64,000 nucleotides of DNA from Myxococcota bacterium (GTDB taxonomy: Bacteria; Myxococcota; XYA12-FULL-58-9; JALHOP01). The notes beneath the pieces were generated by a model. The model was not told the DNA's origin and made no database searches. It was given only the letters and a program-made list of their open reading frames with translations. This document shows positions 1-64,000 of this stretch, one piece after another. Position 1 is the first letter of the stretch. Every line of letters starts with the position of its first letter. The translations under genes were made by a program, and so were the position numbers. The stretch is from contig JALHOP010000009.1 of the NCBI GenBank assembly GCA_022842935.1, forward strand, positions 62,001 to 126,000, given 5' to 3'.

Positions 1-63
1 CGCAGGTGACGGCGCGGAGCTCTGACCCCTACGCTCGGTTGTGCCGGTCCGACGCGGCTGGGG

Positions 64-845
64 TTAGATAGCCCGACGGCGCGTGAACACCACCATCGCG
101 ACCATGAGGATGACCGCAGCATAGAGCACACCGTAGCCGATCCCGAAGCCAACGAAGGCGCCAGGGACGGGTAGGGCATTGGCCGCTTGGCCGCGGACCG
201 AGAGATTTTGTAGGTCGGGCAACACGTAGTAGGCAAAACGCAGCACGTAGCCAGTTTCTTTGCCCTCCGCGATCTGGCGGTTGGCAATGCGCATGACGTC
301 GTCGGCAAGACTCCCGGCGACGATGATGCCGGCGGCGTAAGCGGCTGCGAGCGCAGGGACCGCCATGGTCGAGAACATGAGCGCGATAGCGGCCACGACG
401 CCGATCTCCACGAGCTCCAAGGGCCACTGGATCCAGAGGGCCGTCGGCACGGGGTCTCCGTAAATCCACGTGGTAAGGGCCGTGGCGATGATCATCACGC
501 TGACCACCGCCCACATCGCGAACACGACACCCAGATATTTGCCCAGAATGAACGCCCAGCGTGGCATTGGACGGGCGAGGACGGGGAATGCGGTGTGTTT
601 GGAGATCTCTCCAGCGAAGCTCACGACTGCTAAGGCTATGGTCATGGCGCTGCCGATGACGCTGGCGGCACCGAGACCAATATCGACGATGAGGCGGGCA
701 CGCTCGCCGATTGCGATGGCGGCCGCTGTGACGGACAGGCCGACGAGGATGATGCCGAATGCCAAGGCAATGAGCAGCAGCTTGTTGCGCAGCGCTTCGA
801 GGGTCGTGGTCCAGGCGACGACGCCCGCGGCGCGGAGGTTCTTGG

Positions 846-849
<4 letters not shown>
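64..849 (-). CDS. pilI: ABC-2 type transporter permease, PilI-like
   Basis: This 261-residue protein is strongly hydrophobic, with about six membrane segments (first near residues 22-45, last near 235-255), as in ABC-2 permeases. Its ATG at 847-849 overlaps the stop of the upstream ATPase gene by four bases, so the pair is translationally coupled. In Myxococcus xanthus the order pilA-pilG-pilH-pilI encodes pilin plus an ABC transporter needed for pilus assembly. The same order is seen here, so I assign PilI by position and fold type. The sequence alone supports only a generic ABC-2 permease. It is the last gene of the minus-strand operon and ends in TAA; no terminator hairpin is obvious in bases 1-63. 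Confidence 0.8.
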
Positions 850-1768
<919 letters not shown>

Positions 1769-1772
<4 letters not shown>

Positions 1773-2683
1773 TCGGGTGGCAGCTGATCTTCACGATACG
1801 GGGGATGCCAGCCATCCGAAAAAATCGCGCCGGCAGCCTGCGGCTTCAAGCGCAGACGTGACCCCTCGGAGTCGCTATGGACGAAGCCGTCGCTCTCCAA
1901 ACGATAGGGCTTGCCGAAGGGGTCATGCGGCGGCTCGCGGAGGTAACCTGCCGTCACGAAGTCGGCGATGCTCTTGGGTTCGACTCCATGCTCACCGTGA
2001 TAGCGTTGAACCAGGCGGTTCAAGAAGCCGAGCTCGAGATCGAGCTGAAGCGACTTGCGACGCTCGAGGTAGCTCGCCCGGAGCTGCTCGTCCTTCGTGC
2101 GCTCCAGGATCTCGTCGATGAGCTGGATCCCGAACTCGGGTCGCCCGGCGTGCGCCGCGACACGGGTCGCGAGCTGCGCCGTGATGGGAGGAGCCTCGGG
2201 GTACTTCGAAGCAATGCTCAGCGCTTCGGCAGCGCCCACGTAGTCCTGTTGGAAATAGTACCGGTTGAAGCCGAGGTAGAAGGGGATCTGCCAAACGTCG
2301 GGTCGGTACTTTAGGCCTTGTTCGAGAAGCGCGTTGGCTTTCGCGGGATCCATCCGCTGGAGAGTCAGAGCCGTGCCCGCGAAGACGTACGCGGTCTTGA
2401 AGTATGGGTCGAGCGTCAGGACGCGACGCAGCATCGGCTCGAGGAGGGGATAGGCGAAGGCGTTGTAGGCCGGCGTACCGAAGTGTTCGAGCGCTCGCAT
2501 CCAGTAGTAGTCGGCGACGACGTGGTCGTAGCCAAGGCTTACGAGTTGCAGCGATCCGATGGTCGGCAGCGTCTCGGCGAGCGCGTCGGGTGCGGCAAGG
2601 ATGACGCGATCCAGGCGTTCGTGGAGCCAATGGGCTATTGTCGCCGATGCGCAGAGCACGATGGTAAACAGGAGCCGCGTCAC
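1769..2683 (-). CDS. pilG: TPR-like secreted protein, PilG-like
   Basis: A 304-residue protein with a hydrophobic N-terminus (residues 3-17), a signal peptide or anchor, followed by helical repeat segments of TPR type around residues 90-190. It starts at GTG 2681-2683, one base after the stop of the preceding pilin gene, and its stop overlaps the ATPase start by four bases, so it is part of the pilin operon. No enzyme motif is visible. Its place between pilin and the PilH/PilI-like genes matches pilG of M. xanthus, a gene needed for pilus formation but of unclear biochemical role. The name rests on synteny rather than on residues I can check. Confidence 0.65.
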
Positions 2684-2684
2684 G

Positions 2685-3167
2685 TCAGTTGGCTAGATCA
2701 TCGCCTTGCGCGGGCTCGGCGCAAGAGGTCGCCGACGCCGCGCTGCCGTTACAGAGGAGGTTGTTGTTGTCGATGCGCCAGGCGTCGATGAAGCTGTCGG
2801 CATCGACGTTGCCGGCAGCGGTCGCAATGAAGGCTGACGCAGCCTCTGACGCGGACTCCACCGCTGCTGAAGAGAAGGTACTCGCGGGGCGCTGCGACGG
2901 GATGACCGATGTGCCCCCACCCCGGTAGGTGTAACGGTTGCCTTGCTCAGGGATGAAGTTCGCCGTCCCGCAAACGTAGGTCTCGTATTCGGCGGCGTAC
3001 GACTTCTTGGCTACGAACAATGACTTCAGGTTCGCCTTGGCTTCCGACTGCTTCGACTTCGCCTGGAACCGGGCGAAGTTTGGTATCGCGATAGCGGCCA
3101 AGATGCCGATGATGGCCACTACGATCATGAGCTCGATGAGAGTGAAGCCGTTCCGCCGACCGCCCAT
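2685..3167 (-). CDS. pilA: Type IV major-pilin-like protein (diverged third copy)
   Basis: A 160-residue prepilin. The leader MGGRRNG is followed by [14 protein letters not shown], giving the PilD cleavage site after Gly7, the N-methylated Phe and Glu5 of the mature pilin, then a single hydrophobic helix. The globular part follows the plan of the two pilin genes upstream ([21 protein letters not shown] near the end) but has diverged in sequence and cysteine placement. A good ribosome site, GGGGAG, lies six bases before ATG 3165-3167. It is the third pilin in the operon and abuts the PilG-like gene with one base between them. It may be a minor pilin or a reserve copy. Confidence 0.9.
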
Positions 3168-3211
3168 GTTGCTCCCCGAGGCGCACCCTTACCGTTTGGC
3201 TTTTTTCTCGA

Positions 3212-3697
3212 TTAGCGACTCACGTCGTCCGCTGCTTGCGGATTGTTGGTCGCGCACGCCGTCGCACTGCCGCGGGTGCCATTGCAGAGGACGTTGTTCT
3301 CGTTGATTTCCCAACCATCGACCGTCGCGTCGGTATCGATGTTACCCATGGCGGTCGCCGTGAAGCTGGTGGCGTTCTCGGCGGGCGAGGTCACGCTCGC
3401 GCCGCTGAAGGTCGAAGCCGGCTTCTGCGACGGATAGGCCGAGCTGCCACCGTGGTAGGTGTAGCGATTGCCCATCTCGGGGATGAAGTTACAGAGGTTG
3501 CAAGCGAAGGTGTCGTTCTCGGCGAAGTTCGACTTCTTGGCCACAAAGATGGCCTTGAGGTTGGCCTTGGCTTCCGACTGCTTGGACTTCGCCTGGAAGC
3601 GTACGAAGTTGGGGATCGCAATCGCAGCCAGAATGCCGATGATCGCGACGACGATCATGAGCTCGATGAGGGTGAAGCCCTTTTGCAGCTTGCGCAT
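3212..3697 (-). CDS. pilA: Type IV pilin PilA, second tandem copy
   Basis: A 161-residue prepilin with leader MRKLQKG and [14 protein letters not shown]. The protein is identical to the upstream copy except for its last residue (Arg instead of Leu), and the DNA is identical across 3222-3697. Upstream of the ATG the two copies share only scraps of similarity, so this copy has its own ribosome site (GAGGA about 12 bases before ATG). It ends in TAA whereas the first copy ends in TAG. It is expected to be processed by the prepilin peptidase encoded at 8105-8935 and assembled into a type IV pilus. Two cysteines near residues 52-55 and two near 137-147 could form disulfides. Confidence 0.93.
3222..3697. 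repeat. Direct repeat copy 1: pilin coding sequence
   Basis: These 476 bases appear identical to 3813-4288, a tandem direct repeat with a 591-base offset. Identity begins at the ATG and stops about three codons before the stop, whereas the flanks have diverged with indels. That pattern fits gene conversion or very recent homogenisation within an older duplication better than a fresh whole-segment duplication. Confidence 0.9.
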
Positions 3698-3758
3698 CAG
3701 TTCTGTGCTTCCTCGTGATGGGGCAGGTTCTGAGGGACAATGTTCGCGAGCTTGGTTC

Positions 3759-3790
3759 GGAAAGGGCGCGTTCTTCGACGCGCCCTTTCC
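3759..3790 (-). terminator. Stable hairpin between first and second pilin genes
   Basis: A perfect 12-base stem (3759-3770 with 3779-3790, GGAAAGGGCGCG and its complement) encloses an eight-base loop. It lies 13 bases after the stop of the first pilin gene. On the minus strand there is no following U-run, so it may be a partial terminator, a 3' stabiliser or a processing site that raises first-copy pilin mRNA relative to downstream genes. Confidence 0.6.
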
Positions 3791-3802
3791 TAAGCATTCC
3801 GA

Positions 3803-4288
3803 CTAGAGAGAGACGTCGTCCGCTGCTTGCGGATTGTTGGTCGCGCACGCCGTCGCACTGCCGCGGGTGCCATTGCAGAGGACGTTGTTCTCGTTGATTT
3901 CCCAACCATCGACCGTCGCGTCGGTATCGATGTTACCCATGGCGGTCGCCGTGAAGCTGGTGGCGTTCTCGGCGGGCGAGGTCACGCTCGCGCCGCTGAA
4001 GGTCGAAGCCGGCTTCTGCGACGGATAGGCCGAGCTGCCACCGTGGTAGGTGTAGCGATTGCCCATCTCGGGGATGAAGTTACAGAGGTTGCAAGCGAAG
4101 GTGTCGTTCTCGGCGAAGTTCGACTTCTTGGCCACAAAGATGGCCTTGAGGTTGGCCTTGGCTTCCGACTGCTTGGACTTCGCCTGGAAGCGTACGAAGT
4201 TGGGGATCGCAATCGCAGCCAGAATGCCGATGATCGCGACGACGATCATGAGCTCGATGAGGGTGAAGCCCTTTTGCAGCTTGCGCAT
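3803..4288 (-). CDS. pilA: Type IV pilin PilA, first (promoter-proximal) copy
   Basis: A 161-residue prepilin, the first gene after the sigma-54 promoter at 4374-4389. I place the start at ATG 4286-4288 because the class III leader MRKLQKG begins there and AGGAG lies ten bases upstream. The reading frame is open further upstream but that extension has no pilin character. The mature protein begins [14 protein letters not shown] with the invariant Glu5. The untranslated leader would be about 70-75 bases. A strong hairpin follows the stop at 3759-3790 and may cap this message before the second copy. The sequence type resembles deltaproteobacterial and myxobacterial PilA but is shorter than M. 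xanthus PilA. Confidence 0.94.
3813..4288. repeat. Direct repeat copy 2: pilin coding sequence
   Basis: Partner of 3222-3697. It covers the promoter-proximal pilin gene from its ATG almost to its stop. No synonymous differences are visible, while the 5' leaders and 3' ends differ. Confidence 0.9.
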
Positions 4289-4373
4289 AGTCAGTTTGCT
4301 CCTAACAGCATCTCGGGAATGAAAAGTTGCAGTGCGCGTCGTGGGGATCACGTCGTGCTCGGCTGCTCTTGTC

Positions 4374-4389
4374 AGCAACCGTAGTGCCA
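4374..4389 (-). promoter_or_regulatory. Sigma-54 promoter of the pilin operon
   Basis: On the minus strand 4389-4374 reads TGGCAC, five bases (TACGG), then TTGCT. This matches the RpoN -24/-12 consensus TGGCAC-N5-TTGCW at every fixed position with the required spacing. Transcription would start near 4362 and give a leader of about 70-75 bases before the first pilin ATG. Sigma-54 control with PilS/PilR is established for pilA in Myxococcus and Pseudomonas. The activator gene itself is not in the window. Confidence 0.88.
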
Positions 4390-4440
4390 AACGACCAGTT
4401 GAGCAAAAAACCTTAGCAATGCCTTTCCTCGTGCCGACCG

Positions 4441-4479
4441 GTGACAAAAACTGTCGCGCGAACCCCCGCGAGTGACAAA
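4441..4479 (-). promoter_or_regulatory. Candidate enhancer-binding (PilR-type) repeats
   Basis: GTGACAAA occurs at 4441-4448 and again at 4472-4479, 31 bases apart (about three helical turns) in the same orientation. They lie roughly 80-115 bases upstream of the predicted sigma-54 start, the usual distance for an activator of this class. On the minus strand each reads TTTGTCAC, containing the TGTC core reported for PilR sites in Pseudomonas. This is inference from position and repetition only. Confidence 0.4.
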
Positions 4480-4508
4480 CTCGGTCACCCACCTGGAGTA
4501 GGTCGCTG

Positions 4509-6320
4509 GTGCCGATGGAGGACGAGGACACACACGAGCGTTCGGCCTGGAGGCTGCGATGGTTGCTGCTGGTCGTGTTCGCCCTTCTCTATGGCGCATC
4601 ACTCCCGAGCACGGTGCAGACGCTCGATACAGGGGAGGTCGTCGCGGCGGCTTGGAAGCTGACCGTCGCCCATCCTCCCGGCTACCCACTGTTCGTGTGG
4701 CTGCAACACGCCTTCATGAAGGCGTGCCCCGTTGGTAGCGTGTTCTTCCGGGCCGCCCTTGGAAATGCCCTGTGCGCGCTTGGCACCCTCGCCATCCTCC
4801 TGCGCGTTGCGCGCTCATGGCTGTCAGTCGCGCTGATCGCCGCCGTGGGTACGACGTCGCTCGTCTGGCGTTATGCGGTGCTGCCGGATGTATTCGGCCT
4901 CCATCTGTTTCTGTCGACCGCCCTGGTCGCATTCGCGTTCGCACGGCCATTCGAGCTGCGGGTTTTTGGGGCCGCGATCGCGTTCGGTCTGGGAGCCGCG
5001 AATCACCAGTCGATCGTGTTTCTCGTTCCACTTCTCGTCGTGGTGGCTCTCGAGGAGCCTTCACGCCCCCGCGCCTTCATGGCGCTCGCCTTGGGTGCCG
5101 CGATCACCATCGCCCTTTACGCGTCGCTACTCGCCCTCGACAGTACGTCGCTCTTGGCCTGGAGCTCGCTCCGCGGACCCTCCGATGTTCTCGACCACTT
5201 CCTTCGTCGCTCCTACGGTACCTTCAAGCTCAGCGGATACGAGACGGAAGCCGACTTCGGCCGGATCTTGAGCGCTTTCGCGCGCGCCTGCGGTCCGTTC
5301 GGTGTCGCCGCGCTCCTGGTCGTTTGCGTCGGCTGTGCCCAGAACGCCCGCAGCATCAAGGCACGCGCGTTGCACCCCTGGTGGGTGACCCTTGCTTGCC
5401 TCGTCCTTTACGTCGCTGTGTTCTTCCCGCGCATGAACTCGAGCTCACACGTGCTTCATGACGGCGTACGCGAGCGGTTCTTCTTGTTCCCCATGGTCCT
5501 ACTGACCGCCCTTGCGGTGCGTGTGGTCGTAGCGCCGGGCCGCGTCCCATGGGCTTCGACTGCTTTGGCGAGCACCATGGCGCTGCTCTCCGTCGTGCAG
5601 GCCGTCACGTCCGATGCTTACGCCCTACGCAACGACACTGTCGTCGAAGACTACGCACGCAATCTCCTCAGTATCGCAAGATCTGCTGGAAAGCCTTCGC
5701 TCGTGATCGTTGAAACGGACACCCAGCTCTTCGCGTCGTACTACGTGAAGGCCGTGGAGCCGGGCTACGACGATGTCGTTCCCGTCGGCGTCGGCAACAT
5801 TTTCCTCATCGACCGACTCGAGAAGATGAAGCGAGCTTGGCCTCGGTTCACATTCGATCTGAAGGAGATATTCGAAGGGGATCGGCGCAGCATATTCCGG
5901 AGCTTCATTGCGCCGAACCTCGACGCGTTCGCGGTGTTCTCGACCGTGCCGGTTACCAATCCGAGTTGGCGGACGACGTTCTATCCGCTCGGCCGACGCA
6001 TCGAGGTCGGCGCCGGGGTCGCCATCGCTGGGGCACCCGTCGTCATTCGACCGCCACGCTTCCGCGCCGAAAGCGTGGACTACGTGGAGACCAAGGAGCT
6101 CTACGCCGACTACGCCGTCCAACACCTCGCGCGCGGGAAGGCTCTGCTGTCCACCGGCGATCCCGAAGGGGCCAAGCGAGCCTTCCTCGCTGGCCTCGAA
6201 CGCGTCCCGTATTGCATCCCGTGCCTCAAGAACTATTGCACGCTCGACGAGCACCGGGACGAACGTTGTGGCGCGCCGCTCAGCGCGCTGCAAGAGAGCG
6301 AGTACCATTACCTTGAGTAA
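4509..6320 (+). CDS. DUF2723-type membrane transferase A
   Basis: A 603-residue polytopic protein. Near the N-terminus it has [13 protein letters not shown] followed by HPPGYPL, the acidic first-loop and HPPGYP pattern of DUF2723 proteins, which resemble protein O-mannosyltransferases of the GT-C fold. About ten membrane helices follow, then a soluble C-terminal part of about 200 residues with a TPR-like segment and a C-x2-C pair (CIPC). The start is GTG 4509, ten bases after GGAG; ATG 4515 is the alternative. It is divergent from the pilin operon and tandem with a paralogue, and both precede pilD, so pilin or surface glycosylation is an attractive guess. Substrate and donor cannot be read from the sequence. 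Confidence 0.82.
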
Positions 6321-8094
6321 TTACGACTTGCGCTACCGATGGCTGGTGCTCTTGCCGCTCGCCGCCATCTACCTTGCGAGCCTGCCGCACTCGGTCCAGA
6401 TCCTCGACAGTGGTGAGCTGGTCACCAGCGCCTGGGACCTCACCGTGCCCCACGCGCCAGGGTATCCACTCTACGTTTGGCTCTACCACGCTTTCATGAA
6501 GATCTTCGGCGCGGGAACCGTCTTCTTTCGCGCGGCGCTGCTCACCGCGCTGTGTTGCCTTGGGGCGCTAGCGTTACTCCTCAAGCTCGCGCGTAGCTGG
6601 CTCGGCGTAGCCGCTATAGCGGCCATGGGAACGCTGGGTGCCGTCTGGCGCTATGCCGTGCTCCCCGACGTGTTCGCCTTGAATCTCGTCTTGGGCGCCG
6701 CGCTCATCGTGCTGGCGTTTGCTCCGCCGAGCGCGCGACGAACGGCCGGCGCTGCCGTCGTTTTCGGTCTCGGCGCGGCCAATCACCACACCATCGTGTT
6801 TCTTTCGCCGCTGGTCGTGTTGATTGCTTGGGAGGAGCCCAAGCGCTGGCGTGCACTCGCGGCGCTCGTGGCCGGCGCCGCTATCTCCGTGGGGCTCTAC
6901 GCCTCGCTGTTTCTGCTCGACACGGGTCATGTCAATTCGTTTGGTGACCTGTCGACCCTGCGCGGGCTCGTGCGGCATTTCCTTCGTACCGACTACGGTA
7001 CTTTCAACTTGAGCACCGGCGGGGGGACCGCGAACATCGGGCGAGTCGCCCTCGACCTAGCGGTCACTGTCGGCGCTGCTGGTCTCGCTGCCGTCACCAT
7101 CGTGGGGCTTGGCGTCGCGGCGGACTGGAAGACGCGCACCCATCGCACCTGGTGGGTTTTGCTGGCCTGCGTGGTTGCCTACCTCGTGTTGTTCCTCCCT
7201 CGTATGAATCTCGGCGGCGACGACACCAACGCTATCGGTCTGCGAGAGCGCTTCTTTTTGCTGCCGGTTCTCATGCTGACCGCGCTGGCGGTGTGCTCTC
7301 CCTTGGGCGGTGTGAAGGCCCAGCTTCATCGAGCGTTGCTCCTCTGCCTGGCGGCGATCTCCTTGGTGCAGGCGGTTCTCGGAGACACGTATGGCTTGGC
7401 TCACGATGTCGTCGTTCAAGAGTACATGCGCAATCTCCTGAAGACCGCTGTGAGCCGCGGTACCCCAGCGATCCTCATCGTCGACTCCGACACCAAGACC
7501 TTCGGAGGACGATACGTGCAGTCCACCGAACCGGGCTATGAAGACGTCTTCATCCTGCCACGGTCGCGGACCTTCGATCGCAGACTGCTCGAGCGCGCCA
7601 AGAAGCGTTGGCCCCAGCTCTACTACGACGCCGAGGTGGTGAAGACGCAGAAGAACATGGACATCTTCAAGCAGCTTCTGGCGCCCAACATGAGCTCCTT
7701 TTCGATAACCCACGTCATGCCCTTCAGCTCGCCACGTGGCATGACGACCTATTACCCCGTGGGGCGCGGGCTCGATCCGGGTACGGGGATCGTGATCGCG
7801 GACGCGCCTGCGGTGAAGCCTACGCCGCCGAGCTATCGCGCCGATTCGTCGGACTACGTCGACACGAAGGAGATCTTCGCGGAGTACACCGTGTATTATC
7901 TCGCGCTCGGCAACGAGCTACTCGCGAAAGGCGACAAGCGCGCGGCTCGTCAGGCGTTCTTGGATGGTTTGGGCCTCGTTCCCTACTGTGTGACGTGTTT
8001 GCGCAAGGCCTGCGAGTTGGAAGCCCCTGATCCTCGACGGTGCGACAATGCCGTCAACAAGATCCTGGAGAACGAGTACGACTACTTTGAGTGA
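6313..8094 (+). CDS. DUF2723-type membrane transferase B (paralogue)
   Basis: A 593-residue paralogue of the preceding gene, collinear throughout: RYRWLVLL at the start, LDSGELVTSAWDL, HAPGYPLYVW, ten or so helices, and a C-terminal domain ending with a conserved CVTC pair and an acidic tail. The frame is open far upstream over the previous gene, but homology to the first copy begins at TTG 6313, which overlaps the previous stop by eight bases, so I use TTG 6313 (TTG 6328 is possible). Note that the histidine of HPPGYP is kept but the next residue is Ala. The two copies may act as a pair or on different sugars. Confidence 0.8.
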   Translation: MSNYDLRYRWLVLLPLAAIYLASLPHSVQILDSGELVTSAWDLTVPHAPGYPLYVWLYHAFMKIFGAGTVFFRAALLTALCCLGALALLLKLARSWLGVAAIAAMGTLGAVWRYAVLPDVFALNLVLGAALIVLAFAPPSARRTAGAAVVFGLGAANHHTIVFLSPLVVLIAWEEPKRWRALAALVAGAAISVGLYASLFLLDTGHVNSFGDLSTLRGLVRHFLRTDYGTFNLSTGGGTANIGRVALDLAVTVGAAGLAAVTIVGLGVAADWKTRTHRTWWVLLACVVAYLVLFLPRMNLGGDDTNAIGLRERFFLLPVLMLTALAVCSPLGGVKAQLHRALLLCLAAISLVQAVLGDTYGLAHDVVVQEYMRNLLKTAVSRGTPAILIVDSDTKTFGGRYVQSTEPGYEDVFILPRSRTFDRRLLERAKKRWPQLYYDAEVVKTQKNMDIFKQLLAPNMSSFSITHVMPFSSPRGMTTYYPVGRGLDPGTGIVIADAPAVKPTPPSYRADSSDYVDTKEIFAEYTVYYLALGNELLAKGDKRAARQAFLDGLGLVPYCVTCLRKACELEAPDPRRCDNAVNKILENEYDYFE

Positions 8095-8104
8095 CGGACA
8101 CGAC

Positions 8105-8935
8105 ATGTTTGACTGGGCCGCCATCGTCTACTTCTTCTTCGTCGGCTCCGTCGTTGGGTCGTTTTTGAACGTCGTTGTTGCTCGCTTGCCCGAAGGGCTG
8201 TCCGTCGTCAGTCCGCGATCGCGGTGTCCACGTTGCCAGAAGCAGATCGCATGGTACGATAACATCCCCATCGTTAGCTGGCTGCTTCTCGGCGCCAAGT
8301 GCCGAAATTGCAAGCTCCCGGTAAGCCCCCGCTATCCGCTCGTCGAGCTGCTCATGGGTTGCATCGGTGCTGTGTCGTTCGTTCAACTCGGGCTCACCTG
8401 GCAACTGCTCGTCTGGTTTCCTGTCGCGGCGATCCTGCTCGCCATCGTGTTTCTCGACATCGACCACTGGTGGGTGCCCGATGTGCTCACGTATCCCGCC
8501 ATGGCCTGGGCGCTCGCGGGGGCGTTTTTGCCGGGCGGCATCGGCTGGGTGGCGGCGCTCCTCGGGCTCGCGCCGGCGCTGTTCCTCTGGGGACTCGCGT
8601 GGGCGTTTTTGAAGATCACCAAACGTGAAGGCCTTGGCCTGGGTGACGTGAAGCTCCTCGCCCTGATGGGCCTCGTGCTCGGGCCGATGGGGGCGGTGAC
8701 CGCACTGTTCTGCGCGGCGATCCAGGGTGCCGTCATCGGCGTCATCGTCATCGCCACAGGCGGCCACAAGGCTATCCCTCAGCCGGCAAACGATGACGGC
8801 TGGGTACCCCATCCGCGCGCCATCCCATTCGGGCCGTTCCTCGCGCTCGGCACCTACGAGGTGATGTTGATGCCCGACGTTTTCGCGGACATCCCCGCGC
8901 GCATCGCGGCGGCGCTGCTGCCGCTCCTGCAATGA
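8105..8935 (+). CDS. pilD: Prepilin peptidase / N-methyltransferase
   Basis: A 276-residue membrane aspartyl protease that cleaves class III leaders such as those of the pilins at 2685-4288 and methylates the new N-terminus. It has the N-terminal zinc-type motif with C41-x2-C44 and C66-x2-C69, the first catalytic Asp in FLDID (about 118) and the second in GLGLGDVK (Asp181), plus about eight membrane segments. ATG 8105 lies ten bases after the stop of the transferase gene; TTG 8087 in the same frame is possible. Its closeness to the pilins matches the myxobacterial pil cluster, where pilD follows pilI. Confidence 0.95.
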   Translation: MFDWAAIVYFFFVGSVVGSFLNVVVARLPEGLSVVSPRSRCPRCQKQIAWYDNIPIVSWLLLGAKCRNCKLPVSPRYPLVELLMGCIGAVSFVQLGLTWQLLVWFPVAAILLAIVFLDIDHWWVPDVLTYPAMAWALAGAFLPGGIGWVAALLGLAPALFLWGLAWAFLKITKREGLGLGDVKLLALMGLVLGPMGAVTALFCAAIQGAVIGVIVIATGGHKAIPQPANDDGWVPHPRAIPFGPFLALGTYEVMLMPDVFADIPARIAAALLPLLQ

Positions 8936-10203
8936 ACGCGCTCTCGGCCCGCATAGGGTTTAGCTTGATGGTCGCGGCGCTGACTGGCCTCGTCATCCTC
9001 GACTTGCTCTACATCTTCGACGGCCAGCGCACGCTCTCACGCCAGCGCCAGCACGAGCTCGCTTGGGTCGCGACCCGGGTCGCGGGTGACCTACCCGCGC
9101 TGACCCGAGTCGAGCCTTACGTCGCGCGGATGGGCGCCGAACACGGGATCGTCATCACCCTGGTCGGCGACGACGGCCGCCTCGTGCAGAGCCACTCCGC
9201 GCCGCAGCTCGCGAAATTCGTGTTCGCGAACGCGCCCCTACGCGCCGAGGGCTACGAGAATCTCGCGGTGCAGACGAGCGCCAAGCCTTGGGTCTACGTG
9301 ATCGCGTCACGTCCGCTAAAAGAGACCATTGACATGGTGATGGCGCGCCAGCCTCGGGTGCTCGCGCTCATCGCACTTTCCGCTAGTCTCATCACGTTCA
9401 TCGCTCTGGGTTTCATGCGGCGCAGCGTCCTGCAGCCTATCGAGCGGAGCGAAGCGGATCGCCGTCGCATCGAGCAGCAGCTCTCCGAACTCACCGTTGC
9501 CAACCGCGCCCTCGAGGAGACGCGCGATCGCTTGGTACGCGCGGAGCGCCTGGCCGCAGTCGGGCGGCTCGCCGCGGGGCTCGCGCACGAGGTTGGTAAC
9601 CCTCTGGCCGTCCTCACGGGTTACACGTCGGTGCTGAGGGACCCGGGTCTCCCGCAGCCGCAGCGCGACGATGCGCTCGAGCGGATGGAGCGCGAGCTCG
9701 CCCGTATCCAGAGCACGGTGCGGAGCCTCCTCGACTATGCGCGGGCGCCCAGCGGCGTCGCTGGGACCGCGCGTGTCGCCGACGTCGCGGAACACGTGCA
9801 GAAGCTCGTGCAGCCGCAAGCCAGCAAGAAGAACGTCATCGTCAGCACGCAGGTCGGTGTCGAGCAGGTGGCGATGAGCGCCGACGCGCTCACCCAAGTT
9901 CTCCTGAACCTCACCCTCAACGCCCTCGACGCGGTGCCAGCAGGCGCCAGCATCGTCATTGCGAGCACGGCGGACGAAGGGACGGCGGTCGTCACCGTCG
10001 ACGACTCGGGGCCTGGCATCGCCGCTGCCGACGCCCCGAGGCTCTTCGAGCCGTTCTTCACCACCAAGCCAGCGGGCGTTGGCACCGGTCTCGGACTTTC
10101 GGTCTGCGAAAGCCTCGTCACCGCCGCCCATGGTAGCATCACCGCTGGCGCTAGCTCGACGCTTGGTGGTGCCCGCTTCAGCGTGAGACTTCCAAGACCA
10201 TGA
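8932..10203 (+). CDS. Membrane sensor histidine kinase, PilS/NtrB type
   Basis: A 423-residue kinase. Membrane helices at about 9-28 and 142-162 flank a periplasmic sensor region of about 110 residues. A short coiled linker then leads to the HisKA box LAHEVGNPLAVL (His219), the N box NLTLNALDAV, the G1 box DDSGPGI and FEPFFTTKPAGVGTGLGLS. The EVGNP form of the H box is typical of kinases paired with sigma-54 activators. It overlaps pilD by four bases (ATGA). In M. xanthus a second PilS/PilR pair lies near pilD, so this may be the counterpart. No response regulator follows; the next gene is a DUF488 protein. Confidence 0.88.
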   Translation: MNALSARIGFSLMVAALTGLVILDLLYIFDGQRTLSRQRQHELAWVATRVAGDLPALTRVEPYVARMGAEHGIVITLVGDDGRLVQSHSAPQLAKFVFANAPLRAEGYENLAVQTSAKPWVYVIASRPLKETIDMVMARQPRVLALIALSASLITFIALGFMRRSVLQPIERSEADRRRIEQQLSELTVANRALEETRDRLVRAERLAAVGRLAAGLAHEVGNPLAVLTGYTSVLRDPGLPQPQRDDALERMERELARIQSTVRSLLDYARAPSGVAGTARVADVAEHVQKLVQPQASKKNVIVSTQVGVEQVAMSADALTQVLLNLTLNALDAVPAGASIVIASTADEGTAVVTVDDSGPGIAAADAPRLFEPFFTTKPAGVGTGLGLSVCESLVTAAHGSITAGASSTLGGARFSVRLPRP

Positions 10204-10649
10204 TCTTCACCATCGGCTACGAACGGGCCACGCCAAAGACGCTCCTCGTGGCGCTCGAGCAAGCGAAGGTCCAGACGCTCATTGACGTGCGCGAGCTCCC
10301 CGCTTCGCGTCGGCCCGGGTTCTCCAAGAAAGCGCTTAGCCTCGCGCTCGCGACGCGGGGCATCGCCTATGAGCATCTGCGCGGACTCGGCACCCCCAAA
10401 GAAGGCCGCGAGGCCAACAAGCGCGGCGATATGACCACCTTTTGGCGAATCGTCGATGAGAAGCTCGCGACCGACGAGGCGCAGGCCGACCTACAGCGCG
10501 CGCGTGCGCTCGTCGCGCAGGGTACCGTCTGTTTGCTCTGCCTCGAGGCCGACCACACCACCTGTCACCGCGATCGGGTCGCCGGGATACTTGCGAAGGC
10601 GACCACTGAAGCGGTCACGCATCTCCACCTCGAGTTTCCGCTCGCCTGA
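10200..10649 (+). CDS. DUF488 family protein
   Basis: A 149-residue cytosolic protein with the DUF488 pattern: TIGYERATPK near the start, DVRELPASRRPGFSKK, YEHLRGLGTP, and CLLCLEADHTTCHRDRVAG with clustered cysteines and histidines near residues 108-122. The biochemical function of the family is not established. Its ATG overlaps the kinase stop by four bases, making it the last gene of the plus-strand pilD operon. It is convergent with the response regulator gene that follows. Confidence 0.9.
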   Translation: MIFTIGYERATPKTLLVALEQAKVQTLIDVRELPASRRPGFSKKALSLALATRGIAYEHLRGLGTPKEGREANKRGDMTTFWRIVDEKLATDEAQADLQRARALVAQGTVCLLCLEADHTTCHRDRVAGILAKATTEAVTHLHLEFPLA

Positions 10650-10722
10650 CCTTGGGGGGCGCTCCTTTTGTGCCGCGTCTGGCGGACAGTGTCGATTGCC
10701 AGAGCTTGCTCGGAACGCGAGC

Positions 10723-11994
10723 TCAGGTGCGTGGAATGATCAGATCGAGCGCGATCAACGAGTAGATGACGCGCAGCGCGTCTGGCGGGTCGAGAGGCAT
10801 GGTGCCGAGCAGCTCGCGCGTCGTGCGTCCGTCGCGCATCTGCTGTAGCGCGTCGAGCTCGAGCTTGGTGAAGCGCAGGCCCCGTAGGTCGATCTGCGGA
10901 TCGCGGTAGGTCAGAGGCACGTCGAGGATTGGCACCATCAGCGAGCGCAAGCGCGTCTCGTCGAACGCTCGCCGGATACCCTCGACGACCAGCGCTCCGC
11001 CACGCCACTCGATCTGCACGCCATCGCGCATCTCAGGAGCAATCGAGGAGTTGAAGCGATATTCGCCCGCGTCCCAAAGGAAGACCTCGAAGAGCTTGGT
11101 TTCGAGCTGCATCTCGAGGCCGAACTGCAGGTTCTTGTCGGTGACGACGTTCATCTCGACCAGGACCTGGCCCTGGCGCTTGCCCGAGCTCTTCATGCGC
11201 TTGATCGACTCGGTACACTGGTCGGCGGAAATCAGACGCTCCCGCACCAGCAAGCGTCCCAGACACTCGCTCACCAGGTTCGACTTCACCGCGACGACCT
11301 CGCCGGCGTCCATATAGATGATCTTCTTGACCTTGTCGTTCCGCAATAGCAGAGCGCCGGTTTCTTTCTGGCGCCAAAGCTTGCCAAGGACCGGCGCGAC
11401 CGGGGTCTTCTTGATGGAGCCCTGCAAGACGAAGGCGCTCTGCTTGAACTCCTCGCGCGCCGCGGCCTCGACCTCGGCTTTCTCTTCGCGGGCTTCGGGC
11501 TCGACCAGGCGTTCTTCACGCGGTGACAAGGGCGCGGCACTCGACCGCTCGATGTGCGGTACCTCTTCGACGGCCGACACCTCGTCGCGTTCGGTGGAGC
11601 GTCGGCGCTTCTTGCCGGCGCCCACGGCGTCTTCCACGAGGCTGAGCAGCTGGGTCGGCTGCAGTGGCTTGTCGAGGTACTCGATGACGCCGAAACGCTG
11701 CGCCATCTCGCTACGGTGATTGCGGCTGCGATAAATGCCGCTCATCATGATGACGGGGAGCTCGGTCAGGTCGGCGTCGCTGCGGAGCTGCTCAAGCAGT
11801 GCAAAGCCGTTGATGTGCGGTATCAAGACGTCGAGCAAAAGAAGATCGATGTCGCCTTCACGAAGGCGCTCGAGCGCTTGGCGGCCATTGCGCGACGTAT
11901 CGACCTCGTAGCCGCGCTCTTCGAGCAGATCGACGAGCATGGTCTGCACGGCGCGGTCGTCATCCACGACCAGAATCTTCGGCATGCGAGCCAC
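10723..11994 (-). CDS. Response regulator with C-terminal PATAN/DUF4388-type domain
   Basis: A 423-residue protein. A CheY-like receiver (residues 4-125) has DDD near residue 11, the phosphoacceptor Asp in LLLLDVLIP, a Ser in MMSG and Lys in LDKPL. A charged linker (about 130-190) leads to a domain like DUF4388/PATAN, with LRNDKVKKIIYMDAGEVV and later GQVLVEMNVV, a module common in myxobacterial and cyanobacterial signalling proteins. No DNA-binding domain is visible, so output is probably by protein contact. The start is either GTG 11994 or ATG 11985; the receiver fold begins at MPKILVVDD, favouring the latter. It is monocistronic. Confidence 0.85.
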   Translation of the reverse strand: MARMPKILVVDDDRAVQTMLVDLLEERGYEVDTSRNGRQALERLREGDIDLLLLDVLIPHINGFALLEQLRSDADLTELPVIMMSGIYRSRNHRSEMAQRFGVIEYLDKPLQPTQLLSLVEDAVGAGKKRRRSTERDEVSAVEEVPHIERSSAAPLSPREERLVEPEAREEKAEVEAAAREEFKQSAFVLQGSIKKTPVAPVLGKLWRQKETGALLLRNDKVKKIIYMDAGEVVAVKSNLVSECLGRLLVRERLISADQCTESIKRMKSSGKRQGQVLVEMNVVTDKNLQFGLEMQLETKLFEVFLWDAGEYRFNSSIAPEMRDGVQIEWRGGALVVEGIRRAFDETRLRSLMVPILDVPLTYRDPQIDLRGLRFTKLELDALQQMRDGRTTRELLGTMPLDPPDALRVIYSLIALDLIIPRT

Positions 11995-12059
11995 GAGTAT
12001 TACAAAGGTTCGAGGGAAACGCTAACTTCCGGCGTCTCGTGCCAAGACCTTGGCTAGCT

Positions 12060-12926
12060 TCAGGCCTGTGCGGACACGATCGGCAGACGAGCGTGCGAGG
12101 CCGCGACAGCGTCCGGCTCGGCCGGCTCCACAGGCTCGGTGAGCTCGGGCAAGTCTGCGGCGCCCTCTGTGAACCATGGGTGGAGCGCCCGATCGAGCAA
12201 GTGCGACGGCCGGACGTTTCCGAGCGACGCCAGAATGCTCTGCTTGATGCGCATCTCGGGGTACTTGGCGTCCATCTCGGTCAAAAGGTTCTTCACGGCC
12301 TTGCGCTGCTTTTCCTGCGAACCGCAAAGCTTGCAGGGCACGACCGGGAATTTGTAGTTGTCCGACAGCTCGATGAGCTCGGCCTCGGGTACGTAGGCGA
12401 GTGGTCGGATCAGCTCCTGGGCCCCGTCTTCGCTCTTCAAGCGCGGCGGCATGGTTTTGATTTGGCCGGCAAAGAACATGTTGAGAATGACCGTCTCGGC
12501 GAGATCGTCGGCGTGATGTCCCAACGCGACCTTGTTGCAGCCGTGACGGATAGCCGCCTTGTAAAGAATGGCCCGTCGGAAGCGCGAGCAGAGGGAGCAG
12601 TAGATTTTGCCGGGCTCGGTTTTCTCGACGACGCGGGTGTACGTGTCCTGGTACTCGACCTCGTAGGGGACCCCGAGGGTCTTCATGTGCCCTTCGATGG
12701 GGTGCGTGTCGTGGCCCGGTTGCCCCTGATCGAGGTGATACGCGACGAGCTCGATGCGGAAGGGTGCGGCCGCTTGAATGCGCTTGAGCGCCCAAGCGAG
12801 GGCATAGCTATCCTTGCCTCCCGACAGGGCGACGAGGATCTTGTCGTCAGGTTTGAGCAGCGCAAAGTCCTTGCAGGCGCGGTGGACGGCTTTGAGAATG
12901 CGGTGCTCGAGGCGTTTGGGGTGCAT
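12060..12926 (-). CDS. ttcA: tRNA 2-thiocytidine(32) synthetase TtcA
   Basis: A 288-residue ATP-dependent enzyme that thiolates cytidine 32 of certain tRNAs using a 4Fe-4S cluster. Visible motifs are the PP-loop SGGKDS (35-40), C110-x2-C113 (YCSLC) and C198-x2-C201 (CKLCG), as in TtcA. The pyrophosphatase-like GHHADDLAET is also present. The length is close to the family norm with a short low-complexity tail. It is divergent from the cobalamin adenosyltransferase gene with 61 bases between the starts. Confidence 0.94.
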   Translation of the reverse strand: MHPKRLEHRILKAVHRACKDFALLKPDDKILVALSGGKDSYALAWALKRIQAAAPFRIELVAYHLDQGQPGHDTHPIEGHMKTLGVPYEVEYQDTYTRVVEKTEPGKIYCSLCSRFRRAILYKAAIRHGCNKVALGHHADDLAETVILNMFFAGQIKTMPPRLKSEDGAQELIRPLAYVPEAELIELSDNYKFPVVPCKLCGSQEKQRKAVKNLLTEMDAKYPEMRIKQSILASLGNVRPSHLLDRALHPWFTEGAADLPELTEPVEPAEPDAVAASHARLPIVSAQA

Positions 12927-12987
12927 CTGGGCGTCGGCGTATAGCGATATCGACGCGATTTCTCAATCCTCCGCGAGGCGAGCCTGG

Positions 12988-13548
12988 ATGACGTTCAAAA
13001 TCTATACAAAGACCGGCGACGAGGGTGACACCGGCCTGTTCGGTGGCCAGCGCGTTCGCAAAGACCATATCCGAGTCGAGACCTATGGGACCGTCGACGA
13101 GCTAAACGCCGCCCTGGGCATGGCGCGAGCCTTGAATCCGCCGCATCAAATCGACGGATTGCTTGCGACCCTGCAGAGCCTGCTGTTCGAGCTGGGGGCC
13201 GAGCTTGCCACCCCGCCCGACAAGAAGAAGCGGCCAAACGGGGTCATGCCGGCCGACATCACGCTCATGGAAGAGGCTATCGACCGCGCCGAGGGCGAGT
13301 TACCACCCCTCAAATCGTTCATTTTGCCGGGCGGCCACCCGGTCGCTGCCGCCCTTCATCAGGCCCGCGGTGTTTGCCGCCGGGCCGAGCGGCTGTGCGT
13401 GACTCTGCGCACCGAGGAGCCAGAGACGGCGGAGACGACCGTGGTTTTCCTCAATCGGCTATCCGATCTCTTGTTCGTTTATGCGCGCTACGCAAATCAC
13501 CTTGCCGGCGTTCCCGATGTGGCTTGGCAGGCAAGGCTATTGCGTTGA
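12988..13548 (+). CDS. Cob(I)yrinic acid a,c-diamide adenosyltransferase, PduO type
   Basis: A 186-residue enzyme that transfers the adenosyl group of ATP to cob(I)alamin, the last step in making coenzyme B12. The N-terminal ATP-binding stretch TKTGDEGDTGLFGG, the central RGVCRRAER and the FLNRLSDLLFVYAR helix are hallmarks of the PduO/MMAB family. I start at ATG 12988, nine bases after GAGG and just before the conserved FKIYTKTGD. The frame runs further upstream but shows no homology there. A FecCD/BtuCD-type importer is encoded about 12 kb away, so B12 salvage is possible though unproven. Confidence 0.94.
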   Translation: MTFKIYTKTGDEGDTGLFGGQRVRKDHIRVETYGTVDELNAALGMARALNPPHQIDGLLATLQSLLFELGAELATPPDKKKRPNGVMPADITLMEEAIDRAEGELPPLKSFILPGGHPVAAALHQARGVCRRAERLCVTLRTEEPETAETTVVFLNRLSDLLFVYARYANHLAGVPDVAWQARLLR

Positions 13549-13613
13549 CCCAAGCGTCGGCGCTACGCATCGCAGCTGCATTAGTCGTCCACAAAAACGA
13601 TCCGAGGTTGCCC

Positions 13614-14120
13614 ATGGCCGCCAAGAAGAAAAAGAAGAAGACCGCTCCGAAGAAGAAAGCCGGCAACAAGAAGGCCGCTAAAGCGGGCAAGAAGAAAGCC
13701 GCGAAGAAGAAGGTCGCCAAAAAAGCGGCCAAGAAGAAGCCCGCGGCCAAGAAGTCGGCCAAGCCGGCGAAGAAGGCAGCGGCGAAAAAGCCCGCCCCGA
13801 AGAAGGCCGCCGCCAAGAAGCCCGCCGCCAAAAAGGCCGCGGCGCCGAAGCCCGAGAAGCGTGACACGACCATCGGCATGACTGCCCCGATCGCCATGCC
13901 GAGCTCGAACGACACGCGTGGGGGCTCCTACGGTGGCTCGCAAGGCGGTGGCGACGATGGCGACGAAGACGCGGCTCCCGCAGTCGCCAAGGGCGGCGAA
14001 GCTGACTCGGAGATGACCGAAGACTTCGGTGATGACGAGGGTGGCTGGGCCGGCGGCGATAGCGACGACGAAGACGACGCCTCCGACGAGGAGGAAGAAG
14101 AAGAAGGCGGTGACTACTGA
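13614..14120 (+). CDS. Histone H1-like Lys/Ala-rich protein with acidic tail
   Basis: A 168-residue protein of two opposite halves. Residues 2-84 are almost entirely Lys, Ala and Pro in KKAAKK/AAKKP-type repeats, as in bacterial H1-like (Hc1/AlgP-type) proteins. Residues 85-115 form a neutral linker. Residues 116-168 are Gly-, Asp- and Glu-rich, ending in a run of Glu and GGDY. The basic half should bind DNA or RNA without sequence specificity. The acidic tail could mask it or bind protein partners. ATG 13614 is preceded by GAGG at six bases. The stop overlaps the GTG of the amidase gene. Low-complexity repeats make homology searches unreliable. Confidence 0.85.
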   Translation: MAAKKKKKKTAPKKKAGNKKAAKAGKKKAAKKKVAKKAAKKKPAAKKSAKPAKKAAAKKPAPKKAAAKKPAAKKAAAPKPEKRDTTIGMTAPIAMPSSNDTRGGSYGGSQGGGDDGDEDAAPAVAKGGEADSEMTEDFGDDEGGWAGGDSDDEDDASDEEEEEEGGDY

Positions 14121-14925
14121 TTCAGTAGTCGTCGCGGCGGTGCAGACAAGGAGCACCGCCGACGTCGCCACCAATCTGGCGTCGGCCTTGGAACATGCCG
14201 AAAGGGCGGCCAAGGCCGGTGCCTCGATCGTGGCGCTTCCGGAGACCTTTGGGATTCTGGCCGAACGTGGGGGCCTCGCCGAAGCGAGACCTCTCGAGGG
14301 TCACCCCCACCTAGCGGGCCTGGTGTCGCTCGCCAAGCGTCATGGTGTGTATGTCTTAGCGGGCAGCGTGCCCGAGACCGGTCACGACGCAAATCACTTC
14401 TACAACACCTCGACGATGATCTCTCCGGAAGGGAAAGTCATCGCGGCCTACCGCAAAATCCACATGTTCGACGCGACGCTCGCCGGCGGTCAGGTGCTGC
14501 GTGAGTCCGACAGCGTGTCCGCCGGTAAAGACATCGTGGTGACCGAGCCAATCCACGGCTTCAAGGTCGGCATGAGCATCTGTTACGACCTGCGGTTCCC
14601 CGAGCTCTATCGCGGGCTCGTCGATCGCGGTGCGCACCTCATCGCGATCCCGGCCGCGTTCACCCTCCACACCGGCAAAGATCACTGGGAGCCACTCGTT
14701 CGTGCACGCGCCATCGAGAGCCAGTGTTACGTGGTCGCGCCCGCGCAATGGGGCGAACATGGTGGCGGCCGCTCGTCGTGGGGCAAGTCGATGATCGTCG
14801 ACCCGTGGGGCACGACGCTCGCGGTAGCGCCGGAGAGCGAGGGCTTCATCATGGCACCGATCGCGATGAGCTTCCTGCAGAGCGTCCGGGACCGCGTGCC
14901 AAGCCTCAAACACCGTAGGCTCTGA
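14110..14925 (+). CDS. Carbon-nitrogen hydrolase (nitrilase superfamily)
   Basis: A 271-residue amidase with the Glu-Lys-Cys triad: Glu45 in LPETFG, Lys116 in YRKIHMF, Cys158 in SICYDLRFPELYR. The CYDLRFPELYR box is characteristic of the Nit1 branch, whose members include deaminated-glutathione amidase; that activity is a reasonable but unproven assignment. I take GTG 14110 as start because VAAVQTRS, the first beta strand, follows directly and the GTG overlaps the previous stop by 11 bases. The frame is open from 14029, but that part only mirrors the acidic tail of the preceding gene. Confidence 0.92.
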   Translation: MTTDSVVVAAVQTRSTADVATNLASALEHAERAAKAGASIVALPETFGILAERGGLAEARPLEGHPHLAGLVSLAKRHGVYVLAGSVPETGHDANHFYNTSTMISPEGKVIAAYRKIHMFDATLAGGQVLRESDSVSAGKDIVVTEPIHGFKVGMSICYDLRFPELYRGLVDRGAHLIAIPAAFTLHTGKDHWEPLVRARAIESQCYVVAPAQWGEHGGGRSSWGKSMIVDPWGTTLAVAPESEGFIMAPIAMSFLQSVRDRVPSLKHRRL

Positions 14926-15109
14926 GCGGACGACGACCCGCGTGTCGGGGTAGGCGAGCCTCACCCCCGCGCAAAGCCCGAGGTCTGCTCGACCACTGGG
15001 TTGTCTCGCCCCAGCCGTAATCGGCTGAATTCGACGATCCGCGCGCCTTGGTGATGCAGACCGAGACGGCCCGTCGTTTGCACAGCAGGTCACTGCGGGA
15101 GCCGCCGAC

Positions 15110-16192
15110 ATGCAAACCTCCGAACGAATCCTCTTTGTCGATGACGATGCCATGGTGCGGTCCGCTTTCGCTCGGTCGCTGCGCAGGCAGGGCTTCGAAG
15201 TCGACCTCGCCGGCGGTGAAGAAGAAGCGACAAGGCTTGTCTCGGAGCATCAATACGCCGTCATCGCCGCCGACTACCGCATGCCCGACATCGACGGCCT
15301 CAATCTCGTTGGTCACCTGCGCGGGTTCCAGCCGGATGCCACGTATATGCTGGTAAGTGGCGAATGCGATCTCGACCTCGCACTCCAAGCGGTCAACGAG
15401 TTCGCTGTCTCGTACGTCATCGCGAAGCCCTGGGACATCGAGGAGCTCAGCTCGATGTTGCGCCGCTCGATCGAGACGCATTGCGAGAAGGTCGGCCAGC
15501 GTAAGCTCCAAGCCGTGAAGATGAACGCCACGCGCGAGATCGACGCGCAGCGCCGGAGCCTGCAGAGCACGGCCTTGGCCACCGAAGCGAGTATGGCCGA
15601 GGTGCTCCTGAATACGTTGAACCTTCGCGACAACGAAACGCGTGGTCACTGCAAGCGCGTGGCTGCCTACGCGAAGCTCATTGCCGATGCCCTTGGCATC
15701 AAGGGCCAGCCTTTGACCTCCATCGAGCAAGGGGCATTGCTCCACGACATCGGTAAAGTCGGCATCCCCGACAGCATCCTCAAGAAGCCAGACCGACTGA
15801 CCGACGAAGACTGGCAGGTCATGAAGCGCCACACGACGATCGGCGCTCAGCTCCTCGACGGCATCGAGGCCATGAAATATGCGCGCGCCATCGTCCTGCA
15901 GCATCACGAGCGCTGGGACGGGGGCGGCTATCCGAGTGGTCTTGCCGGTGAGGAAATCGTCCTCGGCGCTCGCATCTTTGCCGTCGTCGACGCGCTCGAT
16001 GCGATTCTGTCGGACCGCCCGTATCGCCCGGCGCGCGATATCGACACGGCCATTGCGGAGATCGAGAGCTGCTCGAGCTCGCAGTTCGACCCCAACGTGG
16101 TGCGCGCCTTCTTGAGCATCCCGAAAGAGAAGTGGCTCGAGATCCGGGTGCTGTACCCGGACGAGCAGAAGCTGACGGTAAGCTCTGCCTAG
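15110..16192 (+). CDS. Response regulator with HD-GYP phosphodiesterase domain
   Basis: A 360-residue protein. The receiver domain (1-125) has DDD at 11-13 and phosphoacceptor Asp55 in AADYRMPD. A helical linker follows. The HD-GYP domain (about 160-350) has the HD pair in LLHDIGKVGIP (212-213), HHERWDGGGYPSG with the GYP signature (273-275) and the metal-ligand histidines. HD-GYP proteins hydrolyse cyclic di-GMP or cGAMP-type dinucleotides. It stands alone, with GGAG about ten bases before ATG 15110. Preceding bases 14926-15109 contain a small CAGCCG/CGGCTG inverted repeat at 15012-15027 and no gene. Confidence 0.93.
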   Translation: MQTSERILFVDDDAMVRSAFARSLRRQGFEVDLAGGEEEATRLVSEHQYAVIAADYRMPDIDGLNLVGHLRGFQPDATYMLVSGECDLDLALQAVNEFAVSYVIAKPWDIEELSSMLRRSIETHCEKVGQRKLQAVKMNATREIDAQRRSLQSTALATEASMAEVLLNTLNLRDNETRGHCKRVAAYAKLIADALGIKGQPLTSIEQGALLHDIGKVGIPDSILKKPDRLTDEDWQVMKRHTTIGAQLLDGIEAMKYARAIVLQHHERWDGGGYPSGLAGEEIVLGARIFAVVDALDAILSDRPYRPARDIDTAIAEIESCSSSQFDPNVVRAFLSIPKEKWLEIRVLYPDEQKLTVSSA

Positions 16193-16399
16193 TGTTCGTG
16201 CTCCCAACGGGCGTAGACCGCTCTGACCACCTTGGCTGCCATCGAGCCTCTCAAGCACATCATCGAGCTCCGTCGCCTTGAACGCCCCCGACTTGTGCTA
16301 CTGGCGTTCATGTTGGCATGAGGTATGATGTGGTGAACCCCAAGGTCGCGTACGCTATCGCGGCTGACGCGGTACTCCTTCACCGCTGAAGGTCTCGCA

Positions 16400-16615
16400 A
16401 TGAAGGTGGCTGTCCCCGACAAGCTCGACCTCAATAACGACGTTCCTGATCTCGCGTTGCATGCGAAGTCGATGCAGCACGATATGGGGAACTTCCCATG
16501 GATCGCGGCCGCCGCATGCAGTGCCGATGGCAACCTCGTAACCGTCGACGTCTGTAAGACCTTCGTGGTTACTGTCGATCTCGTCACCAGCACCCACAAG
16601 GTCACAAAACGCTGA
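16400..16615 (+). CDS. Small hypothetical protein upstream of lipoprotein gene
   Basis: A 71-residue open frame from ATG 16400 with mostly G/C third positions, in keeping with real genes here. It has no signal peptide or known domain; it contains a short hydrophobic middle (PWIAAAACSADG) and a valine-rich end. Its TGA overlaps the apparent CTG start of the following lipoprotein gene in a CTGA arrangement, which suggests translational coupling. A TATGAT sequence at 16324-16329 could be a -10 element. I do not recognise a family, and the possibility that this is only leader sequence remains. Confidence 0.45.
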   Translation: MKVAVPDKLDLNNDVPDLALHAKSMQHDMGNFPWIAAAACSADGNLVTVDVCKTFVVTVDLVTSTHKVTKR

Positions 16616-18261
16616 AGCGCGTCTCAAAAACGTTCTGGCTTGCAAGCGGTCTCGCCGCAGCTGCCTGTGGGCGTGGCGGGTTCGAGAAAGGCGCGGCGCC
16701 CTGCGAAGCGACTGTCACGTTCACCGACGCCGCATCTGTGGTGTCCGAGGATAACGGCACCGGACGCATCGGTGTGACGTTGAACGGACAACGCTGTGGC
16801 GACGTAACGCTATCGGTCGTCGTCACTGGGGGAGATGCCACCTCGCTCATCGACTTTGTCGTACCAAACGCGAGCCCATTCGAGGATGCGACGTCTTCCA
16901 TAGCGTTCGACGTCGTCAATGACGGGGACGTAGAAGGTGAAGAGTCGTTTTCTGTCGCTATCGTGGACGTATCTGGCGCGGTCGTCGGCACCGCTTCTAC
17001 GCACACGGTGACGATTCGCGACGATGACTTCACACCGCTTACGCTACCTCAGGCTTGTGCGCCGCTGGGCGCTCTCGGAGCGCGCGAGATCGCCGTGTCA
17101 CCAGCGGACGCACCGAACCTCGGCGCCTTGGTCGCGGGCGCGCTGCCGGGAGACGCGTTCGTGTTCGCGAGTGGCCTCTACGTGCTCGACGAGTCCAATA
17201 CGATGGTCATTCGGAGAAACGGGGTTGTGGTCCGCTCTGCCAGCGGTCGGGCGGCGGACGTCATACTTGACCATGGGGCGCTCGACACAGGTCCGGTGTT
17301 TGATGTGCGAGCCGACAACGTAACCATTGCCGATCTTTCGATAAAGAACATCGGGGTGGGCGGCGCAGTCCGCTTTCGCGATGCGGATCGGAGTGTGAGA
17401 AACACGACGCTCTACAACGTCACCTTCACGCAACCGCACGGCAACGTGATTCAGACCCCGCCTGGCCCGGCGTATGCCGACAACGGTATGGTCGCTTGCT
17501 CGCGCTTCGTCCTCGATGACGAGCACCGCGACGCCTTGGAGCTCGCGGGCGAGTGTACCTTCGCCGTGCGCGCGGTCGCGCTTAACGCCGCACGGAACTG
17601 GAGCATCATCGGCAACGCGTTCTCCGGATTTTGGTGCAGCGCCGCGCTCGAGCTGGTGACCGTGCAGGCGACGCTAAACACGCGCGACCTACGCGTCGAA
17701 AGGAACACCTTCGTCGACAACTTCATCAGCATGCGTTTTGGTTTGGCGGAGTTCCGTCCAGCCGACGTGCGCACCTACGGCGACGAGGTGGCGACCTGCG
17801 GGTCGAGCTACGTCGACGTCATCGGCGTGGTCGCCCTTGCCAACTCCGTGTACTCACGCGTCGCGCCCCTCGACACCGGGCTTGCTGTCTGGAATGGGTG
17901 CAACGTGGATGTCGCCCACAATACGGTGGCGGCCCTCAGCACGCCGTTGTCGAGCGGCATCGAGTATCGCTACGCCACCTCGAGTGGCGCGCGTCTCGTC
18001 AACAACCTCGTCAGCCTTTCGTCCGGCGTCGCGTATCGGCAACGCGAGGGCGCGCCGCTTTCGCTGTCCGCCGGCAACGCGAGCGGACCCCCCGCAACGC
18101 ACTTCGTCGACCCAACGGCAGGCGATCTGCGCCTCATTGCGATTTCAAGCGCCGTCAACGGGGGCGACGCCACGGCCGCGCCCGAGCTCGTGACGGCGGA
18201 TATCGAGGGCGTTAGCCGGGATGCACTGCCAGACGCGGGTGCTTACGAATACGTGCCGTAG
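16612..18261 (+). CDS. Calx-beta plus beta-helix surface lipoprotein
   Basis: A predicted 549-residue lipoprotein. Reading from CTG 16612 gives a classical lipoprotein signal, MKRVSKTFWLASGLAAAAC, with lipidation at Cys19. The first ATG or GTG codons lie well inside the first domain, and an in-frame stop at 16555 with no ATG, GTG or TTG after it leaves CTG as the only start keeping the signal. Residues about 28-140 resemble a Calx-beta domain (EDNGTGRIGVTL, DGDVEGEESFSV). Residues about 160-520 look like a right-handed parallel beta-helix, and the end DALPDAGAYEY is the usual close of such choice-of-anchor proteins. It probably sits in the outer membrane. Confidence 0.75.
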   Translation: MKRVSKTFWLASGLAAAACGRGGFEKGAAPCEATVTFTDAASVVSEDNGTGRIGVTLNGQRCGDVTLSVVVTGGDATSLIDFVVPNASPFEDATSSIAFDVVNDGDVEGEESFSVAIVDVSGAVVGTASTHTVTIRDDDFTPLTLPQACAPLGALGAREIAVSPADAPNLGALVAGALPGDAFVFASGLYVLDESNTMVIRRNGVVVRSASGRAADVILDHGALDTGPVFDVRADNVTIADLSIKNIGVGGAVRFRDADRSVRNTTLYNVTFTQPHGNVIQTPPGPAYADNGMVACSRFVLDDEHRDALELAGECTFAVRAVALNAARNWSIIGNAFSGFWCSAALELVTVQATLNTRDLRVERNTFVDNFISMRFGLAEFRPADVRTYGDEVATCGSSYVDVIGVVALANSVYSRVAPLDTGLAVWNGCNVDVAHNTVAALSTPLSSGIEYRYATSSGARLVNNLVSLSSGVAYRQREGAPLSLSAGNASGPPATHFVDPTAGDLRLIAISSAVNGGDATAAPELVTADIEGVSRDALPDAGAYEYVP

Positions 18262-18383
18262 CACGAGGCTGCGACTGTCCGACCACCAAGATCGGATGCA
18301 AGCGGAGCGGACATCCGCACCTTGTAGTAGATCCCTCGAGACCCCATGCGCTGGTTGGACCCGACCTCAACCAGAAACCGGTC

Positions 18384-19187
18384 TTACGAGAAGACCGCCT
18401 CGAAGACATCGCCGACGTGAAGCGTCGCCCCGGCGCCCTCGCCGACGGCGACGTTCATGCCGAACTTCACCCCCCGAATCGATCGGTCGTTGCGGTAGCG
18501 TGCAAGAGTCCGCAAGGGCTCCGAGCGGTCGTCGCGCTGGCCGGTCATCTGGTCGGTGGTCGTGACCACGCAGCGGACGCAAGGCTTCACGCCGCGCAGC
18601 ACCACACCAGGACGCTGCGCCCGCACAAGCGCATCTTCGCCATAGGCAGGGATGCCGTCGACGACGATGTTCGGGCGAAAACGCATCATGGGTACGGGCT
18701 CGGGGAGCCGCTCGTTCAAGTCGTTGAGCGAGGCCTCGCCAACGAGCAGTAGCGGATAGCCATCAGCGAACGCGAGCGGGCCGGTCTGGCCCCCGTAGGA
18801 GAACGAGCGCTGCCATCGTGGCCCCGCCCGGACGAGGCGCACAGGCCGGCCAAGCAAGCGGCCGAGCCATACCGCAGCTTCGTCACCAGTATCAGCGCCG
18901 ATGCCGCGCGAGCTCCACACTTGAACCTCGCGCGGGCGGCCCGGCGCGTCGAGTTGCACCACGAGCTCCTCGCGGTCGTCGCTTGCGAGCACCAGCGTAT
19001 TGCCGCGATAGAGGGCATCGATGCGGGCGAGCTCGGGTACGTCACGCTGCGTGAGGAACAGGCCCTTGTCGTCGACGATGACGAATTCGCGATCACCGCG
19101 GATGCCGGTGTCGCTCAAGCGGACCTCAGCGGCCTGCACACCGCGACACCCCTTCACCGGGTAGAACCACAGGCCGGTGACGCGCAT
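18384..19187 (-). CDS. MOSC domain protein
   Basis: A 267-residue protein with the N-terminal MOSC beta barrel (LWFYPVKGCRG, GDREFVIVDDKG) and a C-terminal MOSC domain carrying the conserved cysteine region KPCVRCVVTTTD. Relatives include the molybdenum cofactor sulfurase C-terminal part and mARC/YcbX proteins, which bind molybdenum cofactor and reduce N-hydroxylated compounds. Which activity this one has is not visible. It follows the tryptophan dioxygenase gene by ten bases and is probably cotranscribed. A CGGTCTT/AAGACCG hairpin overlaps its 3' end at 18379-18397. Confidence 0.9.
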   Translation of the reverse strand: MRVTGLWFYPVKGCRGVQAAEVRLSDTGIRGDREFVIVDDKGLFLTQRDVPELARIDALYRGNTLVLASDDREELVVQLDAPGRPREVQVWSSRGIGADTGDEAAVWLGRLLGRPVRLVRAGPRWQRSFSYGGQTGPLAFADGYPLLLVGEASLNDLNERLPEPVPMMRFRPNIVVDGIPAYGEDALVRAQRPGVVLRGVKPCVRCVVTTTDQMTGQRDDRSEPLRTLARYRNDRSIRGVKFGMNVAVGEGAGATLHVGDVFEAVFS

Positions 19188-19197
19188 CGATTGGTGC

Positions 19198-20001
19198 CTA
19201 GCGCTGGACGAAGGTGCGCGCTTCCCAGAGCAGCGGGAAGAAGACGCGGTTCAGGGTGGTCCGGAGGTAGTCGACGCCGCTCGTACCCATGTGCGAATAG
19301 CCGGCCTCGGCAAGCTGCGCGACGCTAACCTGACCGGTGCCGGGCTTGGCGCCGATCATGCGCATCACCATCTGCACGTGGCGGTTACGCCAGAGCGCGA
19401 AGTGCTCGTCGAACTCGATGAGCTGCTCGGCGAGTATGCCCAGGTCATCGTTGCCCTCGCGCTGCAAGATATCGATGACTGCGGCAACGACCTGCTTTTC
19501 GTCTCCCACGTCGTGTCCGTTCGCGCGGAGCACTGCGATGAACGCATCCCACACCGTCGGCTCTTCGGCGCGCTTGGCCAGGCGTTCGCGGGCGTATCCT
19601 TGCCAGAGAGACAGGTAGCGGGCGTCGCGCGCGCCGCACAAGAACTCGACCTCGCGGTATTGAAGGCTTTGCACGCCGCTCGCCGGATTGAGGAAGTCGC
19701 GGAACTGGGCGAAGTCGTACGGCCGCATGGTCTCGATGACCTCGAAGCCTGCGATGAGCTGCTTGATGAGCGTTTGGACGCGGCGCAGATAGTGCGAGGC
19801 CTGTGTGAGCTTGCCCTCGAGCATCGCGGCGCGGGTCGATTCGAGCTCGAAGAGCATGAGCTTGAACCAAAGCTCCGCTGTCTGGTGGACGATGATGAAC
19901 TGGAGCTCGTCGTGCGCTTGGGTGAGCGTCGTTTGGCAGTCGAGGAGCTGCGGAAGCTTCAGATATTCGCCGTAGCTCGAGGCAAGTTTGGTCGTCGTCA
20001 T
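19198..20001 (-). CDS. kynA: Tryptophan 2,3-dioxygenase
   Basis: A 267-residue haem dioxygenase that opens the indole ring of tryptophan to N-formylkynurenine. Family landmarks are SYGEYLKLPQLLDCQ at the N-terminus, the substrate-side His39 in FIIVHQTAELW, RPYDFAQFRDFL, and the haem-ligand His208 in WRNRHVQMVMRMIG. The C-terminal loop has GTGQVSV and TSGVDYL, slightly shuffled relative to the usual GTGGSSGVDYL, with a short extra segment between the two parts. ATG 19999-20001 is well supported. No other kynurenine pathway gene is adjacent, although quinolinate synthase lies at 32 kb. Confidence 0.95.
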   Translation of the reverse strand: MTTTKLASSYGEYLKLPQLLDCQTTLTQAHDELQFIIVHQTAELWFKLMLFELESTRAAMLEGKLTQASHYLRRVQTLIKQLIAGFEVIETMRPYDFAQFRDFLNPASGVQSLQYREVEFLCGARDARYLSLWQGYARERLAKRAEEPTVWDAFIAVLRANGHDVGDEKQVVAAVIDILQREGNDDLGILAEQLIEFDEHFALWRNRHVQMVMRMIGAKPGTGQVSVAQLAEAGYSHMGTSGVDYLRTTLNRVFFPLLWEARTFVQR

Positions 20002-20082
20002 GGCGCCGATGCCTCTAGGTCAAGCGGCCTGGCGTGGCAAGCCGCGGCGTGTCTTGCCGCTACAGCGGCCCCGCGCAGTGAC

Positions 20083-20793
20083 TTACGGTAGGCCTCGGAG
20101 GATAGCCACCTGCCGGCGGCCGATCGGGCGGATCTCGCCTCCCTGCCACTCACCCAGCACGAGACCGCTTTCGGGATAGGCCCGCCCCAACGCAACCACG
20201 GCACAGGCCAAGGCGTCGAGCTCATCAGGGGTCTTCGGCGGCTCGGCTTCGACGCGAATGATGCCCGTCTCTTCGAGCCGGCCGACCAAGCGCTGGATGT
20301 GGGTGGCGACCTCTTCGTCAGAGGCATCGCGCGCGCGGTAGCCGAGCACCGCATCGCGCAGATCACTTGCGATACAGGCGAGGGACAAGCGCGGGTTGGT
20401 CTCGACCAGGCTGTGCTCGGGGAGCTGGCCGTTGCGGATCTCTTGCGCGAGCGCCCAACCAAGGGCGGGCCCTTGCACCGAGATCGCGCCGGGGATGGTC
20501 GTCGGGGGTTTGATCCACGTCTTCGGGACCCACGCGGGAAGGCCCTTGCGCAACGCGAGGTCACAGGCACGCCAACCACTCGGCGCACCCGACCACGTGA
20601 GCGGCGCGTCGATGGCGATGCCGGCAAGGGAGCCCCATTCGCCTTGAACACCAACGATGTCAGCGAGAACATCGTCGACACCCGAGTAGGAGCGGGCGCG
20701 AAACACGCTGACCGGGAGCCTGCCGCTCCAGAACATGGCGCAGACCGCGAACTTCATGCGACCGCCGGGGTGGACGCCGATGAGCACGCTCAT
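20083..20793 (-). CDS. DUF429 family protein
   Basis: A 236-residue protein with the DUF429 plan: an RNase H-like start (MSVLIGVHPGGRMKFAVCAM), GIAIDAPL in the middle, RACDLALRKG, a late acidic TPDELDALACAVVAL and a C-terminal GEWQGGEIRPIGRR. The usual Asp of the first strand (GxDpg) appears as His-Pro here, so the active site may be altered. The function of the family is unknown, though a nuclease-like fold is suggested. It is transcribed alone, 81 bases upstream of the dioxygenase gene in the same direction. Upstream bases 20794-21041 hold no gene I can support. Confidence 0.75.
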   Translation of the reverse strand: MSVLIGVHPGGRMKFAVCAMFWSGRLPVSVFRARSYSGVDDVLADIVGVQGEWGSLAGIAIDAPLTWSGAPSGWRACDLALRKGLPAWVPKTWIKPPTTIPGAISVQGPALGWALAQEIRNGQLPEHSLVETNPRLSLACIASDLRDAVLGYRARDASDEEVATHIQRLVGRLEETGIIRVEAEPPKTPDELDALACAVVALGRAYPESGLVLGEWQGGEIRPIGRRQVAILRGLP

Positions 20794-21041
20794 GACGACG
20801 ATATCGCACCAAGCACCGGGTCAGGGCCAGCACGTTAATCTTTTTGCGTACTTGGAGCGCGCCCGACTACCCCGGCCCAGCTGGGCGGTCGTCAGGTCGA
20901 CAGCTTGCAGAGCAAGACACTGCAGAACTTTGCCGAGAAGCGCGCTCTGGCAGTTCGCCGTCAGTCTGGCACCACCTACGCCCACAAAAAACTACGTCAA
21001 AAAATTGCTCTGGTGATCCCGCGCCTCGATGATGCGCCGAG

Positions 21042-22349
21042 ATGGCTCCCGCGCTCTTCATCGTGGCGCTCACTGCAGCTGCCCCGCCAGGTCTGACCCA
21101 AACGGTCGAAGACCAGCCGGAAGGCCCGCAGTGGACGCTCAGCATGCAAGCCGGTGGCGGCCGGTTGAGTGAAGACCCGGTCGCGATGTTTCGCCCGCGC
21201 GTGACTCTCGAGGGCTCGCAGCTGCGTGTCGCACTAGCGGCACCCTTGTTCTTGAAGATCTCTGACGAGTCGCCGACCGCTGACAGTCGCACGATGCCGG
21301 TGACTTGGCAGAACGACTGGAGCGACTTCGAGACCTACGCCGCGTGGATCGAAGATCTCGCGTACCGATCGAAGCGCGGCGCCATCCAGCTACGCGCTGG
21401 CGGATTGCGCCGTCAGACCCTCGGGCACGGGACCTTGGTCGACGACTACACGGGCAGCTACGACCCCAGTATGCCGCGTAGCGGCGTCGACTTCGTGGTG
21501 ACCACCGACGTCGTCGAGGCCAAGCTCATCACCGATGGCCTCGTGCGGCCGCGGCTGGTGGCCGCGTCGATCGCCATCGCACCTTTTCAGATCGACGACC
21601 GCGCCGCCGGGGAGCCCCTCACCGTAGCGCTCGAGGTCGCGACCGACATGCGCGCGCCGATCACCCAAGGCACGACGCAAATCGGCGGTGCCGACATCGT
21701 GGTGACAGGGGCGCCTTACGTTGGCGACGAGTTGATGTGGTCGCTGTACGGTTCGCTTGGCTCGTTCTTCACAGAGACACGCTCGGGCGCCCTCGGTACG
21801 CACATCGGCACAGAGCTCAACTGGGTGCGTGGGCGCGAGGCGTTGCTCTTGCGGGTCGAGGCGACCGTTGCGGGCGCGGGCTACGACCCGTCCTATTTCG
21901 ACGACCAATATGCCGCCGAGCGTAACGCGCTCGACCGCGACGGCGCGACGTCAAAGGCCATGCGGGTCGCTCCGGCGGGCTATGGGACGCGTGGACGCGT
22001 CGAATTCCAGACGGGCCCTCTCACTCTCGGTACGTCGGTCGAGCACTCCTTCGCGCGGGCGGCGGAGAACCCCACGCGCGCGTCGCTCTACGGCGAGCTT
22101 ACCAGCAATCTCTGGCACGTCGGCATGCGGGTGTCGCAGCGAGCGATGCGCGACAGCGGTGACTGGTTTGCCATGGGCACGAACAGTATGGCCATCCTCG
22201 ACGCCGCGGTACGCATCCACGAGGAGTGGTTCGCTTACACGTTGTTGCACCACGGGATCCGCGCGGGCGATGACGGCATCGTCACGCCGGTCTCCGACTG
22301 GGTCATTGGGGTCGGCTACGGCATGGCCGGGACGTTGAACCGCCTGTAA
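21042..22349 (+). CDS. Probable outer-membrane beta-barrel protein
   Basis: A 435-residue protein with a short hydrophobic N-terminus (MAPALFIVALTAAAPPG) that can serve as signal peptide. The rest is rich in alternating hydrophobic strands with aromatic ends, Gly and Asp, and glycine-tyrosine turns, ending in VIGVGYGMAGTLNRL. This is typical of an outer-membrane barrel. I do not recognise a specific family; a segment GHGTLVDDYTG is the most motif-like piece. It is followed by a hairpin at 22351-22378 and, after 108 bases, by another exported protein. Confidence 0.6.
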   Translation: MAPALFIVALTAAAPPGLTQTVEDQPEGPQWTLSMQAGGGRLSEDPVAMFRPRVTLEGSQLRVALAAPLFLKISDESPTADSRTMPVTWQNDWSDFETYAAWIEDLAYRSKRGAIQLRAGGLRRQTLGHGTLVDDYTGSYDPSMPRSGVDFVVTTDVVEAKLITDGLVRPRLVAASIAIAPFQIDDRAAGEPLTVALEVATDMRAPITQGTTQIGGADIVVTGAPYVGDELMWSLYGSLGSFFTETRSGALGTHIGTELNWVRGREALLLRVEATVAGAGYDPSYFDDQYAAERNALDRDGATSKAMRVAPAGYGTRGRVEFQTGPLTLGTSVEHSFARAAENPTRASLYGELTSNLWHVGMRVSQRAMRDSGDWFAMGTNSMAILDAAVRIHEEWFAYTLLHHGIRAGDDGIVTPVSDWVIGVGYGMAGTLNRL

Positions 22350-22350
22350 G

Positions 22351-22378
22351 GAGCGGGATCCGTCGCGAGGATCCGCTC
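22351..22378 (+). terminator. Hairpin after beta-barrel gene
   Basis: GAGCGGGATCC (22351-22361) and GGATCCGCTC (22369-22378) form a ten-pair stem with one bulged G and a seven-base loop, immediately after the TAA of the preceding gene. There is no U-run, so intrinsic termination is uncertain. Confidence 0.45.
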
Positions 22379-22457
22379 TATCGACGCTGTGGGTTTGGGC
22401 GCGGGAAACGCCAACTTTTCTCAACGCGGGTCGTGCGATGTGCTGTAAACACGCCGC

Positions 22458-23312
22458 GTGCGTACGCCTCTGCTCATCGTCGTCGTTGCTATCGTGGTGA
22501 GTAGCACACTCTCGGCGGTGCGCTGCGCGCACGTGGCCGCGCAAGCAGACTTCGAGACCGTGGCCGGCGTGGTGCGCTCGGCATACCGAGAGGGCGATCT
22601 CATCGTCGTGACACCATTCCATCAGGCGGTGCCGCGCAGCTTGTTGGGCGACTTGCCGCTGATCGAGCCTCGCCGCATCGAGCCCGATTCGTTGCGCATG
22701 CATCAACGCTTGCTCGTCGTCGCGGTCGACGCTGTTGGCTCCGCGCGCGACGAGCTCGAAGCGCTGGGTACGGTCGAGCCGCTCGTCTCCGCGGGACGGG
22801 TCGACGCTCTGACGGTCGTCGTACGTGACCCGCAACGGCCCACGTTTCATCTCCGTGCTGGGCTCGCCGACGTGCAGGTGCTTGCGAGCTACGGTGGCGG
22901 CGACCCCGTACACTGCGCGCGATGGGACGGCTCGAGCTTCCGTTGTCCTCGCGACAGCGACTGGAACTGGGTGGGGCGTGTGACGCTCAACCTCGAAGAC
23001 GGTCCGCGCGCCTGCGTCTGGATGCACCCTCTGAACGGGGGGCGCGAGCTCAGCGTGACCATGCCCGAAGCGCCTGGTTCTCGTCTGCTGCTCGGTCATG
23101 GCTTCGTTTTGTCGGCTGCCGCGCGCGCACCCGTGCAAGTCGAGGTGCGGCGCGGCGGTATGCGGTTGTACGCTGGCGAAGCGATGCCCCGCAGCGGCTG
23201 GCAAACCACCTCCATTGCGCTCGACCGCGGTAGCGGACCACTCGTTCTGGCCGTCAAAACGAACGACAACGGTGGGGCCCATTTTTGCGTCGACGCGTGG
23301 GTATTGCCTTGA
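22458..23312 (+). CDS. Exported protein of unknown function
   Basis: A 284-residue protein from GTG 22458 with an N-terminal hydrophobic segment (residues 4-22) that acts as signal peptide or anchor. The remainder is a mixture of alpha/beta segments (residues 25-125) and a beta-rich C-terminal half with DGPRACVWMHPL and a jelly-roll-like pattern. No catalytic motif stands out. Its stop (23310-23312) overlaps the possible TTG start of the next gene, a GT39-like transferase, so the two are likely coupled. It may handle or bind the surface glycan linked to that enzyme; this is only inference from position. Confidence 0.6.
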   Translation: MRTPLLIVVVAIVVSSTLSAVRCAHVAAQADFETVAGVVRSAYREGDLIVVTPFHQAVPRSLLGDLPLIEPRRIEPDSLRMHQRLLVVAVDAVGSARDELEALGTVEPLVSAGRVDALTVVVRDPQRPTFHLRAGLADVQVLASYGGGDPVHCARWDGSSFRCPRDSDWNWVGRVTLNLEDGPRACVWMHPLNGGRELSVTMPEAPGSRLLLGHGFVLSAAARAPVQVEVRRGGMRLYAGEAMPRSGWQTTSIALDRGSGPLVLAVKTNDNGGAHFCVDAWVLP

Positions 23313-24898
23313 AACGCCATGGTCGAATCGCGTTCGCGGTCGGATTTGGCGTGCTTCTGCTTTTGCTCGCCACCGCATCTCAGGGCTTCGTGCGCGACGA
23401 GGGTTACTATTTTCGCGCGGCGCGCGAATACCATGCGTGGTTCGAAAACCTGTTCGAACGGGGGCTGGACGCTTTCGCGGACAATACGCTGACTCGTGAC
23501 TTTGGCTACAACACAGAGCACCCAGGCTTCGTCAAGATCCTCATGGGTTGGACGTGGAAGGTAGCGCACGTCTGGTTGGGAGCGGTCTCGGGCGCGACGG
23601 GTTTTCGTCTTGGCTCGATGGTGCTCGTCGCCGTGGGCGCGGCCTTTACCTTCTTGTTCGGCGCGCGCCTTGCGCGCGCGCACGGCGCGATCGTTGGCCT
23701 GCTTGCCGTCGCCTTCTTGTTCACCTCACCGCACGTGTTTTTCCATGCTCATCTAGCGGCCTTCGACGGCCCCATCATGGGGTTGTCGGTGGCCGCGACG
23801 TACGCGTTCTGGCGGGCGGCGAGCGAGCGCCGCTGGGTCTTGCCTGCACTCGTACTCTTTGGCGTAGCGCTCGCCACCAAGCACAATGCCGTCTTCTTGT
23901 GGGCTGGTCTTGGGCTCGCGGTGATGGTCGCCCGCGGTCGCGACTGGTCGTTCTCCGACGGAAAACTGTCGCTGCCGCCCCTGCCGATCGCGTGGTTCTT
24001 GGCGCCCATCGCGGGTCTCGCCATACTCTATGTGTTCTATCCTTATGGATGGGTGCATCCGCTACAGCGCATCGGCGCGTATTACGACTATCACGCTCAT
24101 CACGAGCACTATCCGGTCGACTTTTTCGGGACCATGTACACCGCGCCGCCGTTTCCTTGGGGGTACGCGTTTCGCATGACCGCGCTCACGGTCCCGCTGG
24201 TCACGCTAGTGCTCGGCGTGATGGGACTGATCGCCTGCGCACGACGTGCACGCGAGGTCGACGGGGATGAACGCTTGGGGCTCGTCCTGCTCTTGGTGAG
24301 CTGCCTCGTGCCTCCATTGGTTATCTCGTTTCCGTCGGTACCGATCTTCGGCGGTACCAAACACTGGATGCCCATGATGCCTTTCTTCTGCATCGCGGCG
24401 GCCCTGGCTCTCATGGAGGCGGTAGGCTCTATACGCTATCGCGTTGTTGCCCCGCTGGTCGTCGTTGCGGCGCTCGTCATGCCGTTCACCGATACCATTC
24501 GGACGCACCCCTACGGTCACACCTACTTCAACGAGCTCATCCTCGGGCATCAAGGTGCTGCGGTGTTGGGGTTACCGCGGACGTTCTGGGGCGGTGATGC
24601 CCGCCCGCTGCTTGTCGTTTTGAACGAGAAAGCAGCGGTGGGAGCGCGCGTCTACACGCACCGCATGAACTACAGCGACTGGCAGCAATACGTGACCGAC
24701 GGGCTCGCGCGACGGGACTTGGTGTTCGTCAATGACGTCGCCAGCGCCGATTGGGCGTTCGTGAATCACCAGCGCGAGTACCAGGACGCCGAGTACGCAG
24801 TCTGGCAGCTCGGAGCCACGCGCCCCGAAGCCATGGTCGCCTTCGATGGCGTGCCGATCGTCAGCTTGTACCGGCTCGGTCGAGCCGCGGCACGGTGA
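23297..24898 (+). CDS. GT39/ArnT-like membrane glycosyltransferase
   Basis: A roughly 533-residue polytopic protein. After the first helix it has RDEGYYFRAAREYHAW, the acidic first periplasmic loop of ArnT/PMT-like GT-C transferases, then NTEHPGFVK and about ten further helices, with a soluble C-terminal domain of about 130 residues. Such enzymes use a polyprenyl-phosphate sugar donor. The start could be GTG 23297, TTG 23285 or TTG 23309, the last overlapping the preceding TGA. I take GTG 23297. Its 3' end overlaps the convergent ABC ATPase gene by 38 bases. Confidence 0.75.
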   Translation: MGIALKRHGRIAFAVGFGVLLLLLATASQGFVRDEGYYFRAAREYHAWFENLFERGLDAFADNTLTRDFGYNTEHPGFVKILMGWTWKVAHVWLGAVSGATGFRLGSMVLVAVGAAFTFLFGARLARAHGAIVGLLAVAFLFTSPHVFFHAHLAAFDGPIMGLSVAATYAFWRAASERRWVLPALVLFGVALATKHNAVFLWAGLGLAVMVARGRDWSFSDGKLSLPPLPIAWFLAPIAGLAILYVFYPYGWVHPLQRIGAYYDYHAHHEHYPVDFFGTMYTAPPFPWGYAFRMTALTVPLVTLVLGVMGLIACARRAREVDGDERLGLVLLLVSCLVPPLVISFPSVPIFGGTKHWMPMMPFFCIAAALALMEAVGSIRYRVVAPLVVVAALVMPFTDTIRTHPYGHTYFNELILGHQGAAVLGLPRTFWGGDARPLLVVLNEKAAVGARVYTHRMNYSDWQQYVTDGLARRDLVFVNDVASADWAFVNHQREYQDAEYAVWQLGATRPEAMVAFDGVPIVSLYRLGRAAAR

Positions 24899-25640
24899 CG
24901 CGCGCACCCGCGTTTTCGATGACGTCGACGTTGACCCCGTAAAGACGCGACAGGCTCTCGGTGGTGATGACCTCAGCCGGTCTGCCACTCGCGACTAGCT
25001 TACCCTTGGCGAGCAAGAAGGCATGATCCGCGATGGCGAGCGCGTGATCGGGTTCGTGGGTGGCGATGATCGCCGAGACACCTTCTCCGGCCAAGCGACG
25101 CAGCTGAGACAAAACGCGCACCCGATTGCCGAGGTCCAGGCTCGCGGTGGGCTCGTCCATGATCATCGTGCGACACTCTTGTACGAGCGCGCGCGCGATG
25201 AGCACGAGCTGTCGTTCGCCGCCGGATAGCTCAGTCGCGACGCGGTCGGCGAGGTCAATGATGCCGACGCGGGCCAGGGCGCTCTCGGCCTTGTCGTGGT
25301 CGAGTTTCGATGGCACCGCGAAAACGGAGAGATGGGGGGCTCGTCCCATCAGCACGAGCTCGCGCACTGTGAAGGCGAAGCTCGTCGCGGCGGCCTGTGG
25401 AACGTAGGCGAGCGACCGTGCGCGTGCCTGCGGGGTCCAGTCCGTGATGTCGGCGCCGTCGATGGTGATGGTGCCCCCGAGAGGTGGCAAAAGTCCGAGG
25501 AGCGTCTTGAAGAGAGTCGTCTTGCCACTGCCATTCGGTCCGAGCAGACAAGCGATCTCGCCCGGGGCTATTGCGAGGCTGACATCTTCGCCGACGCGGC
25601 GATCGCCGTAGCCGAAGGCGAGCTGCTGGGTCGCAAGCAT
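24861..25640 (-). CDS. FecCD/BtuCD-type importer ATP-binding protein
   Basis: A 259-residue ABC ATPase of the iron-chelate/cobalamin family (FecE/BtuD-like). It has Walker A GPNGSGKTT, signature LSGGERQLV, Walker B MIMDEPTASLD and the switch region IIATHEPDHA. It starts at ATG 25640, sharing one base with the stop of the permease gene (TGATG). The frame continues upstream in the track of the permease but lacks meaning there. Together with the permease and binding protein it forms a complete class II importer. The ligand is not determined. Confidence 0.93.
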   Translation of the reverse strand: MLATQQLAFGYGDRRVGEDVSLAIAPGEIACLLGPNGSGKTTLFKTLLGLLPPLGGTITIDGADITDWTPQARARSLAYVPQAAATSFAFTVRELVLMGRAPHLSVFAVPSKLDHDKAESALARVGIIDLADRVATELSGGERQLVLIARALVQECRTMIMDEPTASLDLGNRVRVLSQLRRLAGEGVSAIIATHEPDHALAIADHAFLLAKGKLVASGRPAEVITTESLSRLYGVNVDVIENAGARVTVPRLDRAGTS

Positions 25641-26635
25641 CAGCTCCACCCCCTGCGGCCGGCCGCGAGGGCCCAGACGAAGAAGGGCGCGCCGCAGAAC
25701 GCCGTGAGAACACCGAGCGGGATCTCGATGGCCGCGATCGTCCGCGCGAGCGTATCGACGATGACGAGGAACGTCGCGCCAACGAGGAGCGTTGCGGGGC
25801 CGAGCCTGCGAAAATCCGAGCCCAACAGGTTGCGACAGATGTGCGGCACAATCAGGCCAACCCAACCCACCACACCCGTGGTGGCGACGGTTGCCGCGCT
25901 CACCAGGGTCGCGGCGCCGACGATGACGAGACGCATGCGACGCACATCGATACCGAGCGCTCGGGCTTCGTCGTCGCCGAGCGACATCAGGTTGATGCGC
26001 CAGCGCAGGAGCAACAGAGGGACCAGGCCGGCGAGCACGATAGGCGCCATCCAGACGAGGTCTGCTCCGGTGGTTGCGGCGAGGCTCCCGAGCAACCAGT
26101 AGGTGATGGTCGGCAGCTGATTGTACGGGTCGGCGAGCATCTTGAGCAGGGACAAGCCAGCGCCGAGAAGGGCGCCGACTGCGATACCAGCGAGCACGAG
26201 AACGAGCACGGGGTCGCGGGTGCGCAGCGCCGACCCCAGGCCGTACACTGCGACGACGGCGAGCACGCCGCCCGCGAATGCGAACGCTTGGATGGCGATG
26301 ACCGGTAGCTGCAGCACGATGGCGAGGACAGCGCCCAGGCTCGCTCCAGCGGACACACCCAGGATGTCTGGCGAGACCAGCGGATTGCGGAACAAACTCT
26401 GGTACGTGGCTCCGGCAATGGCGAGCGCGCCGCCGACGAGTGCTCCCGCGAGCACGCGCGGTACCCGGATGTTGAAGAGCACGGTGTCGACCAGGGGCTC
26501 GATCTGTCCGCCGGAGAGCTTCGCCCAAAGGGCATGGGTGAGCTCTGGGATGCTCAGCGCGTAGGGCCCGACGCTCACACCGACGACCAGCGCCACGGCT
26601 AGGGCGCCAATGAGGAGCAGCCAGCGACTGGTCAT
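25640..26635 (-). CDS. FecCD-family importer permease
   Basis: A 331-residue permease with about ten membrane helices. It carries FecCD landmarks: RVPRVLAGALVGGALAIAG, the NPLVSPDILGVSAGASLGA loop, LGDDEARALGIDVRR and VGWVGLIVPHICR. It pairs with the ATPase encoded next to it. ATG 26633-26635 overlaps the binding-protein stop by four bases. An in-frame extension upstream exists but is Arg/Pro-rich and not conserved in character. Substrate classes for this family are ferric siderophores, haem, cobalamin and, in MolBC relatives, molybdate or tungstate. Confidence 0.93.
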   Translation of the reverse strand: MTSRWLLLIGALAVALVVGVSVGPYALSIPELTHALWAKLSGGQIEPLVDTVLFNIRVPRVLAGALVGGALAIAGATYQSLFRNPLVSPDILGVSAGASLGAVLAIVLQLPVIAIQAFAFAGGVLAVVAVYGLGSALRTRDPVLVLVLAGIAVGALLGAGLSLLKMLADPYNQLPTITYWLLGSLAATTGADLVWMAPIVLAGLVPLLLLRWRINLMSLGDDEARALGIDVRRMRLVIVGAATLVSAATVATTGVVGWVGLIVPHICRNLLGSDFRRLGPATLLVGATFLVIVDTLARTIAAIEIPLGVLTAFCGAPFFVWALAAGRRGWS

Positions 26636-27591
26636 GGTGTCAGCACCTTCGTGAGCTGTTCGTCGTCGAGGCTCACGTGGAAGATGCGCTGGTAAAACGT
26701 GCGGACCACGGCGCGCTCGTCCCACGTGTGTGGGTGCAGTCGCGCGGTCAGCCACAACAAGCCGAGGACGCGGTTCACCGAGGGTGGCGCGTCGAGCCAA
26801 CCGAACGGAACCCTGGGCGCTAGCAAGACGCGGGCTCCCAGCCCTCGCCAGGTCGAATCGGTTTGCGCGAGCTTGGCGAAGCGCCTGTCCTGGGTGACGA
26901 TCACATCGGGGTGACCGCCCGCGATCGACTCGAACGACATGGTGACGATCGCGTCGGTCTCACCGCGCTTGGCGATGTTGACGGCGCCGGCGGCGTCGAT
27001 GACCTCGGCGAAAAGCGAGCCGGCAAGCGTCGTCTCCAGTCCAGTCGCGTTGCGGCCAAAATAGACGCGTGGGCGCTTGGTGTCCTTGGCAATCGCGTCG
27101 CGTGCGAGCGCCAACAACTCGTCGACGTACAAGGCAAGCGTTTCCGCTTCTGCGGCCCGACCAGTGAGCTCACCGAGGCGGCGGAAGGTTCTGGCACCGT
27201 CCCAAAGGCTTCCGTTCAACAATACGTAGGGAACGCCGAGCTGGGCCTGGATGCGATCCGCTAAAGCGGCGTGAGTTGGATCGACTGTCCCGATGTCCAC
27301 GAGGACATCCGGCCTGGCGGCCACCAGCGCCTCGAGGCTCGCGGTGCCACCGTGGCCGGTCAGTCTGCCAATGACGGGGAGCGAGCGATAGGGCTCGGGG
27401 AGCAACTCGGCCTCATCTGACCTGAATGCGCGCGTCCAGCCTGCCAACGCATCGGGGGCTAGCGCGTAGACCCAAGGCGCCGCCGGCGGACCGCAGGCGA
27501 CGATGCGCTTGGGATGCGGCGGCACCTCGACCTTGCGGCCCGCGTCGTCGACGAAGGCGAGCGACACCACGATGACGAACGTCGTGATCAA
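26632..27591 (-). CDS. Helical-backbone metal-chelate binding protein
   Basis: A 319-residue class III substrate-binding protein with an N-terminal hydrophobic signal. The N-lobe starts with VPPHPKRIVACGPPA, includes SLEALVAARPDVLVDIG, and a backbone helix joins a C-lobe with SFESIAGGHPDVIV and PPSVNRVLGLLWLTARLHP. The last motif is common in FecB- and MolA-like proteins, so iron chelate, cobalamin or molybdate are all candidates. The start is TTG 27591, whose last two bases overlap the TGA of the upstream GT9 gene (TTGA). It is presumably periplasmic and delivers its ligand to the permease encoded downstream. Confidence 0.85.
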   Translation of the reverse strand: MITTFVIVVSLAFVDDAGRKVEVPPHPKRIVACGPPAAPWVYALAPDALAGWTRAFRSDEAELLPEPYRSLPVIGRLTGHGGTASLEALVAARPDVLVDIGTVDPTHAALADRIQAQLGVPYVLLNGSLWDGARTFRRLGELTGRAAEAETLALYVDELLALARDAIAKDTKRPRVYFGRNATGLETTLAGSLFAEVIDAAGAVNIAKRGETDAIVTMSFESIAGGHPDVIVTQDRRFAKLAQTDSTWRGLGARVLLAPRVPFGWLDAPPSVNRVLGLLWLTARLHPHTWDERAVVRTFYQRIFHVSLDDEQLTKVLTP

Positions 27592-28619
27592 TCGTTCACC
27601 TGAGCGCGCTCGGGCCCCCTAAGGAGCTGCTCGAGAAGCTCGTAAGCACGTTCGACCTCGAGGTCATTCATACAGCGAAAGTGCTTTCGCGGACATCGCG
27701 CGAGCCCGTGTAACGAGCACGGCGAGCATTCGACGCCAGTGTAAGCGAGTGCGTGTCCGTCAAAGCGGAATTGGGCTGGATCTGTCGAGCCGAAGAAGGC
27801 GAGGGTAGGGACGGCGAGCGCACGCGCCATGTGCATCGGGCCGCTGTCGTTCGCTACCGCAGCGCGCGCGTGTGAGATCACACCACCGAGCTCGGCTAAG
27901 GTCAGAGCGCCCGCCAGGTCGACGGCGAGGGGGGCGATGGCACGCACCTGTTTGGTCAAGTCCGCTTCGAGAGAGCTGCCAGTCAGCACGACGTTGGCGC
28001 CGTTCACAGATGCCTTGGCGGCGAGAGCGCCAAACCGGTCGACTGGCCATTGTTTGGTGGGCCAAAGAGCGCCTGGCGACATCACGACGATAGGTCGCGT
28101 GAGGTCCACTCCCTTTGCGATGAGTTTCTCGCGGGCAGCTTCGAAGGCGGCCGCACCAGTCACGTAAACGAGCGGTTCGCGCGGAAGCGACTTGCCAACG
28201 AATCGCTCGACCGCTCCGTGGTAGCGGGCGGCGATCGGCATGAGAGCCCGATAGCGCCGAACCCGCAATGGCACCAACACGGTGTCCGAGAGGGGCCGCT
28301 TCTGCCAGACCACCTTGCGTCGCGCGCCCGTACGCGCCGCGATCCATCGGCTACGGAGCTTGCCGTGCAGATCGATGACACCGTCGTAGGGACCGTGCTC
28401 GCGTACACGCGCGAGCAGGGCGTGGACCGACTCGCCAGGAGCCAGACCCACGACGTTCGTCACCGCTGGGTGATGGCGTACGAGATCGACGAACGCGGAT
28501 TTGGTCACGTACGTGATGGTCGCGTCGGGCGTCTCGCGTTTGAGCGCGCTCAGGGCTCCGCTGGTCAGCACAACGTCGCCAACCGAGCTGAAGCGGAGAA
28601 CCAGGAGATTGCGCGCCAT
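27588..28619 (-). CDS. Glycosyltransferase family 9 (heptosyltransferase-like)
   Basis: A 343-residue GT-B enzyme of the LPS heptosyltransferase family. MARNLLVLRFSSVGDVVLT opens the N-domain. MSPGALWPTKQWP and NDSGPMHMARALAVPTLAFFGSTDP mark the nucleotide-sugar-binding C-domain. CSPCSLHGLARCP with a late CMNDLEVE is the usual C-terminal signature. It would add heptose or a related sugar to the lipopolysaccharide core on the inner membrane face. The start is ATG 28619, with ATG 28634 as alternative. It is divergent from mutY with at most 24 bases between them, and translationally coupled to the importer genes, an unusual operon partner. Confidence 0.88.
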   Translation of the reverse strand: MARNLLVLRFSSVGDVVLTSGALSALKRETPDATITYVTKSAFVDLVRHHPAVTNVVGLAPGESVHALLARVREHGPYDGVIDLHGKLRSRWIAARTGARRKVVWQKRPLSDTVLVPLRVRRYRALMPIAARYHGAVERFVGKSLPREPLVYVTGAAAFEAAREKLIAKGVDLTRPIVVMSPGALWPTKQWPVDRFGALAAKASVNGANVVLTGSSLEADLTKQVRAIAPLAVDLAGALTLAELGGVISHARAAVANDSGPMHMARALAVPTLAFFGSTDPAQFRFDGHALAYTGVECSPCSLHGLARCPRKHFRCMNDLEVERAYELLEQLLRGPERAQVND

Positions 28620-28643
28620 CGCGGCGCGGACCATACAGCAGAC

Positions 28644-29744
28644 GTGAAGCACATCGCGAGCCTTCGCGCCGCTATCCTGGGCCACTACGATAGGCACAAG
28701 CGCGACCTGCCTTGGCGTCGCACCCGTGACCCCTACGCAATCTGGGTGTCTGAGATCATGCTGCAGCAAACGCAGGTCGATGTGGTGGCTCCGCGCTGGG
28801 CGAGCTTCATGAGCCGTTTCCCTGACGTCGCGAGCCTGGCCGCCGCCAGCGAGGCCACCGTTTGCGAGGCGTGGGCGGGTCTCGGCTACTACCGTCGTGC
28901 ACGCTTTCTGCACAGGGCGGCGCAGGTGCTGGTCAGCGACCACGCCGCCGTGTTTCCGCGAACGGCAAGCGAGCTTCGCAAGCTGCCCGGCATCGGCCGC
29001 TACACCGCCGGCGCCATCGCCTCCATCGCGTTCGGCGAGGAGGCGGCAATCGTCGATGGCAACGTGGCGCGGGTCCTTTCGCGCCTCTTCGCCATTGATG
29101 ACGCCCCTGACAGTCCGGCTGGCCAGCGGCGTCTTTGGCAGCTCGCGGGCGAGCTGGTCCCGGGCGAGCGGCCGGGCGACCTCAATCAGGGCCTGATGGA
29201 GATGGGCGCGACTGTGTGCACCCCACGCAGTCCCAAGTGCCTGACCTGCCCGGTTCGCAACGCCTGCGTCGCCGCGAGCCGCGGTGAACAGGAGCTCTTT
29301 CCCAAAGCGAGCCGCGCCGCCAAGGTCGCTCCAATGACCATGGCTTTCGCTGTTTACACCGATGAATCAGGCACTTATCTCGAGCAGCGTCCCCTCGACG
29401 GCCTCTGGGCCGGCCTCTGGGAGCCCCCCAGCGCGAGCGGCCCAGAGATGCTCCAGGAACTTTCTCGACGGGTTGGCCCGCTGGGCGAGCCAGTCGCCGC
29501 TGTGACGCACCAGCTCAGCCACCGCGCCATCACCGCCCAGGTCCACCGCGTGACTCGGCTTCCTGCGGAGCTCCGCAAGGCCCTCACCCCGTGGCGCGAT
29601 CCCCTTGCGGCGCCGCTGAGTGGCCTCGCCAAAAAGGTCCTGAAGGCTTGCTTGACGCAGTGGGTCGATGTGGGTGATGTGGGCGTTAAGTCCCCGAGAA
29701 CAGGCGCAAAAAAGACGCACCGGGATCGCCGCCTCGGCCGATAA
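28644..29744 (+). CDS. mutY: Adenine DNA glycosylase MutY
   Basis: A 366-residue base-excision repair enzyme that removes adenine mispaired with 8-oxoguanine. From GTG 28644 the key residues fall exactly on E. coli numbering: Glu37 in SEIMLQQTQV, helix-hairpin-helix LPGIGRYTAGA, catalytic Asp138 in IVDGNVARVL, and the 4Fe-4S cysteines 192, 199, 202 and 208 (VCTPRSPKCLTCPVRNAC). The C-terminal NUDIX-like 8-oxoG recognition domain follows (about 230-350). The frame is open far upstream, antisense to the GT9 gene, but carries no homology there. Confidence 0.95.
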   Translation: MKHIASLRAAILGHYDRHKRDLPWRRTRDPYAIWVSEIMLQQTQVDVVAPRWASFMSRFPDVASLAAASEATVCEAWAGLGYYRRARFLHRAAQVLVSDHAAVFPRTASELRKLPGIGRYTAGAIASIAFGEEAAIVDGNVARVLSRLFAIDDAPDSPAGQRRLWQLAGELVPGERPGDLNQGLMEMGATVCTPRSPKCLTCPVRNACVAASRGEQELFPKASRAAKVAPMTMAFAVYTDESGTYLEQRPLDGLWAGLWEPPSASGPEMLQELSRRVGPLGEPVAAVTHQLSHRAITAQVHRVTRLPAELRKALTPWRDPLAAPLSGLAKKVLKACLTQWVDVGDVGVKSPRTGAKKTHRDRRLGR

Positions 29745-29823
29745 TGACGATCGAGCAGAAAACCATCGGCTTGAAGCCTCGTTGGCGAAGCCGTCAAACT
29801 GGCCCTGGGCCAAGCGAAGCACC

Positions 29824-31686
29824 ATGAGTCACACCCGCCGCGCGTCAGCTCCGATCCGAGTGGATCAAGCCGCCGGTGTAGTGACCAACGGGCCGGACGA
29901 TCTCGTCGCCGATCCACAGCTGGCCATCGAAGCGCAGCGCCTCGAGCAGCCCCAGCAGCCCGGCCTTGGCAAGCGTGATGCGGTCGTCGCCAAGGACGCT
30001 GGCGGTCCTGCGGTCACGGCGCGTGACCTCGTCGCTGAGCGTCTCGACAACCCGCTCAACGCCGCCCAGTTGATGAACGTCATGCAGCCGCTCCCCGGCG
30101 GCTCCATCCCACGCGTCATCATCGAAAACGAAATCGCGCGCATGTCGGCCGACGGCTTCAGCGAGACCAGCCAGCGCGATTTCATCAAAGAGGTGAAGAA
30201 GCTCGCCAAGCTCAAGTCGCTCACCGGTTTGCCGAGCGCCATCAAGCGCCACGAGCTGAGCTCCGAGCAGCGCCAGGACCTCGCGTGGATCGCGCAGGTC
30301 GTGCGGGACTCCACCAGCCACAAACCCAAGCTCGACCTTGGCAGCTTGTCTGAGTTCTTCGGGGATCACGGTCTGCGCCTGCAATGGTCCGACAAGCACG
30401 ACTCCGACAAGCACTTCAGCAGCCTCGACCGCGGCGCCTTCAAGTCGCGCCTGCGGGTGATCCTCGAAGACGTCGCGCACAACGGCGGCGTGATGACCAA
30501 ACATCAGCTCGATAGCCTGCTTGGCATGCTCGAGCAGGTCACTGACGTCGCCGACATGAAGCACGCGCGCTGGATGATCGAGCGACGTGTCATGGCGGGT
30601 CAGCTCGAGATCCCCGAGGCCATCGAGATCCAGGGCAGGCGTCCGGGCGATCCGCCGCGCGTGCTGCGCTTGCGTGACCGCTTCGATGACTTCATGGGCG
30701 AGAAGCTGGTCGACTCCATCGATGTCCGCCAGATCGGATGGGAGGCGCGTGCCCTGCGCAAGGCTATCCAGGCAGCTCACGACCCCACGAAGTCGGGCGA
30801 CGGTATCGACCGCGAAGAGCTCCTCGCGGCGGTCGAGCAAGCGCGCGATCGCTTCTTGCAGACCGTCGAGGTCGCCGCCTCAGACAAGAACCCCGACCTC
30901 CTGCACTACGCTCGTCGCGCGTTGGACCGCGAGCTCGGAGGCAAATGTCACGTCGAGCAGGGTCACGTCTGTCGCAACGAGCTGCTTGCGTCGATCGACG
31001 CGCGTATGGGCGACCGCAGTGATCGCTACAGCAGACGACGCGAAATCGAGGCGCTGGTTGCCGAGGGCAAGCTCACCGAAAAAGAGGCATTCGTCGCCCA
31101 TGTCGGTGTCACTGTCACCACGACCAACACCGAGTATCGTCAGGTCCTCCCGCGCTTCGATGACCTTCTCGGTCTGCGCATTTCCTCAGTCGTTCTGGCG
31201 GCGATGGCGCTGGTCAACAAAGTCATCACCGACAACATCGGTGGCAGTGATGCCGAACGCGCGCGCGACGAGCAGCAGCGCCTTCGTAAAGCAGACGAGC
31301 GCCTGCGCGAGCAGCGCCTCTTCGATGCGCGGATCTTCGAAGACGGGCAGCGACTTCGTCGGAGCAACGAGCGCGTCGATGGTGCGTCCACTGATCTGAA
31401 GCGCGCACAGACCTCCGAGATCGTGGTCAGACGCTCGCAGGTGCGCGTCGACGGGGCGCGTCGCGAGCATCAGCAAGCCGTCGTCTTCCGCGTCGCAAAT
31501 CGCGAGCGAATCGCCAATGTTTTGTTCCGTGGTCGCCAGAGTCGTTTGTTTGGTGCCCAGACCGCACGAACCGGCGCCTTCAACCTCCTCACGACGGCAA
31601 GGGGCCCGGAACAAGTGAGCCGTGCGCTCGGTCAGATCAACCTCTTCGCTGGTGAAGCCGCGAAGAACAGTGGTCCGGCGCGCTAA
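29824..31686 (+). CDS. Large uncharacterised protein with helix-loop-helix repeats
   Basis: A 620-residue protein I do not recognise. It has no signal peptide or membrane segment. The N-terminal 100 residues look disordered. The middle (about 200-450) contains three similar helix-loop-helix units whose loops and second helices are loosely EF-hand-like: EDVAHNGGVMTKHQLDSLL, HDPTKSGDGIDREELLAAV and GGKCHVEQGHVCRNELLASI. The third has two cysteines. Residues about 500-580 are a long charged helix with coiled-coil character. ATG 29824 follows mutY by 79 bases. Function is unknown; calcium binding is a weak suggestion because loop spacing is not canonical. Confidence 0.7.
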   Translation: MSHTRRASAPIRVDQAAGVVTNGPDDLVADPQLAIEAQRLEQPQQPGLGKRDAVVAKDAGGPAVTARDLVAERLDNPLNAAQLMNVMQPLPGGSIPRVIIENEIARMSADGFSETSQRDFIKEVKKLAKLKSLTGLPSAIKRHELSSEQRQDLAWIAQVVRDSTSHKPKLDLGSLSEFFGDHGLRLQWSDKHDSDKHFSSLDRGAFKSRLRVILEDVAHNGGVMTKHQLDSLLGMLEQVTDVADMKHARWMIERRVMAGQLEIPEAIEIQGRRPGDPPRVLRLRDRFDDFMGEKLVDSIDVRQIGWEARALRKAIQAAHDPTKSGDGIDREELLAAVEQARDRFLQTVEVAASDKNPDLLHYARRALDRELGGKCHVEQGHVCRNELLASIDARMGDRSDRYSRRREIEALVAEGKLTEKEAFVAHVGVTVTTTNTEYRQVLPRFDDLLGLRISSVVLAAMALVNKVITDNIGGSDAERARDEQQRLRKADERLREQRLFDARIFEDGQRLRRSNERVDGASTDLKRAQTSEIVVRRSQVRVDGARREHQQAVVFRVANRERIANVLFRGRQSRLFGAQTARTGAFNLLTTARGPEQVSRALGQINLFAGEAAKNSGPAR

Positions 31687-31776
31687 GGCGCATTCAACGA
31701 ATCCCGTCGTGGTCGACGCGATGCCGCGGCAGGTGACCCCTTGCCTTCAGCAGCGGCTTCGCGCGAAGACGTGGAC

Positions 31777-32052
31777 ATGTCTGAAATCAAGATCGAGCGT
31801 AATCACCAGCTGGGTTCCTCTGAAGCGCGCAAGCGCGTCGACGGGCTCGAAGCCAAGCTCAAAGAGAAATACGGCGTGACCCTCGAGTGGAAGGGCAACG
31901 TCGCGAACGTCAAGGGCAGCGGCGTCTCCGGAACGCTCGCGGTCGAAGACGCCAAGGTCGCCGTCAACCTCAAGCTCGGGCTCCTGTTGCGGCCGCTCGC
32001 TGGCAAGATCAAGGAAGGCCTCGAGCATCAGGTCAACAAGGCGCTCGCTTAA
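31777..32052 (+). CDS. PHA-system (PHA_gran_rgn) small protein
   Basis: A 91-residue protein starting SEIKIERNHQLGSSEARKR and ending with LLRPLAGKIKEGLEHQVNK. This layout matches the polyhydroxyalkanoic acid system family, small proteins found with PHA granule genes and also widely without them. ATG 31777 is chosen because the family begins at this point; upstream in-frame sequence is unrelated. No PHA synthase is nearby. It lies 36 bases upstream of nadA. Confidence 0.8.
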   Translation: MSEIKIERNHQLGSSEARKRVDGLEAKLKEKYGVTLEWKGNVANVKGSGVSGTLAVEDAKVAVNLKLGLLLRPLAGKIKEGLEHQVNKALA

Positions 32053-32088
32053 GCTACAGCGCCCCCCAGGGGCCGTGCTTATCTTGTC

Positions 32089-33063
32089 GTGTCCATGGGC
32101 TTAGCATCGACCAAGCACGCCCCGGCGGCCCCCCGCGATCTATTCGCGGATATCGAGCGCTTGAAGCGCGAACGCAACGCGGTCGTGCTCGCGCATTACT
32201 ACCAAGAGCCAGACATCCAAGATGTCGCCGACATCTTGGGTGATTCGCTGCAGCTTGCGCGCGAAGCCCAGAAGACGAGCGCTGATGTCATCGTCTTGGC
32301 CGGTGTTCACTTCATGGCCGAGACCGCCAAGATCTTGAACCCCGGCAAACGCGTGCTCATCCCCGAGCCGAAGGCTGGCTGCTCCCTCGCGGACAGCTGC
32401 CCCCCAGACAAGTTCGCGGCGTTCAAGGCGGCGCACCCCGGTCACGTGGTGGTGAGCTACGTGAACACCACGGCCGCTATCAAGGCGCTCTCGGACTACT
32501 GCTGCACGTCGAGCAACGCCAAAGCGGTCATCGAGAGCATCCCACGCGAAACGCCCATCATCTTCGGCCCCGACAAGAACCTTGGCCGCTGGCTCATGGG
32601 CGAGACCCATCGTGACCTCGTCCTTTGGCCAGGCGCCTGTATCGTCCACGAGACTTTCAACGAGCGGCGCATCTTGAAGATGATGGCCGAGCATCCCGAC
32701 GCCGAGCTCATCGCCCATCCCGAGTGCGAGACGGCGGTCCTGCGGCACGCGCATTTCATCGGCTCGACCAAGGCGATGCTCGAGTATACGCAAAAACGGA
32801 CGACACAAACGTTCATTGTTGCTACCGAGAACGGCATCCTTCACACCATGCAGAAGGCGTCGCCCGGTAAGGTCTTCATCCCAGCAGCGCCGGTCGACAG
32901 CCGTGATCCGACGTGCGGTTGCAGCACCTGCCCGTTCATGAAGATGAACACGCTCGAGAAAGTCCACGCCTGCCTCGAACACATGGCCCCCGAGATCCTC
33001 ATGGACGAGCAGCTTCGCAAAGCAGCGCTGTTGCCCATCGAGCGCATGGTTGCGATTGGCTGA
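32089..33063 (+). CDS. nadA: Quinolinate synthase NadA
   Basis: A 324-residue 4Fe-4S enzyme that condenses iminoaspartate with dihydroxyacetone phosphate to quinolinate in de novo NAD synthesis. Family motifs are [42 protein letters not shown] (Cys98), WPGACIVHE (Cys184) and [12 protein letters not shown] (Cys281), giving the three cluster ligands. The start is GTG 32089 or ATG 32095. NadB and NadC are not adjacent. The toxin-antitoxin pair begins 46 bases after its stop. Confidence 0.95.
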
Positions 33064-33081
33064 TTCGCCACCACTTGACCA

Positions 33082-33103
33082 AGGTGACCTCTAGTGGTCA
33101 CCT
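33082..33103. promoter_or_regulatory. Inverted repeat, candidate toxin-antitoxin operator
   Basis: AGGTGACC at 33082-33089 and GGTCACCT at 33096-33103 form a perfect 8-base inverted repeat around TCTAGT. With a one-base bulge it extends outward by a further four bases. It sits six bases before the antitoxin start. Phd/YefM-type antitoxins bind palindromes in this position to autoregulate. Confidence 0.55.
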
Positions 33104-33109
33104 GGTTTG

Positions 33110-33403
33110 GTGAAAGCCGTCGGCATCAAAGCCTTCAAGGCTAAGCTCAGCGAGTACGTACGGCTCGTCAAAGGCGGCGAGACCATTCTCATTACTGAGC
33201 GGGATGACGTCGTGGCTGAGCTTCGGCCGGCGCGTCGACAAGATCGTCCACGCGATTCGCTCGTCGAAGCGCTGGACGTGATGGCTGAGCAAGGCGCCGT
33301 CACGTTGCGAAGCGCTGACGGACCGTGGTCGGGTCCGCAGGTTGTGACCAAGCTCGCCGGTCAATCATCGCAGCAGTTGCTCGATGCACTACGCGGAGAA
33401 TAG
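33110..33403 (+). CDS. Phd/YefM-family antitoxin
   Basis: A 97-residue protein whose first 45 residues have the Phd fold pattern: a short strand VKAVGIKAFKAKLSEYVRLV, then GGETILITERDDVVAELRPA. The C-terminal half (about 46-97) is the variable toxin-neutralising tail. The start is GTG 33110 (TTG 33107 is one codon earlier). Its TAG stop is followed within three bases by the likely CTG start of the PIN toxin in the same frame. The inverted repeat just upstream is a likely operator. It probably dimerises on DNA and blocks the toxin active site. Confidence 0.85.
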   Translation: MKAVGIKAFKAKLSEYVRLVKGGETILITERDDVVAELRPARRQDRPRDSLVEALDVMAEQGAVTLRSADGPWSGPQVVTKLAGQSSQQLLDALRGE

Positions 33404-33406
33404 GGA

Positions 33407-33805
33407 CTGAGCGCGGTTTTTCTCGAAACCACGGCCTTGCTGCGTGTGCTGTTCGATGAACCAGGCGCGGATGAGGTTCGGCTCGCTCTGACGACGCCCG
33501 AGCGCATCTTCGCGTCGCGTCTTCTTCGCATCGAGGCCGAGAGGGCCGTACTGCGTGCGACGCTCGATGACGCGCGTCTCGAGCGGCATGCGGCTTCGTT
33601 CGACAGAGTTCTCCGTGAGTTGTGGACACGCATAGACTTCTTCGAGATGACCAAGGAGATCTGTGACCTCGCAGGGCGCATCGTTCCGCGTGCGCGATTG
33701 CGTAGTCTCGACGCCATTCACATGGCGACCTTCCGACACACCCAGATCTTAGTGCCGGAAATCACGATGTTGACGTTCGACAAGCGACTCATCGATCTCT
33801 TGTAG
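33407..33805 (+). CDS. PIN-domain toxin (VapC-like), probable CTG start
   Basis: A predicted 132-residue PIN-domain ribonuclease. From CTG 33407 the protein reads MSAVFLETTALLRVLFDEPG, restoring the first beta strand of the PIN fold. GGAG lies eight bases before this CTG. The next start codon, TTG 33437, would delete that strand. The usual first active-site Asp is Glu here (LETTALL). The other acidic residues are present: RIEAERAV, SLDAIHMAT and LTFDKRL. VapC toxins cut tRNA or rRNA. A 12-base palindrome, CGAGGTACCTCG, lies just after the stop at 33812-33823. Confidence 0.75.
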   Translation: MSAVFLETTALLRVLFDEPGADEVRLALTTPERIFASRLLRIEAERAVLRATLDDARLERHAASFDRVLRELWTRIDFFEMTKEICDLAGRIVPRARLRSLDAIHMATFRHTQILVPEITMLTFDKRLIDLL

Positions 33806-33889
33806 CCGGTGCGAGGTACCTCGGCGCCCCGTGACTGATAAACGGAGCTTCGGCAAACTCGCGACTGAGCCCGAGAGGGGGCCGATATG

Positions 33890-34291
33890 CTACGTGTGCA
33901 CGGACGACGGGTGCCTGCTCTTCGCGAATAGAAGGTATGTACCGGCAGTGACGTCGAAGGCGAGGCAAAACCCAGGCCACCAAGAGGGAACGCCATGATT
34001 GGTAACAATACGTTCGTGTACGAGATCGAATAGTCCGTGCGCAAACAGGCCGACTGCAACAAGTAGCGGCCACGGTCGTGCGCCGAGGATCGCCAAAACC
34101 AGAAATCCGACGAACGGGACGAGCTCCGCTGCTAGAACGCCGAGAGCACCCGTCATGGTTGCGAACAGGAGATAGTACGCAGCAATGACAATCAGTACAG
34201 TCGGATAGAAGCTGCGATCCTTTTCGAAGTTCGCGACTCTAGCGAATACGCATACGACGAGAGCGAGCACGATTCCGGTGATGTAGTGCAT
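33890..34291 (-). CDS. Small membrane protein, DUF6010-like
   Basis: A 133-residue protein with about four membrane helices and the segment HGLFDLVHERIVTNHG followed by SWWPGFCLAFDV. The HG-x2-D-x2-H and PxWW-P-FC-xxD pattern resembles the DUF6010 family, of unknown function; that name is from memory and moderately secure. Base composition is visibly more A/T-rich than its neighbours. It is on the minus strand, 21 bases from the attC-like element at 34312-34370, which suggests it arrived as a gene cassette. Confidence 0.7.
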   Translation of the reverse strand: MHYITGIVLALVVCVFARVANFEKDRSFYPTVLIVIAAYYLLFATMTGALGVLAAELVPFVGFLVLAILGARPWPLLVAVGLFAHGLFDLVHERIVTNHGVPSWWPGFCLAFDVTAGTYLLFAKSRHPSSVHT

Positions 34292-34311
34292 GTGAGCAGT
34301 TTCTTCTCTGC

Positions 34312-34370
34312 GGCCTAACGTTTGAGCTGGGGGGCCGGTGGATGTCCCGGCTCGAGCGAAAAGTTAGGCC
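34312..34370 (+). mobile_element. attC-like integron recombination site
   Basis: GGCCTAAC (34312-34319) and GTTAGGCC (34363-34370) are perfect 8-base inverted outer arms. They contain the R'' (GCCTAAC) and R' (GTTAGGC) core sites of integron attC elements. Inside, TTGAGCTGGG (34322-34331) and CCCGGCTCGA (34346-34355) give a second imperfect stem, as L''/L' boxes do, with unequal spacers of two and seven bases. Core-to-core length is 57 bases, at the short end of known attC sites. No integron integrase or second attC is seen. Confidence 0.72.
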
Positions 34371-34593
34371 TCACTGCTTTGCGCGGCGATTCAGAACAGA
34401 GGCTTGGCCAAGACCGAGTTGCCGCAGAAGCACATTACTTCCCTGGGCACGTTCCGCCGACTCTCCGGGGAGTCCGGTTGGATGTAGAGCTTTCGCAGCG
34501 CGAAGCAGCGGATAGCAGAGCTTGGCGCACTTGTCATCGGACGTCGGGGTCCGCCATTCACGCAGCCTCGGGGCTCGATAGGAACTACGCACA
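34371..34593. other. Gap after attC-like site without a supported gene
   Basis: The full gene-free stretch is 34292-34593 and its first part is the attC-like element. The remainder has short overlapping open frames on both strands, none with a recognisable domain. A 67-codon minus-strand frame from TTG 34594 is the least unlikely. It could be a decayed cassette or the 5' region of the next gene, which has AGGA about ten bases before its ATG. Confidence 0.4.
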
Positions 34594-35199
34594 ATGATCA
34601 CCATCGCTCTCGCCACACTGCTCGCTACAACGCCTACCAAACCGGCGCGCACCGAAGTCACGCACGCCGAGTACGCGCGGTGCGTCGAGGCCAAGGCCTG
34701 CACGCCGCGGTCGACGGATGAGCTCCTTTGGAAGGACCAGTGTGTTGATCCAAAGCTCGGGACCAATCCAGTGGACTGCATCTCGGCGGCTCAAGCTGCC
34801 GAGTATTGCCGTTTTGTCGGCTCGCGTTTACCGACCGCCAAGGAGTGGCGGAGCTGGGTCTCCGGTTTGGACGTCGCGCAGATGCGCGCGTCCGCGAAAG
34901 CGTTTGCCAATCTCGCCGACCGGGAGCTTCGCCACCGCGTGGTGCACGGACCGCTAAGCCCGTTGGCGTATATCGACAAGCACGTTTTTGCGGCGCCAGT
35001 CGGCTCCTATCCGGCGAGTACCGTGGATGGTGTCGCGGACCTTGTTGGGAACGTCTCGGAGTGGACCTCGGATGGGATTGCACTCGGGACCAGCTACTTG
35101 AGTGTGCCCGAGCCGCTGGACGTGGTCGAACTGGCCGAGGCCACATCGGATATGCGACGGCCGGATATCGGGGTCCGGTGCGTCGCTCAGCCGCAGTGA
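34594..35199 (+). CDS. Formylglycine-enzyme-like (SUMF1) exported protein
   Basis: A 201-residue protein with a short N-terminal hydrophobic stretch and the FGE-sulfatase fold pattern: CISAAQAAEYCRFVGSRLPTAKEW, VADLVGNVSEWTSDG and DIGVRCV at the end. These are the three signature regions of the SUMF1 domain. The active-site cysteine pair of true formylglycine-generating enzymes is not evident, so this is probably a non-enzymatic SUMF1 module as used in myxobacterial surface or signalling proteins. It ends 24 bases before the convergent DUF6178-type gene. Confidence 0.8.
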   Translation: MITIALATLLATTPTKPARTEVTHAEYARCVEAKACTPRSTDELLWKDQCVDPKLGTNPVDCISAAQAAEYCRFVGSRLPTAKEWRSWVSGLDVAQMRASAKAFANLADRELRHRVVHGPLSPLAYIDKHVFAAPVGSYPASTVDGVADLVGNVSEWTSDGIALGTSYLSVPEPLDVVELAEATSDMRRPDIGVRCVAQPQ

Positions 35200-35223
35200 T
35201 GCGATGGCACAATCACGGCACTG

Positions 35224-36537
35224 CTAGGTAAGCCGCTTGTTGAGCGCATCGAGGCGCCGCTCCGCCATGGTCACGTCTTCGCGCGATGCGAATGCGCGCG
35301 ATGACGTCGGCTTGAGAGCGTCGGTGCCAGCCAGCATGATCGGCACGTGCAAGAGACCCTGCACGAATGCCCGGTCGCGTTTGTCTTCCGAGTAGTCGTC
35401 CGCCTCGGTCTCGACCTTTTGCAGCCATGCGGCGACTACAGGGTCGCGCGCCATCACGCCCGCGCGCTTTTGCAAGGGCACGCTCTCTTGGTACCCCTGA
35501 CGGAAGAGGTCGACCAGCGACCAAGACGTAAGCAGCGTCGCTAGAGCAGCGTCCGACGCGTCAGGGCCCGTCGCCGACTCGAGCCCGAGCGATACGGTAT
35601 CGCGGACACGTCGCGCGATGTCGGCGACGTTTGAGACCTCGCGCGGTGACTCGCCGAAGGCAATGACCGCAAGGTTGACGAGTTGCAAGAAGTCGCGCTC
35701 GAGCTGGGCAATGAGCTCCTCGTTGTCGAGCGCCGAGAGGCCGCGCGAGAGAAGAGAGCGGTCGAGCAGAGGAGCTGCATAAAGAGCCGGGAGCGTCTGG
35801 ACCCAGCCGTGCGCGGCGATGCGGGGCGGACGCGGTTGAACGGGCGGTGGCGTAAACAGGACGAGCGCTTCGTCGCGCGAAGGGAAACCCATGTCCTCGA
35901 CGCGGCCGGCGCGGAAGCGATAGGCCTCCTCTGCGAGTGTGCTCATCAGCTCCCAGCGTGCGGCCACTAGCGAGCGGTGGGCTTCCTCGAGATCCTGACG
36001 GTAAAGCGCGTCGACCAGCACGAGCGGATCGAGCTCTCCTTCGTAGCTCTGCTTCACGTCGATCACGAACAGGCGGTCGGGGGTGTTGAAGCGACGCGCG
36101 TTTTCGGCGGGCTCCGGCGCCGGTTGGTCGCCCTCGGCCTCATAGACGTCGAGCGCCTCGGCGAGGAACCAAACCTGCAACTCCGTGTCCAGCGATGTAA
36201 ACGCCGACGCCAACGCCTCCATTCCGTCGGCCGCGAAAGCAGACAGCCAGGCGTCGAGCTCGACAGGGTCGGGCAGGTCGCCGCGCCAGCAGTCGAGATC
36301 GACGAAGGCTTGGAGCTGGTCCGCGGTGGCGGCTCGCAAAATTGGTAGCGCTGACTCGAGGCCGACTTCCTTGACGATGAAATAGGCTTCGAGCGGCTCG
36401 AGAGCCTGCACCTGCTCGCGCAGGTTTGGAGACTCGATGAGCTTGTCGGCGCGTCGCGACAACGAGCGGGCGAGATCGGCCCGAAAACGCGTCAACGTAA
36501 TGACGTTGATGTCACTCATCTGTCGGTCGTTTGCCAT
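35224..36537 (-). CDS. DUF6178-type protein
   Basis: A 437-residue, mostly helical cytosolic protein. Its opening, with LEPLEAYFIVKEVGLESALPILRAATADQ and LDLDCWRGDLPDP split by a few residues, matches what I recall of DUF6178, a family common in deltaproteobacteria and without known function. I start at ATG 36537; ATG 36519 (MSDINVITL) is also possible. It is preceded by the coiled-coil gene in the same direction with 53 bases between them. No catalytic motif is seen. Confidence 0.65.
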   Translation of the reverse strand: MANDRQMSDINVITLTRFRADLARSLSRRADKLIESPNLREQVQALEPLEAYFIVKEVGLESALPILRAATADQLQAFVDLDCWRGDLPDPVELDAWLSAFAADGMEALASAFTSLDTELQVWFLAEALDVYEAEGDQPAPEPAENARRFNTPDRLFVIDVKQSYEGELDPLVLVDALYRQDLEEAHRSLVAARWELMSTLAEEAYRFRAGRVEDMGFPSRDEALVLFTPPPVQPRPPRIAAHGWVQTLPALYAAPLLDRSLLSRGLSALDNEELIAQLERDFLQLVNLAVIAFGESPREVSNVADIARRVRDTVSLGLESATGPDASDAALATLLTSWSLVDLFRQGYQESVPLQKRAGVMARDPVVAAWLQKVETEADDYSEDKRDRAFVQGLLHVPIMLAGTDALKPTSSRAFASREDVTMAERRLDALNKRLT

Positions 36538-36590
36538 GCGGCACGATGCGACCCATGCGGATCGCCACAAAAGAGTGGGGTTCGCGCATG

Positions 36591-37514
36591 TCAGTTGTTG
36601 GAGGCATCGCGCTGGCGCAGGACGCCCACCAGCTCGTTCGACAGCGCATGAACGTCGTCAGCATCATCGCCTGCTTCGCTGGCGTCAGGGGCGGCCCCTG
36701 GGGCGGCATCGTTCGCGGCCGATGCGCGCGGTTCGGACGGCTTTTCCGCCGGTGGGCGCGGCGCCGGCGGTGCGCTCTCGCCTTTCAGAGCTGCGAGCTC
36801 ACTGATGGCATCGTAGTACTGCCGCCCGATGCTGCCGAGCTTGTCGTTGAGCAACTCGACGCGGCTCTTGGCCACTAGATCGGCGCGGCGGTAGTCGTCG
36901 ACCTTCTTTTTCATGCGGCGCTGCTCGCCCAAGGCATGGCGCAGGTCGGACTCGAGCTTGCCGAGCCGCTCGGCCAGCTCATTGTTTTCTTTGGTGGCGT
37001 TTTCGAGCTTACGTGCGAGCTCGTTGTCCGCTGGAGTAGTCACCCCTCCCATCGGCGGCCGGCTTTCGGACATCGGCTTCTCGGCCTCGGCGCTCGACGG
37101 CCGGATGTCGCCGTTGCGGCCATCGGTCTTCGATGCCTCCCCCTTCATGACCTTCGGCTTTTCCGCCTCGACGTGCTCGAACGCCGGGCGCGCGACCAGC
37201 TGCTTTTCGCGCTCCTCGAGCTTCGCCTCGAGCGACGTCTTGGTCTTCTTTGCGCCTTCCTGGAGGGCAAAGTTCTTCTTTTTGAGAGCGCCGATCTCTT
37301 TCTTGATCTCGGTGAGCTCCTCGCTGCGCGTCTCCAAGAGCTTCGCGTTCTTCTTTTGATCGGCGGCCACCTGCTTCACTTGCTCCTGCAGTGAAGCATT
37401 CTCGACGAGCAGCGACGCGACGCGCGCCGAGGCGGCTTTGGCTTTGGAGAGGCCCGAGAGCCAGAGGACGAAGGCAATGACGGCCAAGGCGAGCGCGGCG
37501 AAGGCGATTGGCAT
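36591..37514 (-). CDS. Membrane-anchored coiled-coil protein
   Basis: A 307-residue protein with one N-terminal membrane helix (about residues 2-20), then two long coiled-coil blocks (about 25-110 and 165-250) separated by a charged linker and ended by a Pro/Ala/Asp-rich tail. It has no enzymatic motif. ATG 37514 starts just before the helix; GTG 37574 would add 20 polar residues. It is divergent from the Ser/Thr kinase gene across 88 bases, so shared regulation is possible. Its topology suggests a cell-envelope scaffold facing one side of the inner membrane. Confidence 0.7.
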   Translation of the reverse strand: MPIAFAALALAVIAFVLWLSGLSKAKAASARVASLLVENASLQEQVKQVAADQKKNAKLLETRSEELTEIKKEIGALKKKNFALQEGAKKTKTSLEAKLEEREKQLVARPAFEHVEAEKPKVMKGEASKTDGRNGDIRPSSAEAEKPMSESRPPMGGVTTPADNELARKLENATKENNELAERLGKLESDLRHALGEQRRMKKKVDDYRRADLVAKSRVELLNDKLGSIGRQYYDAISELAALKGESAPPAPRPPAEKPSEPRASAANDAAPGAAPDASEAGDDADDVHALSNELVGVLRQRDASNN

Positions 37515-37602
37515 AGGGCGCGGGTTCTGCCGCTCGCCACTAGCGGTGTCAAGGGAACGGCTGTTTGCGGCCACTCGAGCTTGAGATACAAGAGGCTCTC
37601 CC

Positions 37603-39855
37603 TTGGAAGTGTTTGGCCGCTACCGTCTTTTGGACCGCGTCGCCGTCGGCGGCATGGCCGAGGTGTTCCTCGCTCGGACTTCGAGCATCGACGGCTTCGA
37701 CAAAGACCTGGTCATCAAGCGCATCCGGCCGGAGCTGACGCGCGACGAGACTTTCGTCTCGATGTTCATCGACGAGGCGCGCGTCTCCATCGCCCTCGCG
37801 CACCCAAACGTCGTCCAGGTCTTCGACTTTGGCTCCGTCCCGACCGACGATGGCAATAGCTACTATCTGGCGATGGAGTTCGTTCGGGGGTGTGACCTCG
37901 GCGCGCTCCTCGGGCTCGACGAGTTCGACGCCCGCGGCTTACCCCCCGAAGTTGCGCTCTATTGCGTCGGGCAAATGTGCCGCGGCCTCGACTACGCGCA
38001 CAACCTGCGTGGTCGACACGGCGAGCCCCTGCAGGTCATTCACCGCGACATCAGCCCCCGCAACGTCCTCCTGAGCTTCGATGGCGGAGTGAAGATCGCC
38101 GACTTCGGCATTGCCAAAGCGAAGAACCGCATCAGTCAAACACAGCCGGGCATGGTGCTCGGTAAGCTCGTCTACATGGCGCCCGAGCACGCCACCGGCC
38201 TCGCTATCGACGCGCGGGCAGACGTCTTTTCCACCGGCGCCGTACTTTGGGAGCTGTTGACCGGACACCAGCTATACGGCGGTCAGCTCACGCCGGAGGC
38301 CATGAACCGCATCCGTGTGGCCGATGTCGAGCGGCCCTCGGTGTACGCGAAACGTATTGGCCGCAAGCTCGACGCGCTGGTGATGAAGGCGCTGGCGCGC
38401 GAAGCCGCCGACCGCTTCCAGTCGGCGCGTGAAATGGGGGTGGCTATCTCGGAGCTCCTCGCCAAAGAGTATCGATCGTTCAGCGACTACGATCTGCAAA
38501 GCTTTCTCGACGAGCGACGGCAACTACTGCCCTCACACAGCTTCGAAGCCTTCGCGGACGAGCCAGCGCCACCGCAACCAGCGGAACCGGAGGTGGTCCT
38601 CCTCGACCAGGTCAAGCAGCCGTTCGTGAAGTCGGGTACGAGCATGGCCTATCCCGACCCCGCCCATGCACAAGCGAGTCATGCGTTCTCCTGGAGCCCC
38701 GAGTTCGTAGAGGCTGTCGAGCAGTTCCGCGAGCGGCCGAGCATCTGGGCCCTCGTCCACATGGCCGACCTGTGCCGTCACGAAGGCCAGACCGATGCTG
38801 CCCTGGCGATCTACCGTATCGCCGCGCTCACCTTCGCGCAGCACGGTCTGCTCACCCAGGCCATGCTCTGCTGCCGTGGTGCGCTCGAGAGTCGCCGCGA
38901 CGAAGCGACGCGCGCCATGGTCACGCTGGTGCCCCGCTGCGCGTTCGCTTCGGCGGACACGATGCGTAGCGTGTTGTTCGCGAGTAGCGGACCTGTCGAG
39001 AGCCTCATGACCGAGCTCCTCGAGCTCGCGCCGGTGCGAATCGGCCGCGCCGAGAGCCCCACCAAGCTCCTCACCGAGCTCTCCGCAAACGGGTTCGCGA
39101 CTCTCGTCGAGCGCTGCGAGTTACGACACGTCGGCGAGGGCGAGCTCATCGTCCGACAAGGCGATATCGGTCGCGAGCTCTTCCTCATCGCCAACGGGCG
39201 AGCCTTGGTGCATGCGACGCGCGCAAACGGCGAGCGTGTCTACATCGCCTCGCTCACCAGCGGCGATTTCTTCGGCGAGAACGGCTTCTTCACGGGGTCG
39301 CCGCGCACCGCTTCCATCGAGGCGCTTTATCCGACCCAGGTCTTCGTCATCACCCAGGAACTTTACGCGAAAGCGGCGGCTGACAACGCTCGAGCGGACG
39401 CGACACTGCTTGCCTTCTACAAGGAAAGAGTCGTCGACGCCGTGCTCGCCACCTCGCAGGTCTTCGGCCTACTTCCGCACGGTTCACGGCGCGCGATGAT
39501 CGAACGCTTCCGTTTGCGCACATTCATTGCCGGCTCGATGGTCCTGCGCGAAGGGGAAACGTCCGACGACATCTACGTCATCAAGAATGGCGAGGCAGAG
39601 GTCTTCACCGCCCACAACGGCACACGTACGAACCTGTCGACCCTGGGTCCGGGCACGTTGTTCGGGGAGGTCGCGGCGCTGCGCGGCATCCCACGCACCG
39701 CGTCGATCGTCGCAAAGAGCGATTTGACCGCCTTGGTGCTGTCTAAACGGGATTTCTTGGCGGTCGTCGATGAGCGGCCAGCGGTGCGCAAGCAGGTGAT
39801 GGACGTCATCGCCTCACGGGTTAGGGAAAACCTCGACAAGCTCATGGCACGCTGA
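37603..39855 (+). CDS. Ser/Thr protein kinase with two cyclic-nucleotide-binding domains
   Basis: A 750-residue protein. The Hanks-type kinase domain (about 7-290) has the glycine loop AVGGMAEV, Lys39 in LVIKRI, catalytic HRDISPRN (Asp149) and DFGIAKA (Asp167). A TPR-like stretch lies around 365-450. Two cNMP-binding domains follow (about 500-615 and 620-735), each with an intact phosphate-binding cassette: FFGENGFFTGSPRTAS and LFGEVAALRGIPRTAS. The order kinase then two cNMP domains reverses that of eukaryotic PKG. The start is TTG 37603 with AGAGG seven bases upstream. The FHA gene follows after 17 bases. Confidence 0.92.
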   Translation: MEVFGRYRLLDRVAVGGMAEVFLARTSSIDGFDKDLVIKRIRPELTRDETFVSMFIDEARVSIALAHPNVVQVFDFGSVPTDDGNSYYLAMEFVRGCDLGALLGLDEFDARGLPPEVALYCVGQMCRGLDYAHNLRGRHGEPLQVIHRDISPRNVLLSFDGGVKIADFGIAKAKNRISQTQPGMVLGKLVYMAPEHATGLAIDARADVFSTGAVLWELLTGHQLYGGQLTPEAMNRIRVADVERPSVYAKRIGRKLDALVMKALAREAADRFQSAREMGVAISELLAKEYRSFSDYDLQSFLDERRQLLPSHSFEAFADEPAPPQPAEPEVVLLDQVKQPFVKSGTSMAYPDPAHAQASHAFSWSPEFVEAVEQFRERPSIWALVHMADLCRHEGQTDAALAIYRIAALTFAQHGLLTQAMLCCRGALESRRDEATRAMVTLVPRCAFASADTMRSVLFASSGPVESLMTELLELAPVRIGRAESPTKLLTELSANGFATLVERCELRHVGEGELIVRQGDIGRELFLIANGRALVHATRANGERVYIASLTSGDFFGENGFFTGSPRTASIEALYPTQVFVITQELYAKAAADNARADATLLAFYKERVVDAVLATSQVFGLLPHGSRRAMIERFRLRTFIAGSMVLREGETSDDIYVIKNGEAEVFTAHNGTRTNLSTLGPGTLFGEVAALRGIPRTASIVAKSDLTALVLSKRDFLAVVDERPAVRKQVMDVIASRVRENLDKLMAR

Positions 39856-39872
39856 CAGGCTAGCGAGACAGA

Positions 39873-42434
39873 ATGGCCCGCAAGTCCAACAGTGCCGACG
39901 ACAGTGCGCCGATCCCTGGTGAGCGACGCGGTCATACCGGCTTCGAGCCCTTCGCGAACACCACCGAAGAGGTGGCGCTTTCGGTCCCTCTTCCCCAACC
40001 CAACGACGGGGGAGAGGCGACGACGCACAACGAAGCCCTCGAGCCCATGCCTGGTGGCGCGACCACGCGCGGCGATGGGCGTGCGGTGCGCAGAGACCCG
40101 CCCGACTCCGATTCGCAGCCGATTCTCGAGCCCGTGCAAATCATCGAATCGACGTCGCATAGCGCGCTCCCGCCCGTGGTCGGCGGTGCCTTGGACTTCG
40201 ACGCGACGTCGCACGAGTCCCCTCCCGATGACGGCATGAGCCCGATCATCGGAGAACCAACGCCGGCAGACACCCCTGCCGCGCGTGAGGCTCTTGGAGC
40301 CTTCGCCGACCCGCCTGGCGACTCACCCGAGCACACCACCATCGACGGCGACCTCCTTAGCAAGATCGCCGCGCTCCCACCTCGGGAGAAAAGCCCCCGA
40401 GCCGAGCGTGAAAGCGGGCGCGGTTCTCGCCCAAAGCGTCGTGGAACCGATGTCGACCAGGCGCTAGCCGCCGCGGCGATCGAAGCCATCACCACCGGCG
40501 CCGAGTCTCAGCCATTCGAAGAGAGCAAGAGTGCGAGCGTTAGCAAGGGTGATGGGCCGGGCAGCACGGTCATCTTGAACGGAGAAGGGCGGCGCGGCCG
40601 CGATCTCGAGTCGTCCGCAGTCGGGCGTCTGGGGCCGGCCTTCCCCGAAAACGAGGACGATCCGCCGTCGTCCGAGATGCCGACCAGCGCGCGTCCTTCC
40701 GTTGCACCCCCGTATTCGGGGGACGGTCCACGCAGCGCCATGAAGACGCGGGCCGGTGGTGGCGGCCCCGGGCTCGCGCAAGGTCCTGGGTCGGGCTCGA
40801 TCACCGGTGATGTGCCGACCGCGGACGACGACGGCTGGAGCGATTTTCAGGAAGCGAGTGATGAATGGGGACGCAGCGATAGCGTCTCGGCGGTCAAGCC
40901 CAGCTCGCGCCGCTCCGTGTCCGCTCAGAAACCCACCAAGCGCAAGCGCGATACGGGTGTCTACGGGCCGCAAGAGCGCGAGCACCCCGAGCCGGTGGTT
41001 CGCCTCATCGTCATCTCCGCCGAAGACAAGGGACCGATCGAAATCCACGGCGAAGACGTGACGCTGGGACGCGAGGCCGACAATCAGGTGGTTCTCAAGG
41101 ACCCGTCCATCTCGCGCAAGCACGCCCGCCTGACCCGCGTCGAAGACGGCTGGGACCTCATCGACTTGCACAGCGGCAACGGCACCTACGTGAACGGCAA
41201 GCGTATCGAACGCGCGCTGGTCAAGAACAACGATGAGATTCGGCTCGGCAGCGCAACCTTCCGCTTCGCCGATACCAGTGATGGAATGCGTCCCGTAGAT
41301 GCCAGTGCCGCGCCGGTGCTCGCTGGCAGCAACCGGGTTGCCTTCTTCGCCAGGCTCCGTGAGAATCCGCGATTGCGAACTGTCGTGTACGGTTCAGCGA
41401 TCTTGACGTGCGTTTTGCTCGCGACGCTCGTCGTGATGTTCTCGAATCGCGGCGCCTCGAAGACGCATGCCGAGGTCTTCGAGTACTACTTGCAAGGGGT
41501 CGAGGCTTTCAAGCAGCGGCACTGGGTGTCCGCCGAGGGTTTTTTCGCGGCGGCGCTGCAACACGATCGCGACCACCAGCGCAGCCGTCGGTACCTCGAA
41601 GCGATCGCGGTCGAAAAACGCGCCGAGCAGGCGCTGCTCGCCGCCAAAGAACGCCTCAACGCTCAGGACCTTTCGGGCGCCTATGAGAACGCCTTGCAGG
41701 GCTCTGACTCTCTCTTCTTCGGCATCGAAGCCCAGAAGCTCATCGGCATCGTCGCGCGGGACGCCGATGAGCGCATCAATCGCGCACGTGCCGCGCTCGT
41801 GAACGACGACAAGACGACTGCCAAGGCGTTGCTCGATGGTCTCGAGTTCTACTCGGCCTATCGCTCCGACCTGAACGAGCTACGCAGGCAGGCTGGCCTG
41901 CCGCCCATCGCCGGCCGTTCCGTAAACATTTTGCAGCAATACGACACGCCGACGCCTCGCGATGAGCGAAAGCGCCGCGAAGGGCCCGATCATAAACCCA
42001 CGGAGACGCGGCCACGCTCCGCGACGAGTGAGGCGACAGACATCCTCGCTGAGGGCCGCATCGACGAGGCCATCTCGAAGCTCCGTGCTTTGGGCGACAA
42101 CAAAGAAGCGGTCGAGCTCATCGAACGTATCGGTAAGTTCGGCTCGCTCTACGACGAAGGCCTCCAGGAGCTGCGCCTCAAGCGCCAAGAGAACGCCATC
42201 CGCCAGCTCACTCAGGCACTGCAACTCCTCGAGCGCATGACCGGGCAGGGGAGGGGGGAGCTGTCAAAGAAGGTCCGTGCCGACCTTGCCGACGGGCTGT
42301 ATCTGCGTGCAGTGGCGCAATATCAGGCCGGCAGTCTCGAAGATGCTGAAAAAACGCTCAAGTTGGCTACCAACTACAGCGAACGGCACCAGCAGTCGGT
42401 GAACCTTCTGACGAAGATCCAGACCGAGCGCTAG
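39873..42434 (+). CDS. FHA-domain transmembrane protein with TPR-like repeats
   Basis: An 853-residue protein. Residues 1-370 are low-complexity, Pro/Asp/Ser-rich and probably disordered. A forkhead-associated domain (about 373-468) has VTLGREADNQVVL, SISRKHARL and NGTYVNG, the phosphothreonine-binding signature. A single membrane helix lies near 503-522. The C-terminal 320 residues are helical repeats ending in a TPR-like array. It probably reads phosphorylation by the kinase encoded 17 bases upstream and passes it across the membrane to the repeat domain. That partnership is inference from the neighbour and the domain type. Confidence 0.88.
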   Translation: MARKSNSADDSAPIPGERRGHTGFEPFANTTEEVALSVPLPQPNDGGEATTHNEALEPMPGGATTRGDGRAVRRDPPDSDSQPILEPVQIIESTSHSALPPVVGGALDFDATSHESPPDDGMSPIIGEPTPADTPAAREALGAFADPPGDSPEHTTIDGDLLSKIAALPPREKSPRAERESGRGSRPKRRGTDVDQALAAAAIEAITTGAESQPFEESKSASVSKGDGPGSTVILNGEGRRGRDLESSAVGRLGPAFPENEDDPPSSEMPTSARPSVAPPYSGDGPRSAMKTRAGGGGPGLAQGPGSGSITGDVPTADDDGWSDFQEASDEWGRSDSVSAVKPSSRRSVSAQKPTKRKRDTGVYGPQEREHPEPVVRLIVISAEDKGPIEIHGEDVTLGREADNQVVLKDPSISRKHARLTRVEDGWDLIDLHSGNGTYVNGKRIERALVKNNDEIRLGSATFRFADTSDGMRPVDASAAPVLAGSNRVAFFARLRENPRLRTVVYGSAILTCVLLATLVVMFSNRGASKTHAEVFEYYLQGVEAFKQRHWVSAEGFFAAALQHDRDHQRSRRYLEAIAVEKRAEQALLAAKERLNAQDLSGAYENALQGSDSLFFGIEAQKLIGIVARDADERINRARAALVNDDKTTAKALLDGLEFYSAYRSDLNELRRQAGLPPIAGRSVNILQQYDTPTPRDERKRREGPDHKPTETRPRSATSEATDILAEGRIDEAISKLRALGDNKEAVELIERIGKFGSLYDEGLQELRLKRQENAIRQLTQALQLLERMTGQGRGELSKKVRADLADGLYLRAVAQYQAGSLEDAEKTLKLATNYSERHQQSVNLLTKIQTER

Positions 42435-42604
42435 CGCGGGGCCTGACCCGGCGTTGCTCCCCAGGATGCAGGGTCGCCCGAGGCACCCGGCCGGTTGATG
42501 CGCGATGGCGACCTAAGCCGGCTCGGCACCTGCCATTTCGGCCCCTGGCCGATGATCCTTTGCGTTGATGTTTGTCGCAGGCGCGTGCTAAGCCTCCGCG
42601 CGTC

Positions 42605-43216
42605 ATGAATCAGGATATCGACCAGGCCGCGACTAACGACCTGGACCTGTTCCACGCGGCAAAGCGCGGCAACTACGACGCGTTCGAGCAGATTGTTCGT
42701 CGTTATCACGAGCGCGTCTATCGACTCGCTTTCGGCATGATGAAGAGCCAGAGCGACGCCGAAGAGGTGGTTCAAGACACCTTCCTCAACGCGTGGAAGA
42801 GCCTCGACGGTTTTCGCGGCGACGCCAAGCCAGCCACCTGGATCTATCGCATCGCCGCGAACGCCGCGCTCATGCGCTTGCGCGGTAAACAGCGCAAGCC
42901 GACCTTGAGCTTCGAGGAGGTTCCCAACGGAGCCTCGCTCTCCGGCGAGGTCGAGCTGCTCGGACCGCCGACCGCTTGGAGCCGCGAGCCGCTCGAGAAG
43001 CTGCTCACCAGCGAGCTCGGGCAGATCATTGACGCCGCCGTTGACCTGCTGCCGGAGAAATATCGCCTCGTGCTCCTCTTGCGCGATGTCGAGGGTCTCT
43101 CGAACGAAGAAGTAGCAAGCACGGTTGGACTGACGGTCCCCACCGTGAAGAGCCGCCTCCACCGGTCGCGCATGTTCGTGCGCGAACGCATCGAAGAATA
43201 CTTCCGGAAACAATGA
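42605..43216 (+). CDS. RNA polymerase ECF sigma factor
   Basis: A 203-residue sigma-70-family factor. Region 2 (about 25-95) includes VYRLAFGMMKSQSDAEEVVQD and FLNAWKSLDGFRGDAKPATW. Region 4 (about 140-195) has LPEKYRLVLLLRDVEGLSNE and a helix-turn-helix GLTVPTVKSRLHRSR. There is no extra C-terminal domain. ATG 42605 is used; an in-frame codon at 42572 would add a non-conserved lead. Its TGA overlaps the anti-sigma-like gene by four bases. The target promoter is unknown, but the following envelope genes are likely regulon members. Confidence 0.92.
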   Translation: MNQDIDQAATNDLDLFHAAKRGNYDAFEQIVRRYHERVYRLAFGMMKSQSDAEEVVQDTFLNAWKSLDGFRGDAKPATWIYRIAANAALMRLRGKQRKPTLSFEEVPNGASLSGEVELLGPPTAWSREPLEKLLTSELGQIIDAAVDLLPEKYRLVLLLRDVEGLSNEEVASTVGLTVPTVKSRLHRSRMFVRERIEEYFRKQ

Positions 43217-43455
43217 CGATGATCAGCCGCGAACAAGCCGTCGAGATGTTGACCGACTACTTCGAGCAGCGCCTGGCTCCGGATCTGCGGCGCGCCGTCG
43301 AGACGCACATCGCTAGCAACGCCATCACCAAACACGTGCTCGAGACCTACAAGAAGACCGTGGTCCTCTGCCGCGAGAGCCAGAAGCATCGCGCTGCTCC
43401 GGCGGACTTCGGCCCGCGCCTCTTGGCATTCTTGCGAGAGCACACTCGTGCCTAG
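43213..43455 (+). CDS. Anti-sigma-like (zf-HC2-type) protein without zinc cysteines
   Basis: An 80-residue protein in the position of an anti-sigma factor, overlapping the ECF gene by four bases. Its layout follows the zinc-finger HC2 anti-sigma domain: REQAVEMLTDYFEQRLAPDLRRAVETH and LETYKKTVVLCRES. The histidine is present, but the CxxC that should follow it reads NAITKH, so the zinc site is lost. There is no membrane segment. It may still bind the sigma factor in a metal-free form, or be an adaptor. The stop overlaps the GT2 gene by eight bases. Confidence 0.7.
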   Translation: MTMISREQAVEMLTDYFEQRLAPDLRRAVETHIASNAITKHVLETYKKTVVLCRESQKHRAAPADFGPRLLAFLREHTRA

Positions 43456-44965
43456 CGCAAGTCTTTACATCTACATCGGCTTGCTCGTCGTGTTGTCAGC
43501 GGTATCGGTGCACCGCATGCTGCTCGCTCTAGCGGCCAGGCGCTTGCGCAACCGCGTCCCCGAGGCCCCACGCGACTGGCCGACCGTGCTGGTCCAACTG
43601 CCGATGTACAACGAGCGCTACGTCGCCGAGCGCTTAATCGATGCGGTCTGCGCGCTCGACTATCCTCACGACAAGCTCTCGATTCAAGTTCTCGACGACT
43701 CCAACGACGAGACAGTCGACATCGCCGAAGCCCGCGTTGAGCTGTGGCGGCGCCGTGGCATCGACATCGCGTACGTGCGGCGCCCCACCCGCGAGCAGTT
43801 CAAGGCCGGCGCTCTGGCTCACGGCCTCACGCTGAGCAATGCCGAGCTGGTCGCTATCTTCGACGCCGACTTCGTTCCGGAGCCCGACTTCGTCAAGCTC
43901 TTGGTTCCGCACTTCAATGACACTGGCGTGGGCATGGTGCAGGCGCGCTGGGGTCATCTGAATCGCCACTATTCGAAGCTGACCGAGTCGCAGGCGATCC
44001 TCCTCGACGGCCACTTCGTCAACGAGCACGGTGGACGTGCGGCCATGGGCAGCTTCTTCAACTTCAACGGCACCGCAGGTATCTGGCGGCGAAGGTGTAT
44101 CGACGAAGCAGGAGGCTGGTCGGGGCTCACGCTCACAGAAGATCTCGATCTGTCCTACCGCGCCCAGCTCAAGGGCTGGCGGTTCGTTTATCGCCAGGAC
44201 GTCGAGGTGCCGGCCGAGCTACCGCCCGATGTCAACGCCTTCAAGACCCAGCAACACCGCTGGGCCAAAGGCTCGACCGAGACCGCTCGCTTGCTCTTGC
44301 CGACGATCTGGAAGCACCCCACGTTGTCGTTCCGTCACCGCTGCGAGGCGACCTTCCACCTGGCTGGCAATATCGCCTACCCGATGGTCTTGCTCCTCGC
44401 TGTGCTCATGCCGTTCGCGGTGTCGAGCCGCTACGAGCTCTTGTCGTGGAAGCTCGCCGTGATGGACGGCTTGATGTTCGTCGGCTCTGCCGCCTCGCTC
44501 GTGACTTTCTATGCCTTGGCCGAACGCAGCGTCGGTCACGGCGACCGTATCTTGCGACGCCTGCCGTTGACCCTTGCTATCGGGGTCGGGCTCGCGGTCA
44601 ACAACAGCCGGGCCGTGATCGAGGCGGTCATCGGGCGACGCACGCCGTTTGCCCGCACGCCGAAGTGGGGTGATCGCAAAGCGTCGCGCGTCGATCCAGC
44701 CTACCTTCTTTCGGCCAACTGGCAGGCTTTGGTCGAGTTCGTGTTGGGGCTCTACATGGTTGGCGCCATGGGGGTAGCCGCCGCCAACCAGCGTTTCTTG
44801 CCCATCCCGTTCATGGCCATCTTCGCCACAGGATTCTTGCTGCTCGCCGTGGGGTCACTGCGCAAGGCGTTCTTGGGTCTGCGCACCGCGAAAGCCGCAT
44901 TGACACCACGGGAAGGGGCGTCGACAATTGCCGAGCCGCACCACCCCGCGGCGGATCATGGCTAG
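43448..44965 (+). CDS. Processive GT2 glycosyltransferase (CesA/CslA-like)
   Basis: A 505-residue inner-membrane synthase. An N-terminal helix precedes the cytosolic GT-A domain with VLDDSNDET, FDADFVPEPD (metal-binding DxD near residue 139), the LTEDLDLSYR catalytic base region and QQHRWAKG, the QxxRW-type motif of processive beta-glycan synthases. Four or five C-terminal helices form the channel. The pattern is closest to CslA-type beta-mannan and related bacterial synthases; the polymer is not known. It starts at GTG 43448 inside the preceding gene and its end overlaps the next start by eight bases. Confidence 0.88.
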   Translation: MPSASLYIYIGLLVVLSAVSVHRMLLALAARRLRNRVPEAPRDWPTVLVQLPMYNERYVAERLIDAVCALDYPHDKLSIQVLDDSNDETVDIAEARVELWRRRGIDIAYVRRPTREQFKAGALAHGLTLSNAELVAIFDADFVPEPDFVKLLVPHFNDTGVGMVQARWGHLNRHYSKLTESQAILLDGHFVNEHGGRAAMGSFFNFNGTAGIWRRRCIDEAGGWSGLTLTEDLDLSYRAQLKGWRFVYRQDVEVPAELPPDVNAFKTQQHRWAKGSTETARLLLPTIWKHPTLSFRHRCEATFHLAGNIAYPMVLLLAVLMPFAVSSRYELLSWKLAVMDGLMFVGSAASLVTFYALAERSVGHGDRILRRLPLTLAIGVGLAVNNSRAVIEAVIGRRTPFARTPKWGDRKASRVDPAYLLSANWQALVEFVLGLYMVGAMGVAAANQRFLPIPFMAIFATGFLLLAVGSLRKAFLGLRTAKAALTPREGASTIAEPHHPAADHG

Positions 44966-47165
44966 ACAGAAGCTCGTTGCGCTCGTTGTTAGTGCCGTGT
45001 GTCTTGCTGTCTTCGCCCTGGTGACGGTGAAGGGCATGGCGGCCCGAGAGCGCCGTTCGTTCGAGGCGAGCCGAGCCTTGCTCGACGCTGGTGCGCAGCT
45101 CGTCACTTCGGAGCTCGGCGCTGCTGGCGATGACTTGCCCGAGACCGCGGAGCACATGGCCGTCGACGCCGATCTCGCGCAACAGTTGCACTTGCTTACC
45201 GGTCAGATCGCGACGCTTGCCGCGATGCCGCGGCCCGGCGAGCGCATGAAGGCGCTGGTCCTCGCCCAGACCACGAAGGTGAACGACCGGCTGTCCACGC
45301 TGCGCGGTGAGCTCGCGCGTGGCGCGGAGGTCGACGCCATTGCGTTACTGGACGAGCAGGGGCTGGTCTTGCTCTCGGACTCGCCGGTGCTCGCGGTTGG
45401 CAATCGCGTGCGCTTACCGACTGCGGCGATACAGGCCGGTGGGCAGCCAGCCGTGCAGCAGCAGGTGCAAACGGTGACGCCTGCCGGGAAGGCGCCCGAG
45501 GGAGTGGAGACCATTGGCGGCGACGCGCCGGACAAGCGCAGGCAGCCCGACGAGACAGCGCCCGACGAACCGACCGCCGATGGCCGCGAGGCGGCAGCCG
45601 ACACCCGCGCGTCGGATGGGTCCGAGCCGAGCGCGGACGGCCGAGAGACGAGTGCCCAGGTTCGGACCGCCGCGCCCATGGGTGCGCCGATGCCGACGAT
45701 GGACGATACGCAGACCGAAGCCGTTCGCGGTGCCTTGGCCGGCGGTCTCGCCCAAGCTGCGCTGGTCGTAGACGGCAACATCACACATATCGGTGCCGCG
45801 CCGATCATGTTCAAGGGCAAGCTCGCTGGCGCCATCGTGGTGGAACGTCGCCTGCGGAGCTTGCCGAAGCCAACCGGCGTCGATCCGGTGTTGTCGCTCG
45901 ACGGACAGGTGCGCATGGGACGGGCTCCCGAGGGAGCAAGCGTCGACAGTAACGCCACCGAGAGCGCCTTCTTGCTGGCTCCGCGACACGTACGCTCGGC
46001 GGTACCCGGCCTTGGTAGCGTTGGCTTTGGTCCTCTCTTCGTCGCGCCCGGCAGCGTTGGCGTTTGGGCGCGCCGCTTCGAGGTGCCGCGCGTGCCGAGC
46101 GCGGTTGGCTACGTTTACACGGACGTCACGCCCGCCTTCGCCGAGCTTGGCGGTTTGCAACTCCTCACGTTGCTCCTCGCGGTCGTTACCTTCGCAATCC
46201 ACGCATTGTTGATCGCGACGAGCGGTCTCGGAATGGCGCGTGGCATCGCGGCCATGTCCGACTTTCTGGGCAAGCAGCAGCAAGGTTTGGGGGACGGCTC
46301 GCGACTCTCCGAGCGTAACTTGCCCGCTGGACTCCACCGCCTAGCGCGCCTGGTGAACAAGAGCCTCGAGCGCGGCAGCGGCAGCACCTCGAGCATCGTC
46401 TCAGCACGCAACGCGAGCCTCGACGACGTCATCGCTCATCATGAGCCGGCGACTCCTGATATGTCGGAGCTGGATTTCGGTAGCTTCGCCGCGCCTAAGC
46501 CCGAGCTGAGTCAGTTCAAGGCGCCTACAATGGAGATGAAGCGGCCCCCGCCGCCGAGCACCGCTCCCACCAAGGCAGAGGGGCGCGAGCCGCCGGCCGA
46601 TGACCGTCCGCCTGGCGCCGATGGCCGTTCACCGATGGCTGAGCCGATCGCGCCGCCGGCCGATGTGCGTCAGCCGGTTGCGGCGAGGCCAACCGCCCCG
46701 CCGCCCTCGCCCGCGCTCAGCGACCCAGGCTCTGCCGCGCTGCTCGCCTCTCTCGAAGAGCTCAGTGACTCGCTCGCCGCGGGCGAGGACGCCGCCAGCG
46801 ATTCGGGTCGGAGCTTCACGGCCGAAGCCCCACGTCCAGCGCCCAAGACGAATGGCGCCTCCGGCAGGGCTGTCCCCGTTCTCCCCTCGGCGGTGCCCAC
46901 CAAGGACGAGAGCGCTGGCCCCGTGCCCGGCGTCGGCTCCGCCGAAATACCCCGCGACGTCCACTATCGCGAGGTCTACCAGCGTTTCGTCGAGGTGCGC
47001 GTCGAATGCGGAGAACCCACCGACGACCTTACGTACGACAAGTTCACCGCGAAGCTCGGCCAGAGCCGTGACGCCGTGATGGCCAAACACGCCTGTGCCG
47101 ACGTGCGTTTCCAGGTCTACGTGAAAAACGGCAAGGCCGCTCTGAAGGCGACGCCCGTCAAATAG
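44958..47165 (+). CDS. Membrane sensor-like protein, MXAN_5187 C-terminal domain
   Basis: A 735-residue protein. An N-terminal membrane helix (about 6-26), an extracytoplasmic region with a Cache-like character interrupted by a Pro/Asp/Arg-rich insert (about 175-245, repeated ADGR/ADTR units), and a second helix (about 400-425) precede a HAMP-like segment. A long low-complexity stretch with more PADxR units follows. The last 65 residues (VYQRFVEVRVECGEP, FTAKLGQSRD, HACADVRFQVYVKNGKAAL) match the domain I recall as MXAN_5187 C-terminal, known from myxobacteria and without assigned function. It overlaps the GT2 gene by eight bases and idi, convergent, by eight. Confidence 0.75.
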   Translation: MARQKLVALVVSAVCLAVFALVTVKGMAARERRSFEASRALLDAGAQLVTSELGAAGDDLPETAEHMAVDADLAQQLHLLTGQIATLAAMPRPGERMKALVLAQTTKVNDRLSTLRGELARGAEVDAIALLDEQGLVLLSDSPVLAVGNRVRLPTAAIQAGGQPAVQQQVQTVTPAGKAPEGVETIGGDAPDKRRQPDETAPDEPTADGREAAADTRASDGSEPSADGRETSAQVRTAAPMGAPMPTMDDTQTEAVRGALAGGLAQAALVVDGNITHIGAAPIMFKGKLAGAIVVERRLRSLPKPTGVDPVLSLDGQVRMGRAPEGASVDSNATESAFLLAPRHVRSAVPGLGSVGFGPLFVAPGSVGVWARRFEVPRVPSAVGYVYTDVTPAFAELGGLQLLTLLLAVVTFAIHALLIATSGLGMARGIAAMSDFLGKQQQGLGDGSRLSERNLPAGLHRLARLVNKSLERGSGSTSSIVSARNASLDDVIAHHEPATPDMSELDFGSFAAPKPELSQFKAPTMEMKRPPPPSTAPTKAEGREPPADDRPPGADGRSPMAEPIAPPADVRQPVAARPTAPPPSPALSDPGSAALLASLEELSDSLAAGEDAASDSGRSFTAEAPRPAPKTNGASGRAVPVLPSAVPTKDESAGPVPGVGSAEIPRDVHYREVYQRFVEVRVECGEPTDDLTYDKFTAKLGQSRDAVMAKHACADVRFQVYVKNGKAALKATPVK

Positions 47166-47712
47166 GAAGCGCGCGAGCGTGCTCGGCGAGCAGGCGCTTC
47201 CACTCGATCTTGAACCAAGGGGTGTAGCGCTCGTCGTTGACGTCCGCTGCGAGCTCGCGGGTGACCGCCTCGACAGAGAGCCACTTGAGCGCTGCAATCT
47301 CCTGCGGATGCGACCTCGGAGTAGCGTCACTCCTGCCGACGTAGACCGAGCATAGCTCGTGCTCCGAGCCGGCGGAGCCGAAGTGCGCCTGGTACTCGAA
47401 CTTGAAGAGGTAGGTGAGCGCCGTGCGCATGCCCAGCTCTTGCTCGAGCCGACGCACCGTCGCGGTCGGCATGTCTTCCCCAGCGCGCGGGTGACTGCAG
47501 CAGGTATTCGACCAGTAGAGGGGCCACAGGCGCTTGTCGGCACTGCGTTGCTGCAAGAGCAGCTCACCCTTGCTGTTGAAGATGAAGATCGAGAAGGCGC
47601 GGTGGAGCACACCCTTGCCGTCGTGCGCCGCGGCTTTGGTGATGGTCCCCAGCGCGTTGTCTGCACTATCGACGGTGATGAGCTCTTCGCTCTCTGACGA
47701 GACGGCTTCCAC
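47158..47712 (-). CDS. idi: Isopentenyl-diphosphate delta-isomerase, type 1
   Basis: A 184-residue NUDIX-fold enzyme that interconverts isopentenyl and dimethylallyl diphosphate. The catalytic cysteine region is SNTCCSHP and the NUDIX-like box contains TATVRRLEQELGM. Further conserved pieces are LHRAFSIFIFN, LLLQQRS and EYQAHFG. GTG 47712 is the start, five bases after the stop of the fusion gene. It is the last gene of the mevalonate operon and overlaps the convergent plus-strand gene by eight bases. Confidence 0.95.
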   Translation of the reverse strand: MEAVSSESEELITVDSADNALGTITKAAAHDGKGVLHRAFSIFIFNSKGELLLQQRSADKRLWPLYWSNTCCSHPRAGEDMPTATVRRLEQELGMRTALTYLFKFEYQAHFGSAGSEHELCSVYVGRSDATPRSHPQEIAALKWLSVEAVTRELAADVNDERYTPWFKIEWKRLLAEHARALPI

Positions 47713-47717
47713 GTGCG

Positions 47718-49975
<2,258 letters not shown>

Positions 49976-49976
<1 letters not shown>

Positions 49977-50968
49977 CAGCTTCCTTGGGCTTGCGTTGCC
50001 AGTGCGCCCGTATTGGACACACCGACCGGGACGATGGGGAAACCCGCGCTCGTCAGAGCGTCGTGAACCTGTGTAACCTCGTCCCGCCGGCAAAACGCGA
50101 CCCCCAGGTCGCCTCCACCTGCGCCGGCCGGCTTATAGCGAGCGCCACCAGATCGCGCAATCGCGCCGATTTTGGCGTGCTCGGGCGTTTCAATGTCGAT
50201 TCCTGCGGTCTTGCCGAGGTTCGCGAGACCCGCACCGTACTGGCCAATGAGCTCGAGGAACCCTGCCACATCGCCGGCCTGAAAGGCGGCGCAAGCGAGC
50301 TCGGTCAAGCGCTTCAACGTTCCCATGAGCGCGGCGTAGCTCGACGGCTCACGGCCAGCAAACTGCGCCACGGCCCCAACGAAGCTACGTGTGTCCGCCG
50401 ACGCCCCCGACCATACGGCGATCATGGCGAGGTCGGCAGGCCACGTCATGGCGGTACGTTCGGGGAGCTCGTTGCCGCGCAGGCGATAGCGCAGGACCCC
50501 GCCATGGACGCTTGCGGCGAGATCGATGCCACTGCCAGCGCCCTTCTGGAACTCGCGGTGCGCCTGCAGGGCGCGCTCGAAGATCACGTCCGGGGTGGCC
50601 TGCGGATCGAGGATGCGTTCAAGCGCCACGGTGAGAGCAGCGGAGGAGCCGAGGCCAAGCTTGTCTTTGCCCTCGAAGAAGGCACGCGTGTCGAGGGTCA
50701 CGTGCTCGACGTTGAACGGTAGCCGCTTCAGGCGCGGCAAGACCAAGCGCAAGGCTTCGGCTGCTGGACCCGTCAGGTCCGGGCGGGTCAGGCGTGCTGC
50801 GTGGACGCCTACCTCCGCGGCCTCGACTGTAAGCGTCGCACTCGCATCGCCTCCCGTGCGTGTCTCGACGCAGGCGTAGCGGTCGACCGCGACGACGAGC
50901 GCGGGGGCTCCTTCGAGCACCGCGTATTCACCGACGAGGACGAGTTTCCCGGGCGCCTGGCTCTTCAT
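49976..50968 (-). CDS. Phosphomevalonate kinase (GHMP family)
   Basis: A 330-residue GHMP kinase that phosphorylates phosphomevalonate. It opens with QAPGKLVLVGEYAVLEGAPAL, has the phosphate loop KLGLGSSAALTVAL, FQKGAGSGIDLAASVHGG and the C-terminal GARYKPAGAGGGDLGVAF. The GAGSGxDVA and GAGGGD combination is typical of ERG8/MvaK2-type enzymes. The start ATG 50968 and the stop are each joined to the neighbours in TGATG form. With mvaD and the reductase-kinase fusion it gives a continuous run from HMG-CoA to isopentenyl diphosphate. Confidence 0.9.
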
Positions 50969-51945
50969 CAGACAAGCCGCGCAGCCGGCCCCAGCTCGCT
51001 TTCGACGACGCGCAAGACGCCGGGTACCGCAGCGATACGCGAAGCGACCGCGGCCGCATGTTCTGCGGTGGTGAGCACTTTGACCTGTGGGCCCGCGTCG
51101 ATGGTGTACGTCGCTGGCAGGCCATTCTTCTGGAGCTCGCGGACCGCGTGGACACAGTCGATGGTCGCCCCACGCCAGTAAACCAGCGCCGGATCGGTCG
51201 CCAGCATGACCGCGTGCATCTTCATGCACGAGCGTTCCGTGACCCGTGCGAGTAGGGCAAAGTCACGGTCTGCGATTGCGGACCGTAGCGCGGCGAGGTC
51301 GTGCGCATGTGTGTCGACCCAGGCCGGGTAGTAGGGTGACGTCGTGCGCGAGGCGTCCATGCCGGTGGTCGAGCCGGTCTCCTTCTTCGCGTCGCTCACC
51401 ACCGCCACCAACACCTTCAACGGCCAGTGGGAGGCTGGCGCCAGCTCTTTGGCGACACAGTCACTCCCATCGTCACGCTGGCCGCGCGCGAGCTCCACGA
51501 ATCCGCCAAAGATCGAGCGTGCCGCCGAGCCCGAACCGCGCCGCGCCAGCTCCGAAAGCTCCGTCGCATCGAGCTGGAGCTCAGCCGCCGCGCTGGCGGC
51601 GAGGGCTAGAGCCGCAAAGCCAGAGGCGGATGAAGCAAGGCCTGCACCGGTGGGGAAGTCGTTCGTGCTCACGACCCGCGCATGATCGGTGAGGTTTGCC
51701 TTACCGCGGATGAGGTCGAGGAAGCGGCTGACGCGCTGCGTGTCTTCGACGCTGGCCGGCTTGCCGTTGAGCTCGAGTGTGTCCTCGGGCGCTGCGGAGT
51801 CGAAGGTCACGCTGGTTTCCGTCGACAGGCCGGCGAGCGTCACGGAGATTGAGCCCACGGCGGGGAGGTTCAGCGCGCTGCCGCGCTTGCCCCAATATTT
51901 AACCAGCGCGAAGTTGGTGTGCGCGCGGGCGCGAGCTTGTCTCAT
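50968..51945 (-). CDS. mvaD: Diphosphomevalonate decarboxylase
   Basis: A 325-residue GHMP-family enzyme that turns mevalonate diphosphate into isopentenyl diphosphate. Signatures are HTNFALVKYWGKRG at the N-terminus, the phosphate loop FPTGAGLASSASGFAAL, GSGSAARSIFGGFV and the C-terminal TIDAGPQVKVL with the catalytic Asp. ATG 51945 is the first start of the operon. Bases 51946-52300 upstream have no gene and presumably contain the promoter. Confidence 0.95.
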   Translation of the reverse strand: MRQARARAHTNFALVKYWGKRGSALNLPAVGSISVTLAGLSTETSVTFDSAAPEDTLELNGKPASVEDTQRVSRFLDLIRGKANLTDHARVVSTNDFPTGAGLASSASGFAALALAASAAAELQLDATELSELARRGSGSAARSIFGGFVELARGQRDDGSDCVAKELAPASHWPLKVLVAVVSDAKKETGSTTGMDASRTTSPYYPAWVDTHAHDLAALRSAIADRDFALLARVTERSCMKMHAVMLATDPALVYWRGATIDCVHAVRELQKNGLPATYTIDAGPQVKVLTTAEHAAAVASRIAAVPGVLRVVESELGPAARLV

Positions 51946-52300
51946 GGCAAAGCTTCAGTCGCGGCGTTTGCCGTGCAGCTCGGTGCTACGCAGCAGAGGG
52001 CCATGCATCACGACGCTCACGGCGAACAAGCGGATGGCGCGCTCTTGTGCCCGCGCGCGATGGAGCTGCTGCAGACGCGCTGGTGGCCGATGGGTGAGGC
52101 CTTGTGGGCGCATGCGCCTGGGCAAGGGACGTAAGCCGCTGCGATGCGTTGTATCAGCCACGCGTCAGACTCCCGGTTTGGTGAGCTCCATGCATACCCG
52201 CTTTCGCCCCGAATGCTCAAGTACGCAAAACTTCCAGCAATCTCCGCCGTTGCTGCTCTTTTTCACCTCTTCGCGCTGAACGCGTGTAGATCAAAGGAGT
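51946..52300. other. Divergent intergenic region between mvaD and a kinase gene
   Basis: This 355-base gap has several short overlapping frames, all with Arg/Ala/Pro-rich translations and no recognisable domain. It should hold the promoters for the minus-strand mevalonate operon and the plus-strand kinase. I cannot point to clear -35/-10 or sigma-54 elements. AAAGGAG directly before ATG 52301 is the only clear signal. Confidence 0.4.
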
Positions 52301-54253
52301 ATGGGCGAGAAAAACGCCGAGCGCGCTACGCCGTCGAAAATCGGGCGCTATCAGGTCCTCGACCGACTGGCGGCTGGCGGCATGGCCGAGGTTTACAGGG
52401 CGCGCAGCGCGAGCGACGGCAACCGCCTCATTGCCATCAAGTGCATGTTACCGGCGCTGGTGGATGACGAAGAGTTCGCCAACATGTTCGTCGACGAGGC
52501 GAAGCTCGCCTCGCAGCTCTCACACCCGAACATCGTCCAAATCTACGAGCTCGGCAGCTACAAAGAGCAGCTCTACATCGCCATGGAGCTCATTCACGGG
52601 CGCGACCTCCGTGCCATCGTTCGCAAGGCGAAGAAGCGCGGCCAGGCCCTCTCGCCGCAATTCGTTGCGTATGTGATCGCGAAGACGGCCGAAGCTCTCG
52701 ACTATGCGCATCGTAAAACCAGCATCGACGGTAAGCCGCTCAAGCTGGTTCATCGCGACATCAGTCCGCAGAACATCCTCGTTGGCTACGACGGCAACGT
52801 AAAAGTCGTCGACTTCGGCATCGCGAAAGCGGACTTCCGTCGCACGATGTCCCGCGTCGGTATCCTGAAGGGTAAGTTCGCGTACATGGCGCCAGAGCAG
52901 GTGAAGACTGGCGATGTCGACGGACGCACCGATATCTTCGCGCTTGGCGCGGTGCTCTACGAGGCCTTTGCGCACCGCAAGCTGTTCTTCGGCGAGAGCG
53001 ACTTCTCGATCCTCGAGCGCGTCACCAACGGCACGTTGCCTGATGACGCGGCATCGTGGGACCGACTCCCGCCCGATGTTGCTGCCGTCGTTCGACGCGC
53101 GGTCAGCGTCGACCCAGCCGAGCGCTTTCAGGAAGCATCGAACATGGCGGAGGCGCTCGAACCGCTGCTTATCGACGGCCGAACCATCTACGGCCCCAAA
53201 CAAGCGCGCGAGCTGATGACGGGGCTGTTTGCACACGAGATCGAAGACAACGAGACGGCCTTGCGCGCGTTCGCGCAGACGGCCGGTGAGATGTCGGGCA
53301 TCTTGCGAAGGCCGTCGCAGAAGGTCGAGAAGCTCCAGACCGCCGAAGCCGAAGAAGAAGAGGGGAGGCCAGGACGTGACTGGAGCATCGTCACGCGCGA
53401 TCCAGCCAAGGCGGCCGAAGAGGTCGAGCAAGAGCTGCAGCGCGACCGTGAGAGCCGGAGTACGCGCGGCCGCGGTCGTGAAGAGAGCAACACCTCGACC
53501 GACCATATTCACAACACGTCGACGCGTCCCGAGCCCGAACGGCGGCCAAGCGGCAGACAGCGCAACGCGGCCGAAGATGACGCGACGCGCGTGACAAGCG
53601 TCGAGCCCGCCCCCATCGAGAGGGTGAAGAGCTCGGCTCGCGGTCGTTCGCCATCGCAGACTCTCGTACCAGTGACCGAGACGCGCGGCATTCCACTGGT
53701 GGGCGGCTTTTTGGGTGGTAACCCCGAGGAACAGCGACGACGCTTGTTGTGGACGCTCACTGCCGCAATCGGGGTGGTGTTGGTTCTGCTTGTCATCGTC
53801 ATGGTCAAGCGCGCGGCGCCAACATCGACCGAAGTCGTCAGCGAAGCCGACACGCTCGCGGACATCGCCGAGCGTCCAAGCATTCCACGTGTCACCACGA
53901 CTCCGCTCGACCAGCCCCTAGAGGAGCCGCAACCCAGCGCACCCGAGCCCAGGGAAGCCAAGCTCGAGAAGACCGACCTCGCCGCGGCTGTCACACCGGC
54001 CGCGCCTGCACCCGACGCGGCGCCGGAGCCGCAATACGGCTACTTGACCGTACGCACGAGTGACGGCCGCCCGGCCACGGTGTTCATCGACAAGAAAGAG
54101 GTCGGCCCAGCCCCGATCGTGAAGCGCAAGATGCCGTACGGCGAGCACATCGTACGCGTCGTCGATCGAGCCAATCGGGCCAAGGTCCTGCAGGTGATTC
54201 TGACCTCGAAAAACAGCCGCAAGGCGCCCGTCGAGCTCGAAGTCTCGCCATAG
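52301..54253 (+). CDS. Membrane Ser/Thr protein kinase with PEGA-like C-terminus
   Basis: A 650-residue Hanks-type kinase. Its domain (about 16-290) shows AAGGMAEVY, Lys47 in IAIKCM, HRDISPQN (Asp153) and DFGIAKA (Asp171). A charged, probably disordered linker (about 340-475) leads to one membrane helix (about 485-505). The extracytoplasmic tail is Pro/Glu-rich, followed by a beta-rich PEGA-like domain (GYLTVRTSDGRPATVFIDKK, KMPYGEHIVRVVD). Such PEGA ends may contact the cell wall or surface layer. ATG 52301 lies one base after AAAGGAG, an unusually short spacing. It is monocistronic. Confidence 0.9.
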   Translation: MGEKNAERATPSKIGRYQVLDRLAAGGMAEVYRARSASDGNRLIAIKCMLPALVDDEEFANMFVDEAKLASQLSHPNIVQIYELGSYKEQLYIAMELIHGRDLRAIVRKAKKRGQALSPQFVAYVIAKTAEALDYAHRKTSIDGKPLKLVHRDISPQNILVGYDGNVKVVDFGIAKADFRRTMSRVGILKGKFAYMAPEQVKTGDVDGRTDIFALGAVLYEAFAHRKLFFGESDFSILERVTNGTLPDDAASWDRLPPDVAAVVRRAVSVDPAERFQEASNMAEALEPLLIDGRTIYGPKQARELMTGLFAHEIEDNETALRAFAQTAGEMSGILRRPSQKVEKLQTAEAEEEEGRPGRDWSIVTRDPAKAAEEVEQELQRDRESRSTRGRGREESNTSTDHIHNTSTRPEPERRPSGRQRNAAEDDATRVTSVEPAPIERVKSSARGRSPSQTLVPVTETRGIPLVGGFLGGNPEEQRRRLLWTLTAAIGVVLVLLVIVMVKRAAPTSTEVVSEADTLADIAERPSIPRVTTTPLDQPLEEPQPSAPEPREAKLEKTDLAAAVTPAAPAPDAAPEPQYGYLTVRTSDGRPATVFIDKKEVGPAPIVKRKMPYGEHIVRVVDRANRAKVLQVILTSKNSRKAPVELEVSP

Positions 54254-54298
54254 TGCAGCCGCGCATCGGCCCGAACCGGCGCTTGCTTGCCAGGCCGC

Positions 54299-54318
54299 CT
54301 GTCCGCTTGACCGGACAG
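54299..54318 (+). terminator. Weak hairpin after the kinase gene
   Basis: CTGTCCG (54299-54305) and CGGACAG (54312-54318) form a seven-base stem with a six-base loop, 46 bases after the kinase stop. There is no U-run. It may be a minor terminator. Confidence 0.35.
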
Positions 54319-54438
54319 ATGACCGCCTGCTTCGGACGCTGCGAACCCACCTAATGCCTTGAAAAGACGAGAACCGGCGGGCGGCACGGAGACTGCACTA
54401 GTGGTCACCAAACACGCTCAGCGGACACGAGGCTCCCC

Positions 54439-54630
54439 ATGCATCACATTCGATTCGCAACGCTGCTCGTCACGCTGATGGTGATTGTCACGGGTTGTGC
54501 GACAGCCACCCCACATGGCCAGCGCGCCGCCAAGATGAAGCAATACGAACAGACCAGTGCGGCCATGGAGCGCGCGCATCGGGTTCGCGCCTGGCGCAGC
54601 GCCGATGCGTTCGCCCTCGGCAGCGACTGA
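54439..54630 (+). CDS. Tiny predicted lipoprotein
   Basis: A 63-residue protein with an N-terminal signal, HHIRFATLLVTLMVIVTGC, whose VTGC is a lipobox, so lipidation is expected at Cys20. The mature part is about 44 residues, polar and helical (AAKMKQYEQTSAAMERAHRV). ATG 54439 has GAGG about eight bases upstream. It is too small for family assignment. It may be a small envelope-associated peptide. A shared bidirectional terminator with HU follows at 54692-54732. Confidence 0.65.
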   Translation: MHHIRFATLLVTLMVIVTGCATATPHGQRAAKMKQYEQTSAAMERAHRVRAWRSADAFALGSD

Positions 54631-54691
54631 CGACCTCGCGCTCGGCGCTGATCGCGACCCCTCTAGCGTTGCGCCGAGTACCGGAAAAACA

Positions 54692-54732
54692 ACAACGCCG
54701 GTGGAGACTCTTTCGAGCTCCACCGGCGTTGT
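54692..54732 (-). terminator. Rho-independent terminator of the HU gene
   Basis: A perfect 15-base stem (54692-54706 with 54718-54732) encloses an 11-base loop between the convergent lipoprotein and HU genes. On the minus strand it is followed by GTTGTTTTTCC, a U-rich tract, so it should terminate HU transcription. It lies 67 bases past the HU stop. Confidence 0.8.
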
Positions 54733-54798
54733 GTCGATTGCATCAACCCTTACGGGCCGACACGCTCTTTGAGCCCGCCGCTTCCGGCGGACAAAATC

Positions 54799-55074
54799 TT
54801 AGAGCTTGTCCTTGAAGGCCTTCGCGGCGCGGAAGCCCACGGTCTTCGAGGCCTTGATCTTGATGGCCTCGCCGGTCTGCGGGTTGCGGCCCGGACGAGC
54901 CTTGCGGGTGCGCACGACGAACGTGCCGAAGCCGGGGTACGAGAAGCGCTTGTCCTTGCGGATGGCGCCGGCGAGGTTCTCGAACACGGTCTCGACCATC
55001 TCGGCCGCGAGCTTCTTGGTGACTTCGCCGTTGTGCTTCTCGTACATCTTCTCGATGAGCTCAGCCTTCGTCAT
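54799..55074 (-). CDS. HU-family DNA-binding protein
   Basis: A 91-residue histone-like protein. MTKAELIEKMYEK, LAAEMVETVFENLAGAI and the signature GFGTFVVRTRKARPGRNPQTG (beta arm with the intercalating Pro) are all present, and the length is standard. It dimerises and bends DNA in the nucleoid. Minus-strand AAGGAAAAG precedes ATG 55074. Upstream of it, 55075-55292 is non-coding and should contain the promoter. Confidence 0.96.
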   Translation of the reverse strand: MTKAELIEKMYEKHNGEVTKKLAAEMVETVFENLAGAIRKDKRFSYPGFGTFVVRTRKARPGRNPQTGEAIKIKASKTVGFRAAKAFKDKL

Positions 55075-55292
55075 TGTCTTTTCCTTGGTGTTGCTCGTCT
55101 TGCTCCGGACTTGAATTTACAGCCTCGGGAGCACGCTACGAGCGAATCTGCCCAGTGAATTAGCGGTCGTCCCGATCGGGGTCAAGCGAAACCCGCATCA
55201 CAACAACGCCAATCGCGATCGCGTACGCAAAAAATGTGGGTGTGCGCGGCTCCGCGCGTCGCCGACCGGCCCGGCGCTGACGCTCGCCGAGA

Positions 55293-56510
55293 CTACACAG
55301 TCCGCAATAACAAACATGACACCTGGTCATGTGGGGCGGCGGCGTCGGGTCCAGGCTCGATCTGCGCGAGGCCGTCGACCTCGGCGAGGCTCGTCAAGTC
55401 GGCAGACCCCTGCCGCGCGTTCGGAGTTGCGAGAAGCTTGCCGTTATCGCGGACGAGCTTGACGCGAACATAGTTGCGTCGGTCGGCCGAGCGAGGCGCT
55501 TTGGCGGTGAGCGTCGCCATCAGCCTGACGCGCTCGAGGTCGCGCGCGCCCTGCATGGCGCGCAGGGCTGGGCGCACGAACAGCTCGAACGACACGAAAG
55601 AGGACACGGGATTCCCGGGAAGCCCGAAGAATGGCCTTCCCGCGATGGACCCGACCGCGAGCGGCTTCCCAGGACGCATGGCCACCTTGTGAAAAACGAC
55701 CTTGCCGCGCTCAGCGAGCACACGCTTCACGTAGTCGTGCTCTCCCACCGAGACGCCGCCGCTCGTCACCACCAGATCGGCGACGGCGGCCGCTTGCTCG
55801 AGAGCCTCGCCGATGGCCTCGGGTGAGTCACCGACGATGGGCAGTCGTACCGGCACGCCGCCCGCCTCGCGGACCTGAGCTGCGAGCATCAGTGCGTTGC
55901 CGTTGCCCACCTTGGTGAGCGGACTCGTGAGCAGCGCGTCGATCTCCACCAACTCGTTGCCCGTGGGTAAAATAGCAACCCTTGGGCGGCGCGTGACGGC
56001 CAGTAAGAGGCGGCCTTGGGCCGCCGCTACCGCGATGTCTCCAGCTCCAATCACCGTGCCGCGCTGCAGTAGAAGCGCACCGACGTCGACATCTTCGGCG
56101 ACGTGCCGAACGTTCGCCCCGGTCCCCACTGGCTCGCTGATCAGCACATAGTGGCGATCGCGCGTCACGTTCTCTTGCATGACGACGGCGTCGCAGCCCT
56201 TGGGGAGGGGTGCACCCGTGAAGATGCGTGCCGCTTCTTTGCGCGTGACTACCAACTCGCCGTCGTCGCCAGCGGCGGATTCGCCGATGACATCGAGGCG
56301 CACGGGCTCGGCGGTGCTTGCCTGCGCGGTCGACCGGGAATGGAGCGCGTAGCCATCCATCGCAGCGTTGGTGAAGCGGGGCACCGGCACGCTTGCCAGG
56401 ACGTCGTGGGCGAGCACTCGTCCCAAAGCCTCATCGACCGAGACGAGCTCGGCGCCAAGGGCGGCGACTCCGAGAAGCGCCGCTTTCTGCGCTTGCTCGA
56501 CCGAGATCAT
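55293..56510 (-). CDS. moeA: Molybdopterin molybdotransferase MoeA
   Basis: A 405-residue enzyme that inserts molybdate into adenylated molybdopterin. Landmarks are MISVEQAQKAAL, RFTNAAMDGYAL, IFTGAPLPKGCDAVVMQE, the long MoCF-like domain with TSGGVSVGEHDYV and FFGLPGNPVSSFV, and a C-terminal beta domain. ATG 56510 overlaps the stop of the upstream lipoprotein gene by four bases. It is the last gene of the minus-strand amidase-to-moeA operon. Other molybdopterin genes are not in the window. Confidence 0.96.
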   Translation of the reverse strand: MISVEQAQKAALLGVAALGAELVSVDEALGRVLAHDVLASVPVPRFTNAAMDGYALHSRSTAQASTAEPVRLDVIGESAAGDDGELVVTRKEAARIFTGAPLPKGCDAVVMQENVTRDRHYVLISEPVGTGANVRHVAEDVDVGALLLQRGTVIGAGDIAVAAAQGRLLLAVTRRPRVAILPTGNELVEIDALLTSPLTKVGNGNALMLAAQVREAGGVPVRLPIVGDSPEAIGEALEQAAAVADLVVTSGGVSVGEHDYVKRVLAERGKVVFHKVAMRPGKPLAVGSIAGRPFFGLPGNPVSSFVSFELFVRPALRAMQGARDLERVRLMATLTAKAPRSADRRNYVRVKLVRDNGKLLATPNARQGSADLTSLAEVDGLAQIEPGPDAAAPHDQVSCLLLRTV

Positions 56511-58915
56511 TGCAGCATCGCTTCGGCCACGCGCTGGCCTTGCGCGTTGAAGGCGATACGCTTGTCCTCGGCCTTCTTCCCCTTGGTCGCCTTGACCGCG
56601 TAGATGAAGACGCGGCCGCCACCTTTGCTCTCGATGCGTGTCGGGATGCCCTCGCGGCGCGCCACTTCCTTCTCATCACCCTTGGCTGTCGCGATGAAGT
56701 CTTCGACCTTCTTCGCGTTAATCGCCTCGTCGAGATCCTTCTGAGCGCGCGTCAATGCGGTAGCGCACTCGCTCTGCAGCTTCTTGCGGTTGACCTGACC
56801 GAATGGACTGCCGATCTCGAGCTTGGGGTCGGCGCCCACGCTGCTCGCGAGACCGTCAGCCCGCTCGCTGCACTCTTTCAAGCCGCCCATCGCAGTCGAC
56901 AGGAGCTGGACGCGCTGGGCCGCAGTGGGGGCGTTCTTGGCGGCCCCAACGTCTGCTTGCGCTTGCGCGGCACGATCACGAACCTTTTCGAACTGGGCCT
57001 TCCAGCGCAGCGGTGTGATCGAGGCCTGCAGCTTCTCGCGCTCGCTGGCGCAAGCCTTGGGGATCTGTACAGCGTAGAGCTTGCCGAGGGGCGTCGCGAA
57101 CTCCGCCTCGGGATCGAAGCCGGGACGGCGATCAATCTGAGGCAGTGCGTTTTGGCACTGGCTCATGCCGTTGATGGCGGCGTCGGTCGCCGACAGCTGC
57201 GCCTCGGCGGTCGCGGCGCTGCGGACAGGGGTCACGAAACGGGTAACGTCCGCGACGACAGCGTCGACCTTCTGCTTCCAAGCGGCGCGAAAGTCGAAGT
57301 TCTTGCCCTGGCCGTCGAAGCCAAACTGATTCTTCTCGTAGATGAAGACCCGCCCGCCTTCGACGCTCTCGATGCGCTGCGGAATGCCGTTCTTTTTGGC
57401 GACCTCGAGCTCGTCACCTTTCAAGGTTGTCATGAACTGCTCGAGCTCGACCGCGCTGCGCGCTTTCTTGAGCTCGTCGTCGGAGAGCTTCGCGAAGGCC
57501 GCGCACTCGTCACGCAGGCGACCGATGGTGAGCGGACCATCAGCGGTCGTGATGGGAAATTTCTTGTCTGCGTCCTTTTGCGCTTCGAGCTTGGTGGCCT
57601 GCTCGGCACAAACTGCGGCGTTCGTCTTCGATGTGGACCACAGCTCGATCTTCTCACCGCTCTTTTGCGACGCCTTCGCGAGATCGATGTTCTTCTTGGC
57701 GACGTTGTACGGGTCGCGCAGCGTCTCGGCTGAGCCACGCCAGATGAACATGGGGCGATCGCGCATCAGCCGCTCGCGCTCGCGTGCGCAATTTTTTGCG
57801 ATGACGGGTGCGGTCACCGTGCCATAGGCCGACTCGAACTGGGCCTTGGCGTCGTAGCCAGGCATCTTGTTGCCGCCCTCGAGCTCCGTGTTGCAAGCGG
57901 CGAGCGCGTTGATCATGCCGTCAACCGCCGCTGCCACCTCGGGGGCGTTTTTCGCCGCGTTGCGCTTGGCGTCCGCCTGCGCGAGCGAAGCAAGCGCCTG
58001 AGCGATGCGACCTCGCCACGCCAACTTGTCGACCTCGTGACGCAGGCGGGCGTTGCGTTCGGTGCATTCCTTACGCGTGTTAGCGACAGTCAGCGTGCCG
58101 AGCGGCGTGGCCACCAAACGCGGTTCGATGTCCTGATCTCTGCTCTCGAGCGATTGGATCGTCGAAAGGCATGTCGCGAAGGCCTGGGCCGCGGTGCGGT
58201 ACTGCGAAGTCTGCTCGTCCGGGTTGCTCGTCTTGCCGGCGGCGACGATCGCCTGCCTGGCCGATTCGACACTCACACTCAGAGACTGGGAGGCATCGAT
58301 CTGCCACTGCGCGACCCCTTCGCGCACCGCAAGCTGCCTCGCCTTCACGTCCCGCTCACGAGCGTGTTCGACGTAGACTTGGTCGTCGCCGTACTGCTGT
58401 CCGCTGATGCGAACATCGGCGAGCTCTTGAAGTACCGCACGCATTGCGCCCACGTCTTGCACGGTTGGCACACGGTCTTGGAGCTGCTTCTGCAAATCGG
58501 CTGCTTTCTGGAGAGCGATATTGCCGCGCTTGATCAGCTCGTCGATGGCGGCGTTACGGCGGGCGATGCGATCTTGCTCGACTGCGGTCTCATAGCGCTT
58601 CTCCGCCGCGACGACCGCCTCGCTTGCGTCCTCGAACTCGGGGTGTGAGCGGGTGAGCTCGGTGGCGCGCTGCACCGCGAGCTGAGCCTTACGCAAATGC
58701 GACGCCGCCTCATCGAAGCTCTTCTGCCCGAGCGAGGCGTTGAACTGACGAAGCTGAGCGTTGATTGAGGCGACGCCTGCGTCTTCGCTTTCTTCCGGCT
58801 CGTCTTTGGCCACCTCTTTTTTCGCCTTCGACGGGCCGTGCATGGTGGCGCAGCCAGCCAAGGCAACGCTCAAGTGGACGGCAAGCAAGGCTTTGAAGAG
58901 TGCTTTCATGGTCAT
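56507..58915 (-). CDS. Large lipoprotein with five Cys-pair repeats
   Basis: An 802-residue lipoprotein; the signal ends LSVALAGC with lipidation at Cys22. All ten other cysteines fall into five pairs 34 or 35 residues apart: 249/284, 341/376, 437/471, 587/622 and 682/717. Each pair frames a TPLG-like turn and a CxxER-type helix, so it is a repeat of about 94 residues. Two copies of another unit (GDELEVAKKNGIP with GGRVFIY, and GDEKEVARREGIP with GGRVFIY) follow repeats three and five. I do not recognise the family. ATG 58915 overlaps the def stop and the gene end overlaps moeA, each by four bases. Confidence 0.8.
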   Translation of the reverse strand: MTMKALFKALLAVHLSVALAGCATMHGPSKAKKEVAKDEPEESEDAGVASINAQLRQFNASLGQKSFDEAASHLRKAQLAVQRATELTRSHPEFEDASEAVVAAEKRYETAVEQDRIARRNAAIDELIKRGNIALQKAADLQKQLQDRVPTVQDVGAMRAVLQELADVRISGQQYGDDQVYVEHARERDVKARQLAVREGVAQWQIDASQSLSVSVESARQAIVAAGKTSNPDEQTSQYRTAAQAFATCLSTIQSLESRDQDIEPRLVATPLGTLTVANTRKECTERNARLRHEVDKLAWRGRIAQALASLAQADAKRNAAKNAPEVAAAVDGMINALAACNTELEGGNKMPGYDAKAQFESAYGTVTAPVIAKNCARERERLMRDRPMFIWRGSAETLRDPYNVAKKNIDLAKASQKSGEKIELWSTSKTNAAVCAEQATKLEAQKDADKKFPITTADGPLTIGRLRDECAAFAKLSDDELKKARSAVELEQFMTTLKGDELEVAKKNGIPQRIESVEGGRVFIYEKNQFGFDGQGKNFDFRAAWKQKVDAVVADVTRFVTPVRSAATAEAQLSATDAAINGMSQCQNALPQIDRRPGFDPEAEFATPLGKLYAVQIPKACASEREKLQASITPLRWKAQFEKVRDRAAQAQADVGAAKNAPTAAQRVQLLSTAMGGLKECSERADGLASSVGADPKLEIGSPFGQVNRKKLQSECATALTRAQKDLDEAINAKKVEDFIATAKGDEKEVARREGIPTRIESKGGGRVFIYAVKATKGKKAEDKRIAFNAQGQRVAEAMLQ

Positions 58916-59487
58916 GAACCCCAGCGCGCGACGATCTCGCGCACCTCGCTGATGAAACGCTCCTTCTCGAAGCGCTCGAAGTGATCCCACGTGCACAGGC
59001 TCTTGGTGTCGACCATACGGTCCACGAACAAGACACCGTTCAAATGATCGAGCTCGTGCTGGAAAGTGCCTGCAGAGACGCCGCGCACCTCGAATTCCAA
59101 GGGTCCGCCGTTGCGGTCGAGGCCGCGCACGCGTACCTCGGCATGGCGCGGCACGCGACCGCGCAGATTGGGGATCGAGAGGCAGCCCTCATAGTTGGAG
59201 AACGTTTCCGTCGAGAGCGGGGTGACCTCTGGGTTGATGACCACGGTCAACGGGTAACGTGGCTTGTAGGGATAGCGCGGGTTGTCGCGCACCTCGACGG
59301 CGAAGATACGCAGCTTCTCGTAGACCTGTGTGGCGGCGATGCCGGCGCCCGAGGCGTCACGCATGGTCTCGACGAGGTCGTCGATGAAGCCCTGCACCTC
59401 ACGGGAGGCGAGCTCGGTCTGGGTCAGCGGACGGGCCGTCTCGCGGAGCACCGGGTGTCCGATTTGCGCGATCTTACGAAGGGCCAT
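58912..59487 (-). CDS. def: Peptide deformylase
   Basis: A 191-residue metalloenzyme that removes the formyl group from new proteins. All three motifs are present: GAGIAATQ near 47-54, EGCLS with the metal-ligand cysteine, and QHELDHLNG with the two ligand histidines and catalytic Glu. The ATG is at 59485-59487. It lies 20 bases after the epimerase gene and overlaps the large lipoprotein gene by four bases. Confidence 0.96.
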   Translation of the reverse strand: MALRKIAQIGHPVLRETARPLTQTELASREVQGFIDDLVETMRDASGAGIAATQVYEKLRIFAVEVRDNPRYPYKPRYPLTVVINPEVTPLSTETFSNYEGCLSIPNLRGRVPRHAEVRVRGLDRNGGPLEFEVRGVSAGTFQHELDHLNGVLFVDRMVDTKSLCTWDHFERFEKERFISEVREIVARWGS

Positions 59488-59507
59488 GAGGCAAAGGGTC
59501 TACCACT

Positions 59508-60578
59508 TTAGCCCAGCGTCACACCATGGCCGCGATCGATATGCCCGACATCTAGATCGCCGCCAGTCTGACGAAATCCGCCCTTGAAAGGGTGCGACTG
59601 GATGAACATCGGCGTGTCGAGGTCGACGATGTCGATGCCGCCAAACCCGGCGGCTAGGTGCGCCGAGAAAGTCATCGCCAGGATGCTCTCCACCATCCCG
59701 CCGATCATGAGCGCCAGCCCGTTTTGGCGGGCGGCGTTCATCATGGCCCAGGCTTCGGCGACGCCGGACTTCATCGTCTTGATGTTGATGAAGCGCACCG
59801 CGCCGTCGCGCACCAGCTCGAGCACATCCGCGGCGCTGCGTGCGGACTCGTCGGCGCAAAGCGGGATCGGGGTCAAGCTCGCGAGCTTCTTCCAGTCGTC
59901 GTGCGCCCCCCGGGGTAAGGGCTGCTCGAAAATCTGTAACGGGATGTGGTTTGCTTCCATGCCGCGAGCGAACGCTACGGCCTGTTCGAGATCGTAGCCG
60001 CTGTTGGCATCCGCGAAAATGCGCGCTTCGGGGGCCGCATCACGGATGGCAAGCATACGCTGCACGTCTTCCGCCGCGGAGCCAGCGCCCACCTTCACTT
60101 TGATGGTGTTGATGCCACGGGCGACAATCGATTTCGCGGAGCGTCGCGCGTGCTCGACGTCGCCGGCGGTGACCGTCATGTCCGTGACGAGGCGCGTCCC
60201 AGCCCCCCCGAACTCCTTGTAGAGCGGCTTTTTCGCTTTGCGGGCGAGGGCATCGATGATCGCCATCTCGAGACCGCAGCGCGCCGCGGGTGCGCCGGGG
60301 TGCTTTGCGCGCAAGAGCGAGCCGATGGCTTGCCAGTCCGACACCTCGGTGTCCAGCACCAGCGACTTCATGGCCAGCACGGCGGCGTGCGTTTGCTCCT
60401 GGGTTTCGCCACTCACTTCCGCGAAGGGCGCCGCCTCGCCGAGACCGACGGTCCCATCATCGAGCGTTGCGCGAACCAACACGTTGCGCGCGACGGTAGG
60501 CGCGCCGGTCGCCACCGCGAAAGGCTCTGTGAGAGCAAGGTCGAGGCGCTCGACGTTCAGGCTCTTGAGGATGCTCAC
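59508..60578 (-). CDS. Dipeptide epimerase (enolase superfamily, Ala-Glu type)
   Basis: A 356-residue enzyme of the mandelate racemase/muconate lactonising branch. The catalytic Lys pair is in TIKVKVG and KTMKSGV. Metal ligands are ADANSGY (Asp), FEQPLP (Glu) and ADES (Asp). The C-terminal DLDTPMF supplies the DxD that binds the dipeptide amino group in L-Ala-D/L-Glu epimerases. This activity is used in murein peptide recycling. The start is GTG 60578 with AAGGAG five bases upstream. It follows the amidase gene by nine bases. Confidence 0.9.
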   Translation of the reverse strand: MSILKSLNVERLDLALTEPFAVATGAPTVARNVLVRATLDDGTVGLGEAAPFAEVSGETQEQTHAAVLAMKSLVLDTEVSDWQAIGSLLRAKHPGAPAARCGLEMAIIDALARKAKKPLYKEFGGAGTRLVTDMTVTAGDVEHARRSAKSIVARGINTIKVKVGAGSAAEDVQRMLAIRDAAPEARIFADANSGYDLEQAVAFARGMEANHIPLQIFEQPLPRGAHDDWKKLASLTPIPLCADESARSAADVLELVRDGAVRFINIKTMKSGVAEAWAMMNAARQNGLALMIGGMVESILAMTFSAHLAAGFGGIDIVDLDTPMFIQSHPFKGGFRQTGGDLDVGHIDRGHGVTLG

Positions 60579-60587
60579 GAGTTCTCC

Positions 60588-62090
60588 TTAGTTTCCCACC
60601 CAAACGCGCGGGACGGGACGCTTGGCCGCCGTTGCTCGCTCTGCTTGGCCTGCGAGCGCAAGCAATACTTGCTCGGCACCGAACCGACCCATGACTTGCA
60701 CGCCGATTGGGATGCCTCCGTGGTTCCAGTGCAGGGGCAGGCTCATCGCCGGCAGTCCGGTTGTGTTTCCGATGGGGGTGAAGCCAGCGTAGCGCATGAG
60801 CTTTCTCCCCGTCTCCGCGTCGGTCTCGCCGAGAGTAAATGTTCCTGTCCGCCATGGCGGTGTGGCGAGCGTCGGCGTCAAGATGACATCGTAGCGATCG
60901 AATGCCTTAAAGAGCGGCTGCGCAACCTCGTTCAGCTTGCTCCAAGCCATCCAGTGGTCGGCTGGCGTGAGCTTCGCGTTGATTTTGATGAGCCGGCGCG
61001 TCATTCGCTCGAGCGGTGGTAGGCCCTGGCTCGCGTTGGTCGCCCAGGCGATCGCCGAGAAGACGTTTGGATCGACCATGACACGGCGAACGGCCGGCGG
61101 CACGTTCATCGGCGTCATGGTCTCGAGCGCTGCGCGGATGAAGTAGCCGGTGGCCATGGCCCAGATGGTCGTGAAGTGTGCCGCGAAGGCTTCGCCGTCC
61201 AACTCGACACGCACCTCTTCGACGTCGTGACCGAATGCGGCGAAGAGGCGCGCGGCTTGGTCGACTGCGTCGCAGCAGTCGGGATGGGACTCGTCGCCGA
61301 GTATCGTGCGGGTGGTGAAGCCGATGCGCAGGGGCTTCGGGTCGCGGCTCGCGGCCTCGAGATAGCTGCCGCGTGGCGGGGGCGCCTGCCAGCGGTCGAA
61401 TGGCCGCGCCCCAGCCAGGACATCGAGCATGAGTGCGCTATCTCGCACCGTACGACTGACCACGCCGTGCATGACGAAAGCGTCGGGCGAGTCCCACGGC
61501 TCTTGCGGCAGCCGCCCTCGGCCGGCCTTTAAGCCCCACAAGCCGCATGCCGAAGCCGGAATACGGATGGAGCCACCGCCGTCCTCGGCGTGAGCGCAGG
61601 GCACGATACCAGCTGCCACCGCCGCGGCGGCGCCACCGCTCGAGCCGCCCGGTGATAGCGTCGTATCCCATGGATTGTGCGCCGGACCGTGCAGCGCGCC
61701 TTCCGTGCTTGGCAGCAGTCCCAGCTCGCTCATGTTGGTACGGCCGATTGTGAGCAGGCCGGCATCGTCGATGCGACGAGCGACTTCGTGGGTTCGCTTG
61801 GAGATGTTTTCCTTGGCGAGAGTGCAGCCCCAGGATGCTTTGAGGCCTGTACGCTCGAGCGAGTCTTTGATTAGAAACGGCGCGCCGCGTAGCTTGCCGT
61901 CGGGGAGCGCGCGCAAGAGCAGTTGCCGAGCGTGGGACTCGGTGACCTCGACGACGGCGTTGAGACGCGGGTTGACCTCGGCGATGGCGCGAAATGCCAC
62001 ATCGAGGATCTCGGCGGCCGTGGCACGTCGTGTCCTTACTAGCTCGACAAGGCCCATGGCGTCGTGTCGTACGTAGTCGTCGAGATTCAC
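60588..62090 (-). CDS. Amidase-signature family hydrolase
   Basis: A 500-residue amidase with the Ser-cisSer-Lys triad: Lys in FLIKDSLE, and the Gly/Ser-rich SPGGSSGGAAAAVAAG. The N-terminal region and the GTGTFTLGE-like end resemble 6-aminohexanoate-cyclic-dimer hydrolase and related amidases; the true substrate is unknown. I use GTG 62090 because the family starts at NLDDYVRHDAMGL; ATG 62147 would add a non-conserved lead. It is the first gene of the operon that runs through epimerase, def, lipoprotein and moeA, and it is divergent from the PAS kinase. Confidence 0.88.
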   Translation of the reverse strand: MNLDDYVRHDAMGLVELVRTRRATAAEILDVAFRAIAEVNPRLNAVVEVTESHARQLLLRALPDGKLRGAPFLIKDSLERTGLKASWGCTLAKENISKRTHEVARRIDDAGLLTIGRTNMSELGLLPSTEGALHGPAHNPWDTTLSPGGSSGGAAAAVAAGIVPCAHAEDGGGSIRIPASACGLWGLKAGRGRLPQEPWDSPDAFVMHGVVSRTVRDSALMLDVLAGARPFDRWQAPPPRGSYLEAASRDPKPLRIGFTTRTILGDESHPDCCDAVDQAARLFAAFGHDVEEVRVELDGEAFAAHFTTIWAMATGYFIRAALETMTPMNVPPAVRRVMVDPNVFSAIAWATNASQGLPPLERMTRRLIKINAKLTPADHWMAWSKLNEVAQPLFKAFDRYDVILTPTLATPPWRTGTFTLGETDAETGRKLMRYAGFTPIGNTTGLPAMSLPLHWNHGGIPIGVQVMGRFGAEQVLLALAGQAERATAAKRPVPRVWVGN

Positions 62091-62162
62091 GCGGCGGTTC
62101 TTACGACGCCGGTGGCCAAGCTGTACACAGAAGTGAACCGCAATCATCGTGTGGGGGCATAG

Positions 62163-64000
62163 ATGAGCGCGCAGGGAGCATTTTCCGATTGGCCGGCGTG
62201 TCTGCGTACCGTCGTCCAGGCGTGCCTGGCGTCGCGCTTTCCCATGGCCGTATGGCGTGGCGCAGAGCTTACCGCCGTCTATAACGACGCTTACGCGTAT
62301 TTGCTGGGCGCGCGGCATCCCGCGGCGCTCGGACGACCGGCGTTCGAGGGTTGGGGCGGTTGCTGGCGGCACTTCGCGTCGCAGGCCAGCGAGGTTCTCG
62401 CGCGGGGGACCTCCACCTGGAACGAGCGTACCTATATGGCGATGGAGCGCCAGGGCACTCTCGTCGACGTCTGGCTTACGTGGTCGCTTTCGCCAGTTCG
62501 CGACGACGATGGAAACGTCCGAGCGGTCCTTTGTGCGATGACGGACGACACCGCCGCCGAGCTGGTTGACCGCGAACGAGAGCAGCTCGAGCGCGCGGAA
62601 GTGGCGCTCTTCGCGGCACGTACCCGCCTAGAGAACATCTTGTCCGCAGCGGAGATCGGGACATGGTCGCTCGACTTGCGCACGGGCCGGCTCGACAGTG
62701 ACCGAAACGTGGCGGAGTTTCATGCCCTTGGCGAGACTGACCTCCGCGATCGCGGACCGTCGGCATTCGTCGATCGCGTGCATCCAGAAGACGCGCCACT
62801 TCTCGAAGCAGCGCTCACGCGGGCGCACGACACGGGTGCGTTCTTCGAGCCGACCTACCGTATCGTTCGTCCCGATGGATCGATCCGCTGGATAGCCAAT
62901 CGCGGTCGCGTCATCACCGACGAAACTGGTGAGCCGAGCTCTATCGACGGTGTGGCCATCGACGTCACGGATCGGCACTTGGCCGAGGAGAGGCGGCGTC
63001 AGAGCGAAGAGCGCTTGGCTCTCGCGACCCGCGCGGCCGAGCTCGGCATCATCGAGTGGAACGCCGTTTGTGACGTATCTGTTTGGGAGAACGCGCGCGC
63101 CTACTCAATCTTCGGCCGGGACCCGTGCCTGGGGCCGCTCAACCTTCGGCAAGCGCTCGAGGCGGGCATCGTTCATCCCGATGATATTCCGAAGTTCGAG
63201 TTGGCCATGAAAGCCGCATCGCGTCCCGACGGGATCTTCAAGCTGACGACACGCATCAGGCGGCAGAACGATGGCGCCTGGCGCTGGCTCGAGCTCGCTG
63301 GCGTCCTCGCCAGCTCGGTCGATGGCATGCCCCTAAAGCTCGTCGCAGTCGTGGCGGACATCACCGAGCGCAAACGCGCAGAAGCCGAGCGCGCTATGCT
63401 CCTCGACTCCGAACGCGCGGCCCGTGGTGAAGCAGAGCGCGTCAGCCGTATGAAGGACGAGTTCCTCGCCACGTTGAGCCACGAGCTGCGCACGCCGCTC
63501 AATGCGATTCTCGGCTGGGCGCAGCTTTTGAAGTCCGAGACCCTAACCGGAGCGACCCGCAGCCAGGCCGTCGAGACCATTGACCGCAATGCGCGCCTGC
63601 AGACGCGTCTCATCGAAGACTTGCTCGAGACGAGCCGCATCATTTCCGGGAAGGTACGCCTCGATCTGCAGACCATCGATCTCGCCGATGTCGTCCAAGC
63701 GGCCGCAGAGAGCGCGCAGCCCGCGGCGACCGTCAAGGGTGTGCGCCTGACACCGGTGATCGACGCCGGCGGCTGCCATGTCTGCGGTGACCCGGCTCGC
63801 CTCCAGCAAGTGGTGACGAATCTGCTTTCCAACGCCATCAAGTTCACGCCCGTGGGCGGTCACGTTCTCGTTCGGCTCGTGCAGGGACCTTGCGAAGCCC
63901 GCGTCGTCGTACGCGATAACGGCAGTGGCATCGCGCCCGACTTCGCGCCGTTTCTCTTCGACCGCTTCGCGCAGGCCGAGCCCAGCCATACCCGCCGCTT
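62163..64000 (+). CDS. PAS-domain sensor histidine kinase (cut by window end)
   Basis: An open frame from ATG 62163, with an in-frame TAG directly before it, running 612 codons to the window edge. There is no membrane segment. PAS domain one (about 10-145) has RFPMAVWRGAELTAVYNDAY and LLGARHPAALG. PAS domains two and three (about 165-285, 295-405) include RIVRPDGSIRWIANRG and VVADITERKRAEAE. The HisKA box is TLSHELRTPLNAILGWAQLL. HATPase_c follows with NLLSNAIKFTPVGG and VRDNGSGI before the cut. A receiver domain may lie beyond the edge, since this architecture is common in hybrid kinases. Confidence 0.9.
   Translation, partial: MSAQGAFSDWPACLRTVVQACLASRFPMAVWRGAELTAVYNDAYAYLLGARHPAALGRPAFEGWGGCWRHFASQASEVLARGTSTWNERTYMAMERQGTLVDVWLTWSLSPVRDDDGNVRAVLCAMTDDTAAELVDREREQLERAEVALFAARTRLENILSAAEIGTWSLDLRTGRLDSDRNVAEFHALGETDLRDRGPSAFVDRVHPEDAPLLEAALTRAHDTGAFFEPTYRIVRPDGSIRWIANRGRVITDETGEPSSIDGVAIDVTDRHLAEERRRQSEERLALATRAAELGIIEWNAVCDVSVWENARAYSIFGRDPCLGPLNLRQALEAGIVHPDDIPKFELAMKAASRPDGIFKLTTRIRRQNDGAWRWLELAGVLASSVDGMPLKLVAVVADITERKRAEAERAMLLDSERAARGEAERVSRMKDEFLATLSHELRTPLNAILGWAQLLKSETLTGATRSQAVETIDRNARLQTRLIEDLLETSRIISGKVRLDLQTIDLADVVQAAAESAQPAATVKGVRLTPVIDAGGCHVCGDPARLQQVVTNLLSNAIKFTPVGGHVLVRLVQGPCEARVVVRDNGSGIAPDFAPFLFDRFAQAEPSHTRR

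Follow-up and report, generated by a model that had tools for sequence, protein, structure and literature searches.

A lone attC-like site in a block absent from relatives

A single palindrome with the shape of an integron attC site, lying beside a small membrane gene in a Myxococcota genome, raises two questions: whether it is a genuine recombination site, and whether the neighboring gene arrived with it as a cassette. The site lies in a 64,000-nucleotide stretch of contig JALHOP010000009.1 (the window, to which all positions refer unless another locus is named). An earlier reading of the letters alone had proposed a lone attC, an adjacent captured gene and no local integrase, and had pointed to the corresponding interval in relatives as the place to look for an empty site. 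We conclude that the site is very probably a genuine lone attC (a SALIN) whose cassette gene is probably the DUF6010-like gene next to it, most likely brought in by an integron integrase (IntI) acting in trans, with decay thereafter.

The comparison with relatives bore out the expectation of an empty site. In three members of the same order, a convergent DUF6178 gene follows nadA after a few tens of bases and the block is absent; here, 2,160 bp holding a toxin-antitoxin pair, the DUF6010 gene, the attC site and an FGE-like gene part the two. Because nadA and DUF6178 are nearly adjacent in these three relatives, the block is best read as a gain in this lineage; its loss in three other lineages is less likely. 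The features of the region are as follows:

32089–33063, plus strand: nadA (PF02445), native left flank and conserved neighbor of DUF6178
33064–35223, no strand assigned: block of 2,160 bp between nadA and DUF6178, lacking in three relatives
33107–33403, plus strand: Phd/YefM-like antitoxin (PF02604, E 4.3e-6, below cut-off); cassette membership putative
33410–33805, plus strand: PIN-domain toxin (PF01850, E 1.4e-11); cassette membership putative
33890–34291, minus strand: DUF6010-like small membrane protein, 133 aa; probable cassette gene
34292–34312, minus strand: cassette-like leader, 21 nt from R' to ATG, its first 6 bases common to a Leptolyngbya plasmid cassette
34313–34369, minus strand: attC site, 57 nt from R'' to R', called by covariance model R1 and our own profile
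34594–35199, plus strand: FGE-sulfatase-domain gene (PF03781, E 9.4e-20); cassette membership putative
35224–36570, minus strand: DUF6178 gene (PF19676, E 2.3e-75), native right flank

Since it shares the block, the toxin-antitoxin pair may possibly have come along with the attC cassette. Just upstream of the antitoxin gene lies a perfect inverted repeat, AGGTGACC-TCTAGT-GGTCACCT (33076–33103), which probably serves as the antitoxin operator or else is a remnant of the end of nadA.

The site parses as an attC on the minus strand

The perfect outer arms and 57-base core spacing described by the sequence-only reading are both present: GGCCTAAC (34312–34319) and GTTAGGCC (34363–34370) match perfectly, and GCCTAAC...GTTAGGC spans 57 bases, pairs at 7 of 7 positions in the R box and fits the RYYYAAC / GTTRRRY consensus. 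The inner stem it had drawn, TTGAGCTGGG/CCCGGCTCGA, also exists in the sequence and is close to the pairing that plain folding of the site favors; it is not the L box of the attC, which instead pairs GCT[C]GAG with CCCAGC (5 of 6 pairs) on the minus strand. With this box go spacers of 5 and 6 nt and the extrahelical base. The orientation also needed correction: the attC lies on the minus strand, and its R' is turned toward the DUF6010-like gene. In the order in which it is read, all on the minus strand, its parts are:

34363–34369: R'' box, GCCTAAC, in perfect pairing with R'
34358–34362: unpaired central spacer TTTTC, 5 nt, parsed against the class 1 attC alignment A1
34346–34357: L'' region, GCT[C]GAG(CC)GGG, with the extrahelical C at 34354
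34335–34345: variable terminal structure (loop), ACATCCACCGG, from the parse
34326–34334: L' region, CCCCCCAGC, with one A-C mismatch in the L box
34320–34325: unpaired central spacer TCAAAC, 6 nt, from the parse and comparison with class 1 sites
34313–34319: R' box, GTTAGGC, with predicted IntI cleavage between G and TT

IntI cleaves attC sites between the G and TT of R'. The canonical fold has a computed probability of about 5e-6. This value is low, yet the range obtained for class 1 sites includes it, those for dfrA1 and VIM-2 being no higher.

Covariance and profile searches place the whole site well beyond chance

We then sought to determine how well the site matches attC sites as a class. 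Twenty attC sites were collected from class 1 integrons on plasmids, and the 18 whose end parts align almost without gaps were used, with the window site left out, to build covariance model R1 (alignment A1). Covariation of the attC structure (an R box of 7 bp and an L box of 6 bp plus one extrahelical base) in this alignment is strong, with a score of 0.456 as compared with 0.144 after shuffling and no more than 0.105 after sliding. R1 finds the site on the minus strand of the window at 31.9 bits (E 9e-6 for the window), as compared with 10.7 bits on the plus strand, so that the attC structure claimed from the sequence passes a covariance-model check with our own 18-site model. In a search of the 6.28-Mb assembly the site has an E value of 8.8e-4, a rough figure from a short calibration, and no other match at E ≤ 10 emerged among the 150 of 2,863 first-look candidates that were scored. 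A scan of nearly all of its contig (C9) gave one other match, at the chance level (13.8 bits, E 2.1). With no second significant match in either search, the description of the attC as lone holds.

A hand-made attC profile, whose architecture was set down after the site had been seen but whose training set excludes it, scores the site at 30.0 bits and the rest of the window nowhere at 12 bits or more. Real attC sites score 25.8–54.8 bits when each is left out in turn, placing the window site near the weak end of their range, and 90 Mb of Markov-random sequence (window composition, one strand) reached 30 bits once. The exact pattern GCCTAAC-N43-60-GTTAGGC occurs a single time in the assembly, and a reversed-pattern control not at all; degenerate RYYYAAC..GTTRRRY pairs number 24 genome-wide versus 33 in the control. 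Given this lack of enrichment, the arms alone prove little, and the genome harbors no concealed array of short attC sites built on that pattern. Taken as a whole, the site lies far outside what chance would produce.

Comparison with 7.3 Gb of plasmid sequence by BLAST returned four weak matches to the 73-bp site (best E 0.1), none of them significant alone. The best is identical at 22 of 22 bases (AGCTCAAACGTTAGGCCGCAGA) to the L'-R' end of a Leptolyngbya plasmid attC, which stands at the start of a cassette and scores 32.8 bits with R1; one of the others falls on the attC belonging to the VIM-5 cassette in a class 1 integron. Together, these matches point the same way and fix the orientation of the site. 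The exact boundary pattern was absent from viral contigs, and an Rfam search of 30000–38000 gave no match.

The DUF6010-like gene is the probable cassette gene

R' faces the DUF6010-like gene, whose ATG follows 21 nt beyond, as in cassettes; in two cassettes of the same phylum (G116 and G090), the corresponding distances are 21 and 18 nt. The gene matches Pfam PF19473 just under the gathering score (E 1.1e-5), and its product is 44–49% identical to full-length homologues in Acidobacteria and in one other genome of the phylum, so that the gene looks intact. G+C content around it is about 57%, versus 60–65% nearby. Model R1 found no closing 3' attC between 33063 and 33890. The capture of this gene as a cassette, as put forward by the sequence-only reading, is thus upheld in its cassette-like distance and orientation and in the absence of the block from relatives; the gene's own downstream attC is missing, and its status as a complete cassette accordingly remains putative. 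The DUF6010 homologues of Acidobacteria, of the one same-phylum genome and of plasmids have no attC alongside, and a Calothrix homologue has a weak one 2.6 kb away.

Integrases and attC sites elsewhere in the genome and phylum

No gene in the assembly exceeds the family cut-off for an integron integrase (TIGR02249), in agreement with the absence of an integrase suspected from the window. The best candidate, a tyrosine recombinase on contig C23, falls below the cut-off and leaves profile positions 172–230 unmatched; it was not called IntI. True IntI genes occur in 4 of 117 relatives, and the flanking regions fetched around these four (L037–L040) contain no attC. At E ≤ 0.01, a threshold at which about 1.5 false matches are expected, a survey of 146 relatives found attC matches in this genome and in three others, none of which is among the four IntI genomes. 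In two of these three, an intact attC is followed after 21 or 18 nt by the ATG of a small gene and then by the left half of a second attC.

In another phylum genome (L074 1501–2020; L098 3042–4649), an attC comes after a nucleotidyltransferase (MNT-type)/putative HEPN pair and is followed by a small membrane gene, the left half of a second attC and, 1.5 kb on, a further attC of 23.2 bits; this locus is a small integrase-less cassette cluster. A near-complete phylum genome (L072 1501–2150) has a strong aadA-type attC (50.9 bits) with a 177-aa gene 18 nt beyond, after which comes a second attC truncated in its loop. The pattern of left halves kept and right halves lost was thus met twice (L072 and L074/L098). 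A lone attC at L073 (1501–1563) stands right after the gene for a Dam-type phage adenine methyltransferase, and the stop codon of that gene overlaps R''.

Alternative explanations

One objection is that the palindrome arose by chance, or that the hairpin serves some other function (as a terminator or operator), and happens to mimic an attC. Exact arms alone could arise about once per genome by chance, degenerate core pairs are not enriched, and a look-alike on contig C10 (GCCTAAC..GTTGGGC) proved to be an ordinary post-gene hairpin overlapping a stop codon. Against this, the whole site stands out both genome-wide under R1 and against the single 30-bit hit in 90 Mb of the profile null, and its boundary sequence recurs at the Leptolyngbya plasmid cassette. 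Further, neither a T-run nor a terminator-like site was found at the attC, and its position between two divergent genes is not one in which a terminator would be expected. We therefore regard mimicry as very improbable. It is likewise unlikely, if less so, that the attC is real but belonged to a cassette since lost from its other side, with the DUF6010 gene a bystander. A lone inserted cassette carries its attC 3' of its gene, a minus-strand ORF at 34371–34781 ends in a TGA that abuts R'', and the DUF6010 side has no closing attC. That ORF, however, runs antisense over the FGE gene and has neither a family nor a meaningful plasmid match; the distance of 21 nt to the DUF6010 ATG is one commonly seen in cassettes and recurs in G116 and G090.

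Of greater weight, and a real contender though we do not favor it, is the possibility that the block is ordinary horizontal DNA, moved by transposition or homologous recombination with the attC already in it, so that no IntI acted in this lineage. Such an origin fits a block whose toxin-antitoxin pair and FGE-like gene have no attC sites, a genome that lacks an integrase, and the want of any visible attI or recombination boundary. Against it, the ORF list and family search reveal no transposase gene in the block, and experiments have documented cassette insertion at non-attI (attG) sites (Loot 2024, as cited in PMC12444791). A bolder proposal is that the whole 2.16-kb block is a decayed cassette array placed in trans, and that such eroded cassettes are a general, unrecognized route of gene gain in the phylum; this we consider doubtful.

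Proposed origin and comparison with known systems

We favor insertion of the DUF6010-like gene by an integrase acting in trans, a history that we infer, together with the subsequent decay, from the arrangement of the locus. In such a scheme, the bottom strand of the site (the plus strand of the window) would fold into a hairpin of R box, spacer and L box with the extrahelical base that IntI recognizes, and IntI would be predicted to cut at the G/TT step of R'. An integrase supplied, for example, by a plasmid or a lost integron would have inserted one or more cassettes between nadA and DUF6178, possibly at a non-attI target, as with attG sites. The DUF6010-like gene would be the cassette gene after this attC, and the other attC site or sites would later have decayed or been deleted.

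For a phylum with few described integron cassettes, this contributes a well-supported gene marked by an attC site, together with a comparison to empty sites. It suggests that cassettes get into the chromosomes of integron-free bacteria, with implications for the distance over which integron-borne genes can spread.

The term SALIN denotes one attC on its own, with no integron-integrase (PMC9229058, PMC12690207), and the authors of IntegronFinder allow that single-attC CALINs can be true (PMC9024848). Exactly one attC and no integron-integrase were found here, in a draft assembly that is 97.4% complete and with 150 of 2,863 candidates scored. A CALIN has two or more attC sites, and no second one lies nearby, the weak match elsewhere on contig C9 being at the chance level; a complete integron has an IntI, and none exceeds the family cut-off. 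Like the elements described in these three papers, this one combines a single attC, an adjacent small gene and an integrase-free genome; it differs in having its gene downstream of R' with the closing attC missing, and in coming from a phylum little studied for cassettes.

The Leptolyngbya sp. BL0902 plasmid cassette (L060, about 4010–4474) shares its 22 identical bases with the window across L', the spacer, R' and the cassette start; its gene differs from the DUF6010-like gene, and it is closed by a second attC-like sequence, seen by eye and not called by R1. The plasmid region (L060, about 4001–4474) is itself an unannotated integron cassette with a small ORF and one model-confirmed attC. 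As compared with the aacA4, OXA-1 and gcu sites of class 1 integrons, the window site has a shorter loop, one L-box mismatch and a weaker score; its R box, its 5- and 6-nt spacers and the position of the extrahelical C in L'' are alike, and the TCAAAC beside R' is identical to that of the aacA4, qacG2, OXA-1 and gcu sites. It is a known kind of element, in a poorly sampled lineage.
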